Source of the DNA: Methylophilus sp. 42
Lineage (GTDB): Bacteria; Pseudomonadota; Gammaproteobacteria; Burkholderiales; Methylophilaceae
DNA length: 64,000 bases
Direction of reading: 5' to 3'
Assembly: GCF_000384155.1 (NCBI RefSeq)
Contig: NZ_KB913031.1
Span: 1,736,001-1,800,000 of the forward strand
Part shown: positions 1 to 64,000 of the stretch, piece by piece
How positions within the stretch are numbered: position 1 is the first letter of the stretch
Layout of the letters: each line of letters starts with the position of its first letter
Position numbers and translations under genes: made by a program
The notes under the pieces: generated by a model
Database searches by the model: none
Told to the model about the DNA's origin: nothing
What the model saw: only the letters and a program-made list of their open reading frames with translations

Positions 1-96
1 AAAAGGCATGTAAGCGGCGAACAAGGCTGCTTTTTCGCGAATCGCCAGCGACAAAACCCCGGGTTTTGCGGCGGCTGGTGGTAGTGTATCTGTCAT
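1..96 (-). CDS. pilZ: PilZ-type protein, N-terminal part (cut by window edge)
   Basis: Only the first 32 codons are present, from an ATG at 94-96 to the window edge. The peptide contains GVLSLAIREKAALFAAYMPF, the characteristic start of the small type IV pilus assembly protein PilZ, which commonly follows holB in proteobacteria. It lies 49 bp downstream of holB on the same strand, so it is probably the last gene of pabC-mltG-tmk-holB-pilZ. Proteins of this orthologous group are needed for type IV pilus biogenesis. Many of them bind c-di-GMP poorly, and the part that would decide this is outside the window. Confidence 0.75.
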   Translation of the reverse strand, partial: MTDTLPPAAAKPGVLSLAIREKAALFAAYMPF

Positions 97-145
97 AGCC
101 CAGGCTCCAGAATGTTTACCTTAATCACCATCAAACAAACTGGCC

Positions 146-1138
146 TTAAGCAAACATTTTTTTGTATTGCAATAATAACTGCTCCAGCTGTAACTCCTGA
201 TTGAGTGGATGCTGTGCTGTCATTTTAAAACGATTTAGCTGTTGTTGAAACGCCAGTAAGCGTGACATATTGACCGCACCCGCCAATGCCTGCAATGGCG
301 CAGCCTCACTCGGATGATAACGCAAGGGTTGCTGGTGGCTAGAGAGCCAGACATCCAGCAGCCATTTCTGTAACACCTGGATCGCCTGCTCCATGCCCTG
401 CTTGATCAGCACCGGCACAGCTGCGGCAATATCGATGGTCGCCCCGCCTACCAGGTGCGGGCGCAATTGCTGGTACCAGGCATGCCAGTCAAACTCATCT
501 TGCTGTATCGTCGTTGGTGCACCACCGCTGTAATGCCAGATCCATTCAGGATTCGGCACAGACTGGGCTTGTAACCACTGCAAGCCCTGCTCGCGGCTGG
601 GCACCGGCATTTCTACCTGCATACACCGGCTTAAAATAGTAGGCAACAAAGCCTGACGCTGATGCGAGACCAGTAAAAACTGCGTGCGCTGCGGCGGCTC
701 TTCCAATAGTTTAAGTAAAGCGTTAGAGGCCGCTACATTCATCGCCTCCAGGGGGTGAATCAACACCACACGAATACCATCGACACGATGGGAGGTCAGC
801 GACAAATAGTCATGCAAGGCGCGAATCTGGTCTATGAGGATTTGCTGCCGTTTGCGGGTCTTTTTCTTGCCACTATCAGCAGCATCGTCATCTTCAGGCG
901 TGATCTCCCTGAAATCGGGATGTGCGCCTTCGGATAGCCAATGACAGGATTCGCATTCACCACAGGCAAAGCCCTGTTGTGGTCGTAAACACAGCAAAGC
1001 CGCCGCCATCGTCTGCGCAAAATGCAGTTTACCAATACCGGTTTTACCATGCAGCAATAAGGCATGGTGACGCGTCTCCCCCGCTTGCATCCAATGCGAG
1101 AACAGGGAATCTTGCCAGGGATAAAGCTTATTAATCAT
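146..1138 (-). CDS. holB: DNA polymerase III subunit delta'
   Basis: 330 residues, the usual length for delta', a clamp-loader subunit that helps open the beta clamp and load it at primed DNA. The N-terminus has a degenerate P-loop (GKTGIGK, residues 31-37). A zinc module follows with Cys50, Cys59, Cys62 and Cys65, the same spacing as in E. coli delta'. An SRC motif (ILSRCMQ) that contacts the neighbouring ATPase site is present near residue 170. Delta' does not hydrolyse ATP itself. The start overlaps the tmk stop by 4 bp (ATGA), so the two are translationally coupled, an arrangement conserved in many gammaproteobacteria and betaproteobacteria. Confidence 0.96.
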   Translation of the reverse strand: MINKLYPWQDSLFSHWMQAGETRHHALLLHGKTGIGKLHFAQTMAAALLCLRPQQGFACGECESCHWLSEGAHPDFREITPEDDDAADSGKKKTRKRQQILIDQIRALHDYLSLTSHRVDGIRVVLIHPLEAMNVAASNALLKLLEEPPQRTQFLLVSHQRQALLPTILSRCMQVEMPVPSREQGLQWLQAQSVPNPEWIWHYSGGAPTTIQQDEFDWHAWYQQLRPHLVGGATIDIAAAVPVLIKQGMEQAIQVLQKWLLDVWLSSHQQPLRYHPSEAAPLQALAGAVNMSRLLAFQQQLNRFKMTAQHPLNQELQLEQLLLQYKKMFA

Positions 1139-1740
1139 AAAGATGAAATAATTTCTTCAACTGACTTCTTCACTTCTTCAAGTGAGCGATGCGCATCTAT
1201 GACATGAAAACGCTGCGGAAATTCGGCAGCTCTGGCCAGGTATTGTGCACGCAGTTTGGCAAAAAATTCAGCGCCTTGCGCTTCAAACTTGTCTGGCGTC
1301 CGAGCCCCGGCCAGGCGCTGCAAACTCACCTCAACCGGCACATCAAACAACAGGGTGGCATCGGGCTGCAAATCACCCTGCACCCATTGTTCTAATTGCT
1401 GCATTTTTTGCAAAGGCAAACCGCGTGCACCGCACTGATAGGCATAAGACGCATCAGTGAAACGGTCTGACACGACAATCGCATCGCGCTGTAATGCTGG
1501 CAGAATGACTTGCTGCAAATGCTCGGCACGCGCAGCAAACATCAACAAAGACTCGGTTTCCACATGCATCTCTCTATGCAACAGGATTTCGCGCAATTCT
1601 TCCCCTAATAGGGTACCGCCAGGTTCACGTGTAGAAACCACTTCGCGACCGCGACTGGCCAGCATTTGTAAAATCGTCGGAATATGCGTGCTCTTACCGG
1701 CACCATCCATTCCTTCCAGCGTGATAAACAAGCCCGCCAT
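1135..1740 (-). CDS. tmk: Thymidylate kinase
   Basis: 201 residues. It phosphorylates dTMP to dTDP with ATP in the cytoplasm, the last specific step before dTTP. Visible motifs are the P-loop GMDGAGKST (residues 10-18), the DRFTDAS substrate motif near residue 93 and a LID segment around RTPDKFEAQ. The P-loop has no arginine, which fits the bacterial type II enzyme, where the LID supplies the catalytic arginine. It sits between mltG (39 bp upstream) and holB (4 bp overlap) in one operon. Confidence 0.97.
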   Translation of the reverse strand: MAGLFITLEGMDGAGKSTHIPTILQMLASRGREVVSTREPGGTLLGEELREILLHREMHVETESLLMFAARAEHLQQVILPALQRDAIVVSDRFTDASYAYQCGARGLPLQKMQQLEQWVQGDLQPDATLLFDVPVEVSLQRLAGARTPDKFEAQGAEFFAKLRAQYLARAAEFPQRFHVIDAHRSLEEVKKSVEEIISSL

Positions 1741-1779
1741 TATTCAAGATTCCCCGTATGTATATCTTGGTGCATATTG

Positions 1780-2787
1780 TTAGTGTTTCTTTAATTGGTA
1801 GGCGCGCACCGCCTGATTGTGTGCGTCCAGCGAACTGGTAAACACATGCCTGCCCTGACCGTTTGCCACAAAATACAAAGCATTGGTCTTGGCCGGATGC
1901 AAGGCCGCTTGTATCGAGGCCAGCCCTGGCAAAGCAATCGGCGTCGGCGGCAAGCCACTGCGCGTATACGTGTTGTAAGGCGTATCCGTCAGTAAGTCTT
2001 TTTTGGTGATATTGCCACGGTAACGCGTACCCATGCCATAAATCACTGTGGGGTCAGTCTGCAATCGCATGCCTTTACGCAGGCGGTTAATAAACACACC
2101 GGCAATTTGCGGGCGTTCTTCTTCCACCCCGGTTTCTTTTTCGACGATGGATGCCATCACCAGTGCCTCATACATGGAGCGGTAAGGCAAGCCCGCCTCT
2201 CGTGCCTCCCAGGCCGCCGACAAATGCTGCGCCATTTTCTGGTAAGCCCGCTTGTAGAGGTCGGCATCACTGCTCTGCGCGTCCAGAAAATAAGTATCCG
2301 GAAAAAACCAGCCTTCCGGGTGCATGGCTTGCCCGCTGATTTGCTGCATCAACTCGCTATCAGACAACATCACTGTGTCATGGCGGATGCCTGGCATTTG
2401 TGCCAGTTTTTGCCTGAAGTCGGCAAACGTTTTACCTTCGATTAATTGCAGTTTAAATTGATCAAACGTGCCATGCTTGAGGATGTCTATGAGTGACATC
2501 ACCTGCAATGGCGTATTCAAAGCATAATCACCGGCCTGCAATTGACCGCCACTGCCTGTCACTTTCACCGTCAGCAGAAAGCTATAGGGTTCAGTCAGCA
2601 CGCCTGCGGCAACCAGTTGATCGGCAATGCCGCGCACACTGGCCCCGGCCGGAATCTGCAAGCCTATGGTTTCTGATGCCATGGGCAATGGCCGAATCAT
2701 GAAAATCACCATCCAGACTGCCAGTGCCAGAACCGCGAGCACCAAGGCGGCAACGCCGTATTTCACACACTGCTTAATGAACAACAT
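1780..2787 (-). CDS. mltG: Endolytic murein transglycosylase MltG
   Basis: 335 residues with one N-terminal membrane segment (about residues 10-31) and a periplasmic YceG-like domain. The family cleaves nascent peptidoglycan strands next to the synthases and so sets glycan chain length. The motif SIVEKETG (about residues 213-220) carries the catalytic glutamate, and the later DPTVIYG and NTY motifs are also present. The start overlaps the pabC stop by 14 bp, and tmk follows 39 bp later. The order pabC-mltG-tmk-holB is widespread in proteobacteria and supports the call. Confidence 0.95.
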   Translation of the reverse strand: MLFIKQCVKYGVAALVLAVLALAVWMVIFMIRPLPMASETIGLQIPAGASVRGIADQLVAAGVLTEPYSFLLTVKVTGSGGQLQAGDYALNTPLQVMSLIDILKHGTFDQFKLQLIEGKTFADFRQKLAQMPGIRHDTVMLSDSELMQQISGQAMHPEGWFFPDTYFLDAQSSDADLYKRAYQKMAQHLSAAWEAREAGLPYRSMYEALVMASIVEKETGVEEERPQIAGVFINRLRKGMRLQTDPTVIYGMGTRYRGNITKKDLLTDTPYNTYTRSGLPPTPIALPGLASIQAALHPAKTNALYFVANGQGRHVFTSSLDAHNQAVRAYQLKKH

Positions 2788-3613
2788 AGTTTAAATGCGC
2801 TCTTAATTCTTTGGCCCAATCATTGCTGGCAATCATCTGGTCGTCAATCTGCGTCACCTGCAATACGCCATAGACGCTATTGGCAACCACCACAGCATCG
2901 GCTGCCAGCAGGTTTTCCATAAACAAGTTGGTCGAGACCACCACCTGGCCGTGCGTTTTATACCAGTCGAGGATTTTTTGCCGCATCACGCCTGACACGC
3001 CACACTGATCCAGTGCCGGGGTCATCACCAGGCCGTCTTTGCTGATAAACAGATTGCCGCTGACAGCTTCAATCACTTGGTCATGGTAATCACGCAGCAC
3101 GCCATCAAAAAAGCGTGGATCTTTGAGCTCTGCACGAGCCAATACATTTTCCAGGCGATTCAGGTGCTTGATACCAGCCAGCAAGGGCTGCGAGGCCAAT
3201 CGCGTCTGGCAGGTATATAAAGCCACGCCTGTTGTATAGATTTCAGGCGCATAGACCGGCAATGCACTGTGTATAAACACCCGTGTCGGCTCACAGATAG
3301 CGGGCGGCGCGTAGCCACGCGCACCGTCACCGCGCGTAATCATGACTTTCACAATCCCGTTTGATAATTCTTCGCCGTCAGCAGAGGCCATCAAGTGCCT
3401 GAATTCCTGCATCAGCAACTCGGCTGAGGGGCATACAATCTGGATTTTGCTGCAATCGGCCACCAGCGTCTGATAGTGTAATGGCCAGTCCTGCAATTCG
3501 CCGCCCAGCAGGCGCATGGTGCGGAAAATGCCATCGCCATAAGCAAAGCCGCGGTTGGTTGGCGCAATACCAGATACCAATTTACCGTTGATGCAATAGC
3601 GGACTGAGCTCAT
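2774..3613 (-). CDS. pabC: Aminodeoxychorismate lyase (PLP fold type IV)
   Basis: 279 residues from the ATG at 3611-3613 (MSSVRYCINGKL...). The reading frame stays open 216 bases further upstream, but that extension has no family similarity and would run into the divergent sigma-28 promoter, so it was rejected. The enzyme converts 4-amino-4-deoxychorismate to p-aminobenzoate and pyruvate for folate synthesis. The PLP lysine lies in IKHLNRLENVL. The GFAYGDGIFRT segment and the late GVSGVMRQ segment are typical of the branched-chain aminotransferase/ADC-lyase family. A D-amino-acid transaminase is the alternative, but the operon context favours PabC. Confidence 0.9.
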   Translation of the reverse strand: MSSVRYCINGKLVSGIAPTNRGFAYGDGIFRTMRLLGGELQDWPLHYQTLVADCSKIQIVCPSAELLMQEFRHLMASADGEELSNGIVKVMITRGDGARGYAPPAICEPTRVFIHSALPVYAPEIYTTGVALYTCQTRLASQPLLAGIKHLNRLENVLARAELKDPRFFDGVLRDYHDQVIEAVSGNLFISKDGLVMTPALDQCGVSGVMRQKILDWYKTHGQVVVSTNLFMENLLAADAVVVANSVYGVLQVTQIDDQMIASNDWAKELRAHLNYVVH

Positions 3614-3741
3614 GTGATGCCAGAGAAAAGAGTGATGTCGAACAAGGCTGAAACCATACCATAAATCAACGCTAACTGACGCGCTATCTGACGAAAAACC
3701 AGCCATGAACAATGGCCTAAACGCTGAAATAAAGGATTTTT

Positions 3742-3768
3742 TAAAGTTTATTGTGGTGATGCCGTTAA
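3742..3768 (+). promoter_or_regulatory. Sigma-28 (FliA) promoter upstream of the unknown gene at 3816
   Basis: TAAAGTTT (3742-3749), an 11-base spacer, then GCCGTTAA (3761-3768). This matches the enterobacterial FliA consensus TAAAGTTT-N11-GCCGATAA at 15 of 16 positions. It has the same layout as the promoters found here before flgM and flgK. Predicted transcription starts around 3775, about 40 bases before the ATG at 3816. Confidence 0.85.
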
Positions 3769-3815
3769 CAAGATTAGCAGTAATGTATCTGTATTCTTTT
3801 TGACGAGGCATGGCG

Positions 3816-4262
3816 ATGTCAGTTTCCAATATTCAAAGCAATGTCTCAGCCCTGTTAAACAAGGCCTACAACACCGAGACCAACGCAGCGAGCGGCGGCG
3901 ATGCCGTCAGTACGCTTGCCAAAGAAAGCACCACCAACAGTGACAGCGGCACAAACGCCTCGGCCAGTGCGCAAGTGACACTAGGCAGCACCGACACAGC
4001 CCCTGAAACCTATACAGCAAAAGGCTTAATGCAGCAGTTACGCCAATATCAGCTGAGTAATGCATCGCTAATCTTTGGCAATGGCGATGAGTCGAATGAC
4101 GATAGTACGGGCTTGACCAGCTTACCAGGCACATCTTCGAGCAGTGACCTGGAAAGCATGAGCCAGGACTGGGTAAGCACCATCAGCGAAAGTCCTGGTA
4201 AAGCGTCGGTCATGGTGGAAAGCAGTAAAAATAACTCCTTAAATACGATCTTTGGCGGATAA
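3816..4262 (+). CDS. Unknown protein, probable late flagellar gene (sigma-28 dependent)
   Basis: 148 residues from the ATG at 3816, chosen over the ATG at 3810 because GAGG (3805-3808) sits 7 bases ahead of it. I recognise no family. The protein is very rich in Ser, Thr, Asn, Gly and Ala. It has no Cys or His and a single Trp, no signal peptide and no membrane segment. The only clearly ordered part is a short possible helix around GLMQQLRQYQLSNASLIFG (about residues 69-87). It is monocistronic, with its own sigma-28 promoter and a strong terminator. Composition and promoter together suggest a filament-associated, secreted or regulatory flagellar accessory protein, but this is inference. Confidence 0.75.
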   Translation: MSVSNIQSNVSALLNKAYNTETNAASGGDAVSTLAKESTTNSDSGTNASASAQVTLGSTDTAPETYTAKGLMQQLRQYQLSNASLIFGNGDESNDDSTGLTSLPGTSSSSDLESMSQDWVSTISESPGKASVMVESSKNNSLNTIFGG

Positions 4263-4304
4263 ACACCCGCAGATAAGTATTTAGACAGTACCAGCAATCG
4301 CCAT

Positions 4305-4335
4305 AAAAACGCCCGACTTCCGGGCGTTTTTATTT
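4305..4335 (+). terminator. Rho-independent terminator
   Basis: Stem AACGCCCG / CGGGCGTT with a short ACTTC loop, preceded by A residues and followed by a T-rich run (TTTTTATTTTTG). It ends the transcript of the gene at 3816-4262. Confidence 0.9.
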
Positions 4336-4346
4336 TTGTGGCAACC

Positions 4347-4397
4347 ATGCGACGTCGCATATACAATTGTTAATAAATGATAATAAATCAACAATTG
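4347..4397. promoter_or_regulatory. Palindrome cluster upstream of the TIR-like gene (possible operator and promoter)
   Basis: Three symmetric elements lie directly ahead of the gene at 4411. The first is a perfect 14-bp palindrome, ATGCGACGTCGCAT (4347-4360). The second is an inverted repeat, CAATTGTT (4364-4371) and AACAATTG (4390-4397). The third is a direct repeat of TAATAAAT (4371-4378 and 4381-4388) between those arms. GATAAT (4379-4384) could serve as a -10 element. This looks like a regulator-bound promoter, but no regulator gene is adjacent. Confidence 0.5.
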
Positions 4398-4410
4398 AAG
4401 GAGTGATGCG

Positions 4411-5148
4411 ATGAAACCAAAAATCTTTATAGGCTCTTCACGCGAGGGTCTGGATATTGCCAATCCCATACACGCCAATTTAACCCGCGATGCCGAATGC
4501 ACGGTGTGGAGCAATGGCGTGTTCCAGATTTCAGGGTCTACCCTCTACAGCCTGATCAACGCCCTGCGCAACTCTGATTTTGGCGTATTTGTATTTAGCC
4601 CGGATGACCTGACAATCATGCGCGGACAGCAAAACCCGGTGGTACGTGACAATGTGATTTTTGAGTTAGGCCTGTTTATCGGCCGCTTGGGCGTTGAACG
4701 CTGTTTCTTTATCACCCCTGACCATGTCGCTGATTTACGGCTACCGACTGACCTGATGGGCATACTGCCCGGGCAATATGAAGCAAACCGGCACGACCAG
4801 AACTGGCTGGCCGCCACCAACCCGGTCTGCATGCAAATCCGCGCCAAGCTGATAGAGCTGAAATCGTTTCAAGATGCCACCGTGAACGCCGCAACGGCGG
4901 TGGACTCAAGCACGAACCATGAAATAAAGCATGCAATATCACATGATCACACGGCAACAGATCAACACTTAGGACTGGAGCCACACGGCAAGGCCTATGC
5001 ACTGACTGGCAATACGCATAAGCATAAAGACGCTATTAAACAAGCCGGGGCCAGCTGGAACAAAGGTTTAAAGAAGTGGATTATTCGCGGTAGCGATAAA
5101 ATCAAGTTTGAACGCCTGATCGCGGACGTGAACAGCAGCACATATTAA
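4411..5148 (+). CDS. TIR-like (CAP12/PycTIR family) predicted nucleotide-binding protein, orphan
   Basis: 245 residues. The ATG follows AGGAG at 4399-4403. Residues about 4-125 form a TIR-like domain of the PF10137 type. FIGSSREGL opens the fold, SDFGVFVFSPDD is the central strand, and RDNVIFELGLFIGRLG carries the conserved glutamate expected at the active site. Members of this family act as NAD-cleaving effectors in anti-phage systems. After a linker, residues about 187-240 form a second small module (KAYALTGNTHKHKDAIK, then GASWNKGLKKWII). It resembles short DUF5710-like modules, but I cannot name it with certainty. No nucleotide cyclase or other defence gene is adjacent. Function as an NADase is inferred from the family. 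Confidence 0.8.
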   Translation: MKPKIFIGSSREGLDIANPIHANLTRDAECTVWSNGVFQISGSTLYSLINALRNSDFGVFVFSPDDLTIMRGQQNPVVRDNVIFELGLFIGRLGVERCFFITPDHVADLRLPTDLMGILPGQYEANRHDQNWLAATNPVCMQIRAKLIELKSFQDATVNAATAVDSSTNHEIKHAISHDHTATDQHLGLEPHGKAYALTGNTHKHKDAIKQAGASWNKGLKKWIIRGSDKIKFERLIADVNSSTY

Positions 5149-5168
5149 CAGCGTGTGCCCAAACTCAG

Positions 5169-5663
5169 TTACGCTTTGACAAAATGACCGCGTGCTTTGT
5201 CACGGAGGCACTGCAGCAAGTCTGCGGTACGCAATGCCAGTGCGTAGCCCAGTACGCCACTGCCTATCACCACGGTTTCATAGTTAGCGACACTGTCATC
5301 AACCAATACCGTTAAGCCTTCAGGCAAAGCAATCGGCGGTACAGCACCGACCACATAGCCGGTCGCTTCCGGCACTTCGTCATATTCCGCCATGCGGCAT
5401 TTGCGCTCACCCAAGTGGGCGCGCAATAACGCCCAGTCTGCACGGCCGCCGCCAGCCACTGCCAGCAGGCAAAAACCACTGTTTTCCCCCTTGAACACCA
5501 CGCTGCGTACCACAGACTGCGGATCTGATCCTTGGGCGGAAAGTAATTCCTCCAGCTGGCGGATCGGTTTCTGATCGTCACTCAGGGGAATTTCAATCAC
5601 TTCAAATTGAATCTGCTGCTGGACTAGCAAATCAATCACCGGCGAGGTTAGATGCGTCGTCAC
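5169..5663 (-). CDS. YbaK/ProX-type aminoacyl-tRNA deacylase domain protein
   Basis: 164 residues from a GTG at 5661-5663. GAGGAG (5671-5676) stands 7 bases before it, whereas the ATG five codons upstream overlaps that ribosome-binding site. The YbaK fold spans most of the protein. Family features are VVRSVVFKGE (strand with the conserved Lys), a LLAVAGGGRADW segment, and GYVVGAVPPIALPEG, the glycine-rich substrate loop. Such free-standing proteins hydrolyse mischarged aminoacyl-tRNA (Cys-tRNA(Pro), Ala-tRNA(Pro) and others). Substrate specificity cannot be read from the sequence. The C-terminus lacks any additional domain. Confidence 0.85.
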   Translation of the reverse strand: MTTHLTSPVIDLLVQQQIQFEVIEIPLSDDQKPIRQLEELLSAQGSDPQSVVRSVVFKGENSGFCLLAVAGGGRADWALLRAHLGERKCRMAEYDEVPEATGYVVGAVPPIALPEGLTVLVDDSVANYETVVIGSGVLGYALALRTADLLQCLRDKARGHFVKA

Positions 5664-5709
5664 GAACAAACTCCTCAATTAATCAATAGCTTTAATAAAT
5701 GAATATAAT

Positions 5710-6063
5710 TTATTGATATTCAGTGTATTTTGCGTTGCTGCCCTTGCATTTATCGGCTGGGTATTTCTGCGCATTTAGCGCAATCTTGGCATTGGTGGCG
5801 GCGATCAAATCAATGCCACACACCTCGGCAATCCGCATCAGGTACACAAAAGTATCTGCCAGTTCCTGCCCAACCTTGTCTTTGGTTTCGGCATGCAGTT
5901 GGCGACTGTCAGACTCTGTCATCCATTGAAAATGCTCAACCACCTCAGCCGCCTCTACAATCATGGCCATGGCCAGGTTTTTAGGGGAATGAAACTGCGC
6001 CCAGTCACGCTCTTCTACAAAGGCATTCACACGTGCCCGCAATGCATCAATTGAATCAGTCAT
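5710..6063 (-). CDS. MazG-like nucleotide pyrophosphohydrolase
   Basis: 117 residues, one all-alpha MazG-like domain of the RS21-C6/dCTPase type. Two metal-binding motifs are visible: EAAEVVEHFQW (about residues 37-47) and ELADTFVYLMRIAE (about 67-80), together giving the ExxE and ExxD pattern. Enzymes of this group hydrolyse dCTP or modified nucleoside triphosphates to monophosphates and clean the nucleotide pool. It sits 46 bp from the YbaK-like gene and 27 bp from the THUMP methyltransferase on the same strand. Exact substrate unknown. Confidence 0.87.
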   Translation of the reverse strand: MTDSIDALRARVNAFVEERDWAQFHSPKNLAMAMIVEAAEVVEHFQWMTESDSRQLHAETKDKVGQELADTFVYLMRIAEVCGIDLIAATNAKIALNAQKYPADKCKGSNAKYTEYQ

Positions 6064-6090
6064 CGAGTTATCCTAAACGTTATTACTGAA

Positions 6091-7266
6091 CTACTGACTA
6101 TCATCTGCGGCTGGCGACTCGGCTTTCTCTCGCCGATTGCTGCCTGCCACCATTTTAATCTCAAACAAACGACATTCTAGTGGTCCGTTATACAGCAGCG
6201 TTTTCTTGCTCGGACTTAAACGCATGAGCTTAGGCATACGCAAATCATTGGTCAGGAAATAGGTATTCCAGCCGGAGAATTTCTGTTTCAGCGCTGCCGC
6301 CATTTGCGGATACAGCTCGGCCAGTGTGTCATCCTCGCCGATACGCACCCCATAAGGCGGATTCGCCACCAGCACGCCGCTGTCTGCCGGCGGTGCAACC
6401 TTGGTAAACTCCCAGTGCGACAATTGCACGGCGTCCAGCCAGCCAGCCATTTCCAGATTCTGCTTGGTGACGCGTACAGCGCGCAAATCCATGTCTGAAC
6501 CGTAAATACTTTGAAAACTCACCGGTTTAACAGCTTTGGCCGCTGCGTTACGCACTTTCTTAAATGTATCAGATTCAAAGTTTTTGAGTTTTTCAAAGCC
6601 AAAGTTGCGGTTCAAGCCTGGCGCAATATTGAGCGCAATCATGACAGCTTCAAGCAGAAACGTACCGCTGCCGCACATCGGGTCCAGCAGCGCCTGGCCA
6701 GGTTGCCAGCCAGTCAGCTTTAAAATGCCTGCAGCCAGGTTTTCACGCAATGGCGCTTCAATACTGTTTTTACGGTTGCCACGCTGATAGAGCGGATTAC
6801 CGGAAGTATCCACATACAACTGATAGCTGTCAGCCGTCAGGTATACATGCACACGCACGCCAGGCTCACGCGTATCAATATTCGGACGGCTACCCACACT
6901 TTGACGGAACCGGTCACAAATAGCATCTTTGACGCGCAAAGTAATGAATTCCAGGCTTTTCAACGGACTGCGCACCGCCGTGACTTTGACCATCATGCTG
7001 TGTTTGACATCAAACCAGTTCGGCCAGTTGATTTTGAGTGCGCCCTGGTAAATATCGTCTTCTGTCAGGTATTTACCACGCCCGACCTGCATCAAAATGC
7101 GTGTCGCCACGCGTGAGTGCAAGTTGGCGTGGTAGCAGACAGAAAGCTCGCCGCTAAAACTGGCGCCGCCTTCGGTGGCTTTGATCTCACGCGCCCCACC
7201 CTGCTTGAGTTCATCGAGGAGAATAGCTTCCAGGCCACGTGGGCAGGTTGCGAAGTATTGATTCAT
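6091..7266 (-). CDS. THUMP-domain class I SAM-dependent RNA methyltransferase (RlmL N-terminal type)
   Basis: 391 residues from the ATG at 7264-7266. This start is preferred to a GTG at 7278 because GGTGG precedes it at a good distance and the peptide MNQYFATCPRGLEAIL matches the usual family start. A ferredoxin-like/THUMP region (about residues 45-155) binds RNA. The methyltransferase core has motif I LDPMCGSGTFLLEA and motif IV NPPYGVRIG. The NPPY motif indicates N-methylation of a base, as in the m2G2445-forming half of RlmL in 23S rRNA. The second RlmL half (RlmK-like) is absent. Likely substrate 23S rRNA, by homology only. Confidence 0.88.
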   Translation of the reverse strand: MNQYFATCPRGLEAILLDELKQGGAREIKATEGGASFSGELSVCYHANLHSRVATRILMQVGRGKYLTEDDIYQGALKINWPNWFDVKHSMMVKVTAVRSPLKSLEFITLRVKDAICDRFRQSVGSRPNIDTREPGVRVHVYLTADSYQLYVDTSGNPLYQRGNRKNSIEAPLRENLAAGILKLTGWQPGQALLDPMCGSGTFLLEAVMIALNIAPGLNRNFGFEKLKNFESDTFKKVRNAAAKAVKPVSFQSIYGSDMDLRAVRVTKQNLEMAGWLDAVQLSHWEFTKVAPPADSGVLVANPPYGVRIGEDDTLAELYPQMAAALKQKFSGWNTYFLTNDLRMPKLMRLSPSKKTLLYNGPLECRLFEIKMVAGSNRREKAESPAADDSQ

Positions 7267-7270
7267 GAAA

Positions 7271-8062
7271 TTAGCCACCGAGGGTGAACTCCTTACCGTT
7301 GTTAGGATTCGCGCCTTGCAGGCGGTCTATCAGGTCGAGAAAATTGATATTGTGGGTTTGCATGGCCTCCTGCGCGCGTTTGCGCAAGGTGGCCAGGTCT
7401 GGCATGGCCAAAGCGGATTTAAAACCAAATACGATGATATTGCCGGGTTTGCCCGTCGGCATCATGAGTACGCGTTGCTCAAAGGTTTGCTCCATGCGCT
7501 GCATATAGATATCAAACTTTTTGTCCGAACCCCACAGGTTAATGGTAAACAAGCCATCTGGCGTCAGCGCGTCTGCACAGTCATCAAAGAATGACTGGGT
7601 ACAAAAGTCTGGTGGCAAGCCATTGCTGCCAAAAGCATCCATCATCAGCCAGTCACAGGCACCCGGATGCTGCTGGATATGGGCAATGCCATCGCCTTCA
7701 ATAATCTGCAAGCGCTCGTCATCATCTGGCACAAAGAAATGGCTGCGGGCGACCTGGATCACCTGCGGATTGAGTTCGATCACGGTTTGCTGAATCTGCG
7801 GGCAATATTGCCACACGTATTTGGCAATGGAGCCACCACCCAGGCCGACTAAGGTCAATTGACGGCTATCCGGCTTGAATAACAGGCTGCTCAGCACGCC
7901 CCATGAATAAGCCAATACCAGCGCGTAAGGGTCTTTAACCTTCATGCTGCTCTGTATCGTCGGCGAACCCAGATGCATGGAGCGCACGCCGTCTGTCTCG
8001 GTGACTTCTACCATCTCAAAGTCAGACACAGCCTTATGGATTTTGCGGTTAAATTTAAACAT
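7271..8062 (-). CDS. Spermidine synthase-like methyltransferase-fold protein
   Basis: 263 residues with a Rossmann fold of the spermidine synthase family: VGLGGGSIAKYVW (cofactor loop, about residues 71-83), IELNPQVIQVAR, and DWLMMDAFGSNGLP. At the place where true spermidine synthases have the catalytic D-S-x-D-P stretch, this protein reads DAFGSNGLP, so aminopropyl transfer is doubtful. Its start shares one base with the stop of the RNB gene, and the next gene begins within a few bases of its stop. It is therefore tightly coupled with RNA-processing genes. True function unknown. Confidence 0.75.
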   Translation of the reverse strand: MFKFNRKIHKAVSDFEMVEVTETDGVRSMHLGSPTIQSSMKVKDPYALVLAYSWGVLSSLLFKPDSRQLTLVGLGGGSIAKYVWQYCPQIQQTVIELNPQVIQVARSHFFVPDDDERLQIIEGDGIAHIQQHPGACDWLMMDAFGSNGLPPDFCTQSFFDDCADALTPDGLFTINLWGSDKKFDIYMQRMEQTFEQRVLMMPTGKPGNIIVFGFKSALAMPDLATLRKRAQEAMQTHNINFLDLIDRLQGANPNNGKEFTLGG

Positions 8063-10002
8063 TATGCACTTTCCGTCACGTCAGGCTGGGCATCATCTGT
8101 GGCCGTTACTTCAAGGTCAATTGCTTCGTCACTGGCAGCCACGTCATCACCAGCAGAGGAACTCACCTCTTCGATCACGCCCAGAAACTTGCATTCCAGC
8201 TCCATGAGTAAAGTATCTATTTTCTGTATCGCCAGCCGTACTTTACTGCCCGGCTTGGTCGCCGGCAAACTGTGCACCTTGGTCATATAAGGCAAACGTT
8301 CCAGGCGCACCAGATTTTCGCGCCACACCGTGGCATCTATTTCAGTGATGCCTTCCTGAATCAGGTATTGCAGGCACCAGTAGCGCTCCATGCGCGTCTG
8401 AAACTCATTATAGGCATTGTAGGTTTGATCAAAATTACGCATATGGCCGACAATCTCATCGCCATGGGCTGCGTAGACCGGCGCTTGCAGGGTCAAGACA
8501 CTGATCAATTGCCGCTGGTTAATCAAATCCACCGCACGGCGTAAAGGCGAGGTACACCAGGCATATTGTGCCACGCCCAGCCCTTGGTGACCTTCGGCCT
8601 TGGTGGTCATATACACTTTACCGCCGTTTTGCGCACGGTAAATGCCAGGCACATCGTGCTCGGCCAGCAACAAGCCCCATTGGCTATTGGCCGCAATCAT
8701 CAACTCAGCGACCAGTTTATCCATGGGCGAGCCGCGCTGACGATTCACAATATCAACGATGCCATCCGTCACGTAAAAATTGTAATCCACTGGCTGTGGC
8801 CGGGTCGGGTCATATTTGCCACGCGCCTTTTCCAGGCTCTCGGCAAAATGGAACAAAAACACCAGCGACGACCACAGCGGATGACCGCTATCTTGCGCCA
8901 GAGTGGTTTCATTGAAATAAGGTTCCAACGTGTCATGCCGCAGGTTTTCTGCAATCTGTACGCGCTCCAGACAGCTATGCTGGTGCACAATGCTAAAGTC
9001 AGGCGCCACCTCCAGATAGAGCGATAAGGCAGGCTTGGTTTCACCTGCATCCAGGCTGAATGGCCGAATTGCGACTTCCGGCAACATGGTAATTTTGTGT
9101 CCGGGCATATAGACCGTAGACAACCGTTTCATCACCTCATTATCCAGTGCCTCGTGTGGCGCCACACCTAATGCAGGTGCGGCAATATGAATACCAACTT
9201 GCGTATTGCCGTTGCTTAACGGTGTCACGGATAAGGCATCATCAATTTCTGTCGTGGTGCTGTCATCAATACTAAACGCCTGTACTGCCGACAACGGCAA
9301 TTCATCAGGTATGTCTGCCAGCGAAAATGCCGGAAACTCGGCGCCATGGGCAAAATACTCACGTAAAAATGCCCCGAGGTGGTAATCATGTACTGAGACA
9401 ATAGCGCCTGCTGCGTGCAAGACTTGTACTGGCAATTGTTTTAGCTCAGCCGCTGCCTGCTCCAGCGCTTTCCACTCCAGGCTGTTTTTATCGGGCGCAT
9501 ATAACAATGCATCCAATTTAGTCGCAAAGCTTTCAGGTAAAGCTTGCGCCTTCAGCTGCGCCACCATCTGCGCCATGAATTCGGCTTGTTGACGCTTCTT
9601 TTCCAGGCCAGCCAAAGCGGCTTTCAACGTATCTTCCGGCGCTGCTTTATAGCGGCCCTTGCCTTTGCGGTAAAAATACATGGGCGCCGCGTGCAACTTA
9701 AGCGCAATCGCTGCCGCTTGCTGGCGACTCGGTTTGCCACCGTAATATTCTTGCGCCAGGTCCTCGAAAGCAAACTCTGGCTCACCACAGCATTCCCATA
9801 AAAAGTCGGTATCCAGGGTGTCGGACTCAGCCTGCGCCGCTTCGAGAAAGCCTGACAAACCGCCGTCAAACCGCATCAATACATTGGCGGTTTTAATTTT
9901 GCTGCGTTTGCCGGTGCTGGCCTCGACTTGCATGCTGCTATCGGCCTCAGACATGATGGAAGCGACCTTAAAGCCACCGTCTTCTTCGTAAAAAACATTC
10001 AT
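8062..10002 (-). CDS. RNB-domain ribonuclease (RNase II/R family, DrII/RNR1-like)
   Basis: 646 residues. The N-terminal part (about 1-200) carries an extended winged-helix-like region. The RNB catalytic domain spans about 235-530, and a short C-terminal region follows, ending in an acidic tail. The active-site block reads SIDDSTTTEIDDALS. The second aspartate of the usual D-x5-D-x-D-D set is glutamate here, a variant I associate with the plastid/Deinococcus-type subgroup. The family degrades RNA 3'-to-5'. It heads the minus-strand group that continues into the spermidine-synthase-like and THUMP genes. Confidence 0.87.
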   Translation of the reverse strand: MNVFYEEDGGFKVASIMSEADSSMQVEASTGKRSKIKTANVLMRFDGGLSGFLEAAQAESDTLDTDFLWECCGEPEFAFEDLAQEYYGGKPSRQQAAAIALKLHAAPMYFYRKGKGRYKAAPEDTLKAALAGLEKKRQQAEFMAQMVAQLKAQALPESFATKLDALLYAPDKNSLEWKALEQAAAELKQLPVQVLHAAGAIVSVHDYHLGAFLREYFAHGAEFPAFSLADIPDELPLSAVQAFSIDDSTTTEIDDALSVTPLSNGNTQVGIHIAAPALGVAPHEALDNEVMKRLSTVYMPGHKITMLPEVAIRPFSLDAGETKPALSLYLEVAPDFSIVHQHSCLERVQIAENLRHDTLEPYFNETTLAQDSGHPLWSSLVFLFHFAESLEKARGKYDPTRPQPVDYNFYVTDGIVDIVNRQRGSPMDKLVAELMIAANSQWGLLLAEHDVPGIYRAQNGGKVYMTTKAEGHQGLGVAQYAWCTSPLRRAVDLINQRQLISVLTLQAPVYAAHGDEIVGHMRNFDQTYNAYNEFQTRMERYWCLQYLIQEGITEIDATVWRENLVRLERLPYMTKVHSLPATKPGSKVRLAIQKIDTLLMELECKFLGVIEEVSSSAGDDVAASDEAIDLEVTATDDAQPDVTESA

Positions 10003-10121
10003 GTGGGGAAATTAAACGTGTGGAAATCACACTTGCGCGTATTAAAACGCTATTTTACCCGAGAAGCGCAGAGTTTTTTGGCAGGCACTGAACTTTAGCC
10101 ATGGATAATGACTAAAATAGC

Positions 10122-11711
10122 ATGATGAAGCCCCTGAACTTTGACAACCGTTTTACCCGGGAACTGCCCGGCGACCCGATCTCAGACAACTATACCAGGC
10201 AGGTCAGTGACTGTTTATGGTCACCTGTGCAGCCGACACCTGTAAAAAACCCACAATTGCTTGCTTATAGCGCTGAAGTCGCCCAACTGCTTGGGCTATC
10301 GGCTGAAGACATGCAAGACCGCGACCTGATCCAGACATTAGGCGGCAATGGCGCGCTAGATGGCATGTTTACCTATGCCACCCGCTATGGCGGCCATCAA
10401 TTCGGGCATTGGGCCGGGCAACTGGGGGATGGCCGCGCCATTTACCTGGGGGAATTGGTTCACGCGGGCAAACGCTATGAGCTACAGCTCAAAGGTGCAG
10501 GTGAAACACCCTACTCCCGCTCAGCCGATGGCCGGGCAGTACTCCGCTCCAGCTTGCGCGAATTTTTATGCTCGGAAGCCATGCATCATCTGGGGGTACC
10601 AACCACACGAGCGTTAAGCCTGGTCACTACCGGCAACCAGGTGGTACGGGATATGTTTTACAACGGTAACCCGCAACTGGAACCAGGTGCGATTGTCTGC
10701 CGTGTCGCACCTTCATTTACGCGTTTTGGCCATTTTGAAATCCTGGCCAGCCGCAACGAGTTACCGTTGCTGAAACGCCTGATCGGCTTTACGCTGGACC
10801 GCGACTTTGCCGATTGGTGGCCATCTACCGGCCTCGCGTTAGACGTGAATGATCCTGCACCTGCCTTGATAGAAGCATGGTTTGAAGAAGTCTGCTCACG
10901 CACAGCCATCATGATCGCGCACTGGATGCGCGTGGGTTTTGTGCATGGTGTGATGAATACCGACAATATGTCCATTCTCGGCCTGACCATTGATTATGGC
11001 CCGTATGGCTGGGTGGATAACTTTGACCCGGGCTGGACGCCGAATACCACCGATGCACAAGGCCGCCGCTATTGTTTTGGCCGCCAACCGGATATAGCGC
11101 GCTGGAACCTGGAACGGTTGGCCGAAGCGCTCGGCACCTTACTGCCAGAGACGCAAGGCCTGGCGGATGGCCTGACCACTTACGATCAGGCCTATATACG
11201 CGCCCTCACATCAAGCCTGGCTGACAAGTTTGGCTTTGATCACTGGCAAGACGGCGATGGCGAGCTGATTAACCATATTTTTGAGTTGATGCAACGCGCG
11301 GAAGTCGACCAAACGCTATTTTTCACACGACTGGCGAAGCTGGATATGGCGCAGCCACAACTGGCAACACTGGCAGATACTTTTTATACTGAGTCAGGGC
11401 AGCAACAATTTGGCGCCGATATCCAGGCCTGGTTGCATAACTACAGCCTGCGCATACAACAATCGACATTAACCCCTGAGCAACGTTTACAAAAAATGGC
11501 GGCGGCGAACCCGATGTATGTGTTGCGAAACTACTTGGCGCAAGAAGCGATTGACCTGGCGACCCAAGGTGACAACAGCCGCTTGCTGACATTATTGCAA
11601 GTATTGCGTCATCCATATACCGAACAAGCCGGCATGGAGGCCTTCGCGCAAAAACGCCCGGACTGGGCCAGACAAAAGGCCGGTTGCTCGATGTTGTCGT
11701 GTAGTTCATAA
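10122..11711 (+). CDS. selO: Protein adenylyltransferase SelO (YdiU)
   Basis: 529 residues, a pseudokinase-fold enzyme that transfers AMP from ATP to Ser, Thr or Tyr of target proteins and is linked to oxidative stress. Family blocks are all present: GGHQFGHWAGQLGDGRA, LQLKGAGETPYSRSADGRA, HGVMNTDNMSILG and DYGPYGWVDNFDPGW. The C-terminus CSMLSCSS is the conserved cysteine-containing tail near which SelO forms a redox disulfide, and it is the selenocysteine site in vertebrates. Two ATGs in tandem (10122, 10125) make the exact start ambiguous by one codon. The zur-like gene begins 8 bp after its stop. Confidence 0.95.
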   Translation: MMKPLNFDNRFTRELPGDPISDNYTRQVSDCLWSPVQPTPVKNPQLLAYSAEVAQLLGLSAEDMQDRDLIQTLGGNGALDGMFTYATRYGGHQFGHWAGQLGDGRAIYLGELVHAGKRYELQLKGAGETPYSRSADGRAVLRSSLREFLCSEAMHHLGVPTTRALSLVTTGNQVVRDMFYNGNPQLEPGAIVCRVAPSFTRFGHFEILASRNELPLLKRLIGFTLDRDFADWWPSTGLALDVNDPAPALIEAWFEEVCSRTAIMIAHWMRVGFVHGVMNTDNMSILGLTIDYGPYGWVDNFDPGWTPNTTDAQGRRYCFGRQPDIARWNLERLAEALGTLLPETQGLADGLTTYDQAYIRALTSSLADKFGFDHWQDGDGELINHIFELMQRAEVDQTLFFTRLAKLDMAQPQLATLADTFYTESGQQQFGADIQAWLHNYSLRIQQSTLTPEQRLQKMAAANPMYVLRNYLAQEAIDLATQGDNSRLLTLLQVLRHPYTEQAGMEAFAQKRPDWARQKAGCSMLSCSS

Positions 11712-11719
11712 TTTTGGCC

Positions 11720-12190
11720 ATGCAAACTGCCGAACAACTCATCACCGATGCGGGCCTGCGCTCAACCAAAGCGCGGCTAGCCGTGTTGAACACCCTGCTC
11801 AACTCGCATACGGCACTCAGTCATACCGATATTTTAACCACGCTGCAAGGCGTCAAGGAAATTGACCGGGTAACGGTATACCGGGTGCTTGACTGGTTAC
11901 AGGAGCATGCCCTCATCCATAAAATATCCACCGATGACCGCGCCTGGAAATTTCAACTGAACGCCCCTAAACGCAGTTACAAAGCCACAGATACCAGCGT
12001 AAGCAGCGGTTTGTTAAGCAATCACGGCCATGCCCATTTGCAATGCCAGCGCTGTGGCACAGTCCTTTGCATTCATGAATTGGCTGCGCATATTCCGCAA
12101 GCTATTTTCGACACCTACCAAATATCTCACATCGAAATCAGCCTCAAGGGCCTCTGCCCACAATGCCAACAAGCGTCGGCCCAAGACTGA
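11720..12190 (+). CDS. zur: Fur-family transcriptional regulator, Zur-like
   Basis: 156 residues from the ATG at 11720 (a TTG two codons upstream is the alternative). The N-terminal winged helix includes GLRSTKARLAVLNTLL and DRVTVYRVLDWL. The C-terminal half has HGHAHLQCQRCGTVLCIHE and a late CPQC pair, which together form the structural zinc site and a His/Cys-rich sensor site. A Zur (zinc) rather than Fur (iron) role is inferred from the downstream dksA2 and COG0523 genes, which are classic Zur targets. The gene is close behind selO and may be co-transcribed with it. Confidence 0.82.
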   Translation: MQTAEQLITDAGLRSTKARLAVLNTLLNSHTALSHTDILTTLQGVKEIDRVTVYRVLDWLQEHALIHKISTDDRAWKFQLNAPKRSYKATDTSVSSGLLSNHGHAHLQCQRCGTVLCIHELAAHIPQAIFDTYQISHIEISLKGLCPQCQQASAQD

Positions 12191-12245
12191 CTACAATAAA
12201 ATAGCCGCGCGACTTTCTGTTACTACTCGATTACTATCCAACATT

Positions 12246-12315
12246 TTTGCAACTTAGTTGCAAATAACACCAACACCTTTTAAAATGCAACTTTATTGCA
12301 TTGCAACAAAGTTGC
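12246..12315. promoter_or_regulatory. Cluster of three palindromes before dksA2 (candidate Zur operators)
   Basis: Site 1, TTTGCAAC-TTA-GTTGCAAA (12246-12264), is a perfect palindrome with 8-bp arms. Site 2, AATGCAA-CTTTA-TTGCATT (12284-12302), is the same pattern with slightly shorter arms. Site 3, GCAAC-AAA-GTTGC (12303-12315), abuts site 2 and ends 4 bases before the dksA2 ATG. A 19-bp symmetric box with a short centre fits a Fur-family dimer, but the sequence differs from the textbook enterobacterial Zur box. Binding by the neighbouring Zur-like protein is inferred. Confidence 0.65.
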
Positions 12316-12319
12316 TTAA

Positions 12320-12724
12320 ATGGTTACTCACGCACAATTATTAGCGATGCCGGCAGACGCTTATATGAACGAAGCGCAACTGGCCTTCTTTCGGCAGTTG
12401 CTGCAGGCACAGCTTCAAGCCTTGCAAGACAATATGCGCCAGACCAGTGAACATCTCTCAGATCAGCAAGAAACACCAGACCCGGCCGATCGCGCTACGC
12501 AAGAGGAAACACACAGCCTTGAACTGCGCACGCGGGACCGCGAACGCAAACATTTAAAAACCATTCAATCAGCTTTGCGCCGCATCCAGGATGGCAGCTA
12601 TGGCTATTGCGAAGACACCGGGGAGCCAATCGGCCTCGCCAGACTATTAGCCAGGCCAACCACCAAGTTGTGCCTGGAAGCACAGGAGCGGCACGAACGC
12701 CGCGAACGGCAATTTAACCACTAA
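12320..12724 (+). CDS. dksA2: DksA2-type transcription factor (zinc-independent DksA paralogue)
   Basis: 134 residues. An N-terminal coiled coil with the acidic tip DPADRATQEE (about residues 54-63) is followed by a degenerate zinc finger. Classical DksA has two CxxC pairs. Here the first reads CEDT and the second CLEA, so only two cysteines remain. This CxxT/CxxA pattern is the hallmark of DksA2 proteins, which replace DksA in RNA polymerase and ppGpp control when zinc is scarce. The gene starts 4 bases after the third palindrome and is followed after 10 bp by the COG0523 GTPase, so the two probably form one zinc-responsive operon. Confidence 0.9.
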   Translation: MVTHAQLLAMPADAYMNEAQLAFFRQLLQAQLQALQDNMRQTSEHLSDQQETPDPADRATQEETHSLELRTRDRERKHLKTIQSALRRIQDGSYGYCEDTGEPIGLARLLARPTTKLCLEAQERHERRERQFNH

Positions 12725-12734
12725 AGGATGACCT

Positions 12735-13958
12735 ATGAAAAAACTGCCAGTCACGGTACTTTCCGGCTTTCTGGGCGCAGGTAAAACCACCCTGCTCAAC
12801 CATATTCTCAATAACCGCGAAGGCAAGCGCGTCGCAGTGATTGTCAACGATATGTCCGAGGTAAATATCGATGCACAACTGCTGCGTGATGGCGGCGCAG
12901 CCTTGTCACGCCAGGAAGAAAAACTGGTTGAGATGAGCAATGGCTGCATTTGCTGCACCTTGCGCGAAGACCTGCTGATTGAAATCACGCGGCTGGCCAA
13001 AGAAAACCGCTTTGATTACCTGTTGATTGAAACCACCGGTATTTCCGAACCATTGCCTATTGCAGAAACCTTTACCTTTGCAGACGAAGACGGCGTCTCG
13101 CTGGCAGATGTCGCCGAATTGGACACCATGGTCACCGTAGTTGATGGTTATAACTTTCTCCAAGACTATGGCTCGCAAGATATGCTGGGCGACCGCGGCC
13201 TCTCGCTGGGCGAAGAAGATGAACGCACGGTGGTTGACCTGCTGGTTGAACAAATCGAGTTTTGCGACGTGTTAGTGCTGAATAAAACTGACCTGTTAAC
13301 CCTGGAAGAAGTCTCCAGGCTGGAAGGCATCCTCAAAACGCTCAATCCACGCGCGCAAATCATACACAGCAGCTTTGGCAAAGTGCCACTAAATCGCATC
13401 ATGCATACCGGCTTGTTCGACTTTGACCAGGCGGCCGAAGCCCCGGGCTGGCTGCAAGAGCTACGTGGCGAGCATGTGCCGGAAAGTGAAGAGTACGGCA
13501 TCTCCAGCTTTGTTTACCGCGCCCGCAAACCGTTTCATCCACAGCGTTTGTGGCAGTGGTTCAATCAAGAATGGCCTGGCGTCGTCCGCTCCAAAGGCCG
13601 TTACTGGATCGCCTCACGGCCAGAGTTCTGCGCCACCTGGTCGCAAGCAGGCGCGGTCACCCGCACAGAACTGGCGGGCATGTGGTGGAGCGCCACACCG
13701 CAGGAATACTGGCCACAAGATGAGGAAAGTCTGCAACACATCCACTCGCGCATGCAGGCCCCTTATGGTGACCGCCAGCAAGAACTGGTGGTTATCGGCA
13801 TGGGGATGGATAAAGCGGCGCTCACCAGGCAGTTTGAGGCCTGCTTGTTGACCGAGGCAGAGATTGCGCTTGGCATACAGCAGTGGCGGCAATTGCCGGA
13901 TCCATTTCCGGCATGGGCGCCCAATATACAAGACGAGCAGATTGAAGCAACCGTTTGA
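12735..13958 (+). CDS. COG0523 (CobW/ZigA-like) metal-chaperone GTPase
   Basis: 407 residues. The G domain comes first: Walker [14 protein letters not shown] (residues about 11-23), the zinc-binding CxCC motif in [12 protein letters not shown] (about 71-82), the ETTGISEP switch and the NKTDLL guanine-specificity motif. A C-terminal CobW_C domain follows (about 265-385). Length and layout match ZigA-type proteins, the Zur-controlled branch that delivers zinc to client enzymes. An ATG with AGGATG-like spacing 10 bp after dksA2 supports co-transcription. Other COG0523 branches serve cobalt or nitrile hydratase, but neither partner is nearby. Confidence 0.9.
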
Positions 13959-13970
13959 AATCGAATCAGG

Positions 13971-13990
13971 CCAGGCATCAAAGTGCCTGG
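13971..13990. repeat. Inverted repeat after the COG0523 gene
   Basis: CCAGGCA (13971-13977), loop TCAAAG, TGCCTGG (13984-13990), starting 12 bases after the stop. No T-run follows, so it is a weak terminator at best. It may be an mRNA-end hairpin. Confidence 0.4.
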
Positions 13991-14196
13991 TCGTATATCG
14001 CCAAACGATCATGTACGAGAGGTGAGGTAAAGCAAAAGTGACACACTGTCTACCGGGTGTTTTTTATCGATGTGAAGCGGACGCTTTTCAAAACAAGCCA
14101 GATATACTCAACCTAAATGAAATAATCTAAACGGTAAAAAACACATCCAGTTCACACTGGCTGGATACATGCATACTCACAGGGAAGAAACGCATC

Positions 14197-16287
14197 ATGC
14201 ATAAAAAAACCATTGCCAGTTTCATGGCGCTGATATTGCTGCCTATGCCTGGCTACGCTGAAGAAGCCAGGGAGCAAGAGAAAGAAAATGAAGCTAGCAA
14301 GCAACGAAAAACATTCACGGATGATGAAGCCCCTGTAGAGTTAGATAGCGTAGTCGTCATCGGCAATCAGGCGCAAATCTCATCCGTGGATAAAGGCTTG
14401 GCTGGTTCGGTAGATGTCATTACCAGGCAAGAACTTGAATACGAACATGTGACCGACACGCTGGAACTTTTTAACAAAACGCCTGGCGTCGTACTGTCAC
14501 GCTACAGCCAGGGCATTGTGAATACAGAAATTTCCATTCGCGGCTTTAGTGGTGATGGCGAGACACCCAATGCCAAATTGCTGGTTGATGGTATTCCTTC
14601 CAACCTGTTTTCCGGCTTGAGTGAGCTGGATTATCTGTTCCCGACCAACATTCAGAGCATTCAAGTCTTTAAGGGCACCAGTGATGCCAGCACAGGTTTG
14701 TTTGCGACTGCCGGGAATTACAAAGTGGAAACGCGTAAAGATGCTGGCAAGCAGTTGCAATTCGGTTATGGCAGCTTTAATACCCGTGAAATGCAGGGCT
14801 ATTTTGGTGACAAGCAAGACAATTTCACCCAGAACTATGCAATTGGCTACCGCAAGGGCAACGGCTTCCGCGACCATACCGAAAATGAAAAAATTGCGTT
14901 ATCCGGCCGCTGGCAATTGGACTTTGACCAATCTACGCTGGCGCTGAGTGCTAAATACGGCAAATATAACTCGCCAGAGGCCCCTGGCTACATGCCTAAA
15001 GCACAGGCCCGCGCCAATCCAACCGGCGTCGCGCCTAATGCACTCAATGACAGGGGGGAAAAGGAATTCAAACACCTGAGCCTGCATTATGACTATTTTT
15101 TCAATAATGACCTGGATGTGAGCCTGAAGACTTACTGGCAGAATTTTGACCGTGAACGGGATGTGCGTTTTGTGGGTTCGCCGAATGTCGAACACAGGCT
15201 GGATGATCAAACATCAACAGGGCTGATTGCAAAACTAAACTGGAAAATCAATCCGCAGTGGGCTGTTGAGACGGGCTATGATATTGAGCATCAGGAAGTC
15301 AGCCAGTTTAATCAAAGGGTAAATGCGGTAGGTGTCAATGTCATTCGTATCAAAGCGGATTACGACTTTACCGCACAAGGCATCTATGCCAAATTGGAAA
15401 ATACACCGCTTGAATGGCTACGCTGGAACTTTGCCCTGCGCGCGGATCGGCTGGATGCAACAGCGAATGCGCCTATCATCATTGGTACAAACCTGATTCC
15501 GGCCAGGCAAATCAATACCGACTTGTACGACTCACCGACGATTGTGCAACCCAAACTCAATGCGTTTGCCAATCTGAACGCACAGCACACCCTGTTTGGC
15601 AATGCAGGTCGCAGCTTCCAAACGCCGACGGGGATCAACTTGAACCAGTTCGATGCTAATAGTGGCGCAAGAATCCCAATAGATGTCGCTGTGAATGATG
15701 GCTGGGAAATTGGCCTTAAAAGTGGCTGGAGCAGTGCGCTCAATACACGAACTTCCTACTGGCAGCAGAAAGCCAAGCATGAGTTCATCAATATTGATAA
15801 CTTCCGTCGCCCTTTAGGCGAGACACTCCGGCAAGGCCTGGATGCCAGTTTTGATTACAGATTGAATGACTACTTCAGCTTCTGGGGCAATGTTTCTAAG
15901 GTGTATGCCAAAATTGAAGAGCCCAATCCGCAAAACCCAGAGTTTAAAGGGCATAACATACGCGGCATTCCTGACCACACGGCTTCACTGGGTCTGCAAT
16001 TCACCCCTGACTCCGACTGGATTGCGCGTATTCATATCGACCGGCAAGGGGCTTATTACATCAATGAAAGCAACTTGGGTGGCAAATACGGCGCCTACAC
16101 ACTGACTAGCGCGAATATTGATTACAAAACCCATTGGGGACGAGTCAGTTTGCTGGCCAACAATATTTTCGACAAATATTATGAGTATGTATACGACTTC
16201 AATTCCAATGGCAACCCAGCAGGCGTCAACTTTGCTCCCGGCGCTGGTCGCAACTTCATGCTCACCGCAACAGTGGATTTCAAATGA
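14197..16287 (+). CDS. TonB-dependent outer-membrane receptor
   Basis: 696 residues with an N-terminal signal peptide (cleavage probably after PGYA, residue about 21). A charged linker and a TonB-box-like DSVVVIG follow (about 51-57). The plug domain includes IRGFSGDG and LLVDGIPSNLFSG, and a 22-strand barrel ends in the expected aromatic-rich C-terminus (TATVDFK). It imports a ligand across the outer membrane with TonB energy. The ligand is unknown. The last 4 bases overlap the start of the ABC ATPase gene, so it is one operon with an inner-membrane ABC module. A zinc-starvation unit lies upstream and pqqA downstream. No Zur-like palindrome is visible in the 238 bp before it. Confidence 0.93.
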   Translation: MHKKTIASFMALILLPMPGYAEEAREQEKENEASKQRKTFTDDEAPVELDSVVVIGNQAQISSVDKGLAGSVDVITRQELEYEHVTDTLELFNKTPGVVLSRYSQGIVNTEISIRGFSGDGETPNAKLLVDGIPSNLFSGLSELDYLFPTNIQSIQVFKGTSDASTGLFATAGNYKVETRKDAGKQLQFGYGSFNTREMQGYFGDKQDNFTQNYAIGYRKGNGFRDHTENEKIALSGRWQLDFDQSTLALSAKYGKYNSPEAPGYMPKAQARANPTGVAPNALNDRGEKEFKHLSLHYDYFFNNDLDVSLKTYWQNFDRERDVRFVGSPNVEHRLDDQTSTGLIAKLNWKINPQWAVETGYDIEHQEVSQFNQRVNAVGVNVIRIKADYDFTAQGIYAKLENTPLEWLRWNFALRADRLDATANAPIIIGTNLIPARQINTDLYDSPTIVQPKLNAFANLNAQHTLFGNAGRSFQTPTGINLNQFDANSGARIPIDVAVNDGWEIGLKSGWSSALNTRTSYWQQKAKHEFINIDNFRRPLGETLRQGLDASFDYRLNDYFSFWGNVSKVYAKIEEPNPQNPEFKGHNIRGIPDHTASLGLQFTPDSDWIARIHIDRQGAYYINESNLGGKYGAYTLTSANIDYKTHWGRVSLLANNIFDKYYEYVYDFNSNGNPAGVNFAPGAGRNFMLTATVDFK

Positions 16288-16994
16288 CCGCATTATTATC
16301 CATCCAACAACTCAGCCTGCGTTTTGCCGGGCGTGAAATTTTGAAACAGCTTGATTTCAGTTTACCTGCGGGGGAAGTCGTCTCGGTACTTGGCAGCAAC
16401 GGTGCAGGGAAATCTACCCTGCTCAAAAGCATACTCGGCTTGCACACTGCGGCGCATCAAACCGGCACGATTCAAATTGCTGGCGTGAACCTTGAGCAGT
16501 CACGCCACCAGGCGCTGTCGCAATTGGCTTACGTGCCTGAGCAACCGGCGGTTTACGGTCACCTGTCTGCGATTGAAAATATCCGTTATTTCCTGAGTCT
16601 GGGCGCGATCAGCCAGCCAGCGGATATCACGAGCTGTTTAACCATGGCAGGGTTGCCTGAGCATGCCTGGCAACGGCCTTGCAGTGAGTATTCCAAAGGC
16701 ATGAAACAAAAAGTGATGCTGGCATTTGCACTGGCAAAACAGGCCAAACTTTTACTGCTGGATGAACCAAACTCAGGGCTGGATCCGCAGGCGACCGAAG
16801 AGTTGAACCTGTTGATTGTGCAGTGCAAAGCACGCGGCATGGGCATACTGGTGGTGACACATGACGTATTATCGGCGATGGCGTTTTCAGATCGCTTGCT
16901 GATGCTGGCAAACGGGCAATTACAGCCAGTGACCATAGACCAATCGTCACTGACCTTGGAGAGCCTCAAACGACTGTATCAGGGGCAGGCATGA
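16284..16994 (+). CDS. ABC transporter ATP-binding protein (CcmA/NosF type)
   Basis: 236 residues, a single nucleotide-binding domain. Walker A is GSNGAGKSTLLKS (about residues 37-49), the signature is EYSKGMKQKVMLA, Walker B is LLLLDEPNSG, and the H-loop is VVTHDV. The degenerate signature (YSKGMKQK) is typical of the CcmA/NosF ABC-2 exporter branch. It overlaps the receptor gene by 4 bp and the first DUF3526 permease gene by 4 bp, so the products are almost certainly one complex. ABC-2 type domains usually drive export or membrane extraction rather than binding-protein import. Confidence 0.93.
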   Translation: MTALLSIQQLSLRFAGREILKQLDFSLPAGEVVSVLGSNGAGKSTLLKSILGLHTAAHQTGTIQIAGVNLEQSRHQALSQLAYVPEQPAVYGHLSAIENIRYFLSLGAISQPADITSCLTMAGLPEHAWQRPCSEYSKGMKQKVMLAFALAKQAKLLLLDEPNSGLDPQATEELNLLIVQCKARGMGILVVTHDVLSAMAFSDRLLMLANGQLQPVTIDQSSLTLESLKRLYQGQA

Positions 16995-18397
16995 CTTCAC
17001 TTGTCTGGAAAATCGCCATCAACGAATGGCGCCGTTTATGGCATGCGCGTATTCCGGCCCTGTTGATGCTGGTATTAGTCGTGCTGTGGGCGATTGCCGC
17101 CCTCGCCGCCCATCACCACTGGCAAGACCACGCCAATACAGTGGCAGAAGTCACACAACGCAGCCAGCAGGACTGGCAATCGCAACCCGATCGCCATCCG
17201 CACCGGGTATCCCATTTTGGTGATTTTGTGGCCAAGCCGTTGCACCCGCTCAGCGTCATTGAACCTGGTATCATCGATCAATCGGGGCACCTGGTTTACC
17301 TGGAAGCGCACAGGTTGAACAGCGCCAATTTTAATCCGGCCACTGAGGCGACCAGCCTAGGCCGTTTCCCGCTCATTACGCCCGCCATGATCGTGCAATG
17401 GTGGATGCCGCTGTTTTTGATCATGATTGCTTATGCCACCATCACCGCAGAAAAAATGACCGGCATTTTGGCTTTTATGCGCGGCAATGGTACGCCTGTC
17501 TGGGCGATCGCAACGGGGAAGTGGCTGGCACTATTCCTGCCATTTTTCACCCTGCTTTGCCTGCAAGCTTCCCTGACACTGGCCTGGAGCTGGGGCAGTG
17601 ACCAGGTTTTGTTACGGTTATCACTGATGCTATTGGCGCAGGCCATGTACATTGCAGGCTGGTGCCTGCTGGTGCTTGCGGTTTCCTGGTTTAGCAAGCA
17701 ACTGCATGGCGCCTTGCTGACGCTGCTGCTGTGCTGGGTATGCATCTGCATTATTTTCCCGCGCGGATTAGCCAACCTGGCGCAGATGACCTACCCGACC
17801 CAGCCGCGTACAGAGGCTGAGCATCACGCAGAAATCAAACTGAAGACCTTGGGCGACAGCCATAACCCGGACGACCCGCATTTTGCGGCATTTAAAGCAG
17901 GTATCCTCAAAAAATACCAGGTCACAAGCGTTGAAGATTTGCCGGTTAACTATAAAGGCCTGCTGATGCAGGAAGGGGAGCGCCTGACCACTGACGTCTA
18001 CCGCGAACAGCAAGCCCTGCATAATGCACAACTGAACAGACAAAACATCAGCATCCGGCATTGGCTATGGCTGACACCGGCACTGGCATTGCAATACGTG
18101 CAGATGGCCAGTAGCGGCAATGACCTGGCGCATCACCAGGCGTTCATCCGGCAAGCAGAAAGCCGCCGCTATCAATTGATTCAATACCTGAATCAAATCC
18201 ATACCATGAAGGTCGACCAGCACCACGATCACGACACACGCGTGTCTGCCGACTTCTGGAAAAAAGCCCCGCGCCCCGTCGTCACCCTGGCACCAGTTTC
18301 AGTGAGCCGCCACAGTGTTGAAGCAGCGCTGCTGGTCTTGCTGGGCTGGCTATTGATCCCGGGCGTACTGCTGATAAAGGTTGCAAAACGCACATGA
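16991..18397 (+). CDS. ABC-2 type permease with DUF3526 domain, histidine-rich loop
   Basis: 468 residues. A first membrane helix (about 21-40) is followed by a long non-cytoplasmic stretch, a block of membrane helices (about 135-260), a second soluble stretch and a last helix near the C-terminus. The soluble parts are rich in histidine: HHHWQDH at 41-47, EHHAE and DSHNPDDPH near 275-300, and DQHHDHD at about 409-415. That suggests metal contact and agrees with the zinc-related genes upstream. The stop overlaps the next permease by 4 bp. DUF3526 proteins occur in pairs with a NosF-like ATPase. The substrate is unknown. Confidence 0.85.
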   Translation: MTSLVWKIAINEWRRLWHARIPALLMLVLVVLWAIAALAAHHHWQDHANTVAEVTQRSQQDWQSQPDRHPHRVSHFGDFVAKPLHPLSVIEPGIIDQSGHLVYLEAHRLNSANFNPATEATSLGRFPLITPAMIVQWWMPLFLIMIAYATITAEKMTGILAFMRGNGTPVWAIATGKWLALFLPFFTLLCLQASLTLAWSWGSDQVLLRLSLMLLAQAMYIAGWCLLVLAVSWFSKQLHGALLTLLLCWVCICIIFPRGLANLAQMTYPTQPRTEAEHHAEIKLKTLGDSHNPDDPHFAAFKAGILKKYQVTSVEDLPVNYKGLLMQEGERLTTDVYREQQALHNAQLNRQNISIRHWLWLTPALALQYVQMASSGNDLAHHQAFIRQAESRRYQLIQYLNQIHTMKVDQHHDHDTRVSADFWKKAPRPVVTLAPVSVSRHSVEAALLVLLGWLLIPGVLLIKVAKRT

Positions 18398-19656
18398 AAC
18401 AAGAACTCATTTTATTACTCAAGCAACGCAGCATATTGATACTGCTGTTGCTGAACCTGTTACTGACCGGCTTTAGTCTGTTTAATGGCTGGCAGAATAT
18501 CAGCCATATACAGGCACAAATCGGTCACGCCAAACAGCAAGAAATCCTGCGCAAGCAGGATTACCTCAAGCAGCACAACCAACATGATTCACTAGATGTA
18601 GGAGAAGTTGGCTATTACGTGTTCCATAATGTTTACCACACGCCTGGCGAATGGAGCTTTATCGCGCTGGGTAACTGGCTGGTGACGCCTTATCTGCAAC
18701 GCATACGCCTGTTGGGTTTGCAGGGGCAGCTTTACGATGGCGAATCGCATCATCCTGAATATGTCATGCTTGGTGGGTTCGATTATGCTTTCTGGTTAGT
18801 GTTTTTTGCGCCTCTAGTCTGTATCGTACTGTTGCATGACCTCAAAGCCAGTGAGCACCAAGCACAACGGCTGCTGTTTTTACAAAGCCTAAGCGCCCAG
18901 CCCACCCGCTTCTGGTGGCAACGTGTGGTGTCCCGCTGGCTGTTGATTGCATTAACTTTCTCGCTGCCAGTCATTGGATTTACGACCATACACGGTTTTT
19001 CGCTGACCCCGCTGCTGCAGGTGCTGATGATCACGCTGTTATATACCCTGCTGTGGACAGGGCTATATGCAGCATTCAGCCTGCGGACGCGTGCGCTGGA
19101 TGCCAATTTGAACGCACTCGCTTTAACCAGCCTCTGGTTATTGTCCTGTATCGTGTTACCTAACCTGGCGCAGCTGTGGTTACACCACCGCTACCCGGTA
19201 CAAGATGGCAGCCAGATTGCTTTGCAACACCGGCAGGCCGTGCATAGCGCCTGGGACTTACCCAAAACCGACACGCTGACCCCGTTTTATGCACTGTATC
19301 CGCAATGGCAGGACACCGCGCCAGTCACCGGCCGCTTTCACTGGAAATGGTATTACGCATTTCAACATATGGCCGATGTGAAGCTGGCGCCACAAGTTGC
19401 GGCACGCGAACAGACACTGATGCAACGCGACCAGTTGACCGGCATGCTAGGCTATTTTTTACCGGCAGTATGGGTCCAACGCAGCCTGGAAAACATCGCG
19501 CACAGCAATGTCTCGGATTTACTGGCACATAGACAACGCATCACGGCCTTCCACACGCAGTTACGGCATGAGGCCTATCCTTACCTGTTTGCAGAAAAAC
19601 AGTTTACGACTGAGTCGTTTGGCAACATGCCTGTGTTTGAAAATACGAATAAATAG
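18394..19656 (+). CDS. ABC-2 type permease with DUF3526 domain (second subunit)
   Basis: 420 residues with the same layout as the preceding permease. There is one helix near the N-terminus (about 11-28), a soluble stretch (about 30-128), several helices (about 130-260) and a C-terminal soluble part. It is less histidine-rich than its partner but shares the family pattern around the second helix block (FAPLVCIVLLHDLKASEHQ, about 147-165). Together with the two preceding genes it would form an ATPase plus heterodimeric permease. It is the last gene of the four-gene unit starting at 14197. No terminator is visible before pqqA. Confidence 0.85.
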   Translation: MKQELILLLKQRSILILLLLNLLLTGFSLFNGWQNISHIQAQIGHAKQQEILRKQDYLKQHNQHDSLDVGEVGYYVFHNVYHTPGEWSFIALGNWLVTPYLQRIRLLGLQGQLYDGESHHPEYVMLGGFDYAFWLVFFAPLVCIVLLHDLKASEHQAQRLLFLQSLSAQPTRFWWQRVVSRWLLIALTFSLPVIGFTTIHGFSLTPLLQVLMITLLYTLLWTGLYAAFSLRTRALDANLNALALTSLWLLSCIVLPNLAQLWLHHRYPVQDGSQIALQHRQAVHSAWDLPKTDTLTPFYALYPQWQDTAPVTGRFHWKWYYAFQHMADVKLAPQVAAREQTLMQRDQLTGMLGYFLPAVWVQRSLENIAHSNVSDLLAHRQRITAFHTQLRHEAYPYLFAEKQFTTESFGNMPVFENTNK

Positions 19657-19754
19657 CTGAAAAAGAGGATTCAAACTACGTAAAATCATGAGCTGCTTTT
19701 ACGGATTCGCTTCAGGGTGGTTTTGAAACACCGGCGTATAGTGACAGTCATACA

Positions 19755-19776
19755 AGTACATCAAGCACGATGTACT
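19755..19776. repeat. Inverted repeat in the pqqA leader
   Basis: AGTACATC (19755-19762) and GATGTACT (19769-19776) around a 6-base centre, ending 24 bases before the pqqA ATG. It could be an operator or an mRNA hairpin. The ribosome-binding site AAAGGAG (19788-19794) lies just after it. Confidence 0.55.
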
Positions 19777-19800
19777 ACCAAACAACTAAAGGAGACTATC

Positions 19801-19872
19801 ATGTGGACTAAACCAGCTGCTACTGAAATGCGTTTTGGCTTTGAAGTGACAATGTACGTCATGAACAAATAA
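19801..19872 (+). CDS. pqqA: PQQ precursor peptide PqqA (orphan copy)
   Basis: 23 residues: MWTKPAATEMRF, then GFEVTMYVMNK. It carries the defining Glu15 and Tyr19 pair in the E-V-T-M-Y motif. The radical-SAM enzyme PqqE cross-links these two residues with the help of PqqD, and they become the PQQ backbone. An ideal AAAGGAG stands 6 bases before the ATG. No pqqB-E genes are in the window, so this copy is separate from the biosynthesis operon. PQQ is the cofactor of methanol dehydrogenases, so an extra strongly expressed precursor gene fits a methylotroph. A palindrome and a strong terminator follow immediately. Confidence 0.93.
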   Translation: MWTKPAATEMRFGFEVTMYVMNK

Positions 19873-19880
19873 TCAGGATT

Positions 19881-19899
19881 CATCTCAAATTTTGAGATG
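19881..19899. repeat. Perfect 19-bp palindrome after pqqA
   Basis: CATCTCAAA-T-TTTGAGATG, 9-bp arms around one base, starting 8 bases after the pqqA stop and ending 9 bases before the terminator. It may be a 3' hairpin that stabilises the short mRNA, or a protein-binding site. Confidence 0.6.
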
Positions 19900-19908
19900 T
19901 GCCTGAAC

Positions 19909-19937
19909 AAAAAACCGCCGGCATCCGGCGGTTTTTT
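19909..19937. terminator. Rho-independent terminator of pqqA (probably bidirectional)
   Basis: A-run, stem CCGCCGG / CCGGCGG with CAT loop (19915-19931), then six T. The matching A-run on the other side lets it also serve the convergent chemoreceptor gene, whose stop lies at 19960. Confidence 0.93.
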
Positions 19938-19959
19938 ATTGCCTCAAAGATCAAACATA

Positions 19960-22956
19960 TTAAAACTGCGCCCATTCACCATCATCGGTGCCTGTACGCA
20001 ACGCACTTGAGTGAGGCATGCCCACACTGACTGGCAGCCCTTGCTTACTACGCGCATGAATATGGCTAACAGTTGAACGCTTGTCAGCACTCTCTTCATT
20101 GACCAGTTTGAACACACTGACGGCCTGCACCAGGCTTTCTGCCTGGTCAACCAGTGACTCCGATGCCGCCGCCGCTTGTTCAACCAATGCCGCATTTTGT
20201 TGCGTGACCTCATCCATGGTCATCACGGCCTGGTTGACCTGGGTAATGCCAGCACTTTGCTCAACTGAGGCTGCCGCAATTTCAGTCATAATATCCGTGA
20301 CCTGCTGCACCGAAGTGACGACCTCTTGAATCGTCTTTCCGGCCTCTTCCACCAATTGGCTGCCTTTTGCAGTTTTAGCAACAGAGTCGTCAATCAGCAC
20401 TTTAATTTCTTTGGCCGCAGCGGCTGAACGTTGGGCCAAATGGCGCACCTCGGCGGCCACGACAGAGAATCCGCGGCCTTGCTCACCTGCGCGGGCGGCT
20501 TCAACGGCCGCATTCAAAGCCAGGATATTGGTCTGGAAAGCGATGCCATCAATGACAGAAGTGATATCTTCAATGCGCTTGGCGCTTTCATTCATGGCAC
20601 TCATGGTCGTTACCACCTCACCAACCACACTACCGCCCCTGACGGCAACCGCTGAGGCGGCCGTTGCCAGTTGATTGGCTTGCTTCGCATTCTCGGCATT
20701 CTGCTTCACCGTGGTTGCTAACTCCTCCATGCTGGCAGCAGTTTCTTCCAGGCTGGATGCCTGTTGCTCAGTGCGGCTGGAAAGGTCATTGTTACCGCCG
20801 GAGATTTCATCGGCCGCCGTATTAATCGTCACGGTCGCTTCGCGTACCTGCAAGATCACTTCGCTCATTTTGTCGATCAGCGCGTTCACGCCCTCACACA
20901 AAGCAGCAATGTCTCCAGTTTTACCTTCTAGCGGCACACGCTTACTCAAATCACCAGCTTTGGCGCCTTCAATGATGGCTTTGGTCTCTTGCACCGCACG
21001 GGCCAGTGCCTGCGCATTTTCATGCTGTGCAGTGATATCTGTCGCATATTTCACCACTTTAAACGGTTTACCATTCATATCGAGAACCGGGTTGTAAGTG
21101 GCCTGCATCCAAACGCTAACGCCATTTTTCTTCATGCGCTTCACTTGGCCCATCTGCGCCTCACCGCGCCGCAAAGCATCCCAGAATGCCTTGTAATCAT
21201 GGCTGGAACGATAAGCACGCTCCACAAACATACTGTGATTTTTGCCTAGAATTTCATGTTCAGCATAGCCAGATAATTGCAAAAATAAGTCGTTCGCCGA
21301 AATAATGGTGCCGTCAAGATCAAACGAAATCACACCTTGGGTTCTATGAATGCCAGAGATTTGACCGGCATTATCCGCCGCAATCAACTTGGATTCAGTA
21401 ATGTCCATGGTGTAATTAACAATCTTATACGGCTTGCCTTTTAAGTCGTAAATCGGGTTATAAGACGCCTGTATCCACACCTCATCGCCACTCTTTGCGA
21501 TACGTTTGTATTGCCCCATGTCAGAGCCGCCATGCACAAGCTTGTTCCACAAAACCGCATAAGCCTCACTGCTGGCAAAGCTGGGTTCCAGCACCTTGCT
21601 AACATGTTGCCCAAGCAACTCGTGTTCGCTATAACCCAGCATATCCAGGTAGGTTTGGTTCACTTTAAGCACCGTGCCATCAAGGCCCAGTTCAATCACG
21701 CCCTGTGATTTTCCAATCGCCGTAATTTGGCCTTCAAAATCTGCATTCCTGAGCTTTTGCGCGGTGATATCTGCAGCATACTTCACCACTTTATAAGGCT
21801 TACCATCTGCATCTAAAATGGGGCTATAGGTTGCATCTAGCCAGATCTCCTTGCCATGCTGGCCGATACGCAAAAACTCACCGCTGACTGATTCGCCACG
21901 TGTTAACTTTTGCCAAAAGGCATGATAGTCGCCACTACTGATAAACGCTGGCTCAACCAACTGGCTATGCGACATGCCAACCAGCGCATTTCGTGTATAG
22001 CCCAACACCGACAAGAAAATATCATTGACGGCTGTTATTTTGCCATCCAGGTCAAACTCTATTGACCCGGTAGAACGGTTAATCGCGGCCAATTGATTTT
22101 CAAACAATGCGGCTTGCTCGCGGGTTTCAATGGCAGACTCTTTTAAGGCATTTTCGCTGACACTGAGCAACGTCTGCATCTTTTTCAGTGCTTGCAATAC
22201 TTCACTCAGCTCGTTGCTACCCTGCGCATCAATATAGGTGCTGTAGTTGCCGATGGTGATTTCTTTCACCGCACTGAGTGTTTGCGCCAGCGGCTGGGTC
22301 ACTGAACGAGCAATGATCATCGCCAAGCCTAGCAGGACAGGTAATGCCAAGCCCAGGCTGGCAAAAGACAGTGCAGTGGATTGATGAGTAAAATCCTGCC
22401 CTACTTGTACAGCCAGCAATGCAAAAGCCATAGCAGCTAAACCAACTAAGCGCTGTTTGACAGTGATGGCGCCCAATATGTTTTTTAATTTATTCGCCAA
22501 GGACACGCTCACCACTTTGCCATCCACAATCGCCAGACCTTTAGCCTTGCCTGTATTAAACAATTGATAGGCGGTGGAGGCTTCACTGATTTGCTGGCGT
22601 GTCGGCTTTCTGCGCGCAGATAAGTAACCCACGACCTGGTTGTTTTCCGTCACTGGCGTTGCATTAGCCACTACCCAATAAAAGTCACCACGCTTGGTGC
22701 GGTTTTTCACCAAGCCCGTCCATGGCTTACCGGCTTTCAAGCTGCGCCACATATCGGCAAAAGCGGCCGCAGGCATATCCGGGTGGCGCACAATATTGTG
22801 ACTGCTGCCGACCAATTCAGACTCACTAAAGCCACTGACTTGAATAAAGTCTTTGTTGGCATAGGTAATCACACCCTTGAGATCTGTTCTCGTCAACATA
22901 AACTGGGCATCATCAAACTGGATTTCTGTGGCCGTCACTGGCAAATTTAATTTCAT
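19960..22956 (-). CDS. Methyl-accepting chemotaxis protein with four PAS domains
   Basis: 998 residues from the ATG at 22954-22956 (a TTG two codons upstream was not used). Order: an Aer-type PAS domain (about 10-115), two membrane helices (about 170-186 and 197-217), a HAMP linker, three tandem PAS domains (about 285-400, 405-520, 530-645), and the cytoplasmic signalling domain with [20 protein letters not shown]. The three tandem PAS units share phrases such as YNP..D..GKP(Y/F)K(I/V)V and end in DIT, showing internal duplication. The last residues, EWAQF, match the xWxxF pentapeptide that tethers CheR and CheB. It is an intracellular redox or energy sensor by family resemblance. The ligand or cofactor is unknown. 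Confidence 0.93.
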
Positions 22957-23167
22957 AATCAATCGCTTTCTATCCCTGAGTCATTGAGACAATTTAATTT
23001 AATAATGGAGAGTCAATACACCCTTCTCCCAACTGGATAGCAGTCAAACCTGACAAAAAAACCTGCCGACTGATATCCATTTTGTCTGTTAGTCATGTCA
23101 GAATTTGTCTTACAAAAAACATAACTTTTATTTTTATATACAATAACTTAACCAACAAAAATCCATA

Positions 23168-23181
23168 TTGAGATAGATCAA
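23168..23181. promoter_or_regulatory. FNR/Anr-like box in the chemoreceptor upstream region
   Basis: TTGAG-ATAG-ATCAA, one mismatch from the FNR consensus TTGAT-N4-ATCAA. It lies about 210 bp upstream of the chemoreceptor start and 220 bp upstream of the gene at 23403, so the target is unclear. Confidence 0.45.
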
Positions 23182-23216
23182 TAAATTGGCTGGATGATGA
23201 TTGTTCCTGATAACGA

Positions 23217-23250
23217 GACATGACAGCCGGTGGCACGGCTGAGTCATGTC
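23217..23250. repeat. Long inverted repeat (hairpin)
   Basis: GACATGAC-AGCCG (23217-23229), loop GTGGCA, then CGGCT-GA-GTCATGTC (23236-23250). This gives 13 paired positions with a 2-base bulge. It sits about 150 bp before the gene at 23403. No T-run follows on the plus strand. Confidence 0.55.
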
Positions 23251-23402
23251 CGCTCTTTGCAAATGCAGGAACCTAATGGGATTACAGCTTACTAATGACG
23301 CATGATCTGCGGTTGATAATGACCAGTGAATATTAAGCCCGAGGACATTTTGGCTTTATAATCGTTTTGAAATTTTGTTATGACGTTTTTATGGAGTCTC
23401 GC

Positions 23403-23717
23403 ATGCGTTTACAGTCCCTTTCTGTTTTATTCCTAATCGCCACACTGAGCCAGCCAGTGTTTGCCCGCAATATTCTTAATGAACAAACAGATGCCGCTTC
23501 TGCACGGGATGCTGTGGGCGATGCCATGAGCAAACTGAGTGACCTTGAGCAAAGAATCAAATCTCAGGAAGCCCTGGTTGCACAGGAGCAGGCAAAGTTA
23601 AAGCAATACCAATCCGATAAAGTGCAAGCGGAAAAAGACCTGGAAAATAAAAAAGTGATTTTCGAACAGAAATCCAAAGTACTGGATGACGCCTGGAAGC
23701 AACGTAACGATTACTAA
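23403..23717 (+). CDS. Small exported coiled-coil protein, unknown function
   Basis: 104 residues from the ATG at 23403, with GGAG 6 bases upstream. The in-frame upstream starts (TTG 23367, ATG 23391) lack a site and would bury the signal peptide. Residues 1-22 (MRLQSLSVLFLIATLSQPVFA) are a Sec signal peptide. The mature part is almost wholly alpha-helical and charged, with a heptad-like pattern from about residue 40 (LSDLEQRIKSQEALV, then KLKQYQSDKVQAEKDL). It is probably periplasmic. I do not recognise a family, and it resembles short periplasmic coiled-coil proteins only in general form. OmpW follows after 202 bp with its own regulatory sites. Confidence 0.75.
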   Translation: MRLQSLSVLFLIATLSQPVFARNILNEQTDAASARDAVGDAMSKLSDLEQRIKSQEALVAQEQAKLKQYQSDKVQAEKDLENKKVIFEQKSKVLDDAWKQRNDY

Positions 23718-23813
23718 CGGTATGTCGGCGCGTTTTATCTAAAACTGTCACACGCACAGATACTTGCGAATCCGCAGGTATCTGCCTCTCCCCGCTTTAC
23801 GCCTCCATTAGCC

Positions 23814-23842
23814 CTCGACACACATCACAAACATGTGTCGAG
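23814..23842. repeat. Inverted repeat before ompW
   Basis: CTCGACACA (23814-23822) and TGTGTCGAG (23834-23842), a perfect 9-bp stem with an 11-base loop, directly touching the FNR-like box that follows. It could end the upstream transcript or form part of the ompW control region. Confidence 0.5.
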
Positions 23843-23856
23843 TTGATTTGGGTCAA
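23843..23856. promoter_or_regulatory. FNR/Anr-like box upstream of ompW
   Basis: TTGAT-TTGG-GTCAA, one mismatch from TTGAT-N4-ATCAA, 64 bases before the ompW start. E. coli ompW is known to be FNR-activated, which supports the reading. Confidence 0.6.
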
Positions 23857-23919
23857 TACCCGCTTTAGCCAGCAAACCTACAATGGCCTCAAATCAATGC
23901 ACCTAATGGAGTGATCACA

Positions 23920-24621
23920 ATGAAAAAAACCGCAATCAGTTTAATGTTGGCAGCCTTATTGCCTGCCATGAATGCCTATGCAGAGCAAGGTGACTGGGTT
24001 GTACGTCTGCGTGCAACTAATATCAGCCCGAACGAAAGCAGCCGCTTGGGCAGCACCGTCAACAAGGCGGTGGGTGCCAATGTGATGACACCAAGCGCAG
24101 ACCTGAAACTCGACAGCAACACAATTCCTGAATTAGATATTAGCTACTATTGGACCAAAAATATTGCCACCGAACTGATACTGGCGCTGGGCAGCAAACA
24201 CGATGTAAGAATCACTGGCGACAGTGCCGGTGTGGTTGGCAACCAGCATCTGGGTAGCATTGATGCGCTGCCACCTACCTTGACAGCGCAATGGCACTTT
24301 AACCCTGATCAAACCATTGACCCTTATGTGGGTGCTGGTATCAATGCGACATTTATGCTGGACCGCAATCTGCGTTTCACCTCTGGTGCAACCGCTGGCG
24401 AAAAAATCAAAATTGACCGCAATAGCATTGGCCCAGCCTTGCAGGCTGGTGTGGATATCAACCTGAAAGATGGCTGGTTATTGAACGCGGATGTGAAATA
24501 TCTCTGGATTGATACCGACGTTGAAATGAAAAGCGCTACCACCGGCAACCGTTGGGCCAAAATCGACTCCCTCGACGTCAATCCATGGGTAATTAGCCTG
24601 GGTATTGGTAAGCGTTTTTAA
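23920..24621 (+). CDS. ompW: OmpW-family outer-membrane protein
   Basis: 233 residues from the ATG at 23920, with GGAG ending 8 bases upstream. A signal peptide (about residues 1-22, ending NAYA) is followed by a mature protein of about 210 residues, the size of an 8-stranded barrel. Family phrases are GDWVVRLRATNISPNESS at the mature start, PPTLTAQWHFNPDQ, PYVGAGINATF and the C-terminal GIGKRF with terminal Phe. OmpW forms a narrow hydrophobic channel and is often induced by low oxygen. An FNR-like box lies upstream and a terminator downstream, so it is monocistronic. Confidence 0.93.
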   Translation: MKKTAISLMLAALLPAMNAYAEQGDWVVRLRATNISPNESSRLGSTVNKAVGANVMTPSADLKLDSNTIPELDISYYWTKNIATELILALGSKHDVRITGDSAGVVGNQHLGSIDALPPTLTAQWHFNPDQTIDPYVGAGINATFMLDRNLRFTSGATAGEKIKIDRNSIGPALQAGVDINLKDGWLLNADVKYLWIDTDVEMKSATTGNRWAKIDSLDVNPWVISLGIGKRF

Positions 24622-24670
24622 GCGACGATCGTCAACACTCTTCCCTGGGGCATTTAACGCGCTCCATTCA

Positions 24671-24704
24671 CCTCTGATGCCACCCCAGTATCAGAGGTTT
24701 TTTT
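24671..24704 (+). terminator. Rho-independent terminator of ompW
   Basis: Stem CCTCTGAT / ATCAGAGG around an 11-base loop, followed by seven T (24698-24704). Confidence 0.85.
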
Positions 24705-24720
24705 ATATGCGGCGAACTGG

Positions 24721-25554
24721 CTACTGAAAGTTGAAGCGTGCGGATAAGCTGCTTAGATTGAGTTGCTCCAGCAACTGTTGCCCACGTTCACGCGCACTGC
24801 GTTTACGCTGGCCAGTATATTTGGCGATGATCAGCTCGTTTTTCATCGAATGCTCCCAGCCCACCAGCTCCGTCACCGTCACCTGGTAGCCATGCGCCTC
24901 CAGTTCGAGGCAACGCAACACATTGGTGACCTGGCTGCCAAACTCACGGGTATGAATTGGATGCCGCCACAACTCGCTTAAAAAGGTTTGAGCCAGTGTT
25001 TCAGCCTTGTGCTGACGCATCACCTCCGCCACCTCGGCCTGACAACAAGGCACCAGCACCATAAACTGCGCCTGTTTTTGCAAACCAAACTGAATCGCAT
25101 CATCTGTGGCCGTATTGCAGGCATGCAAGGCCGTGACAATATCCACGGTTGCAGGCAGTTGTTGTGACTGCATTGCTTCAGCGACGGTTAAATGCTCAAA
25201 CTGCATGCGGTCAAAACCACACTCTTGCGCCAGTTGGCGTGATTTCTCTATCAACTCGCCACGGCTTTCAATGCCAATGACCTGGCCGCCTGCGTGTTGC
25301 TTAAGCAAGAGGTCATAGAGGATAAATCCCAGATAAGATTTACCTGCACCATGGTCGACCAGCACGGGCTGTGACTGTTTATCCATCACGGCTTGCATCA
25401 AGGGCTCAATGAAATTGACCAGGTGATAGACTTGCTTGAGCTTGCGGCGGCTATCCTGATTCAGCTTGCCATCGCGTGTCAGAATATGCAGCGCCTGCAA
25501 TAGCGGGAGAGATTGACCGGGCTTCACCTCGGGCGGTAAGTTTGTCTTGACCAT
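24721..25554 (-). CDS. SAM-dependent methyltransferase (Methyltransf_32-like)
   Basis: 277 residues from the ATG at 25552-25554. The frame stays open to 25788, but the upstream part shows no family pattern and would cover most of the promoter region of the divergent gene. No good ribosome-binding site marks any of the candidate starts, so the start is uncertain. The core holds LVDHGAGKSYLGFILYDLL (SAM-binding loop), VIGIESRGELIEKSRQLA and a DIVTALHACNTATDDAI block, with VLVPCCQAEV after it. This cysteine-containing set is typical of PF13679-like methyltransferases, some of which act on tRNA. The real substrate is unknown. Confidence 0.75.
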   Translation of the reverse strand: MVKTNLPPEVKPGQSLPLLQALHILTRDGKLNQDSRRKLKQVYHLVNFIEPLMQAVMDKQSQPVLVDHGAGKSYLGFILYDLLLKQHAGGQVIGIESRGELIEKSRQLAQECGFDRMQFEHLTVAEAMQSQQLPATVDIVTALHACNTATDDAIQFGLQKQAQFMVLVPCCQAEVAEVMRQHKAETLAQTFLSELWRHPIHTREFGSQVTNVLRCLELEAHGYQVTVTELVGWEHSMKNELIIAKYTGQRKRSARERGQQLLEQLNLSSLSARFNFQ

Positions 25555-25800
25555 GCGTATTGCTGTTTTAAAATACCAATATATCAGTTTAACATGTGCC
25601 AGCTTCATCAGGATTGCTTCTGGCAGCCACGCCGGGAGCGATCTCGGGAACTCAAAGGCTGTTTTACGAATCATGTCTATCATGGTGGTCAGTTTTATCC
25701 CGTGCGCAAGCCGCACGACCACCGCTGCAGCGACGTTGGTACACGCTGCATCAATTCGCTGTTTCACAGCGCTGTTGTTCAATCGCACCAGGGAGTATGT

Positions 25801-26868
25801 ATGCCAAACAGCTTAGCCACATTGGCTTATTTATATGTAGACAAGACGGTTAAATGCGCGCTATTTCCGCTGACAATGCTTTCCATGCTTGCCACGCCAG
25901 TGCTTGCAGATACAATCTGGCTCAAAAATGGCGACAAGATCACAGGCACACTGGGCGTTAAAATATCAAATAAACTCACAGTCAAAACCACTTATGCCGA
26001 TGAGGTTAAAATCAACTGGAACGATATTCACAGTATCGATGCCGACAAACCTATCCTGATGCAGCTGTCTGATGGCAGCATCGTCAATGGCCGCCTGATT
26101 CATACCGATGAAGGCCAGGTGATTCTGGATGAGGAAACCAACACGCCATTGGTGGATACTGAACTGGACGAAATTCATTACATCAACCCCAGCCGCGACC
26201 TGATTGGTGAAGGCTACGTCTGGACCGGCAACCTGAGCCTGGGTGGTGCGTTTAACAATGGCAACAGTACCAACCGCAATATGCAATTTAACGGTGAGTC
26301 GGTATTACGCGGCCTGGAAAATCGTTATACGGTACAAGGCTATTACTACTGGGCAGAAGATAACGACGAACAAACGCAGAACAACGCGCGCGTGCGCGGC
26401 CAGTATGACCACTTTTTCACCAAAAAATGGTTTAGCTACCTCAACACCATTCAGGAAAAAGACCGTTTCAGGGATATCAAGTTACGAAGTACCTACGGTG
26501 TGGGTACCGGTTACCAGATTTTTGAGGGCGAAAAGCTTAACCTGTCAGTGGAAGGCGGTGTGTCGCTGATCAAACAGGACTATTACGAAGAAAGTGATGA
26601 CAATCATGCCGCCTTGCGTTGGGCGGTCAACTACAACCAGTATTTATTTGATTCTTTTGTGCAGGCATTCCATCGCCATGAAGTGTTATACACCGCGAGA
26701 TCCCCTTCACAAATCCTGGTTTACAGCTCAACCGGCCTGCGTTTTCCGTTTATTTTCGGCTTAAGTGCGTCTACACAATTAGACTACAACTACGATAGCC
26801 GCCCGGTAGATGATCGCGTCAAAGGCGATACGCGCGCCCTGTTCACACTGGGCTATAGCTGGAAATAA
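25801..26868 (+). CDS. DUF481 (YdiY-like) outer-membrane barrel protein
   Basis: 355 residues from the ATG at 25801, with AGGGAG a few bases upstream. An open frame back to 25594 lacks a signal and was rejected. A signal sequence ends near VLADT (about residue 37). The first soluble part (TIWLKNGDKITGTLG, about 38-140) looks like two small beta-repeats. The C-terminal two thirds are a DUF481 barrel with alternating aromatic strands, ending in FTLGYSWK. E. coli YdiY belongs to this family and is acid-induced, but the molecular role is unknown. No terminator is visible after it. Confidence 0.85.
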   Translation: MPNSLATLAYLYVDKTVKCALFPLTMLSMLATPVLADTIWLKNGDKITGTLGVKISNKLTVKTTYADEVKINWNDIHSIDADKPILMQLSDGSIVNGRLIHTDEGQVILDEETNTPLVDTELDEIHYINPSRDLIGEGYVWTGNLSLGGAFNNGNSTNRNMQFNGESVLRGLENRYTVQGYYYWAEDNDEQTQNNARVRGQYDHFFTKKWFSYLNTIQEKDRFRDIKLRSTYGVGTGYQIFEGEKLNLSVEGGVSLIKQDYYEESDDNHAALRWAVNYNQYLFDSFVQAFHRHEVLYTARSPSQILVYSSTGLRFPFIFGLSASTQLDYNYDSRPVDDRVKGDTRALFTLGYSWK

Positions 26869-27038
26869 CGCTGGCGACGTCTGCAATATTTAAGGAGTTG
26901 CCGCTTAAATGTTAAAATGATCGCTGCATTGTTTTAATCCGTCCTGAATTTCATCATAGGCAGCATGGACAAAAACAATATGGGGTACGGCAAGGGACAT
27001 TGATACCGTATTTTTTGAGTTGAAGATGGAGCAAAAAT

Positions 27039-27980
27039 ATGGCGATACAATGGTTTCCGGGGCACATGACTTCTGCCCGAAAAAAGGCAGAAGAAACACT
27101 GGAACATATCGACGTCGTGATTGAAGTACTGGATGCTCGCGTGCCTGCCGCCAGCCACAACCCCATGATTGAGGAAATGCGCAACTTTCGCCAGCGGCCT
27201 AACCTGAAAATTCTCAACAAAGCCGATTTGGCCGACCCGCAAGTCACCCAGGCCTGGTTGAATTACTTTAACAAGCAGCCCAATACCAAAGCCGTCGCCC
27301 TGTCGTGCAAAAAACCTGGTGACGCAAAGAAAATTCCAGGCTTGTGCCGCCAACTGGCATCACATCGCGGCACGCCGCTGAAACCGTTGCGCATGATGAT
27401 CATGGGCATTCCTAACGTCGGCAAATCCACCCTGATGAACGCCCTGCTTAACCGCCGGGCGGCCAAAGTGGGCGATGAACCGGCCGTGACCAAAAGCCAG
27501 CAACGCTTTGATTTAAATGACAGCCAGAACATTACCGACACCCCGGGCATGATGTGGCCAAAAATCGAACATGAGTCAGACGGTTATCTGCTGGCTGCCA
27601 GCCACGCCATTGGCCGCAACGCGGTGATCGATGAAGATGTGGCCGAGTTTTTGGGTAGTGTGCTATTAAAACAATATCCAGCCCTCATGAATACGCGCTA
27701 TAAACTGGATGCCATGAAGCTGGATGTGACTGCCATTGATGGCATAGACTTGCTGCAAGCTATCGCCAAACGCCGCACTTACAAACGTAACGATGGTGAG
27801 TGGGATATGGAGCGTACCGCCATGGCCTTGCTCACTGACTACCGCAGTGGTGCTATTGGCCGCGTGAGCCTGGAATCACCACAGAGCCGGGCCGAGATGA
27901 TCGCGCTGGCTGCGGAACAGGCCGCGGCAGCGAAGAAAGCGAAAGAAGACCAGGCAGCGCCTGAGCCAGATACCTTGTAA
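27039..27980 (+). CDS. ylqF: Ribosome biogenesis GTPase RbgA/YlqF
   Basis: 313 residues, a circularly permuted GTPase. The motif order confirms the permutation: NKADLAD (G4, about residues 66-72) comes before GIPNVGKSTLMNALL (G1, about 127-141), and DTPGMMWPK (G3) is last. The N-terminal IQWFPGHMTSARKKA is the conserved family start. Members assist late assembly of the 50S subunit. The C-terminal helical part ends in an Ala/Lys/Glu-rich tail. It appears monocistronic and converges with the diguanylate cyclase gene 16 bp later. Confidence 0.94.
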   Translation: MAIQWFPGHMTSARKKAEETLEHIDVVIEVLDARVPAASHNPMIEEMRNFRQRPNLKILNKADLADPQVTQAWLNYFNKQPNTKAVALSCKKPGDAKKIPGLCRQLASHRGTPLKPLRMMIMGIPNVGKSTLMNALLNRRAAKVGDEPAVTKSQQRFDLNDSQNITDTPGMMWPKIEHESDGYLLAASHAIGRNAVIDEDVAEFLGSVLLKQYPALMNTRYKLDAMKLDVTAIDGIDLLQAIAKRRTYKRNDGEWDMERTAMALLTDYRSGAIGRVSLESPQSRAEMIALAAEQAAAAKKAKEDQAAPEPDTL

Positions 27981-27995
27981 CGCTGGCTGTTATCC

Positions 27996-29261
27996 TCAGG
28001 CAATCAGGCTGGCATGCCGTTTGGCTGGCTTGCCGGGCTCTGGTGGTTTATTCAGTAACTGATCAATATTGCTTGCAATGCGATTACGGCCATTCTGCTT
28101 GGCTTTGTACAGGTTTTGATCCGCGCCGGCAAACAGACCTTCCAGGCCGTAGCCAACGGTTTCAGAGCTGACTGAACCGACGCTGACGGTACATTTGATT
28201 GCCTGCGTGTCGCTACTCATACTCTCCACACCTGCAATACTTACCGGCGTCACTTCAATAATACGGCGGATACGCTCCGCCAAGATCATTGCTTCATGTT
28301 CGCCGGTATTGGGCATTAAAATACAAAACTCTTCGCCGCCATAACGGCCAATCACATCGCCGCCACGCAAGGCCGCGCGTATCGTCCCTGCACAAGCTTT
28401 CAGCACCACATCGCCCACCAGGTGCCCATACACGTCATTGACCTTCTTAAAGTAATCCAGGTCGACAATCAGCATCCCCATCGGCAGGCGGATACGCTGT
28501 GACACCGCCTGCATACGCGTAGCTGCTTCTTGCAAGCCTCTACGGTTTAATACGCCAGTCAGGCCATCCAGTGTGGCAATGGCTTGCAGCCCGGCCTGTG
28601 CCCGCACATGCATCACCAGCAACAGCAAGCTAGTCACTGTCGTCATGGCCAGCATGGTTGCCGTCATCATATAAGCATGCATGCTCCACTGTGAAAACGT
28701 CTGCAAACTATCTTGATCGCCCAATATGACCTTCATCGCCAAAAAAGCCAGCATTAAACTCACTAGGGCAAACAGGCTGCAACATAACCAGAATACGTGT
28801 GCCACAAAGTCTTTGCCATGGCCGACCAGGCTGCGGCTGCCGTAGCCAAACACCCACATCAATACCAAGAGGTTGCTTAACAATATCCATCTATCCGGTG
28901 TATGCATATTCAACATCACTGCATTACACGCAAGTAAGGTGGTCACCACCAGCAAGGCCCAATAACGGTAAACACGATAACCTCTGAGCAAACGGATACC
29001 GTTAACAAACAGGCTGATGCCGAGCGCAATAATGGTGACTGAAGTAGCCACATAAACGTTTTGCGGGCCATGTATCAAAGAGGTTTGTGAAAGAAAATAA
29101 ATGGCGAGGCCAACACCGAATACCAACAGGCCGCGTACCCAATGCATAATCAGGCTGCGTTGCTGATGGGCGCCAAAAATCAACAAGACCAGAACCAGCG
29201 TTAAGGTGAGTCCAATTGATGATAGAATGACACTGTTGAGATCAAACACAGGGGCGGACAA
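27996..29261 (-). CDS. Membrane diguanylate cyclase (GGDEF)
   Basis: 421 residues. The N-terminal 215 or so residues contain six to seven membrane helices and form a membrane sensor module of unassigned type. The GGDEF domain (about 230-395) starts at ATLDGLTGVLNRRG and carries the active-site GGEEF in RYGGEEFCILMP. Five residues before it, RGGD is an intact inhibitory I-site (RxxD). It should therefore make c-di-GMP from GTP with product inhibition. No EAL domain is present. The gene is single, divergent from rep, and is the only c-di-GMP synthase in the window. Confidence 0.93.
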   Translation of the reverse strand: MSAPVFDLNSVILSSIGLTLTLVLVLLIFGAHQQRSLIMHWVRGLLVFGVGLAIYFLSQTSLIHGPQNVYVATSVTIIALGISLFVNGIRLLRGYRVYRYWALLVVTTLLACNAVMLNMHTPDRWILLSNLLVLMWVFGYGSRSLVGHGKDFVAHVFWLCCSLFALVSLMLAFLAMKVILGDQDSLQTFSQWSMHAYMMTATMLAMTTVTSLLLLVMHVRAQAGLQAIATLDGLTGVLNRRGLQEAATRMQAVSQRIRLPMGMLIVDLDYFKKVNDVYGHLVGDVVLKACAGTIRAALRGGDVIGRYGGEEFCILMPNTGEHEAMILAERIRRIIEVTPVSIAGVESMSSDTQAIKCTVSVGSVSSETVGYGLEGLFAGADQNLYKAKQNGRNRIASNIDQLLNKPPEPGKPAKRHASLIA

Positions 29262-29389
29262 AGTTTGTTTACCTGAAAAACATAATACTATGGTTGAGCG
29301 ACTATACCCATATAAATGAAGGGGTTAAATAGTCCATACAGGCTAATTCCTCTACCGCTTTGTTGTTTACCACAAACCTCTGAAGTCCC

Positions 29390-31420
29390 ATGCAGCATCT
29401 TTTAAATCCCCCACAGCGCGAAGCAATTCATTACTTGGATGGCCCCTTATTGGTGTTGGCCGGTGCCGGTAGTGGTAAAACACGCGTGATTACGCAAAAA
29501 ATTGCCTACCTGATTAACCAGGCCGGCTATAAAGGCAACCAGATTGCCGCCATCACCTTTACCAATAAAGCCGCGCGCGAGATGCAGGAGCGTGTCACGC
29601 CATTGCTGGAAGGCAAAAGCGGCAAAGGCCTGACGGTGACCACGTTTCACTCGCTGGGGCTGCAAATTTTGCGCCAGGAAGCTGCCCTGCTCGGCTATAA
29701 ACCGCAATTCTCGATTCTGGATGCCTCAGACAGCTTTAAAATCCTCAGTGATATATTGGCGACGACTGACAAACAATTGTTACGCAAGACGCAATGGCAG
29801 ATTTCCAGTTGGAAAAACGCCTTTGTGAGCCCGGACCAGGCCAAGTCTTTAGCTGATGAAGAAATGGCGCATGCCGCTGCCCGCGTTTACCAGCTCTACC
29901 AGCAAACCTTGCGCGCCTACCAGGCGGTAGACTTTGACGATTTGATTAAAGTCCCGGTTGAACTGTTTGAGCAACACCATGACACCCTGGATAAATGGCA
30001 GCGCAAACTGCACTACCTGCTGATTGACGAGTACCAGGATACCAACGCTTGCCAGTACAAACTGATCAAGCAACTCACCGGCCTGCGCGGCCAATTTACC
30101 GCCGTAGGTGATGATGACCAGGCCATTTACGGCTGGCGTGGCGCCGACGTGGAAAACCTGCGCCAGCTCACCACAGACTTTTCAAAACTCAAAGTCATCA
30201 AGCTGGAGCAAAACTACCGCTCCACCGTGCGCATTTTGCGTGCAGCAAACCAGGTCATCGCCAACAATCCCAAGCTGTTTGAGAAAAAACTGTGGAGTGA
30301 ACTGGGTACCGGCGACCTGTTACATGTTACCGCCACCCAAAGTGAAGAACACGAAGCCGAAACCGTAGTCATGAAGTTGCAGGCGCACAAATTCGAGCAT
30401 CGCACGACCTATAAAGATTATGCGATCCTCTACCGCAGCAACCACCAGGCGCGCATTATTGAAAAATTTTTGCGCAACCACAAAATCCCCTACACCATCT
30501 CTGGCGGTTCATCCTTCTTTGACAAAGCTGAAATCAAGGACATCATCAGCTACCTGCGCCTGATCGCTAACGAAGACGATGATCCAGCGTTCATCCGTGC
30601 CGCCACCACACCGAAAAAAGGCATAGGCAACACCACACTAGAACGCTTGGGCGAATATGCCAGCGCGCACAAAATGTCGCTGTTTGCCGCCGCATTTGAA
30701 GGTGGTTTCCAGCACGACGTCGGTGCCAAACAGCTTGAAGACCTGCTCACCTTCTGCCGCTATATCCAGACATTGCAAGGCCGCGCCGTCAAAGACCCAG
30801 CCAATGAGGTGCTCAATGACCTGCTGACCGCCATTCAATACGAAACCTATTTGTATGATGGTGAAGAAGCACGCGCTGCCGAAACACGCTGGGGCAACGT
30901 CATGGAGTTTGTCGCCTGGCTTAGCAAAAAAGGCGAAGGCTCCACCGAATACGGCAATGAGTCTGACGGCAAAAACCTGCTCGAACTCACACAGCTGGTC
31001 TCGCTCATCACCATGCTAGAGGGTCGCGAAGACAGCGAACCCGATGCCGTCAAGCTCTCCACCCTGCACGCCTCCAAAGGCCTGGAGTACGGCCACGTCT
31101 TCTTAATCGGCTGCGAAGAAGGCATTTTGCCGCACACAAACTCTATTGATGCGGACCAGATTGAAGAAGAACGCCGCCTGATGTATGTCGGCATCACCCG
31201 CGCGCAAAAATCGCTCAACATCACCTGGTGCAAAAAACGCAAACGCGGCGGCGAAATGCAGGCGTGTGAACCCAGCCGGTTTATCGGTGAATTACCAAAA
31301 GACGATGTCAAACACTTTGGCAACCCGTTTAACGGGCCCGACCAAGTGCTGAGCAAAGACTATGGGAAGAGCAAGATGGCGAATATTAAGGCGATGCTAG
31401 CATCGACAAGTAAAATTTAG
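29390..31420 (+). CDS. rep: ATP-dependent DNA helicase Rep
   Basis: 676 residues, a UvrD/Rep superfamily 1A helicase that moves 3'-to-5' and clears proteins ahead of the replication fork. Motifs in order are Q-motif LNPPQREAI, Walker [10 protein letters not shown] (about residues 26-34), [10 protein letters not shown] (Ia), DEYQDTN (II), [12 protein letters not shown] (III), QNYRST (IV), [11 protein letters not shown] (V) and [10 protein letters not shown] (VI). Length equals that of E. coli Rep (about 673), and the C-terminus lacks a UvrD-like tail, which favours Rep over UvrD. Confidence 0.95.
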
Positions 31421-31445
31421 TTCATCAATCTATTTTGTTTATAAT
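31417..31445 (+). promoter_or_regulatory. Possible sigma-70 promoter of the polysaccharide cluster
   Basis: A perfect -10 TATAAT (31440-31445) with a weak -35 TTAGTT (31417-31422) at 17-base spacing, 28 bases before the rfbF start and right after the rep stop. Confidence 0.4.
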
Positions 31446-31472
31446 CTCTTTTTTATAAAAATTATTAAACAT

Positions 31473-32243
31473 ATGAAAGCGGTCATTTTAGCCGGTGGTC
31501 TGGGTACCCGCATTAGCGAAGAAACACATTTAAAACCCAAGCCAATGATTGAAATAGGCGGTAAACCTATTTTATGGCACATCATGAAATTATACTCAGC
31601 TCACGGCATCAATGATTTTATTATTTGCTGTGGCTATAAAGGGTATGTCATCAAAGAATACTTCGCCAATTATTTTCTACACATGTCAGACGTCACTTTT
31701 GACATGTCAAATAATTCGATGAAAGTTCACCAGAAAAACGCCGAGCCCTGGAAAGTCACACTGGTTGATACCGGTGACCACACCCTGACTGGTGGCCGAT
31801 TGAAGCGTGTAGCCGACTATGTGAAAGACGAAGAAGCCTTCTGCTTCACTTATGGTGACGGTCTATCCGATGTAAATATCAGCGAACTGATCCAGTTCCA
31901 TAAAAGTCATGGCAAGCTTGCCACCGTAACAGGAGTGCAACCCCCCGGAAGATATGGTGCCCTGGAACTGAACGGACATCAGGTCACTGGTTTTGCAGAA
32001 AAACCGCGGGGCGATGGTGGCTGGATCAACGGTGGCTTTTTTGTATTATCCCCAAAATGTATTGATTATATCCAGAATGACCAGTCCAGCTGGGAGGGGG
32101 AGCCTTTGGTAGCACTGGCCAGACAAGGAGAACTCTCTGCCTATGAACACGATGGGTTCTGGCAACCCATGGATACCCTGCGCGAAAAAACGCTACTAGA
32201 AACTTTGTGGGCCAGCGGTGAAGCCCCCTGGAAGGTCTGGTAA
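31473..32243 (+). CDS. rfbF: Glucose-1-phosphate cytidylyltransferase
   Basis: 256 residues. It makes CDP-glucose from CTP and glucose-1-phosphate, the entry step to CDP-linked 6-deoxy sugars. The nucleotide-binding start [15 protein letters not shown] (about 4-18) and [18 protein letters not shown] are typical of the family. The later [12 protein letters not shown] block contains the metal-binding Asp. The gene follows rep after 52 bp and opens the polysaccharide cluster. The rfbG start lies 2 bp past its stop. Confidence 0.95.
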
Positions 32244-32245
32244 GT

Positions 32246-33304
32246 ATGCCAAATTTCTGGCTGAACAAACGCGTATTCGTCACCGGGCATACAGGTTTTA
32301 AAGGTGGCTGGCTTACCTTATGGCTGCATATGCTGGGTGCCCGCATCTACGGATATGCCCTACCGCCAGACACTCGCCCCAGCCTGTTTACAGTGGCTGA
32401 TATTGAACCATTATTAAGCGGTCATACTCTGGCGGATATACGGGATTCCGACAAACTGAAAGCAGCCATGGCAGAGGCGAAGCCCGATATAGTACTGCAC
32501 CTTGCTGCTCAGCCACTAGTCAGGCGTTCTTATCAGGATCCAGTTGAGACTTACATGACTAACGTCATGGGAACCGTAAACCTGTTGGAGGCGATCAGGC
32601 AAACTCCCAACATCAAAGCCGTGGTCAATGTCACCACTGACAAATGTTATGACAACAAAGAATGGCTGTGGCCTTACCGTGAGGGCGAGCCGTTAGGCGG
32701 TCATGACCCTTACTCCAGCAGCAAGGCTTGCTCAGAATTGGTGACAGCCTCATACAGAAAATCATTCCTTTCAGCACTGGGCGTAGGCCTTGCCTCAGCC
32801 AGGGCAGGCAATGTAATCGGTGGAGGCGACTGGTCAGACGACAGACTGATTCCAGATTTCTTGCGTGCGATGGATGCCGGGCAGATGCTGAAGATACGCT
32901 CGCCTAGAGCAGTTCGTCCCTGGCAACACGTGCTGGAGCCGCTCAAGGGCTACCTGATGCTAGCAGAAGCACTGTATGGTTCACCAGAACAGTTTGATAC
33001 TTCCTGGAACTTTGGCCCAGGCGAATCCGATTCCAGAGAGGTTACCTGGATTGTAGAAACCCTGGCCACTCACTTGCCCGACTTGCACTGGGAAATTGAC
33101 AGCCAAGCGCATCCGCATGAAGCGGGCCTCCTCAGACTGGACAGCAGCAAAGCCAGGCAATTGCTGCATTGGCAGCCACGCTGGGATCTACAAACAGCAC
33201 TGCAAAAAATTGCTGAATGGCACCTGGGGTGGAAGACAGGGCAGAATATGCAAACTTTCTGCAGGTCACAAATCCATGCTTACGAACAGACCATTTTAAA
33301 GTGA
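32246..33304 (+). CDS. rfbG: CDP-glucose 4,6-dehydratase
   Basis: 352 residues, an extended short-chain dehydrogenase that turns CDP-glucose into CDP-4-keto-6-deoxyglucose. The NAD loop is VTGHTGFKGGW (about 11-21), a TDKCY motif follows the active-site strand, and the catalytic Tyr-Lys pair lies in DPYSSSKA. LHLAAQPLVRRSY and AGNVIGGGDWS are further RfbG signatures. It lies between rfbF (2 bp) and the epimerase (6 bp). Confidence 0.95.
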   Translation: MPNFWLNKRVFVTGHTGFKGGWLTLWLHMLGARIYGYALPPDTRPSLFTVADIEPLLSGHTLADIRDSDKLKAAMAEAKPDIVLHLAAQPLVRRSYQDPVETYMTNVMGTVNLLEAIRQTPNIKAVVNVTTDKCYDNKEWLWPYREGEPLGGHDPYSSSKACSELVTASYRKSFLSALGVGLASARAGNVIGGGDWSDDRLIPDFLRAMDAGQMLKIRSPRAVRPWQHVLEPLKGYLMLAEALYGSPEQFDTSWNFGPGESDSREVTWIVETLATHLPDLHWEIDSQAHPHEAGLLRLDSSKARQLLHWQPRWDLQTALQKIAEWHLGWKTGQNMQTFCRSQIHAYEQTILK

Positions 33305-33310
33305 GTTATT

Positions 33311-33868
33311 TTGGAACGATTTCACCTTCATCCCACGCCGCTGTCAGGCCTGACCATCATTGAGCGTACACGCCTAGAGGATAGCCGGGGTTATCTTAGC
33401 CGATTCTTTTGCCAGCAAACGATGGCAGCGCTAGGTATGAAACCTATCCAGCAAATAAATCATACACTGACGAAAAAAGCCGGTGCGGTTCGTGGCATGC
33501 ATTTTCAGCACCCACCAGCCGCTGAGATCAAAATTGTCAGTTGCCTCCGGGGTCGCATTCTGGATGTTGCCGTAGATTTACGTGCCAACTCACCTACCTT
33601 TTTGCAATGTTTTTCCGCCGAATTAACCGCTGAGAACCAGCACAGTCTTTTCATTCCAGAAGGCTTTGCCCACGGGTTCCAAACTTTGACCGAAGATTGC
33701 GAGTTGCTTTACCTGCATAGCGCTAACTACTCGCCACAACACGAAGCCGCCTTAAACCCGCTGGACCCACGCCTAGCAATCTCCTGGCCGCTGCCCGTCA
33801 CCGAGATTTCGGCTAGAGACGAAGCCCATCCTATGCTAGACTCCGGCTTCAAAGGAATTAAACTATGA
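33311..33868 (+). CDS. dTDP-4-dehydrorhamnose 3,5-epimerase-family protein
   Basis: 185 residues with a TTG start at 33311. The next in-frame ATG would remove the N-terminal strands, so TTG is preferred, although no strong ribosome-binding site is seen. This is an RmlC-like cupin. VRGMHFQHPPAAEIK contains the catalytic His, FAHGFQTLTED the metal-like loop region, and LYLHSANYSP the active-site Tyr region. It probably epimerises C3 and/or C5 of the CDP-4-keto sugar made by rfbG. Because no rfbH (C3 dehydrase) follows, it most likely feeds the C-methyltransferase next door. Its stop overlaps that gene by 4 bp. Confidence 0.87.
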   Translation: MERFHLHPTPLSGLTIIERTRLEDSRGYLSRFFCQQTMAALGMKPIQQINHTLTKKAGAVRGMHFQHPPAAEIKIVSCLRGRILDVAVDLRANSPTFLQCFSAELTAENQHSLFIPEGFAHGFQTLTEDCELLYLHSANYSPQHEAALNPLDPRLAISWPLPVTEISARDEAHPMLDSGFKGIKL

Positions 33869-35091
33869 AGTGCCGTCATTGCCATCACGAAACAACCCAT
33901 CCATTCCTGGACTTGGGCAGCTCCCCTCCTTCAAACGCCTACCTCACCACAGAAACGCTTAACAAACCTGAGAAATGGTTTCCGCTCAAAGTCATGGTCT
34001 GTGATCATTGCTGGCTGGTGCAAACGGAAGACTTTGCTGACGCGCATGAGCTGTTTGATGCCGATTATGCATATTTCAGCTCTTTTTCCAGCTCCTGGCT
34101 CGCACATGCACAACATTATGTAGAAAGCATGGTTGGGCGTTTCAAGCTTGACAGTAACTCCAGAGTCATTGAAATTGCGGCAAATGATGGCTACTTATTA
34201 CAGTATGTGCAAGCCCAAAACATCCCCTGTCTTGGTATAGAACCCACGCACAGCACTGCAGAAGCAGCCAGGGGAAAAGGCATTGAAATTATCGAAGAGT
34301 TCTTTGGCGTTGCATTAGCTGAAAAACTGGTCGCGCAAGGCTATCAGGCAGACCTCACTGCGGCCAATAACGTTCTGGCCCATGTCCCGGATATTAACGA
34401 CTTCGTTGGTGGCTTTTCACGCCTACTCAAACCCAATGGCGTTTCTACATTTGAATTCCCACACCTAGTGAACCTGGTACAGCAAAACCAGTTTGATACG
34501 ATTTATCACGAGCACTTTTCATATCTATCGCTGACTAGCGTCAAAACCATTTTTGAAAAGAACGGCTTGCAGGTATTTGATGTGGAAGAAATTCCAACCC
34601 ACGGTGGCAGCTTACGTGTTTACGCTCAACGCAGTGATACTGGTACGCATCCATCCACGGCACGCCTTCAAGATGTCCTGAATAAAGAACAGACTTTAGG
34701 TATAGATAACTTGGATTTTTATCAGCACTTCCAAGAAAAAGTAAACCGTATCAAGAACGACCTGATTAGCTTTTTAATCGAAGCCCAAAAGACAGGTAAG
34801 AAAGTTATTGCTTATGGTGCAGCGGCAAAAGGCAACACATTGCTGAACTTTACCGGAGTACGTCCTGACCTGCTCCCTTACGTGGTCGATAAAAATCCGG
34901 CCAAACAGAACAAATTTATGCCGGGCAGTCGAATTCCAATTGTGAGTGAGGAAATTATCCGTTCAGAAAGACCGGATTACATTCTGATTCTGCCATGGAA
35001 CATTAAACAAGAGGTTGTCGCTCAATTGGATTATGTTCGCGACTGGTCAGCAAAATTTGTGACCGCTATTCCGATGTTAACAACTCAATAA
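33865..35091 (+). CDS. NDP-hexose C-methyltransferase (zinc-binding, TylC3/NovU type)
   Basis: 408 residues. The N-terminal Methyltransf_13-type zinc site is CRHC (residues 3-6) plus CDHC (about 47-50). The central SAM domain has EIAANDGYLLQYV (about 109-121) and NNVLAHVPDINDF. A C-terminal Rossmann-like part has GKKVIAYGAAAKGNTLLNF. These three parts define enzymes that add a methyl group to carbon 3 (or 5) of a 4-keto sugar. Here the substrate should be the CDP-4-keto-6-deoxyhexose produced by the three preceding genes. Position of methylation is inferred from the family. Confidence 0.88.
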   Translation: MKCRHCHHETTHPFLDLGSSPPSNAYLTTETLNKPEKWFPLKVMVCDHCWLVQTEDFADAHELFDADYAYFSSFSSSWLAHAQHYVESMVGRFKLDSNSRVIEIAANDGYLLQYVQAQNIPCLGIEPTHSTAEAARGKGIEIIEEFFGVALAEKLVAQGYQADLTAANNVLAHVPDINDFVGGFSRLLKPNGVSTFEFPHLVNLVQQNQFDTIYHEHFSYLSLTSVKTIFEKNGLQVFDVEEIPTHGGSLRVYAQRSDTGTHPSTARLQDVLNKEQTLGIDNLDFYQHFQEKVNRIKNDLISFLIEAQKTGKKVIAYGAAAKGNTLLNFTGVRPDLLPYVVDKNPAKQNKFMPGSRIPIVSEEIIRSERPDYILILPWNIKQEVVAQLDYVRDWSAKFVTAIPMLTTQ

Positions 35092-35093
35092 AT

Positions 35094-35582
35094 ATGCTAG
35101 ATATCCATCCCTCAGCATACATATCTAATTTAGCTGACATCGAGGACTCTAAAAGAGGCAGCCTTATCAAAATAGGTGCTAACTCGACAATAGATAGCTT
35201 CGTTAAAATAAAACCAGCTGGTGGAATTGGCAATCTGATTATAGGTGAGCATTCCGTTATCAACTCTGGCTGCGTACTTTATACAGGCAACGGGATAAAT
35301 ATTGGCAATCATGTCGCTATTGCTGCCAATACAACTTTAGCTCCAGTAAACCATGCTTATGAAAACAAAAACATTCTAATTACAAAGCAAGGTTTCATAC
35401 CATCTAAAGGTGGTATTACCATTGAAGATGATGTCTGGATTGGTGCAAATTGCGTTATTCTGGATGGAGCAATATTAAGAACTGGCTGCGTTATTGCTGC
35501 TGGCTCTATTATTCGTGGAGAAATCCCTGCCTACTCCGTGAATGCTGGCACTCCTCTGAGAGTTATTAAGTGGCGAAAATAA
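35094..35582 (+). CDS. Hexapeptide-repeat acyltransferase
   Basis: 162 residues of left-handed beta-helix. Hexapeptide turns are seen as IGANSTIDS, IGEHSVINS, IGNHVAIAANTTL and WIGANCVILDGAIL. NHAYENK holds the catalytic histidine position typical of sugar O- or N-acetyltransferases. It probably acetylates the sugar or the glycan. It begins 2 bp after the methyltransferase stop and overlaps the following reductase by 13 bp. Base composition turns AT-rich from here on. The acyl group and acceptor are unknown. Confidence 0.85.
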   Translation: MLDIHPSAYISNLADIEDSKRGSLIKIGANSTIDSFVKIKPAGGIGNLIIGEHSVINSGCVLYTGNGINIGNHVAIAANTTLAPVNHAYENKNILITKQGFIPSKGGITIEDDVWIGANCVILDGAILRTGCVIAAGSIIRGEIPAYSVNAGTPLRVIKWRK

Positions 35583-36403
35583 AATTCACAATTCTGGGCG
35601 CTTCTGGCTTTATTGGAAGTAATCTCAAAGAGTATTTAACTTCTAAAGAATATCAAGTTAATACGCCTGATAGAAACTTTTGGACCACTATTGAAAATCA
35701 AAAGCAAAAAGAAAATTTAGGCCATGTCATTTATTGCATTGGCATGACTGCTAATTTCAGAACAAATTTCACAGGCACAATAGATTCGCACATTACATTG
35801 CTTAATCAACTGATAAAGCAATCCCAATTTGAGTCAATTACTTACCTATCTAGTACACGTGTTTATGAGGGCGCCTCACATACAGCCGAAGACACCATGC
35901 TACAAGTAAACCCAGCAAAGACGGGGCAAATTTACAACCTCAGCAAATTAACTGCTGAAGGCCTCTGCCTCTCTACAAGTTCTAAAGCAAAAATCATAAG
36001 ACTTTCAAACGTATATGGACAGGATAGTAAAAGTAAAAACTTCCTCTCTTCAGTGTTAAAACAATCAGCTAGCGAAGGCACGGTTACCTTTCAAACTTCC
36101 CCAAGCTCTTCAAAGGATTTTGTGTCGATTAATGATGTTGTTAAACTTATTCACTTAATTTCACTAGAAGGTAAAAGTGCAATCTACAATTTGGCATCTG
36201 GCGAAAATACAGCAAACCAATTGATATCCGACTTTTTAACATCTCGTAAAATAATCACTCAATATGAGCAAAATGCTCCAGAGTGGAAATTTGAGCCAAT
36301 AGATAATAAGAAAATTAAAAGCGAATTTGGAGTCTCTCTAGAGCGCTTGGAAAACAATCTACCCAGTCTTTATGACTATTACACTAATAAGGTTAGCAAA
36401 TGA
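35570..36403 (+). CDS. NAD-dependent epimerase/dehydratase, probable 4-keto-sugar reductase
   Basis: 277 residues with a GTG start inside the end of the acyltransferase gene. The extended SDR loop is ILGASGFIGSNL (about 8-19). SSTRVYEG and YNLSKLTAEG give the active-site Ser/Thr and the Tyr-x3-Lys pair. The place in the operon suggests that it reduces the C4 ketone after C-methylation, releasing the finished CDP-sugar. Stereochemistry cannot be read. The next gene overlaps by 4 bp. Confidence 0.8.
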   Translation: MAKIKFTILGASGFIGSNLKEYLTSKEYQVNTPDRNFWTTIENQKQKENLGHVIYCIGMTANFRTNFTGTIDSHITLLNQLIKQSQFESITYLSSTRVYEGASHTAEDTMLQVNPAKTGQIYNLSKLTAEGLCLSTSSKAKIIRLSNVYGQDSKSKNFLSSVLKQSASEGTVTFQTSPSSSKDFVSINDVVKLIHLISLEGKSAIYNLASGENTANQLISDFLTSRKIITQYEQNAPEWKFEPIDNKKIKSEFGVSLERLENNLPSLYDYYTNKVSK

Positions 36404-37179
36404 ACCCCATTGAACAGTTCGAGCTTGAAAAAGCACAAAGAATAGACCAACTCAGTAACGACAACGCTTTCAAGGAATTATCCAGAAACTGGGTTGAGCA
36501 AAGCATGAGAAAGTCATATGTCTACAACTTTTCATGGATGGGGAGACCTGTTATTCAATACCCTCAAGACATGATGGCAATGCAAGAACTAGTATGGGAG
36601 GTCAAACCAGACCTAATCATAGAAACTGGAATTGCTCACGGTGGCTCATTAATAATGAATGCGTCGTACTTAGCCATGCTTGACTATTGTGACTCTCTTG
36701 AGTCTGGCATACCACTAGATCCTAAAGCACCTAAACGCCGTGTCTTGGGACTTGATATTGACATTCGTGAGCATAATAAAAAAGCTATTGAGGCGCACCC
36801 TATGTCACACAGAATCGATATGATTCAAGGATCATCGATTGACGCATCAACGATTGAACAAGTAAAGAGTTATTCTAAAAACTATCAGAGAATTCTTGTT
36901 TGTCTGGACTCGAACCATACCCATGATCACGTTTTGGCAGAATTAAATGCTTATGCATCACTTGTATCAATAGGGAGTTATTGTGTGGTTTTTGACACCT
37001 TTGTTGAGGATGTCCCCAAGGATGTATTCACAAACCGCCCATGGGAGCCAGGTAACAATCCTAAAACTGCTGTATGGGACTTTTTAGACAAAAATCAAAA
37101 CTTTAGCATAGACAAAACAATCCAAAACAAACTGCAGATCACCGTTGCTCCGGATGGTTTCTTAAAAAGAATTCGCTAA
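36400..37179 (+). CDS. CmcI-family (cephalosporin hydroxylase-like) methyltransferase
   Basis: 259 residues. It matches the PF04989 pattern: GRPVIQYPQDMMAMQEL, LIIETGIAHGGSLIMNAS (SAM loop, about residues 72-89), VLGLDIDIREHNKKAI, LVCLDSNHTHDHVLAEL and a C-terminal DFLDKNQNF block. Despite the hydroxylase name of the family, these genes in polysaccharide clusters are thought to encode sugar O-methyltransferases. It overlaps the reductase by 4 bp and precedes the flippase by 5 bp. Its acceptor is unknown. Confidence 0.83.
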   Translation: MNPIEQFELEKAQRIDQLSNDNAFKELSRNWVEQSMRKSYVYNFSWMGRPVIQYPQDMMAMQELVWEVKPDLIIETGIAHGGSLIMNASYLAMLDYCDSLESGIPLDPKAPKRRVLGLDIDIREHNKKAIEAHPMSHRIDMIQGSSIDASTIEQVKSYSKNYQRILVCLDSNHTHDHVLAELNAYASLVSIGSYCVVFDTFVEDVPKDVFTNRPWEPGNNPKTAVWDFLDKNQNFSIDKTIQNKLQITVAPDGFLKRIR

Positions 37180-37184
37180 TTTGA

Positions 37185-38708
37185 TTGTTAATTAAATTGT
37201 CGTTAAAGAGAAATGTAATTGCCAACTTTCTAGGCCAAGGCTGGACTGCCCTGATGGCCATTGCTTTTGTCCCTGTTTATATACAACATTTGGGGATAGA
37301 AGCATATGGTCTGATAGGTTTTTTTACTATGCTTCAGATTTGGCTATCCATTTTAGACGCGGGACTATCCCCTACCTTAGGTCGAGAAATGGCAAGATTC
37401 AAAGGCGGGCAACATAGCATTGTTAGTATTCATGAACTACTGCACTCTATGCAATGGGCTTTTCTTGGCATTAGCGCAATTATTATAGTCATCATATATA
37501 GCCTCAGCCCATGGCTATCTACAAGTTGGCTTAGCTTTAAATCAATGGACATAAGCTCCGTTCAAGAAGCGCTTAACATTTCCGCAATTGTTATTGCAAC
37601 CAGACTTTTTTCTGGACTGTATCGAAGTGCTATTTTAGGGCTGCAAAATCAAGTAGGCCTCAATTTTATCAACATTGTATTTTCCACTCTAAAAGGCTTA
37701 GGAGTAGTGCTAGCCTTAAAATACATTTCGCCTACGGTAAAAGTGTTTTTTATATATCAGGCAATTATTTCAGTGGTTGAAACACTGAGCCTTCGTCAGT
37801 ATTTGTTTTATCTCATTCCCAGACCACAAGTGAGCTATAAACTATCACTTGCCCCACTTCTGGCAGTAAAAAACTTTGCTGGAGGGATGTTCGCAATCAC
37901 TTTTCTGGCTACTTTTCTAACCCAAGCAGATAAGTTGATTTTATCGAAACTATTACCCCTCTCCGATTTCGGCAAGTATGCCCTCGCCAGCCTTGTTGCC
38001 AGTAGTGTCGCAATAGTTTTCCAGCCCTTAAGCAACGCGATAAGACCAAAACTTACAGAACAAGTGGCAAGTAACGATGTTAAAGAGATAGCTGCGCTCT
38101 ACCACAGCATTTCTCAACTTTATACCATTCTAGTAGTCCCCATCGGAATGGTAATGTGTATCTTTTCAAGCCACATCCTGTTGTTGTGGACAAGAAACTG
38201 GGAAATTACTCATGACACATCTATCTACCTTTCTTTGTTATCAATAGGCTATTTATTGAATGGCCTGATGAATGCTCCTTATGCATTGCAATTGGCATAT
38301 GGCCAAACAAGATATGCTGCGCTATCAAATCTCATGGGTGTGATACTTCTTGTTCCGTCGCTGATTATTTTTATACATATATTTGGAACGATTGCAGCCC
38401 CAATAATTTGGATATTACTTAACCTTGGTTACTTCGTTATAACCGTTCCCATCATGCATAAAAAGTTACTAAAGAACGAGATGTATGAATGGTATTGGAC
38501 TGACACCATTTTACCTAGCATCCCAATGACTATTACATTGTATTGTTTTTATCTGGTCGCGCCTAAGCCAGAACTAGACAACCCCTTCATTAGCTTTTGT
38601 ATAATTTTAATATCTCTTGTTTTATCCTACCTGCTTATACTCGTTTCAACTGACACTGGGAGAAAAGCTCTTAAGTCGTTAACTTCGATGGGTAAGCCAA
38701 AACATTAA
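37185..38708 (+). CDS. wzx: Wzx-type oligosaccharide flippase
   Basis: 507 residues with 12-14 hydrophobic helices and the polysaccharide-export (MOP/MATE-like) start RNVIANFLGQGWTALM. It would flip undecaprenyl-linked repeat units across the inner membrane. The start is a TTG at 37185. Another TTG at 37197 is possible, and no clear ribosome-binding site decides between them. The coding sequence is AT-rich and placed between sugar synthesis and glycosyltransferase genes, as usual for O-antigen or capsule cassettes. The matching polymerase (Wzy) is not found in the window. Confidence 0.88.
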   Translation: MLIKLSLKRNVIANFLGQGWTALMAIAFVPVYIQHLGIEAYGLIGFFTMLQIWLSILDAGLSPTLGREMARFKGGQHSIVSIHELLHSMQWAFLGISAIIIVIIYSLSPWLSTSWLSFKSMDISSVQEALNISAIVIATRLFSGLYRSAILGLQNQVGLNFINIVFSTLKGLGVVLALKYISPTVKVFFIYQAIISVVETLSLRQYLFYLIPRPQVSYKLSLAPLLAVKNFAGGMFAITFLATFLTQADKLILSKLLPLSDFGKYALASLVASSVAIVFQPLSNAIRPKLTEQVASNDVKEIAALYHSISQLYTILVVPIGMVMCIFSSHILLLWTRNWEITHDTSIYLSLLSIGYLLNGLMNAPYALQLAYGQTRYAALSNLMGVILLVPSLIIFIHIFGTIAAPIIWILLNLGYFVITVPIMHKKLLKNEMYEWYWTDTILPSIPMTITLYCFYLVAPKPELDNPFISFCIILISLVLSYLLILVSTDTGRKALKSLTSMGKPKH

Positions 38709-38722
38709 CTCTTAAGCGATCA

Positions 38723-39640
38723 ATGCTGATAACCATGAATCAAGTAACAATTGGTATCCCTTTATATAATGAAGAAAAACATATTGAGGCTGCAGTAAGA
38801 TCTGCTGTACATCAATGCTCAAAACTTATCATTTCAGACAACTGTTCTACTGACAATTCTGAAAGCATTTGTAGACAACTATCCAGGGAATTTCCCAACA
38901 TTAGTTATGTCAGGCAAACTGCCAATCTTGGTGCTGTTGGCAACTTCAAATACCTTCTAGACTCAGTAGACACTAAGTACTTCATGTGGCTTGGTGCACA
39001 CGATGTTGTCCCTCAGGATTATGTCAGGAAACTTCTAATGACTTTAGAGTCTGAAAAAGATGCAGTATTAGCCTATGGAAACTCACTTAACATTGATGCA
39101 AACAATCAGCAGATTAAGTTATATGAGTATGACTTTGCTGAGGAGCTAACCTCTAATGATCCGAAAAGTCGATTATTAGCAATTATCAGTCAATTAGACG
39201 ACTGTTCCATGATTCACGGGCTTTTTGTCACAAAAGTCTTGCAGCAAAGCTGGGGAGATATTAATTACTTAGGTGGAGATCATGTGCTTTTAGCCAAGAT
39301 TGCGCTATCAGGAAAAATGATTCTAAATCCCCAAACGCAGTTATATCGTAGACAAGTTCACATCAACGACAATCTACAAAAACAACTGATTCGAATCAGA
39401 GGTAGCAGTGGAAGTCATTTTGCGAGCGCAAGAAAGCAGCAAATGCAAAAAACATTAGCAGGCTTGGCTAAAAGCCACTCTAAGGGGCTGGTAAATCTCT
39501 ACTTTTTAAAAAGTTACTATTACCTGGTTATCCGTTTTGGGAATTTTTCAGGAATTAAAGTACTATCTTTAGCTGAATACATAGTCTGGAATACAGCAAG
39601 ACTAGCGCGACGTTTAAGAAAAGTTATCTCTATAAGGTAA
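38723..39640 (+). CDS. Family 2 glycosyltransferase
   Basis: 305 residues. GT-A fold starting at VTIGIPLYNEEKHIEAA (about residues 8-24), with SDNCSTDNSE, ANLGAVGNFKYLL and the metal-binding region GAHDVVPQDY, where the usual DxD is replaced by H-D. The C-terminal third is basic. It transfers one sugar of the repeat unit at the cytoplasmic face. The start may instead be the ATG at 38735. Donor and linkage are unknown. Confidence 0.83.
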   Translation: MLITMNQVTIGIPLYNEEKHIEAAVRSAVHQCSKLIISDNCSTDNSESICRQLSREFPNISYVRQTANLGAVGNFKYLLDSVDTKYFMWLGAHDVVPQDYVRKLLMTLESEKDAVLAYGNSLNIDANNQQIKLYEYDFAEELTSNDPKSRLLAIISQLDDCSMIHGLFVTKVLQQSWGDINYLGGDHVLLAKIALSGKMILNPQTQLYRRQVHINDNLQKQLIRIRGSSGSHFASARKQQMQKTLAGLAKSHSKGLVNLYFLKSYYYLVIRFGNFSGIKVLSLAEYIVWNTARLARRLRKVISIR

Positions 39641-39707
39641 TGCCTAAATAAAGGCATGTCATATTTACATAGTTGAATATCGAAAAATCTAAACAAGCCA
39701 GAAAGCT

Positions 39708-40655
39708 ATGTCTATCCCATTAGTCAGCATAATAATTCCTTACTACAACGCCGAAAATTATATTCATGAATGTATCAATAGTGTTGTAAGTCAAAGCTAT
39801 TCAAACATTGAAATCATAGTAGTGGATGATGGCTCAACTGATCACGGTTTGGACAATCTATCCCACATACAGCAGTTAACAATCATCCATCAGAAAAATG
39901 CGGGCGCTTGCGTAGCAAGGAATCGAGGGCTTGAGGCCGCACGAGGTGAGTTTATTAAATTTTTAGATGCTGATGATTATCTGGAAAAGGACTGTATCGC
40001 ATTACAGGTGGAAGAAGCGCTTAAACACGATCACAACACGATTGTCTATGGCAACTTTACGATAGTGAGCAAAAACACGCTCAAACCAGTCAACACACGT
40101 ATTGCACCTAAAAATCAAACAGCCACGCTACTGTTTTCCGATTTACTAACCTCTACCCCTTTGCATCGCAGGTACATGCTAGAAGCCATTGGTGGCTTTG
40201 ATACCAGATTTAAAAATGGGCAAGAGTGGAACCTGCATGTCAGGCTTGCAGGCAAGGGTTATCAATTTACTCACATGGATAAGAATATTTACTTCTATCG
40301 TGTTCATAACGCGGTTGGAAGAATTTCAAATACAAGAAAAAAACAGACCGAGCATTCAATGATGCACGAGATTGATAAAGTGACTTTTACTCATGAAGCA
40401 TTAGCAGATATGGGCCGTGCTGATTTGACTGGATTTATCTCAATGAGATATTGGTGGATTGGCAGGCTTGCTCTTAGACATGGTTTCAAAGAGTTGGCTA
40501 ATCTCGCTTTTAATCAGGCAAAAACAATTTATCCGGATTATCAAGAAAAGTGGCCTTTGTACTACAAGATACTACATACCATCATTGGAGTACATATTGT
40601 CGAAAAAATCATGGCACCATTATATGCTTGGTATGCCAGCAGATATTTTAAATAA
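39708..40655 (+). CDS. Family 2 glycosyltransferase
   Basis: 315 residues. The N-terminal GT-A domain has SIIIPYYNAENYIHECI (about 7-23), VVDDGSTDHG (about 38-47), ARNRGLEAARGEF and the DxD-type FLDADD (about 86-91). YGNFTIVSK and GGFDTRFKNGQEW follow, the latter carrying the usual acidic residue for acceptor activation. A C-terminal helical part has hydrophobic stretches. It probably adds a sugar to the lipid-linked unit. A 67-bp gap separates it from the previous gene, so a separate start of transcription is possible. Confidence 0.88.
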   Translation: MSIPLVSIIIPYYNAENYIHECINSVVSQSYSNIEIIVVDDGSTDHGLDNLSHIQQLTIIHQKNAGACVARNRGLEAARGEFIKFLDADDYLEKDCIALQVEEALKHDHNTIVYGNFTIVSKNTLKPVNTRIAPKNQTATLLFSDLLTSTPLHRRYMLEAIGGFDTRFKNGQEWNLHVRLAGKGYQFTHMDKNIYFYRVHNAVGRISNTRKKQTEHSMMHEIDKVTFTHEALADMGRADLTGFISMRYWWIGRLALRHGFKELANLAFNQAKTIYPDYQEKWPLYYKILHTIIGVHIVEKIMAPLYAWYASRYFK

Positions 40656-40808
40656 CGCTCGCACTTTCCGCTTTTTAAGTCTTTTTGAACGCTCATTAAT
40701 CATCGGCATTTCGAATTCATTTAAGAGTCCTCTCTTGGAAAGAGCACTAAAAAACGCCGAGCTAAACCAAAATTTTTATATTATCTCTAGAGGTTGATCT
40801 TAACGTCT

Positions 40809-41576
40809 ATGCCAAAAGTTTCTATCATATGCCCCGTTTACAACTCCGAGTTATTTTTAAATGAAACTATTGACTCTGTAATAAATCAATCATTCATAGA
40901 CTGGGAGCTGATATTAATAGATGATTATTCTACTGACTCATCTAAACTTATTATCGAAAGCACACATAACATAGACAACAGAATAAAATTTGTTTCATTA
41001 GACAGGAACTCTGGTCCAGCAATTGCCAGAAACAAGGGAATTGAAATTGCCGGAGGCGAGTATATTGCATTCATAGATAGCGATGATATATGGCACCCCC
41101 TAAAATTAGAAAAACAAATCAAGTTCATGGAGTCTGAAGGATATTTATTTAACTGCAGTCAATTTATTGCATTCAACAAAGATAGCGCATACATTCGCAA
41201 TGTTCCTAGACTCCTGAATTACAAGAAGCTTCTTCTTAGCAATCCCATAGGTTTATCTACTGCTATATACAATTGCAAACATCTTGGAAAACATTATTTT
41301 GAAAATGTAGGTCATGAAGACTATTTATATTGGTTAACTTTTTTTGAATCAAAAAAGATAGAATGTTTTACTCTCCAACAACCCCTTGTCAAGTATAGAC
41401 TTCGGCCAAACTCCGTGTCTAAAAACAAATTTAAAGCCGCATTATGGACATGGGCTTTATATAGAAAGAATCTTAAATTATCACGATTAACCTCAGCAGC
41501 TTATTTTTTAGCCTACGTAATAAAGTCGATTACTAAAAGGCTTATTTCCAAAAAAATAGCTCCAGAACTTTTATAG
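40809..41576 (+). CDS. Family 2 glycosyltransferase
   Basis: 255 residues from the ATG at 40809 (an in-frame TTG lies at 40794). GT-A domain: SIICPVYNSELFLNETI (about residues 5-21), LIDDYSTDSS, GPAIARNKGIEIAGGEY and the DxD-type FIDSDD with DIWHPLKLEKQI after it. GHEDYLYWLTFF carries the acidic residue near the active site. The sequence is strongly AT-rich, the lowest GC stretch in the cluster to the eye. It is the last gene before a 276-bp non-coding stretch, so it may close the imported cassette. Confidence 0.87.
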   Translation: MPKVSIICPVYNSELFLNETIDSVINQSFIDWELILIDDYSTDSSKLIIESTHNIDNRIKFVSLDRNSGPAIARNKGIEIAGGEYIAFIDSDDIWHPLKLEKQIKFMESEGYLFNCSQFIAFNKDSAYIRNVPRLLNYKKLLLSNPIGLSTAIYNCKHLGKHYFENVGHEDYLYWLTFFESKKIECFTLQQPLVKYRLRPNSVSKNKFKAALWTWALYRKNLKLSRLTSAAYFLAYVIKSITKRLISKKIAPELL

Positions 41577-41852
41577 AAGATGATCGATTAACTTTCTCTC
41601 GCCATTGTGAACAGTCGCCTTCAAAATACTTGGGCATCCAAGACAGCTTATAGAGCCAATTAAGCCTTATATTTATGCATTTGCGTTTTCCCTCATCCAT
41701 TTGTAGTAAAAACTCAGTCTTCATACAGCAACACAGACAACGCGCGAGTACTCTCTTAGATGCCAATACAGGCATTAAAGAAAACGATCAAACAACAGAC
41801 GACACGTACGTATTGCACTAACATTGAATATCCATTTTACTTCGCGAAAATC
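41577..41852. other. 276-bp non-coding stretch at the edge of the AT-rich cassette
   Basis: No convincing gene on either strand. An open minus-strand frame (41542-41775) overlaps the glycosyltransferase end and has no family pattern. The stretch marks the change from AT-rich cassette to normal composition and may hold a deletion scar or a promoter for the trio that follows. Confidence 0.45.
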
Positions 41853-42737
41853 ATGAATATATTAATCACTGGAGCAAGTGGATTTGTAGGGGACGCATTA
41901 ATGGCGCATCTAAAAAGAGGGGGTCACACAGTCACCTCCATTCAACGCCACACCCAACACAATGAATTGAATACAGGCTCATATGATTGCCTCATTCATT
42001 TGGCAGCACGCGCTCATGTTGTACGCGAAACAGTCCAATACCCTTATCCAGAATTCAAAGAAGCTAATGTTGATTACTCTATGAAAATGGCACAGCTCGC
42101 ACGACAATTGCAAGTTCGAAGGTTCATATTCCTAAGCACCATCGGCGTCAATGGCCATATCTCCCAACAACCGTTTACCGAAAGTGATACCCCTAAACCT
42201 CATAATGATTACGCACGCACCAAATGGGAAGCTGAGCTAGCATTAAAGGCATTTTTTGAGAAATCCGAGACTGTACTGACGATTATTCGACCACCTCTTG
42301 TGTATGGCCCTAATCCAAAAGCAAACTTCAAGGCGTTACTGTCATTATGCCGGTCCCCCTTTCCACTCCCTTTGGGTGCCATCCATAACCGGCGCAGCCT
42401 CATTGGCATCGACAATCTGTGCCAATTTATCGCACTATGCTGCCACCACCCGGCGGCGGCTCACCAGACATTCCTCATTTCAGATGATCATGATGTCTCT
42501 ATCACCGAGCTGGTCGCGTTGATCAGGAAGGCACTGCATCATGCGCCCTGGCTGGTGCCAATACCAACATCAGTGCTGAAAATAATTTTCAGCCTGCTTG
42601 GCAAACGCAACCTGAATGAACAGCTACTGGCTGATTTGCAGATAGATACCAGCAAAGCAAAACAATTATTAAACTGGGGCCCGGCTATCAGCTTTGATGA
42701 GGGCATTAAACGAGCGGTTACAAACCATGTTGCTTAA
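41853..42737 (+). CDS. NAD-dependent sugar epimerase/reductase (WbpV/WbuB-cluster type)
   Basis: 294 residues from the ATG at 41853. The frame is open to 41760, but NILITGASGFVG must be near the N-terminus. Extended SDR motifs are ITGASGFVGDAL (about 4-15), LIHLAARAHVV, FLSTIGVNG and the catalytic YARTK. It is followed directly by a phosphoglycosyl transferase and a WbpM/PglF-like dehydratase. In Pseudomonas-type clusters this trio makes UDP-N-acetyl-fucosamine (or QuiNAc) and loads it on undecaprenyl phosphate. The 4-reductase role is inferred from that context. Its stop overlaps the next start by 11 bp. Confidence 0.85.
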   Translation: MNILITGASGFVGDALMAHLKRGGHTVTSIQRHTQHNELNTGSYDCLIHLAARAHVVRETVQYPYPEFKEANVDYSMKMAQLARQLQVRRFIFLSTIGVNGHISQQPFTESDTPKPHNDYARTKWEAELALKAFFEKSETVLTIIRPPLVYGPNPKANFKALLSLCRSPFPLPLGAIHNRRSLIGIDNLCQFIALCCHHPAAAHQTFLISDDHDVSITELVALIRKALHHAPWLVPIPTSVLKIIFSLLGKRNLNEQLLADLQIDTSKAKQLLNWGPAISFDEGIKRAVTNHVA

Positions 42738-43302
42738 AAGAAGCTTAGATATTTTATTGACACTGATGGGAGTGATATTGCTCAGCCCATTAATGTTATT
42801 CACCTATTTGCTGGTAAAAACCACTTCTAAAGGCCCTGCTTTATTCTGGAGCCAACGTGTAGGCCAACATAATCGGTTATTCAGCATGCCAAAATTTCGC
42901 TCCATGCAAATCGGCACACCACAAATTGCAACACATTTAATGAACCAGCAAAATGATCCTCATGCTTTCCTCACGCCAGTGGGCAGTTTTATCCGCAAAA
43001 CCAGCCTGGATGAGTTGCCACAGTTATGGAGTGTGTTAACAGGCAATATGTCGATAGTCGGGCCACGCCCAGCCCTGTTTAACCAGGATGATTTAGTCGC
43101 CTTGCGAACAGAAAAAGGAGTGCATGCATTAAAACCCGGCATTACTGGCTGGGCACAGGTGAATGGTCGTGATGAAATTCCAATCCCGCAAAAAGTCTCT
43201 CTGGATGCCTACTATCTTGCTCATCGGTCCGTTTGTTTGGACATTAAGATTATTGTATCGACTGCAATCAAGGTGTTAAGACGTGATAACATCACGCATT
43301 GA
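42727..43302 (+). CDS. Undecaprenyl-phosphate phosphoglycosyl transferase (PglC/WcaJ-like)
   Basis: 191 residues from the ATG at 42727. One N-terminal hydrophobic segment (about 7-32) forms the re-entrant membrane helix of a monotopic enzyme. It is followed by the PF02397 core: FRSMQIG, the catalytic Asp-Glu in [20 protein letters not shown] and [13 protein letters not shown]. It starts each glycan by moving a sugar-1-phosphate to the lipid carrier. No extra N-terminal domain is present, so it is the short PglC-like form. The next gene overlaps its stop by 4 bp. Confidence 0.92.
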
Positions 43303-45239
43303 TTGATAAAATAGCGCGCATGCTGAAACTTCCATCTAAATTCTTATCGTTGCTGGCTTTTTTGCATGACGCCATAGTAGTTATTGCGGCGTGGTTAATG
43401 GCGTTTGCATTGCGCTTTAACTTTCATATTCCGGAGAAATTTATTGGATATATCTGGGAAAGCCTGCCTGTCATTTTCATTTTTCATAGCATTTGCTTTT
43501 ATAGCTTTGGCTTATACAAAGGCGTATGGCGCTTTGCCAGCCTGCCAGATTTAAAACGCATCATGCGTGCTGTTGCTTTTGCAGCACTGCTTTGCGCAAC
43601 ATTTGCACTGTTAGTACACCCCTCAATTATTATTCCGCGCTCAGTGCTCATTACAAACCCCATGTTACTGCTATTAACCATGGGCGGTAGTCGATTCTTA
43701 TATCGCGCGTGGAAAGAGCGTCGGCTATTCAATACACTCGCGGTACAAGGCAAGCCTGTGATTGTGATCGGCGTCGAAGACGCATCTTTTAACTTGATTA
43801 AAGAACTCAGCAAAAACCCTGAGTGGCGCGTGGTGGCGATGATAGACCCGAGCAATAAGCTGGTTGGCCGTGAGATCATGCATACCAAGGTCGAAGGTGG
43901 CTTGGAGGAGATGGCACAGATTGCAGCACGCCACAGTTGCCAGCACTGCATGATTGCGATGCCGGGGAGTCGTCATGAGAAGCGTCGATTGGCAGTTGAA
44001 GCCGCACGTAAAGTAGAAGGCATGGAGGTGCTGACTTTACCTGCCATGTCAGACCTGATCAGTGGCCGTGTCAGCTTGTCCCAGATCCGCAAGATTGATG
44101 TGGAGGACTTGCTAGGGCGTGACGTGGTGCAGCTGGATACCCACGGTTTAAGCAGTATGCTGGCGAATAAAGTGGTACTGGTATCGGGTGCTGCAGGCTC
44201 GATTGGCTCTGAACTTTGTCGCCAGATATTGAGTTTTCACCCGGCACAGTTGATTTGCCTGGATCTTTCTGAATATGCACTTTACACATTGCAGCAAGAG
44301 TTTGGTCAGTGGGTGACGGATACCGAGCTGGTGTACCTGGTGGCAGATGTGAAAAACCAGACGCGTATCCAGCGCATTTTGCAAAGCCATCAACCTGACG
44401 TGGTATTACATGCTGGCGCTTACAAGCATGTGCCGATGATGGAACATTTTAATGTGGTGGAGGCCTTGCAAAACAATGCACATGGCACTTACCAGATTGC
44501 TGCAGCTTGCCAGGCGGCTGGCGTGCCGACGTTTGTCTTGGTTTCAACCGACAAAGCAGTGAATCCGACCAATGTGATGGGTGCCAGTAAACGGCTGGCC
44601 GAATTGATTTGCCAGGGATTGCAGCATGCTGACAATAGCAACACGCGTTTTATCACGGTGCGTTTTGGCAATGTACTGGGCAGCAGTGGCAGCGTGATCC
44701 CCAAGTTCCGCGAACAGATTGCACATGGCGGTCCGATTACCATTACCCATCCCGAAATTACACGCTACTTTATGTCTATCCCCGAGGCGGCACAATTGGT
44801 GTTGCAGGCTGCGACCATGGGCAACGGTGGCGAGGTATTTGTGCTGGATATGGGCACACCAGTGAGGATTATCGACCTGGCGCGCGATATGATTAAATTA
44901 TCAGGCCTGCAAGAGCAGGATATCCGCATTGAGTTTACCGGCTTGAGGCCAGGTGAAAAACTGTACGAAGAGCTATTGGCAGATGATGAAAACACCCTGC
45001 CCACCAGCCATGAAAAATTACGTATTGCACAAGCGCGCAGTGCAGATGCACGCTGGCTGGCTAATTTGCTGGAATGGTTAAGCAATATTTCACATTTGCA
45101 AGAAGCACAAATCAAGCAAGACCTGCAGCGCTGGGTGGAAGAATATCAACCTGATACCCGCCCGGCACCTGATGTTTCCCTGCGCGGTGGTGCATTGTCG
45201 CTAGACACCCTGCCCTCGCCTTCACAACAGATACACTGA
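43299..45239 (+). CDS. UDP-GlcNAc 4,6-dehydratase, membrane type (WbpM/PglF/CapD family)
   Basis: 646 residues starting from a TTG at 43299 that overlaps the preceding stop; the ATG at 43320 is an alternative. Four membrane helices (about residues 15-130) are followed by a small nucleotide-binding domain (VIVIGVEDASFNLIKEL). The catalytic SDR domain comes last: VSGAAGSIGSELCRQ (about 293-307), LVSTDKAVNPTNVMGASK and GEVFVLDMG. The STDKA-x5-MGASK arrangement, with Met in place of the usual catalytic Tyr, is characteristic of this family. It makes UDP-4-keto-6-deoxy-GlcNAc, the precursor for the gene at 41853. Confidence 0.93.
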   Translation: MIDKIARMLKLPSKFLSLLAFLHDAIVVIAAWLMAFALRFNFHIPEKFIGYIWESLPVIFIFHSICFYSFGLYKGVWRFASLPDLKRIMRAVAFAALLCATFALLVHPSIIIPRSVLITNPMLLLLTMGGSRFLYRAWKERRLFNTLAVQGKPVIVIGVEDASFNLIKELSKNPEWRVVAMIDPSNKLVGREIMHTKVEGGLEEMAQIAARHSCQHCMIAMPGSRHEKRRLAVEAARKVEGMEVLTLPAMSDLISGRVSLSQIRKIDVEDLLGRDVVQLDTHGLSSMLANKVVLVSGAAGSIGSELCRQILSFHPAQLICLDLSEYALYTLQQEFGQWVTDTELVYLVADVKNQTRIQRILQSHQPDVVLHAGAYKHVPMMEHFNVVEALQNNAHGTYQIAAACQAAGVPTFVLVSTDKAVNPTNVMGASKRLAELICQGLQHADNSNTRFITVRFGNVLGSSGSVIPKFREQIAHGGPITITHPEITRYFMSIPEAAQLVLQAATMGNGGEVFVLDMGTPVRIIDLARDMIKLSGLQEQDIRIEFTGLRPGEKLYEELLADDENTLPTSHEKLRIAQARSADARWLANLLEWLSNISHLQEAQIKQDLQRWVEEYQPDTRPAPDVSLRGGALSLDTLPSPSQQIH

Positions 45240-45332
45240 CAGATTCTTTTATTTACGCATTAAGCTTAGTGTATGGTTTGATGTCGTTTACAATATCGAA
45301 TCGATTCAACAACCTCTGCCACATCCCCCTTT

Positions 45333-47240
45333 ATGCCTCATATTACGCTTGATAATGCCAGCCTGGCATTTGGTCATCATGCCTTGCTTGCCCAAGCCTC
45401 ATTTCAGTTAGACCCAGGTGAACGCGTCGGTTTGATTGGCCGCAATGGTGCTGGTAAATCCAGCTTACTGAAAGCCATTGCCGGTACCATCAAACTGGAT
45501 GACGGCACTGTATGGCGCGCACCAAACGTACGCGTGGTCTATGTGCCACAAGAACCTGAACTGGATAATGCACACACCGTATTTGAAGCAGTGGCAGAAG
45601 GTTTGGGCAGCTTGCAGCAAACCATCATTGACTACCATCAGGTCACGCATGATATGGGCATGCCGGATGCCAATATTGAGGCATTGATGGAGCGCATGCA
45701 GGCATTGCAGCATGAAATGGATGCCCAAAATGGATGGGTAGCGCAATCACGTGTCGAAACCGTGCTTAGCCGCTTAAAGCTGGATGCGGATGTATTGGTC
45801 TCAACACTTTCCGGTGGCTGGCGTAAACGCGTTGCGCTTGGGCGGGCGCTGGTGGCAGAGCCTGAGGTACTATTACTCGACGAGCCAACCAACCATCTGG
45901 ATCTGGAAGCGATCGAGTGGCTGGAAGATTTGTTACTGGGATTTAATGGCAGTGTGTTGTTTATTACCCATGACCGTCGCTTTTTAGACAAATTAGCCAC
46001 ACGCATTACCGAGCTTGACCGTGGCAATCTGACAGACTTCGTTGGCAACTTTTCACAATATCAAATTAAAAAAGAAGAGTTACTCGCCGTTGAAGAAACC
46101 CATGCGGCTAAGTTCGATAAATTTCTGGCACAGGAAGAAGTCTGGATCCGCCAAGGGATTAAAGCACGCCGTACACGTAATGAAGGGCGCGTAAGAAGAC
46201 TGGAAGCGCTACGTTTAGACCGTGCAGCCAGACGTGAGCGCCAGGGCGATGTCAAACTCAACCTGGATGCAGGCGAACGCAGTGGGAAACTGGTGGCAGA
46301 GCTTGATCAGGTCTATAAGTCCTATGGTGACAAAACCTTAATCAAAGGCTTCAGTACCCGTATTTTGCGTGGCGATAAAATTGGTTTACTGGGTCCAAAC
46401 GGGATTGGAAAATCCACGCTATTGAAACTTATTTTAGGGGACATTGAAGCAGATAGTGGCGACATTCAGCGCGGCACAAAAATCAATGTCGCTTATTTTG
46501 ACCAGATGCGGGAGCAGCTGGATGAAGAAGCCACATTGGCCGATACCATTAGCCCGGGTTCAGACTTTGTTGAAATCGGCAATGAGCGTAAACATGTGAT
46601 CAGTTACCTGGAAGACTTCCTGTTTCCGCCACAACGCTCACGCTCACCAGTGAAATCACTTTCCGGTGGTGAACGCAACCGTTTACTGTTGGCACGCCTG
46701 TTTGCACGCCCTGCCAACGTCCTGGTGCTGGATGAGCCGACCAATGACCTGGATATTGATACGCTGGAGTTATTGGAGACGCTATTACAGGATTATTCAG
46801 GGACCCTTTTCCTTGTCAGCCACGATCGGGCTTTTCTGGAAAACACCGTCACCCAAGTGATTGCGTTTGAAGGCCAAGGCAAATTAACCGAATTCGGTGG
46901 TGGCTACGATGACTGGTTAAGATTTAGCCAGGATCGTAGTAGCAAACCAACCTCTACGCCAAAAGTATCTGCGGCCGCTTCAGCATCAAATACACCCGCG
47001 CCTATAGTCACAACCCGAAAAACGTTGAGCTTCAAGGAACAGCGTGAGCTGGAAGTATTACCTGCAGAAATTGAACAACTGGAGCAAGAGCAAGCCGAGA
47101 TCCAGGCCCAATTTGCACAAGGTGATATTTATAAACAGGCCCCTGAGCGAGTGAAGCTGCTACAGGACAGGCTGAGCGAAATTGAGCTGCTGGTCATGCA
47201 GAAGCTCACGCGCTGGGAAACGCTAGAAAGTTTGATGTAA
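45333..47240 (+). CDS. uup: ABC-F family ATPase (Uup-like)
   Basis: 635 residues with two ABC domains and no membrane segments. The first has Walker A GRNGAGKSSLLKA, signature LSGGWRKRVALG and Walker B LLLDEPTNHLD. The second has GPNGIGKSTLLKL, LSGGERNRLLLA and VLVLDEPTNDLD. A charged linker joins them, and a C-terminal coiled coil (about 555-630, EQLEQEQAEIQAQF) matches Uup, which binds branched DNA and affects precise excision and ribosome function. A terminator follows, shared with the convergent flgN gene. Confidence 0.9.
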   Translation: MPHITLDNASLAFGHHALLAQASFQLDPGERVGLIGRNGAGKSSLLKAIAGTIKLDDGTVWRAPNVRVVYVPQEPELDNAHTVFEAVAEGLGSLQQTIIDYHQVTHDMGMPDANIEALMERMQALQHEMDAQNGWVAQSRVETVLSRLKLDADVLVSTLSGGWRKRVALGRALVAEPEVLLLDEPTNHLDLEAIEWLEDLLLGFNGSVLFITHDRRFLDKLATRITELDRGNLTDFVGNFSQYQIKKEELLAVEETHAAKFDKFLAQEEVWIRQGIKARRTRNEGRVRRLEALRLDRAARRERQGDVKLNLDAGERSGKLVAELDQVYKSYGDKTLIKGFSTRILRGDKIGLLGPNGIGKSTLLKLILGDIEADSGDIQRGTKINVAYFDQMREQLDEEATLADTISPGSDFVEIGNERKHVISYLEDFLFPPQRSRSPVKSLSGGERNRLLLARLFARPANVLVLDEPTNDLDIDTLELLETLLQDYSGTLFLVSHDRAFLENTVTQVIAFEGQGKLTEFGGGYDDWLRFSQDRSSKPTSTPKVSAAASASNTPAPIVTTRKTLSFKEQRELEVLPAEIEQLEQEQAEIQAQFAQGDIYKQAPERVKLLQDRLSEIELLVMQKLTRWETLESLM

Positions 47241-47266
47241 GGCCATTTGCTAGCGTTAAAAGCACA

Positions 47267-47299
47267 ACAGCCGAAGAGCATCTCTTCGGCTGTTTTTTT
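47267..47299. terminator. Rho-independent terminator between uup and flgN
   Basis: Stem ACAGCCGAAGAG / CTCTTCGGCTGT with CAT loop, followed by a T-run. Twelve base pairs make it very stable. The minus strand side is only moderately T-rich. Confidence 0.93.
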
Positions 47300-47315
47300 A
47301 TCGTGTGAACAGTGT

Positions 47316-47792
47316 CTAGACTGAAAAGCCGCTACGACTGCTGTTTGCCCGGTGGGCTTGACCATTTTTGCCATAAAACTGTGGTGCAGAACTCTTACCG
47401 TTCAATGCATCCAGCTTTTCCTGATTGCGCAGGAAGTGCTTGTTAATCAGGATACCGTTCAAGCGATTTAATTCTTTTGCCTGTGTCAGCTCTTGCTGAA
47501 AAGTGACCCATGCACTATCTAATAATTGGCTGGATTGCTTTTGTAACCAGACCGACATGCCCTGCTCATTCGGCTCAAAGCCAGCTGCAGCCAGCGCGTC
47601 ATAGCGTGAATTGGCAGCGGCACCTAGTGCTTGTAGCAGCTCAACCCGCTTGTCTACCATGCGCTCAATCACGTCCAGATCAGCAGTGACCAAGGCCGAC
47701 TGCTCAGACTGCAAATCACTCAATAACTCTGATACCAGCGCGGCGTCTTTCTCAAACGTCACTGGAGAAGATAAATGATTTGCAGTAGTCAT
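47316..47792 (-). CDS. flgN: Flagellar chaperone FlgN
   Basis: 158 residues, alpha-helical, with the FlgN-like N-terminal stretch ELLSDLQSEQSALVTADLDV (about 20-39). It escorts the hook-filament junction proteins FlgK and FlgL to the export gate, and both are encoded 9 kb away in this window. The C-terminal end (SSAPQFYGKNGQAHRAN) is unstructured, the part that binds cargo. The gene starts 5 bp after flgM and shares its promoter. Confidence 0.9.
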   Translation of the reverse strand: MTTANHLSSPVTFEKDAALVSELLSDLQSEQSALVTADLDVIERMVDKRVELLQALGAAANSRYDALAAAGFEPNEQGMSVWLQKQSSQLLDSAWVTFQQELTQAKELNRLNGILINKHFLRNQEKLDALNGKSSAPQFYGKNGQAHRANSSRSGFSV

Positions 47793-47797
47793 AATTG

Positions 47798-48115
47798 TCA
47801 GCCTTTATTCGGTTGTATCAAGTCTTTAACAGTTTGCAACAAGCCATCAGCCACTTTGGCGGTATCCACCGAAAAATCGCCACGCGCAATGGCGGCTTTG
47901 ATTTCTTCGACTTTATTGGTGTCAAACACCTCACCAGAGGCCAATCCAGCTTCTAATGACTGCAACTGCACGGAGGCAGAAGATAAAGTCACATTGTCTG
48001 AAGAGGCAGTAGATGTGCTCGCTGCTTTCTCGCTGCTTTTATTCGCAGTCCCTTTTTCCAATGTCGGCTTGTCTACGCCAACACCCATTTTTTTAATCGA
48101 ATCTGAAATGTTCAT
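47798..48115 (-). CDS. flgM: Anti-sigma-28 factor FlgM
   Basis: 105 residues from the ATG at 48113-48115, with GAGG 6 bases upstream. The 19-codon extension seen in the open frame was rejected. The N-terminus NISDSIKKMG is the usual FlgM start. The C-terminal half (VTLSSASVQLQSLEAGL, and VEEIKAAIARGDFSVDTAKVADGLL) holds the helices that bind FliA. It keeps sigma-28 inactive until the hook is complete, then is exported. A sigma-28 promoter lies 70 bp upstream, giving the classical feedback loop. Confidence 0.94.
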   Translation of the reverse strand: MNISDSIKKMGVGVDKPTLEKGTANKSSEKAASTSTASSDNVTLSSASVQLQSLEAGLASGEVFDTNKVEEIKAAIARGDFSVDTAKVADGLLQTVKDLIQPNKG

Positions 48116-48184
48116 GCCGTACCTCTTCTGATTTTGAATTGTTTCAGGGCTTATCAAAGTCAAAACCCTCATTCGTTAACAGTA

Positions 48185-48211
48185 CTATCGGCATAGTTTA
48201 AGCGAACTTTA
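48185..48211 (-). promoter_or_regulatory. Sigma-28 (FliA) promoter of flgMN
   Basis: Read on the minus strand: TAAAGTTC (48211-48204), 11-base spacer, GCCGATAG (48192-48185). Fourteen of 16 positions match the FliA consensus. Transcription would start about 8 bases downstream, giving a leader of roughly 60 bases before flgM. Confidence 0.9.
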
Positions 48212-48298
48212 GTGCTTAATACACTTTTTATCGCATGTTTATCATTTTCAGACATTTTTCAATTAAGCTATTTTTAATTAAAAGGGTTGTCCATCTGA

Positions 48299-49060
48299 CT
48301 AAAAGCGCACGTCTACCTTACCGGAAGACTGCGCGACGCCTTTTACAATCTGGCCACTGCTGACTTTCACATCAACCACCTGGCCAACATTTGCGGTTTG
48401 CATGGCAGTGCCATCAGCCGAGATCACAAAGCCATCACCACGACTATTTAACTGTACAGTTTGCCCTTGCATAATCACTGGCACCGACTTGAGCAACTCT
48501 GGTCTTAGCACCGTGCCCAATGGCAAATTTAATGCTGCCTGTTTACCAGCCAACATAGACAAGTCAGTAATAATGCCTGCTGGCAATTTGCTTAAATCAC
48601 CAGACTGCATGACCACATCTGTGGGTTGCACTGGTGAACCCTGGCCAACTGGCAAACCGGTAACGGCATATTCTCCCCACACCTGCACATCGGCCTGTAC
48701 ATACAGTGTCCATGGCTTAGTCTCAGATTGCAGGCAACGCACGCCAATATGGGTTTTACCCCACAAACGGGCGCCTTGTACCGTAAAGCCTTCCATCAAT
48801 GCGCACTCTGCAATACGGATACGGCTATCCAGCGGTTGGATCTCGATATTGACTTTGCCCGGATAGCCTTGTGTCTGGCTTTGTACATACTGCATCACTG
48901 TTTGATACAGGCGGCTGTGCATGTCATTACCTGCAGAGGCTGTGCCGACCGCATGCTGATTCGCAATCACCGCACGGTCTGCCGCATACGCAGGAGCGCT
49001 CATCAGCCATAACAGGCTAACAATAAGCATCATCACAATCTGGGGCTGGTGTTGTTTCAT
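48299..49060 (-). CDS. flgA: Flagellar P-ring chaperone FlgA
   Basis: 253 residues from the ATG at 49058-49060. The longer frame up to 49165 lacks a signal at its N-terminus. A signal peptide (about residues 5-27, ending SAPAYA) sends it to the periplasm. The C-terminal SAF domain includes GQGSPVQPTDVVMQSGDLSKL region and ends VVDVKVSSGQIVKG. FlgA assists assembly of FlgI into the P ring around the rod. The flgMN promoter begins after its stop, so flgA is a separate unit divergent from flgB. Confidence 0.92.
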   Translation of the reverse strand: MKQHQPQIVMMLIVSLLWLMSAPAYAADRAVIANQHAVGTASAGNDMHSRLYQTVMQYVQSQTQGYPGKVNIEIQPLDSRIRIAECALMEGFTVQGARLWGKTHIGVRCLQSETKPWTLYVQADVQVWGEYAVTGLPVGQGSPVQPTDVVMQSGDLSKLPAGIITDLSMLAGKQAALNLPLGTVLRPELLKSVPVIMQGQTVQLNSRGDGFVISADGTAMQTANVGQVVDVKVSSGQIVKGVAQSSGKVDVRF

Positions 49061-49100
49061 GTGCCCTATTCTACGCATCACGGGCAAGTTTAATCCCGGA

Positions 49101-49126
49101 ATTAAAGGGGATTTCCCCCGTTTAAT
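49101..49126. repeat. Imperfect inverted repeat between flgA and flgB
   Basis: ATTAAAGGGG (49101-49110) and CCCC..TTTAAT (49115-49126, 2-4 unpaired bases) form a hairpin in the divergent promoter region. Its inner part is GGGGATTTCCCC. Confidence 0.35.
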
Positions 49127-49240
49127 TGCAGAATCATTGCATAGGCCGCGGCGTACACTAGGCATAGCTAGTAAAAGTCATATGCGTGAAAGCAGACCTG
49201 CTTATTCGGGTTAACGGTCGCAGAGGACAAAACTTTAGAG

Positions 49241-49264
49241 GTTCGAAAGCAACAGGTTTCGAAC
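49241..49264. repeat. Inverted repeat in the flgB leader
   Basis: GTTCGAAA (49241-49248) and TTTCGAAC (49257-49264), perfect 8-bp arms around 8 bases, 35 bases before the flgB ATG. Possible regulator site or leader hairpin for the rod-hook operon. Confidence 0.5.
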
Positions 49265-49298
49265 AGGGCTGGAGAAACAGCCAGGAAAGGATAAAACG

Positions 49299-49730
49299 AT
49301 GATAAACAAACTGGACGCCGCACTGAATTTCCATCAGACGGCATTGCGCGTGCGCAATGAACGTCAAGAGCTGTTGGCATCGAATATTGCCAATGCAGAT
49401 ACACCGCAATATAAAGCGCGTGACATCGACTTTCAGTCTGCCATGAAGGCAGCGCTGCAACCGAATGCTTCTGCCGGCACCACAACAAGCAATGGCGCAT
49501 TGCAACAAACCAATGCTGGCCATATGAATGGCACGGGCGGCAGCGGCTATGTCAGCACAGGCGACCCGCTGTTCCGCGCAGTGGTGCAAGGCTCTGCTGA
49601 TGGCAACACCGTCGATATGGATGTGGAGCGTAATGCTTATGTCGATAACGGCATCCGTTATGAGGCCAGCCTGACCATGATAGGCGGCCAGATTAAGAAA
49701 ATGCTGTCCGCAATTAACGGCCAGCAATAA
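49299..49730 (+). CDS. flgB: Flagellar proximal rod protein FlgB
   Basis: 143 residues. The rod-family motif SNIANADTPQYKARDIDF (about 28-45) is at the N-terminus and the C-terminus is the helical end shared by axial proteins. It forms the part of the rod next to the MS ring. AAAGGA precedes the ATG. It is the first gene of the long operon flgBCDEFGHIJ, with flgC 16 bp later. Confidence 0.95.
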   Translation: MINKLDAALNFHQTALRVRNERQELLASNIANADTPQYKARDIDFQSAMKAALQPNASAGTTTSNGALQQTNAGHMNGTGGSGYVSTGDPLFRAVVQGSADGNTVDMDVERNAYVDNGIRYEASLTMIGGQIKKMLSAINGQQ

Positions 49731-49746
49731 TTAAAGGAGGTCTGTC

Positions 49747-50151
49747 ATGTCTCTGTTTAACGTATTCAAAATTTCCGGCTCAGCCATGAGTGCGCAATCC
49801 ATGCGCCTGAACACGGTGGCCAGCAACCTCGCCAACGCCGACAGCGTGGTGAGCTCCGATGGCAAGCCCTACCAGTCTAAACAAGTGGTGTTTAAGGCAG
49901 TTCAGGATGCAGCCAACCAGAGCAGCACGGTTGAAGTGGATCGTGTCATTGAAGATAACAAGCCAGGCAAAATGGTCTACGACCCCAAACACCCGATGGC
50001 GAATGCCGATGGCTACATCACCATGCCTAATGTCAATGTGACTGAGGAAATGGTGAACATGATTTCAGCGTCACGCGCTTATCAAAACAACGTGGAAACC
50101 ATGAACGCGGCAAAAACCATGTTGCTTAAAACATTGAATATCGGTCAATAA
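49747..50151 (+). CDS. flgC: Flagellar proximal rod protein FlgC
   Basis: 134 residues. FKISGSAMSAQSMRLN and ASNLANADSV are the axial-protein start, and the C-terminal VNVTEEMVNMISASRAYQNN is the conserved helical end. A strong AAAGGAGG lies 6-7 bases before the ATG. It forms a proximal rod segment with FlgB and FlgF. Confidence 0.95.
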   Translation: MSLFNVFKISGSAMSAQSMRLNTVASNLANADSVVSSDGKPYQSKQVVFKAVQDAANQSSTVEVDRVIEDNKPGKMVYDPKHPMANADGYITMPNVNVTEEMVNMISASRAYQNNVETMNAAKTMLLKTLNIGQ

Positions 50152-50171
50152 CCTGCAGAAAGGACTTCAGC

Positions 50172-50840
50172 ATGACCACCGTTAATACCAACAACCAGGT
50201 GTCACAAGATTTACTGAATTCAGTGAACACACGCAACACGGCCAGCACGACAGATGAAACACAAGACCGTTTCATGACCTTGCTGGTGACGCAGATGAAA
50301 AACCAGGATCCGTTGAATCCGATGGATAACGCCCAGGTGACCAGCCAGATGGCACAGTTGAATACCGTGACTGGCATCAACAAGCTGAATGAAACCATGA
50401 GCAGCCTGATCGGCAGCGTACAGCTAGGCCAAGCTTACCAGGCTACCAGCATGATAGGCCGCAATGTCTTGGTAGAAGGCAAAACGCTCACCCATACAGA
50501 AACCGGCGGTTACTTCGGCGTCAATGTGCCTAATGGCGCAGACAGCCTGTCAGTCGCGATTAAAAACGGTTCCGGCGCCACCATCCGCACACTGACATTC
50601 GGCAAACAAGACGTAGGTGTCAATGCGTTGAGCTGGGATGGAAAAATGGATGATGGCACCGTCGCGCCTAGTGGTGACTATAGCTATGAAATCACCGCAA
50701 AAACTGGTGACACCACCGTCAGCAGTACCGCCCTGAGTCTGGCACAGGTACAAAGCGTCACCACCAGCACCAGCGGTGCCAAACTGAATTTGAGCAATAA
50801 CACGACAGTGTCTGCATCTGATATTTCTGAGATTTTCTAA
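50172..50840 (+). CDS. flgD: Flagellar hook-cap scaffold FlgD
   Basis: 222 residues. The N-terminal FlgD signature FMTLLVTQMKNQDPLNPMD (about 35-53) is followed by QVTSQMAQLNTVTGI. The later beta part (about 90-190) contains the FlgD Ig-like and tudor-like folds, including LSWDGKMDDGTVAPSGDY. The protein caps the growing hook and is lost when the hook is finished. It starts 20 bp after flgC. Length is usual for the family. Confidence 0.94.
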   Translation: MTTVNTNNQVSQDLLNSVNTRNTASTTDETQDRFMTLLVTQMKNQDPLNPMDNAQVTSQMAQLNTVTGINKLNETMSSLIGSVQLGQAYQATSMIGRNVLVEGKTLTHTETGGYFGVNVPNGADSLSVAIKNGSGATIRTLTFGKQDVGVNALSWDGKMDDGTVAPSGDYSYEITAKTGDTTVSSTALSLAQVQSVTTSTSGAKLNLSNNTTVSASDISEIF

Positions 50841-50883
50841 TTTTTAATATTGACATTTTTAGTCCTTACCAAGGAGAGATAAC

Positions 50884-52095
50884 ATGGCTTTTTCACAAGG
50901 CTTAAGTGGTTTAAATGCAGCATCTAAAGCGCTGGAAGTGATTGGCAACAACGTTTCTAACGCCAACACTGTTGGCTTTAAACAGTCTCGTGCAGAGTTT
51001 TCTGATGTGTTCGCGGCGTCCCTGAGTGGCGCGGGTACGACACAAATCGGTATTGGTACCAAAATTTCTGATGTGGCCCAGCAGTTTACACAAGGCAACA
51101 TTACCGCGACCAATAACACACTGGATGTGGCAATTAACGGTGCCGGCTTCTTCCGTTTGAGCAACAACGGTGCGGTGACCTATACCCGTAACGGCCAATT
51201 CCAGATGGATAAGAATGGCTACATTGTCACCAGCGACGGCAAACGCCTGATGGGTAACAGCGCAGACAACCTCAACGGTTCCAGCCCGGTAGAAATTCAG
51301 ATTGATACCAGTGATTTGCAACCAGTCGCCAGTTCCAAAATCACAGGTACCTTGAACCTGAACTCAGCCAGTGCTGATATTGATCAGACCGTCACCCCAT
51401 TTAGCTCCACAGACCCGACCAGCTACACTAACTCAACCGCGATTACGGTCTATGACAACCTGGGTAATTCACACAATGTACAAAACTACTATGTGAAAAC
51501 TGCCGCTAACAACTGGAGTGTCTACACTACGGTAGATGGTACGGATGTTACACCAACACCAACACCAACCATGGTATTTAACGCGGGTGGCTACGATTCA
51601 ACTAACTCCAGCGTGACACCGATAACATTCACGCCTACGACGGGTGGCGCCGCCATGAACATCAGCTTTGATTATTCAAAAAGCACACAGTATGGCTCGT
51701 CTTTCAGCGTCAACAAGCTGAGCCAGGATGGTTACTCTTCAGGCCGTATTGCCAGCTTCACTATTGGTGATGATGGCATTATTCAAGGCCGCTACACCAA
51801 CGGTCAATCCAAAGACCTCGGCCGTGTGGTCCTGGCTAACTTTGTGAACCCGAATGGTTTGCAATCACTGGGCGGTAACCAGTGGGCATCGACTTACGAA
51901 TCTGGCGACGAGCTGATTGGCTCACCAGGCAGCAGCACACTGGGCGTACTGCAGTCATCTGCGGTAGAAGATTCGAACGTAGACCTGACCGCAGAACTGG
52001 TCAACATGATTACTGCACAGCGTATCTACCAGGCCAACGCGCAAACCATCAAAACGCAAGATCAGGTCATGCAGACTTTGGTCAACCTGCGTTAA
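50884..52095 (+). CDS. flgE: Flagellar hook protein FlgE
   Basis: 403 residues, near the E. coli length. The N-terminal axial motif GNNVSNANTVGFKQSRAEF (about 22-40) and the C-terminal SNVDLTAELVNMITAQRIYQ bracket a variable middle part rich in Ser, Thr, Asn and Pro (a short TPTPTP run near residue 225). AAGGAGAG lies before the ATG. It polymerises into the flexible hook. Confidence 0.95.
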   Translation: MAFSQGLSGLNAASKALEVIGNNVSNANTVGFKQSRAEFSDVFAASLSGAGTTQIGIGTKISDVAQQFTQGNITATNNTLDVAINGAGFFRLSNNGAVTYTRNGQFQMDKNGYIVTSDGKRLMGNSADNLNGSSPVEIQIDTSDLQPVASSKITGTLNLNSASADIDQTVTPFSSTDPTSYTNSTAITVYDNLGNSHNVQNYYVKTAANNWSVYTTVDGTDVTPTPTPTMVFNAGGYDSTNSSVTPITFTPTTGGAAMNISFDYSKSTQYGSSFSVNKLSQDGYSSGRIASFTIGDDGIIQGRYTNGQSKDLGRVVLANFVNPNGLQSLGGNQWASTYESGDELIGSPGSSTLGVLQSSAVEDSNVDLTAELVNMITAQRIYQANAQTIKTQDQVMQTLVNLR

Positions 52096-52131
52096 TACAG
52101 GTCTGATTAACTTCTTGATAGGGGCAGCTTT

Positions 52132-52875
52132 ATGGATCGTCTGATATATACCGCAATGACTGGCGCCAAGCACATTCTGGAGCAACAGGCGACCACAGCC
52201 CATAACCTGGCAAACGCGACCACCACTGGCTTCAAAGCCCAGGTGGACAGTTTCAGGGCCGTGCCGATTTTGGGCGATGGCTTGCCAACACGCGCCTTTG
52301 TCGTCGATGCCACCGTCGGCACTGACTACAAGCCAGGCAGTATCCAGCATACCGGTCGCGACCTCGATGTTGCCGTACAAGGTGAAGGCTGGATTGCCGT
52401 ACAGCGTGCGGATGGTTCAGAAGGTTATACCCGCAACGGCTCGCTCAAAATTAATGAGAACGGCCAGTTGCAAACCGAATCTGGCCTCAATGTGATGGGC
52501 GACGGCGGCCCGATCAGCATCCCGCCCAATGTGATTGTCAGCATCGGTGGTGATGGCACGATTTCCAGCGTCAACGACCTGAGCGTGCCTGGTGCGACCA
52601 CGATTCTGGCTCGAATCAAACTGGCTAACCCGCCAGCAGCTTCGCTCAAACGTGCAGAAGACGGCTTATTTGTGACCAGTAATGGTCAGGCTGCACCCTT
52701 GGATCCGAATGTCAAAGTCACCGGTGGTGCCCTCGAAAGCAGCAATGTGAACGTGGTCGAAACCATGGTGAATATGATCGGCCTGGCGCGCCAATTCGAA
52801 ATGCAAATGAAAATGCTGGAAAACGCGCAAAACAACGCTGGAAAAGCAGATCAGCTCTTCAGTATGAATGGTTAA
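52132..52875 (+). CDS. flgF: Flagellar rod protein FlgF
   Basis: 247 residues. MDRLIYTAMTGAKHILEQQ is the usual start, and HNLANATTTGFKAQ (about 24-37) is the axial motif. The central GYTRNGSLKINENGQLQTE is shared with FlgE and FlgG, and the C-terminus VNVVETMVNMIGLARQFE is conserved. It is a short rod segment between FlgC and FlgG and a paralogue of the next gene. Confidence 0.95.
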   Translation: MDRLIYTAMTGAKHILEQQATTAHNLANATTTGFKAQVDSFRAVPILGDGLPTRAFVVDATVGTDYKPGSIQHTGRDLDVAVQGEGWIAVQRADGSEGYTRNGSLKINENGQLQTESGLNVMGDGGPISIPPNVIVSIGGDGTISSVNDLSVPGATTILARIKLANPPAASLKRAEDGLFVTSNGQAAPLDPNVKVTGGALESSNVNVVETMVNMIGLARQFEMQMKMLENAQNNAGKADQLFSMNG

Positions 52876-52928
52876 TGCTTGCACTACTATTGCAGTATGA
52901 AAACGGCTTTAAGCCCAAGGAGTGAACG

Positions 52929-53711
52929 ATGATACGCTCATTATGGATTTCCAAAACCGGTCTTGATGCACAACAAATGCAGATGGACGTGATTTCAAAC
53001 AACCTGGCCAACGTCAGCACCAGCGGCTTTAAAAAGTCGCGCGCAGTGTTTGAAGACCTGCTCTACCAGAACATTCGCCAGGTAGGCTCGCAAAGCTCGC
53101 AACAAAGCCAGCTGCCCAGCGGTTTGCAATTAGGCACCGGCGTCAAGCCAGTCGCCACTGAGCGTATTTTCACCCAGGGCAACCTGCAACAAACCAGTAA
53201 CGACAAAGACGTTGCCATCCAGGGCCAGGGTTTCTTCCAGATTCTGATGCCAGATGGCACCACGGCGTATACCCGTGATGGCTCATTCCAGGTCGATAGC
53301 CAGGGGCAACTGGTGACCGCCAGCGGTTTCCCGGTGCAGCCCGCAATTACCATTCCTGCCAATGCGCAAAGTTTGTCTATCGGCAGAGACGGCGTCGTAT
53401 CCATTACCACGCCTAACTCCACAGCCACAACGCAAATTGGCCAGATTCAGCTGGCTACCTTTATCAATCCGGCCGGTATGCAAGCCAAAGGTGAAAACCT
53501 GTTTGTAGAAACCACCGCCTCCGGCAACGCGAATACCAATACACCCGGGACCAATGGCGCCGGTTTATTGTCACAAGGCTATGTTGAAACTTCCAACGTC
53601 AATGTGGTGGAAGAGCTGGTGAGCATGATTCAAACCCAGCGCGCCTATGAAATTAACAGCAAGGCGATTACAACGTCGGACCAGATGCTGCAAAAACTGT
53701 CGCAGATGTAA
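52929..53711 (+). CDS. flgG: Flagellar distal rod protein FlgG
   Basis: 260 residues, identical in length to E. coli FlgG. The axial motif [19 protein letters not shown] (about 20-38) is extended by [14 protein letters not shown], the FlgG-specific insertion that makes the distal rod stiff. The C-terminus is [26 protein letters not shown] is before the ATG. Confidence 0.97.
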
Positions 53712-53733
53712 TCCCTGCTTGAGGGTCACTCAA

Positions 53734-54402
53734 ATGATGAATAGAACGATCATGAGCTTACTACTTTGTTTGGCGTTTTCTCAATTACTGAACGGCTGCT
53801 CTATCACGCCGTCAACCATTGTGCAAAAACCGGAAACGCCGCGAGTAGCAATGGCACGTCCAGATGCGCGCACAGAAGGCGCCATCTTCAATAGCGCAGG
53901 CTTTCGCCCATTGTTTGAAGACCGCAGACCGCGCTATGTAGGCGATATCGTCACTGTTCGTATTGCAGAAAACACCACCGCCAACAAAGCTTCTGATAAC
54001 GAGCAAACCAAAGATGGCTCAACCGCGGCTTCTGTGACCGGCCTGTTTGGACACAATGTGCCTAAAGCCGCTTTCAACGCCAGCTCAGCGCTGTCATTTA
54101 AAGACAAAGCGGCTGCAGATGCCAGCAATACCTTTAGCGGCTCTGTCACTGCCACAGTGACCGATGTGCTGCCAAATGGCTACCTGGTCATCAGTGGCGA
54201 GAAACAGATTGGCTTTGACAAAGGCACTGAATATGTCAGGTTCTCTGGCATCGTCAACCCGGACATGATTACCATCGGCAACGAAGTGGTTTCGACCAAA
54301 GTGGCGGATGCGCGTATCGAATATCGTAGCAACAGCAAAATGGATGCCGCTGAAGTGTTATCCATGTTCTCGCGCTTCTTCCTCAGCATGATTCCATTGT
54401 AG
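53734..54402 (+). CDS. flgH: Flagellar L-ring lipoprotein FlgH
   Basis: 222 residues from the ATG at 53734 (another ATG directly follows). The frame opens earlier inside flgG, but the lipoprotein signal sets the start: hydrophobic residues and the lipobox LNGCS, with Cys about 20. AIFNSAGFRPLFEDRRPR, VGDIVTVRIAENTTA and LVISGEKQI are FlgH signatures. It forms the outer-membrane bushing of the motor. Confidence 0.95.
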   Translation: MMNRTIMSLLLCLAFSQLLNGCSITPSTIVQKPETPRVAMARPDARTEGAIFNSAGFRPLFEDRRPRYVGDIVTVRIAENTTANKASDNEQTKDGSTAASVTGLFGHNVPKAAFNASSALSFKDKAAADASNTFSGSVTATVTDVLPNGYLVISGEKQIGFDKGTEYVRFSGIVNPDMITIGNEVVSTKVADARIEYRSNSKMDAAEVLSMFSRFFLSMIPL

Positions 54403-54413
54403 GAGAGTTGATC

Positions 54414-55559
54414 ATGCCCATACTGACACACAGCTTAGTTCACACCGTACAGCGCGGCCAACGCGCTGTTGCCTATGGCCTGCTGGCATGCGGCCTGCTG
54501 CTGGCCACGCCTTTCGCTCAAGCGGAGCGCATCAAGGACATCAGCAATATTCAGGGCGTACGCGCCAACCAGCTGATTGGTTATGGCCTGGTCGTCGGCC
54601 TCGATGGCACTGGCGATATGACCACGCAAACACCATTCACTGTGCAAAGTATTATCAGCATGATGAACCAGATGGGCATTACCCTGCCACCTGGGACCAA
54701 CCTGCAACTGAAAAACGTGGCAGCGGTGATGGTCACCAGCTCCCTGCCCGCTTTCGCACAGCCAGGGCAAACCCTGGATGTGACGGTATCTTCTATGGGT
54801 AACGCCAAGAGCTTGCGTGGCGGTACCTTGTTGATGACGCCACTGAAAGGTGCAGATGGGCAAATTTATGCCATGGGTCAAGGTAACCTGGTGGTGGGTG
54901 GTGTCGGCGCGGCAGCCAATGGCAGCCAGACCCAGATCAACCACTTGAGTGTCGGCCGTATTTCAGAAGGTGCTACCGTTGAACGCGCATTGCCGAATAC
55001 CCTGCTACATCAGGATATTGTCAAACTCGAATTGAAGGAAAGTGACTTTTCGACCGCCAATAATGTGGTTGAAGCCATTAACAAGAAATTTGGCCCGATG
55101 ACTGCCCAGGCCGAGAGTGGCCGTGTGATTCAGGTGCGCCCACCTGAAAGCATGAGCCGCGTTTCTTTCCTGGCTAACCTGGAAACCATTAATGTCGCCC
55201 TGGCTGCAACACCTGCCAAGATTATCCTCAATGCACGTACCGGCTCCGTGGTGATGAACAAGGCAGTGACGCTGGATAGCTGCGCAGTCTCACACGGCAA
55301 CCTGTCGGTGGTGATTAATACCTCACCGGTGATTAGCCAGCCTGGCCCATTCTCGAATGGCCAGACCATCTCCACCGCAGTGTCTGAGATCAACATCAAC
55401 AAAGAACCAGGCAAGGTACTGAAGCTGAATAACGGCGCTAACTTGTCTGATGTCGTCAAAGCATTAAATGCGATTGGCACCACACCACAGGACTTGCTGG
55501 CGATTTTGCAAGCCATGAAAGCCGCCGGTGCGTTGAATGCCGAGCTTGAGGTGATTTAA
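54414..55559 (+). CDS. flgI: Flagellar P-ring protein FlgI
   Basis: 381 residues from the ATG at 54414, with AGGAG 8 bases upstream (a TTG at 54408 is weaker). A signal peptide ends near FAQAERIKDI (about residue 38). ANQLIGYGLVVGLDGTGD and MMNQMGITLP are family blocks, and the C-terminus has LSDVVKALNAIGTTPQDLLAILQAMKAAG-like helices. The P ring surrounds the rod in the peptidoglycan. Assembly needs FlgA, encoded upstream. Confidence 0.96.
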   Translation: MPILTHSLVHTVQRGQRAVAYGLLACGLLLATPFAQAERIKDISNIQGVRANQLIGYGLVVGLDGTGDMTTQTPFTVQSIISMMNQMGITLPPGTNLQLKNVAAVMVTSSLPAFAQPGQTLDVTVSSMGNAKSLRGGTLLMTPLKGADGQIYAMGQGNLVVGGVGAAANGSQTQINHLSVGRISEGATVERALPNTLLHQDIVKLELKESDFSTANNVVEAINKKFGPMTAQAESGRVIQVRPPESMSRVSFLANLETINVALAATPAKIILNARTGSVVMNKAVTLDSCAVSHGNLSVVINTSPVISQPGPFSNGQTISTAVSEININKEPGKVLKLNNGANLSDVVKALNAIGTTPQDLLAILQAMKAAGALNAELEVI

Positions 55560-55572
55560 GCGAGAAACGACG

Positions 55573-56658
55573 ATGCAACCACGTGTCGATCCTACTACGC
55601 AAAGCCTGGCTATTGATGCTAACTCGCTCAATAGCCTGAAGCGCGCCAATAACGATTCGCCAGAGGCGATTCGTGCCGTTGCGCGCCAGTTTGAAGCCGT
55701 ACTGATGAACATGATGCTGAAAAGCATGCGTGACACGGTGCCGCAAGATGGCATCACCGATAGCGAGCAAGGCAAGATGTTTATGGGCATGCTGGACCAG
55801 CAACTGAGCACTAACCTCAGCCAGAAAGGCATGGGGCTGACAGATGTGCTGGTCAGGCAATTAAGCAAGTTCAGCCAAAAACCTGGCGATGCCACCGATG
55901 GCAGCAAAGACAGCAAATCACCTGGCAAACTGGATAGCAATGCTGCCCTGCCCCTCACCGGCCAAACGACCCACACAACAAGCAATAGCAACGGCAAAGC
56001 CGTGCTGGCACAAGCGGCACAAAAAATCCGCGAGGCTTACCAGCAGTGGGAAGCAACAGACAGCACCGCCAATAGCAATACCGATACAGCCTGGGCACGC
56101 GGCATTCCCGAACTGCCACCGCTGATGGAAGAAACCCAGACAAATATCCAGAGCTTTACCCTGCCGCAAGCCCCATTAGCCACTGCCATGCGTGAAGTAG
56201 CAGGGAAAACACAACAATTTATCCAGAGCATGTTGCCACACGCACAAGCCGCCAGCAGTGCTTCCGGCATTCCAGCTAAATTCATGATTGGCCAGGCAGC
56301 CCTCGAAAGTGGCTGGGGCAAACATGAAATTAAAACAGACAATGGTGTGAACAGCCACAACCTGTTTGGCATCAAGGCTGATGCCAACTGGAAAGGCAAA
56401 GTCGCAAGCAGCACTACCACCGAATACATCAATGGCGTCAAGCAGACCCGCGTGGAGAAATTTCGTGCTTACGATAGCTACAGTGATGCCTTCAAGGATT
56501 ACGCCAAACTGATTTCACAGAATCCGCGCTACCAGCAAGCCATGAGCAACACCCATGATGCCAGCGCGTATGCCAATGCATTGCAACGTGCAGGCTATGC
56601 CACCGATCCACAATATGGCAAAAAACTGACGCAAGTGATCAAGAATTTACAAGGCTAA
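55573..56658 (+). CDS. flgJ: Flagellar rod-cap muramidase FlgJ (two-domain form)
   Basis: 361 residues. The N-terminal rod-cap domain (about 30-105) has RQFEAVLMNMMLKSMRDTV and the C-terminal glucosaminidase domain (about 210-358) has KFMIGQAALESGWGKHE, with the catalytic Glu, and SHNLFGIKA. A linker of about 100 residues rich in Ser, Thr and Gln joins them. It opens a gap in peptidoglycan for the rod. Last gene of the flgB operon; a sigma-28 promoter follows. Confidence 0.95.
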   Translation: MQPRVDPTTQSLAIDANSLNSLKRANNDSPEAIRAVARQFEAVLMNMMLKSMRDTVPQDGITDSEQGKMFMGMLDQQLSTNLSQKGMGLTDVLVRQLSKFSQKPGDATDGSKDSKSPGKLDSNAALPLTGQTTHTTSNSNGKAVLAQAAQKIREAYQQWEATDSTANSNTDTAWARGIPELPPLMEETQTNIQSFTLPQAPLATAMREVAGKTQQFIQSMLPHAQAASSASGIPAKFMIGQAALESGWGKHEIKTDNGVNSHNLFGIKADANWKGKVASSTTTEYINGVKQTRVEKFRAYDSYSDAFKDYAKLISQNPRYQQAMSNTHDASAYANALQRAGYATDPQYGKKLTQVIKNLQG

Positions 56659-56671
56659 GCAAGCGCAACCC

Positions 56672-56698
56672 TAAAGAAACAAAAAAAACAGCCGATAG
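56672..56698 (+). promoter_or_regulatory. Sigma-28 (FliA) promoter of flgKL
   Basis: TAAAGAAA (56672-56679), 11-base spacer, GCCGATAG (56691-56698). It starts 14 bases after the flgJ stop and about 65 bases before the flgK ATG. It marks flgKL as late genes separate from the hook operon. Confidence 0.87.
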
Positions 56699-56764
56699 GC
56701 TACTTAACCACACTTTAAAGTCGTGTCTGACTCTCTGCAGGGGGCTGACACATGAGGAAATCAC

Positions 56765-58417
56765 ATGTCAAATGTACTCAGCATTGGTAAAAGCGCCCTG
56801 AATGCCGCACAAATAGGCATTGCCACCGTTGGCCACAACATTGCCAACGCCTCTACCGCAGGCTATAACCGCCAGGTAGTCGTACAAGCTGCCGCCGAAG
56901 CGCAAAACTTTGGCTATGGCTATGTCGGCCAGGGCACCAATGTGGTCGGGATCCAGCGTGTGTACAACGAGACCCTGGCCAAACAGCTGATCAATGCAAC
57001 CTCTACCGCCAATGCCAGCGGTGCCTATTACAGCAATATCAGCCAGGTCAACGGCTTGTTATCAGACAGTACCGCCGGTTTAAACCCGGTGATTACCAGT
57101 TTTTTCAGCGCGGTGAGTGCCGCTGCGGCCAACCCTAGCGATACAGCCACGCGCCAGACCCTGATTTCTTCTGCCCAATCGATGGTCAACCGCTTTAATG
57201 CGGTGAACACGCAACTGGATCAAATGCGGGAGAGCATTAATACCCAAATTACAGCCAGTGTAGATACCATTAATAGTTATTCGTCACAAATCGCTAACCT
57301 AAACGACACGATCAGCAAAGCCATTAATGCGACGGGGAATGTACCTAATGACTTGATGGACCAACGTGACCAGTTGGTGGCAAAACTCAGTGAACAAGTG
57401 AAAACCACCGTCATCAAGCAGGATGATGGGTCCTACAACGTATTTGCCGGTAGCGGTATGCCTCTGGTCGTCGGTACGACGCAGTATTCGCTTTATACTC
57501 GCGCCAGTGATACCGACCCCTCACGCGTAGAGGTGGCTTACGGCAACCCGGACAGTCCAAAAATCCTGAGTTCAGACACGCTGTCTGGCGGCACCCTGGG
57601 CGGAGTCTTGCAGTTCAGGAGCGAAACCCTGGATACGGTGCAAAGCCAGGTGGGCCAATTGGCAATCACGCTGGCCAGCCAGTTTAATGCCCAACAAACC
57701 CAGGGCTATGATTTAAATGGCGTATTGGGTACCAACCTGTTTAATGTGGGCGCACCGACCGCCATCAGCAGCGCTTATAACACCGATCCGACCAAAGCCG
57801 CCTCGGCCTCCATTGTGGATGCCAGCCTGCTGACCAGCAGTGACTACACGGTTAAATATAACAGTGGCCAATACACGATTACGCGCCTCAGCGATAAATC
57901 CGTTATGTGGCAAGGTGCCTCACTGCCTGCTACCGTCGACGGCATGCAGATTGATGTCAATACCAGCACACCGACAGAAGGAGACTCCTACCTGATCAAA
58001 CCGACGCAGTATGCTGCGGGTCAATTGTCACTGGCGTTTACCAACGTTGACAAACTGGCGCTGGCTGGCTCAGCCACCAGTGGCCCGAACGACAACGAAA
58101 ACGGTCTCAAACTGGCGGCTTTGCAAACTGGCGCCAATGTGCGTGTGGCAGGCAGCAGTACTAACAGAACCTACGCGCAAGCCTTTGCACAAATGGTGAG
58201 CGCGGTGGGCACAAAAACCAACGAGCTCAGCATTACCAGCAAGGCCGATGCCACTGCCCTGGAAAATGCAACCAGTGCCATGCAGTCAGAGTCAGGCGTC
58301 AACCTGGATGAAGAAGCGACAGATTTGTTGCGTTACCAGCAAGCCTATCAGGCAGCAGGCAAAATGATGCAAATCGCCAGTCAGCTGTTTGAAGTGTTGC
58401 TGCAGCTAGGTCAATAA
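56765..58417 (+). CDS. flgK: Flagellar hook-filament junction protein FlgK (HAP1)
   Basis: 550 residues. The N-terminal motif GHNIANASTAGYNRQ (about 23-37) and the C-terminus GVNLDEEATDLLRYQQAYQ are diagnostic. The middle (about 120-200) has NSYSSQIANLNDTISKAI and MDQRDQLVAKLSEQ, typical of FlgK rather than FlgE. It joins hook and filament together with FlgL. It is transcribed from the sigma-28 promoter at 56672 and exported with help of FlgN. Confidence 0.96.
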   Translation: MSNVLSIGKSALNAAQIGIATVGHNIANASTAGYNRQVVVQAAAEAQNFGYGYVGQGTNVVGIQRVYNETLAKQLINATSTANASGAYYSNISQVNGLLSDSTAGLNPVITSFFSAVSAAAANPSDTATRQTLISSAQSMVNRFNAVNTQLDQMRESINTQITASVDTINSYSSQIANLNDTISKAINATGNVPNDLMDQRDQLVAKLSEQVKTTVIKQDDGSYNVFAGSGMPLVVGTTQYSLYTRASDTDPSRVEVAYGNPDSPKILSSDTLSGGTLGGVLQFRSETLDTVQSQVGQLAITLASQFNAQQTQGYDLNGVLGTNLFNVGAPTAISSAYNTDPTKAASASIVDASLLTSSDYTVKYNSGQYTITRLSDKSVMWQGASLPATVDGMQIDVNTSTPTEGDSYLIKPTQYAAGQLSLAFTNVDKLALAGSATSGPNDNENGLKLAALQTGANVRVAGSSTNRTYAQAFAQMVSAVGTKTNELSITSKADATALENATSAMQSESGVNLDEEATDLLRYQQAYQAAGKMMQIASQLFEVLLQLGQ

Positions 58418-58438
58418 GTTTTTGAAGGATAGGCCATC

Positions 58439-59344
58439 ATGAGAATCAGTACCAATACCATCTATCAATCTGGCACCAACCAGTTAATGAATCTGCAATC
58501 AGACTTGAATAAGCTGAGCATTCAAACTGCGACTGGTAAACGTGTGAACTCGCCAGCAGATGATCCGGTGGCGGCGGCACGTATCCTCGAACTCAACACG
58601 GCCAAAGACCAGAACGCAAATTACACCAGCACGCGTAAAACAGCAGAAACTCTGCTGCAAACTTACGAAGCCAACCTGAGTAGCGTGACCGACACCATAC
58701 AATCGATACAATCTTCACTGATTGCTGCAGGTAATGGTGCTTATACCGATGCCGAACGTGCCAAGCTGGCCAATGAGCTGCAAGGCAGCCTGGATACGCT
58801 GAAGGGCTTGGCAAACACCAAAGACTCGCAAGGCAACTACATGTATTCCGGCTATGCCTCGTCTACGGTGCCTTTTGATGGTAACTATGACTTTGTCGCC
58901 AGCTCAGACCGCACCAAGTTGCAGATTGATGTGCAAAGCCAGTTGCCAGTGACCTTCACCGGCGACCAAGTATTTGGTGCCAACGGCGACAATGTGTTTA
59001 CTAACTTGCAGAATATCATTTCACTGTTAAAAACACCGATCACGGACAGCACCACCCAGGCGACATTTAATACCGGCCTGGCCACCAGCATCGATAAAAT
59101 GAAAGGTTCATTGAACTCGGTATTGGATGCGCGTTCAGAAATCGGTAGTAGCCTGAATTTGCTGGATACCTTGAACACCACCGGCGATAGCCTGGATCTG
59201 CAATACGATGCGTCTATTTCAACGCTGCAAGATCTGGACTATGCGCAGGCCTTGTCTGATATTTCCAAGAAAACCACCATCTTGCAGGCTGCACAAAAAG
59301 CGTTTGTGGCCACGTCGAATATCTCGCTATTTAGCCTGATTTAA
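58439..59344 (+). CDS. flgL: Flagellar hook-filament junction protein FlgL (HAP3)
   Basis: 301 residues, a flagellin-like protein. The N-terminal RISTNTIYQSGTNQL and TGKRVNSPADDPVAAARI (about 32-49) are typical, and the C-terminal helix is DYAQALSDISKKTTILQAAQ. It starts 21 bp after flgK. It converges with fliR; a loose GC-rich repeat (59354-59393) lies between them but is not a clear terminator. Confidence 0.94.
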   Translation: MRISTNTIYQSGTNQLMNLQSDLNKLSIQTATGKRVNSPADDPVAAARILELNTAKDQNANYTSTRKTAETLLQTYEANLSSVTDTIQSIQSSLIAAGNGAYTDAERAKLANELQGSLDTLKGLANTKDSQGNYMYSGYASSTVPFDGNYDFVASSDRTKLQIDVQSQLPVTFTGDQVFGANGDNVFTNLQNIISLLKTPITDSTTQATFNTGLATSIDKMKGSLNSVLDARSEIGSSLNLLDTLNTTGDSLDLQYDASISTLQDLDYAQALSDISKKTTILQAAQKAFVATSNISLFSLI

Positions 59345-59391
59345 AAGGATTACAGCGGTGAGGGTCTTGCAAACACGAAGGCCCGGCACCG

Positions 59392-60159
59392 CTAGCGCAG
59401 TACCTGCAACATCAGTTGCTGTGCATCGACCAGCCAGCGGCTGACGGGGCTGACCAGAGAAGGCAGGCTTAATAATGTCATCAAAAAGCCGACTGAAATC
59501 GTAATTGGGAAACCAATACCGAAAATATTGAATTGCGGTGCTGCCTTGGTTAACACGCCCAAGGCCATGTTAGTAATCAGTAGACTGGCAACCACCGGCA
59601 ATGACAGCAACAAGCCTTGTGAAAAAATATGGCCGCCCAGGCTTGCAATAGCCTGGCTATTCAACTGCCAGTGCTCCATCCCGATCGGCATGGTTTCAAA
59701 ACTTTGCAGCATAACCGCGACCACAATTAAATGACCGTCCAGGCTCAGAAACACCAACAGCGCTAACATGGTCAGAAACTGGCCGACGGCAATCGTTTGG
59801 CCATGTGCCTGCGGATCATAAAAACTGGCAAAGCCTAGCCCCATACTCATCCCCATCATAAAGCCGGCCATTTCGACTGCTGTAAACAACAGCCGCATGA
59901 CAAAGCCCATGCTGATACCAATCAGAAACTGGGCCAGTAATGACAATAAGCCTTGCCAGGAAAGCACTTCAATGGGCGGCACCTGGATCGCAGGCACAAT
60001 GGCCAGCGTAACCACAAAGCCAATAGCGAGTTTGATGCGTTTGGGAATAGCTGGATGGCTGAACAGCGGAACGACAGTGAGGCAGCCTAGTACCCGTGTG
60101 AGTGGCCACAGCAGCTGAACAATCCACAATTGCAGATCTGAAGCATGGATGGTCAGCAT
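59392..60159 (-). CDS. fliR: Flagellar export gate protein FliR
   Basis: 255 residues with about six hydrophobic helices. VVPLFSHPAIPKRIKLAIGF (about 30-49), GISMGFVMRLLFTAVEMAGF and the C-terminal TKAAPQFNIFGIGFPI are family signatures. FliR, FliP and FliQ form the helical export gate in the centre of the MS ring. Last gene of the fliLMNOPQR operon, 12 bp after fliQ. Confidence 0.95.
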   Translation of the reverse strand: MLTIHASDLQLWIVQLLWPLTRVLGCLTVVPLFSHPAIPKRIKLAIGFVVTLAIVPAIQVPPIEVLSWQGLLSLLAQFLIGISMGFVMRLLFTAVEMAGFMMGMSMGLGFASFYDPQAHGQTIAVGQFLTMLALLVFLSLDGHLIVVAVMLQSFETMPIGMEHWQLNSQAIASLGGHIFSQGLLLSLPVVASLLITNMALGVLTKAAPQFNIFGIGFPITISVGFLMTLLSLPSLVSPVSRWLVDAQQLMLQVLR

Positions 60160-60171
60160 GTGATCAGGCGC

Positions 60172-60441
60172 TTAGTTCACCAATTGCGGAATCATGGTGA
60201 AAATATGGTGCATATAATCCACCATGGTCATCAGCATCCAGTGGCCTGCCAGTAACAGCACCGCCATGACGCCCACCAGCTTGGGGATAAACGACAAGGT
60301 TTGTTCGTTGATTTGCGTGGCAGCCTGAAAAATACTCACAATCAAGCCGATCATCAGCGCAGTGCCCAACACCGGCGCGGCCACCATCAACGTGGTTTGC
60401 ATCGCTTCACTGCCTATGGTCAATACCTGTTCCGGACTCAT
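60172..60441 (-). CDS. fliQ: Flagellar export gate protein FliQ
   Basis: 89 residues with two hydrophobic helices (about 17-40 and 52-76). VSIFQAATQINEQTLSFIPK (about 30-49) between them is the family signature. Four copies complete the FliPQR gate. The gene lies between fliP (31 bp) and fliR (12 bp). Confidence 0.96.
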   Translation of the reverse strand: MSPEQVLTIGSEAMQTTLMVAAPVLGTALMIGLIVSIFQAATQINEQTLSFIPKLVGVMAVLLLAGHWMLMTMVDYMHHIFTMIPQLVN

Positions 60442-60472
60442 GGTTTGCTCCTGAAAATGAATGTGTGCCTAT

Positions 60473-61240
60473 TTAAATCACAAAGCTTTGCGCCAGCGAG
60501 CCGATGATCAGTTGCCAGCCGTCAACCAGTACAAACAGCATGAGCTTAAACGGCAGCGACACAATTGCCGGTGAGACCATCATCATGCCCATGGCCATCA
60601 AGATACTGGCTACCACCATATCGATAATCAAAAACGGGATATAAATGGCAAAGCCGATCTGGAAGGCTGTTTTGAGCTCACTGGTCATAAAAGCAGGCAC
60701 CAGTATCCTCAGTGGTACTTCTTCCGGCGTTTGAATCGCTTCCGTGTGTGCCATATTGGCAAACATGGCCAGGTCATTTTCGCGGGTTTGTTTGAGCATA
60801 AAGCCTTTGAGTGGCAACACACCGCGCTCTAACGCTTCCTGCATGGTGATTTTGCTTTCAGACAAAGGCTGGTAAGCGTCGGTATAAATCTTGTCGAACA
60901 CCGGACCCATAACAAAAAAGGTAATAAACAGTGCCAGACCAATCAATACCTGGTTGGAAGGAGCAGACTGGGTACCCAATGCCTGACGCAGTAAAGACAA
61001 TACGATCACGATGCGCGTAAAGCCGGTCATCATCAGCATCGCGGCCGGGATAAACGTCAACGAGGTGAGTAAAATCAGGGTTTGCAGACTCAGTGTATAG
61101 TCCTGGCCACCACCTGCTCCAGGGCTGACTGTACCTATCGGCAATCCACCAGCCGCAAACGACAATAGCGGGAAACCAAGCAGCAAGCCGACCGGCAGCA
61201 ACAAGGACAATATAGACTTTAACACTGAAAAAACACGCAT
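60473..61240 (-). CDS. fliP: Flagellar export gate protein FliP
   Basis: 255 residues from the ATG at 61238-61240; 15 codons upstream are open but precede the signal peptide. Residues about 6-30 are a cleavable signal sequence ending [31 protein letters not shown]-type helix, [18 protein letters not shown] and the C-terminal [14 protein letters not shown] are diagnostic. It forms the core of the export pore. The gap of 113 bp to fliO is the longest inside the operon. Confidence 0.95.
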
Positions 61241-61353
61241 GTGTATGGCACCCGAAACTTGCTTGTAACTGCTCACGGCAGACACAAGGCTATCAATAAG
61301 TTAGGGCTATAGTACGCCCGACCAGGCTAAATCAAAGGTCGGAAATGAGCGAC

Positions 61354-61854
61354 TCAAGGCTTGTTTTTGAGGGATTTGACTCTTTGCTGCAATGTCGCTT
61401 GCATGGCTTGTTGCAAACGCACAGCAAAAGAAGCTTGTGGATCAATACCAGAAGCCGGGGACTGAGCAGTACTTGCGCCCTCTTCCACTGAGGATTCCGT
61501 CGCAGGTGGGGCGACTTCGCCGAGGGCCGTCATTTGGCCTGCATTGATGCCCACTACCAGCCAGCGGCCAGCCACTTCAAGCACGACCACACGTTCCCTG
61601 GGGCTTAACTGCAAACCACCTACTTGTTTGATCACACCGCGTTGAGCCATGGTTTGTCCAGGCATCACGCGCCGTAACAACCAGGCAATCGCTGCGATCA
61701 CCAGCAAGACAATCACCGTGCCATACACCATACGGCCCAGGCTATCACTGGTACTCGGTGCTGCTGCGACAGTCGCCGCAGGCACAACAGCCCATGCCAC
61801 GCCGGTAACCAGGCTGCTAAACAAGGCAATCAACAACTGGCTGATAATTTTCAT
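61354..61854 (-). CDS. fliO: Flagellar protein FliO
   Basis: 166 residues. An N-terminal hydrophobic signal-like segment (about 5-22), an Ala/Ser-rich piece, a membrane helix (about 42-61) and a small cytoplasmic beta domain (QVGGLQLSPRERVVVLEVAG, about 77-96). The tail is variable and ends basic. FliO assists assembly of the FliP ring. Position between fliN and fliP supports the call despite low sequence conservation. Confidence 0.88.
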   Translation of the reverse strand: MKIISQLLIALFSSLVTGVAWAVVPAATVAAAPSTSDSLGRMVYGTVIVLLVIAAIAWLLRRVMPGQTMAQRGVIKQVGGLQLSPRERVVVLEVAGRWLVVGINAGQMTALGEVAPPATESSVEEGASTAQSPASGIDPQASFAVRLQQAMQATLQQRVKSLKNKP

Positions 61855-61887
61855 GACGCTCTAAATAAAAAGGAATTCAAAAAACAA

Positions 61888-62373
61888 TTAACGATTCAGT
61901 TTGCGAATACGCTCGGCCGGGGTAATGATATCGGTTAAGCGAATACCAAACTTGTCATTCACCACCACCACCTCACCTTGGGCAATCAGGCAGCCATTGA
62001 CCAGCACATCCATCGGTTCACCCGCCATGCCGTCCAGTTCAACCACAGAGCCCTGTGCCAGTTGCAACAGGTTCTTGATCGAAATTTTGGTGCGGCCTAG
62101 CTCAACGGTCAGTTGTACCGGGATGTCCAGAATGAAGTCGATATCATTCTGCGTGCCTTCCAGTTTATTGTTGCTGCTAAACTCGTTAAAGACAGCCGTC
62201 TTGCTGGTTGGCTCCTGCAACGCCGAAGACTCAGCCTGGGTTTGCTCAGCCAAGGCTGCTCCCCAGTCATCTTCCGCAATCGTCTGCACATCACCGGGAT
62301 CAGACACTCCCATGGCAGCCATCGCTGCATTCATATCATCATCTGCACTATTAGTGGCGGGATCCATAGCCAT
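61888..62373 (-). CDS. fliN: Flagellar C-ring protein FliN
   Basis: 161 residues. A long acidic N-terminal region (about 1-75) is followed by the SpoA/FliN domain: DIPVQLTVELGRTKISIKNL, VVELDGMAGEPMDVLVNG and GEVVVVNDKFGIRLTDI. It builds the lower C ring used in switching and export. The start overlaps the fliM stop by one base (TAATG). Confidence 0.95.
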   Translation of the reverse strand: MAMDPATNSADDDMNAAMAAMGVSDPGDVQTIAEDDWGAALAEQTQAESSALQEPTSKTAVFNEFSSNNKLEGTQNDIDFILDIPVQLTVELGRTKISIKNLLQLAQGSVVELDGMAGEPMDVLVNGCLIAQGEVVVVNDKFGIRLTDIITPAERIRKLNR

Positions 62374-63374
62374 TATGACTCTCCTTGCAATTGCTCCTGA
62401 CTACCGTCAGCGCGAATTAACTTTTCAACCTTGAGGGCATACTGCCCGTTAAATACTCCATAACGACACTCCATGACCGGAATGTTGTCAATTTGTCCTT
62501 CGATGCTGTCACTGATATTAATCGGGATCACATCGCCTTCTTTCAGCTCCAGCAAGTCTGCCACCGTCAATTTACGCGTGGCCAGATTAGCGACAATCTC
62601 GACTTCTGCGGCTTGAATTTGCTGCGTCATCAATTTGACCCAACGCTTATCGCCGCCCAGGTTTTCGCCTTGCAACGGTGATGTCAGCAGGTCTTTAATC
62701 GGCTCAACCATAGAATAAGGCACGCAAAAATGCATTTCGCCACTATTCGGGCCCAGCTCAATATTGAAAGTAATGGCCACCACCACCTCATTCGGCGTGG
62801 CGATATTGGCAAACTGCGTATTCATTTCTGAACGCAGGTACTCAAACTTGATCGGATATACCGGTGCCCAAGCCTTTTCATACGATTCGAACATGATGCC
62901 CAGGATGCGCTGGATAATGCGCTGTTCGGTCGCGGTAAAATCACGGCCTTCGACGCGGGTGTGAAAGCGGCCATCGCCGCCAAACATATTGTCCACCACC
63001 AAAAACACCAAGGTAGGATCTATCACGAGCACACCGGTGCCGCGTAAGGGACTAATGTGAATCAGGTTGAGGTTGGTAGGCACCACCAGGTTACGGATAA
63101 AGTCGGTATATTTGATAATCCTGACTGGCCCGACCGAGACTTCAACGGTGCGGCGCAGGAAGTTGAACAGCTCAACACGCAATAAACGCGCATAGCGCTC
63201 ATTAATCATTTCCAGCGTGGCCATGCGGCCGCGCACGATCCGTTCTTGCGTGGCAAGGTTGTAGTTACGAACGCTAGCATCGTCTTTACCAGACGATTCA
63301 CTCTCGTCATCGCCGTCTACGCCTTTGAGCAGCGCATCAATTTCGTCTTGTGATAAAAACTTGTCAGCTGACAT
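62373..63374 (-). CDS. fliM: Flagellar motor switch protein FliM
   Basis: 333 residues. The N-terminal LSQDEIDALLKG (about 7-18) is the CheY-P binding peptide. The central CheC-like domain (about 45-235) has the GGDGRFHT block, and a C-terminal FliN-like domain follows (about 250-325). FliM makes the middle of the C ring and receives the chemotaxis signal, for example from the chemoreceptor at 19960-22956. Confidence 0.96.
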   Translation of the reverse strand: MSADKFLSQDEIDALLKGVDGDDESESSGKDDASVRNYNLATQERIVRGRMATLEMINERYARLLRVELFNFLRRTVEVSVGPVRIIKYTDFIRNLVVPTNLNLIHISPLRGTGVLVIDPTLVFLVVDNMFGGDGRFHTRVEGRDFTATEQRIIQRILGIMFESYEKAWAPVYPIKFEYLRSEMNTQFANIATPNEVVVAITFNIELGPNSGEMHFCVPYSMVEPIKDLLTSPLQGENLGGDKRWVKLMTQQIQAAEVEIVANLATRKLTVADLLELKEGDVIPINISDSIEGQIDNIPVMECRYGVFNGQYALKVEKLIRADGSQEQLQGES

Positions 63375-63407
63375 GATGACTCACTTTAAACTACTGGGCT
63401 CATAACA

Positions 63408-63998
63408 TTACTGAATCACGAACGAGGTAAATAATACCTGTGTGACTTTCAGTGGCTTACCGTGTGCAGCGAGCGGTTTTTTCAGTTCAACCAGCAACTC
63501 TTGACTCAGTTGTGCTTTGCCTTCCGGTGTAGAAATATCGGAAGCTTTTTTGCTGGTGAGCAATAACAGTACGCGGTTACGCAAGGCAGGCATCTGTGCT
63601 TTCATTTTTTCTGCCAGCTCAGCGCCTTTCACTTCCATGGTCAAATCGAGCTGCAGGAACTTGTCATCCGGGTCTGGTAACAAATTCACAGTAAATGTTT
63701 CAAATGGCACATAAGTCAAAGCCGTTTTCGGATCAGCATGACCACCAGATTCTTCTGGCGCTTCCTCTTCCGCAGACTCCTCGCTAATTGCTTCGCCCTC
63801 AGCATCTTCGGCGTGCTCAGCCTTATCGCCCGCCTTGCCTTTTGCCTGATGCGCTTCTGGTTTCTTCATCAAAAAGAATGCGGCAGCACCGCCACCGGCA
63901 GCTAATGCCAGCACGACGGCCAATATCAGAATGAGTTTTTTCTTGGATTTTGGCGCCGCTTCTGCGGCACCAGCTGCTTTCGCCGGTTCTTGAGCCAT
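63408..63998 (-). CDS. fliL: Flagellar basal body-associated protein FliL
   Basis: 196 residues, complete, with ATG at 63996-63998 just inside the window. A Lys/Ala-rich cytoplasmic start is followed by a membrane helix (about 22-46), an acidic linker (HAEDAEGEAISEESAEEEAPEE region, about 60-85) and the periplasmic stomatin-like domain (VPFETFTVNLLPDPDDKFLQ, ending VTQVLFTSFVIQ). It surrounds the stator units and supports torque. First gene of fliLMNOPQR seen here; the operon promoter lies outside the window. Confidence 0.94.
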   Translation of the reverse strand: MAQEPAKAAGAAEAAPKSKKKLILILAVVLALAAGGGAAAFFLMKKPEAHQAKGKAGDKAEHAEDAEGEAISEESAEEEAPEESGGHADPKTALTYVPFETFTVNLLPDPDDKFLQLDLTMEVKGAELAEKMKAQMPALRNRVLLLLTSKKASDISTPEGKAQLSQELLVELKKPLAAHGKPLKVTQVLFTSFVIQ

Positions 63999-64000
63999 GA

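Follow-up and report, generated by a model that had tools for sequence, protein, structure and literature searches.

Within a 64-kb stretch of the Methylophilus sp. 42 genome (the window, by which we mean the whole stretch analysed), we identified a small orphan gene that very likely belongs to the FliA (sigma-28) regulon and is transcribed on its own. Taking sequence, conservation and genomic context together, we give an even chance to the reading that its product is an accessory FliA-driven protein that serves the flagellar export system and filament as a substrate or companion. The initial annotation had described a FliA-type box ahead of a 148-residue ORF, a product without cysteine or histidine, a terminator behind the gene and a distance of about 43 kb from the flagellar cluster, and the sequence bore out each of these points, with the box exact at 3742–3768, the ORF at 3816–4262, a 13-pair hairpin at 4303–4333 and flgN at 47316 (Table 1). 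The box, TAAAGTTT-N11-GCCGTTAA, starts 74 nt 5′ of the ORF and is the single exact match in the window, against 0 in 100 dinucleotide shuffles; with up to three mismatches allowed, four window matches were recovered against a shuffle mean of 0.48. The ORF can be read from 3810 (3810–4262, 150 codons) or from 3816 (148 codons), and the ATG at 3816 is the better start because the GAGG at 3805–3808 fits it and most homologs have a start only there. The encoded protein is small, acidic and Ser/Thr-rich, and its conserved parts comprise an N-terminal helix-like segment, a central VTLG...YTAxGLLQQ and a C-terminal DWxxxIxxNPxxA...SLxTI.

Table 1. Features of the orphan gene and the FliA-type boxes used for comparison (window coordinates).
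Feature	Position	Strand	Remark
FliA (sigma-28) type −35 element, TAAAGTTT	3742..3749	+	exact; identical in 13/14 genus carriers
FliA type −10 element, GCCGTTAA, 11-nt spacer	3761..3768	+	exact; identical in 12/14 genus carriers, altered in G009 and G017
Likely ribosome-binding site, GAGG	3805..3808	+	7 nt 5′ of ATG at 3816
ORF, 148 aa, Ser/Thr-rich (31%), Cys/His-free, unnamed family	3816..4262	+	alternative in-frame ATG at 3810
Intrinsic terminator hairpin, 13 pairs, T-rich tail	4303..4333	+	sequence
Comparison: FliA box of flgM, TAAAGTTC-N11-GCCGATAG	48185..48211	-	
Comparison: FliA box before flgA, TAAAGTTT-N11-ACCGTTAA	49211..49237	-	
Comparison: FliA-like box of flgK, TAAAGAAA-N11-GCCGATAG	56672..56698	+	read from sequence

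The same promoter form had been reported ahead of flgM and flgK in the window; this is right, with the qualification that the −35 element of flgK is weaker. The strict pattern TAAAGTTTN{9,13}GCCGNTAA has only three matches in the whole 2.97 Mb genome, against 0 for the reversed control, and the flagellin box of this genome, TAAAGATT-N11-GTCGTAAA, is farther from consensus than the box at 3742–3768. The two other strict matches, one with a 12-nt spacer, lie at C1:795954 (−) and C1:2540300 (+) of this genome (G000; L022 and L024), ahead of genes for a PAS/GAF-domain protein and a GGDEF-EAL protein, both probable further FliA targets. Genes of this sort are commonly controlled by FliA, examples from E. 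coli being yhjH and ycgR (PMC4183435).

Non-conservation of the ORF or of the promoter in relatives had been set as a possible refutation, and we found both conserved within Methylophilus. The gene is present in 15 of 187 family genomes, namely 14 of the 22 of Methylophilus and one of another genus (G022), and M. methylotrophus DSM 46235 also carries it. Twelve of the 14 genus carriers agree at every one of the 16 box bases, with spacer and flanks about 70% conserved. Across the nine non-redundant carriers other than G009 and G017, conservation reaches 1.00 in the box, 0.68 in the spacer, 0.70 in the 30 bases upstream and 0.79 downstream; with these two included (n = 11), the −35 and −10 elements score 0.99 and 0.89. 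FliA control is strongly supported because the promoter is conserved beyond its surroundings, and on these alignments we hold it to be highly probable. The stretch just 3′ of the −10 element (window 3769–3800 and its homologs; CAAGAT..G.GGTAATGTA) is itself fairly conserved (0.79). In both G009 and G017 the −10 element is broken, and G017 has one changed −35 base as well; their flagellin boxes keep the form seen in relatives. The protein frame of G017 is intact despite the lost −10 element, and the G009 protein has a shortened, deviating C-terminus. Nei–Gojobori dN/dS, computed for nine pairs, was 0.06–0.11 in five and 0.24 in one pair with G009, the other three having saturated dS and no ratio, with dS near saturation throughout. 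Together, these sequence comparisons support a real gene under purifying selection.

In 13 of the 14 genus carriers, the gene is divergent from pabC. In the remaining one, G013, the gene and its exact box lie close to an smc-like gene, some 18 kb away from fliA, and in G022 the gene occupies a third site, where TAAAGATT-N12-GCCGTTAG begins 76 nt before a GTG start. A box thus accompanies the gene at both sites, the G022 copy having altered bases and a spacer longer by one base. Eight of the 22 genus genomes lack the gene, four of them being less than 90% complete, and all eight keep FliA above its curated cut-off; no box was found upstream of pabC in the six of these eight with a pabC match. 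By eye, the pabC neighbor in these six genomes looks like fabF, which Pfam confirms for G011. Since every gene-less genus genome keeps FliA, we consider the gene accessory rather than a core flagellar gene, and from this distribution it looks dispensable for the flagellar regulon. On its 3′ side in the window, a CAP12/Pycsar-type TIR protein (4411–5148, +; PF10137, 8e-32) is encoded, and a TIR protein follows the ORF in five of the 14 listed loci, as judged by N-terminal sequence; the stretch beyond the ORF is therefore variable.

The composition of the product was compared with that of other proteins of the window in a table of cysteine content and N-termini from which the flgM and flgA rows were left out. 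The exported FlgD, E, F, G, J, K and L all lack cysteine, and the nine neighboring non-flagellar proteins examined each have at least one (one in mltG and tmk, two to six in the other seven). Cysteine absence is nonetheless not specific to exported proteins, because FlgN, a cytoplasmic chaperone encoded in the window, is also free of it. The N-terminus bears no significant likeness to that of flagellin (P 0.154, 5000 column permutations); for early export subunits, a gate recognition motif (GRM) is described in PMC8983047. An AlphaFold2 model built from five close sequences reached a mean pLDDT of 43.7, a value that cannot tell disorder from lack of data, and placed low-confidence helices at residues 4–23, 68–82 and 109–125. 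Judging from composition and this shallow, low-confidence model, the product is probably disordered.

That no family could be recognized for the protein was confirmed on a broader basis. The window protein had no match in Pfam and NCBIfam, or only matches far below curated cut-offs, and the same held for four members of the f27 group described below (Pfam and NCBIfam) and for five further members (Pfam); ten members gave no Pfam match over cut-off, and PHROGs searches with 15 members and a profile search of the PDB returned nothing of note. FlgM (PF04316) is alike in being small, FliA-driven and in having a VTLS/VTLG-like stretch, but its profile score lies within the shuffle range (hhalign 13.8, with 20 shuffles reaching up to 15.9), PF04316 was not among the matches of the ten members and the genome has its own flgM; we therefore rejected this identity. 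Flagellin and the hook-associated axial proteins share the lack of cysteine, the Ser/Thr/Asn-rich composition and the late promoter, but Pfam searches of the window protein and of the ten members found no Flagellin_N/C or other flagellar domain. Also rejected was FlxA (PF14282), which was absent from the matches of the ten members and gave an hhalign E of 0.23 over seven columns and no BLASTP alignment. In the open-access literature searched, we found no paper on the gene, and the text of a comparative genomics study of Methylophilus (PMC8399692) has nothing on flagella or motility.

The initial annotation had tentatively placed the gene as a factor of Methylophilaceae, a restriction that profile searches against shuffled controls did not uphold, as weaker relatives occur in other Burkholderiales families. 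A profile search of 399 genomes of the order gave borderline matches at first, one of which led to a group in another family (f27), where 17 of 61 genomes had a match with E no higher than 0.01, the one in G578 being doubtful (681-codon frame, E 0.005); the weak first-search matches in G439, G504, G308 and G560 have long or unlike frames. Aligned with hhalign, the Methylophilaceae and f27 groups scored 48.6; column shuffling gave at most 19.7 in 40 trials, and reversal gave 12.9. A combined profile matched 13 of the 399 genomes at E up to 0.05, including five known carriers, the new matches G264, G360, G303 and G475 (E 3e-15 to 3e-5) and G391 (0.03), and the weak matches G346, G378 and G386 (0.009–0.04). 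The five new members scored 14.6–79.6 bits with the f27 profile and 12.5–18.4 bits with the Methylophilaceae profile, for which the maxima among 1000 shuffled decoys were 6.6 and 10.2 bits. G046 and G506 were listed as well. The shared core consists of (V/A)xLG...Y.A.GL in mid-protein and a proline near the C-terminus, mostly preceded by tryptophan. Cysteine is absent from all 38 family rows (33/33 and 5/5; the 33 count two genes twice and contain some fragments), and a single histidine occurs in one row (G303). An unnamed family thus appears to extend, sparsely, to several Burkholderiales families. Across the class, a search of 369 genomes turned up the gene in the window's own genome alone, and neither plasmids, searched by tblastn with two distant members as queries, nor the viral contigs searched yielded a relative.

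The description of the gene as isolated holds in Methylophilus and fails in G264, where the member (L162 10056–10520) is followed 45 nt downstream, on the same strand, by a gene for a 265-aa flagellin-domain protein (Pfam Flagellin_N 1.3e-29, Flagellin_C 5.3e-15), a pairing seen in this one genome and spotted post hoc; two further flagellin-domain genes lie elsewhere in that genome. Flagellin-domain genes are present in all seven distant carriers tested, and FlgM in all 15 f27 carriers tested of the 17 genomes with a match, both counts covering carriers only and giving a weak flagellar link. The neighbors of distant members are mostly non-flagellar by eye (ylqF-like, yqgF-like and others). GGDEF-domain genes occur within about two genes of the members in G022 (L131), G360 (L163 8533–10029) and G303 (L164 9113–10375), an observation made post hoc that may be chance, with a Pfam check on the G360 gene only.

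Whether homologs always carry a FliA promoter was also checked: the 12 genus carriers with identical boxes, the relocated G013 among them, have one, G022 has an altered one, G009 and G017 have a broken −10 element, and most distant members show no clear box. A TCAAG-type box precedes flgM in 13 of the 14 f27 loci read. Scanned for this form, the 15 f27 members include one (G608) with two core mismatches, as in 3 of 300 random windows, eight with three (39 of 300 random windows were as good or better) and six with four or five. Seven of the eight three-mismatch members have GCCGATAC at the same place, 12 nt after TTGAG, which may constitute a weak FliA-like promoter, and TTGAG(T/C)-N17-GATACT could also be read as a sigma-70 type. 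Many members of one f27 genus (L092–L102) share, about 60–110 nt 5′ of the start, a stretch like TTGTTTTGTTAGnAGCnnTTAA, which suggests a further regulator. Among the other distant members, the core of G391, TAAAGCCG-N11-GCCGATAT, deviates at a single base, a fit reached by 0 of 200 random windows, and G264, G360, G303 and G475 have three or four core mismatches, the same as random windows. The corresponding null for Methylophilus was set aside, 3 of its 400 windows having one mismatch and possibly being true boxes.

Late flagellar genes of class 3 are switched on by FliA once assembly of the hook-basal body has finished and FlgM has left the cell. Under our preferred reading, the gene would stay silent until that point, its product would then be made together with flagellin and exported late through the flagellar apparatus, and the exported protein would modulate or decorate the filament or be released. 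A flagellum-linked role of the product we regard as slightly favored, and its export, suggested by the timing, the cysteine-free Ser/Thr-rich composition and the flagellin neighbor in G264, as just short of an even prospect. A more detailed scenario is tentative and, as a whole, rather unlikely: an unnamed, cysteine-free, disordered family, sparse in several Burkholderiales families, would leave the cell through the flagellum and work on or within the filament; in one lineage its member would have a short accessory flagellin as partner, and in Methylophilus it would have gained tight FliA control. Against a core flagellar role stand the eight FliA-keeping genus genomes without the gene, the two carriers that lost the −10 element and the lack of a clear box in most of the distant members.

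The same observations bear on other explanations. A non-flagellar function, linked to the surface, biofilm or c-di-GMP and merely timed by FliA with motility, as for modA, ves and flxA of E. coli, is unlikely though worth weighing, as most distant relatives miss a clear FliA box and adjoin genes that look non-flagellar by eye, GGDEF genes lie near the members in G022, G360 and G303 (Pfam-checked in G360), and PMC4183435 describes non-flagellar FliA targets in E. coli; the flagellin neighbor in G264 and a cysteine-free composition as in exported axial proteins count against it. Of lower probability again, and doubtful, is a FliA-driven regulator or chaperone that stays in the cytoplasm and acts in late flagellar assembly or motor function, in a FlgM-, FliT- or YcgR-like role, without ever being exported. 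Such a role would suit the FliA box, the small acidic protein, two conserved segments that could bind a partner and the equally cysteine-free chaperone FlgN, but FlgM homology is excluded by the hhalign comparison above, no known regulator or chaperone family matched, and the eight gene-less genus genomes that keep FliA speak against a core role. That the ORF is spurious and lies behind a chance promoter has a negligible probability: low-complexity composition and nothing else favors it, whereas dN/dS is well below 1 in the six of nine pairs where it is measurable, the box is conserved and homologs in other families score above shuffled controls, so that this reading is, on sequence conservation, already refuted.

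For the preferred reading of an accessory, flagellum-linked protein, the closest working parallel is found in the Fed and FspA proteins of C. jejuni, which are sigma-28-dependent or flagellum-secreted and lie outside the motor. According to PMC5223770, production and secretion of the Feds depend on sigma-28 and FspA secretion needs a minimal flagellum; PMC12445086 states that motility does not require the Cia and Fed proteins. The previously unclassified gene would, by its working, fit this kind, the likeness being one of role alone. C. jejuni secretes these proteins, whereas the product here would be exported under the preferred reading and comes from a methylotroph, so that no host role follows. 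PMC4183435 also reports E. coli FliA targets without an obvious motility role, among them FlxA. Encoded in prophage Qin, this FliA-dependent protein is likewise small and without an obvious flagellar role, but not homologous to ours by profile, hhalign or BLASTP.

Detailed knowledge of FliA regulons is limited to few bacteria, and Campylobacter is the best-known case of non-structural proteins leaving through the flagellum. The conserved, FliA-driven orphan described here has a defined family and, in one relative, a flagellin neighbor, and its host is a methylotroph amenable to laboratory culture. With it, one can ask directly whether accessory proteins are released or displayed via the flagellum in environmental bacteria too.
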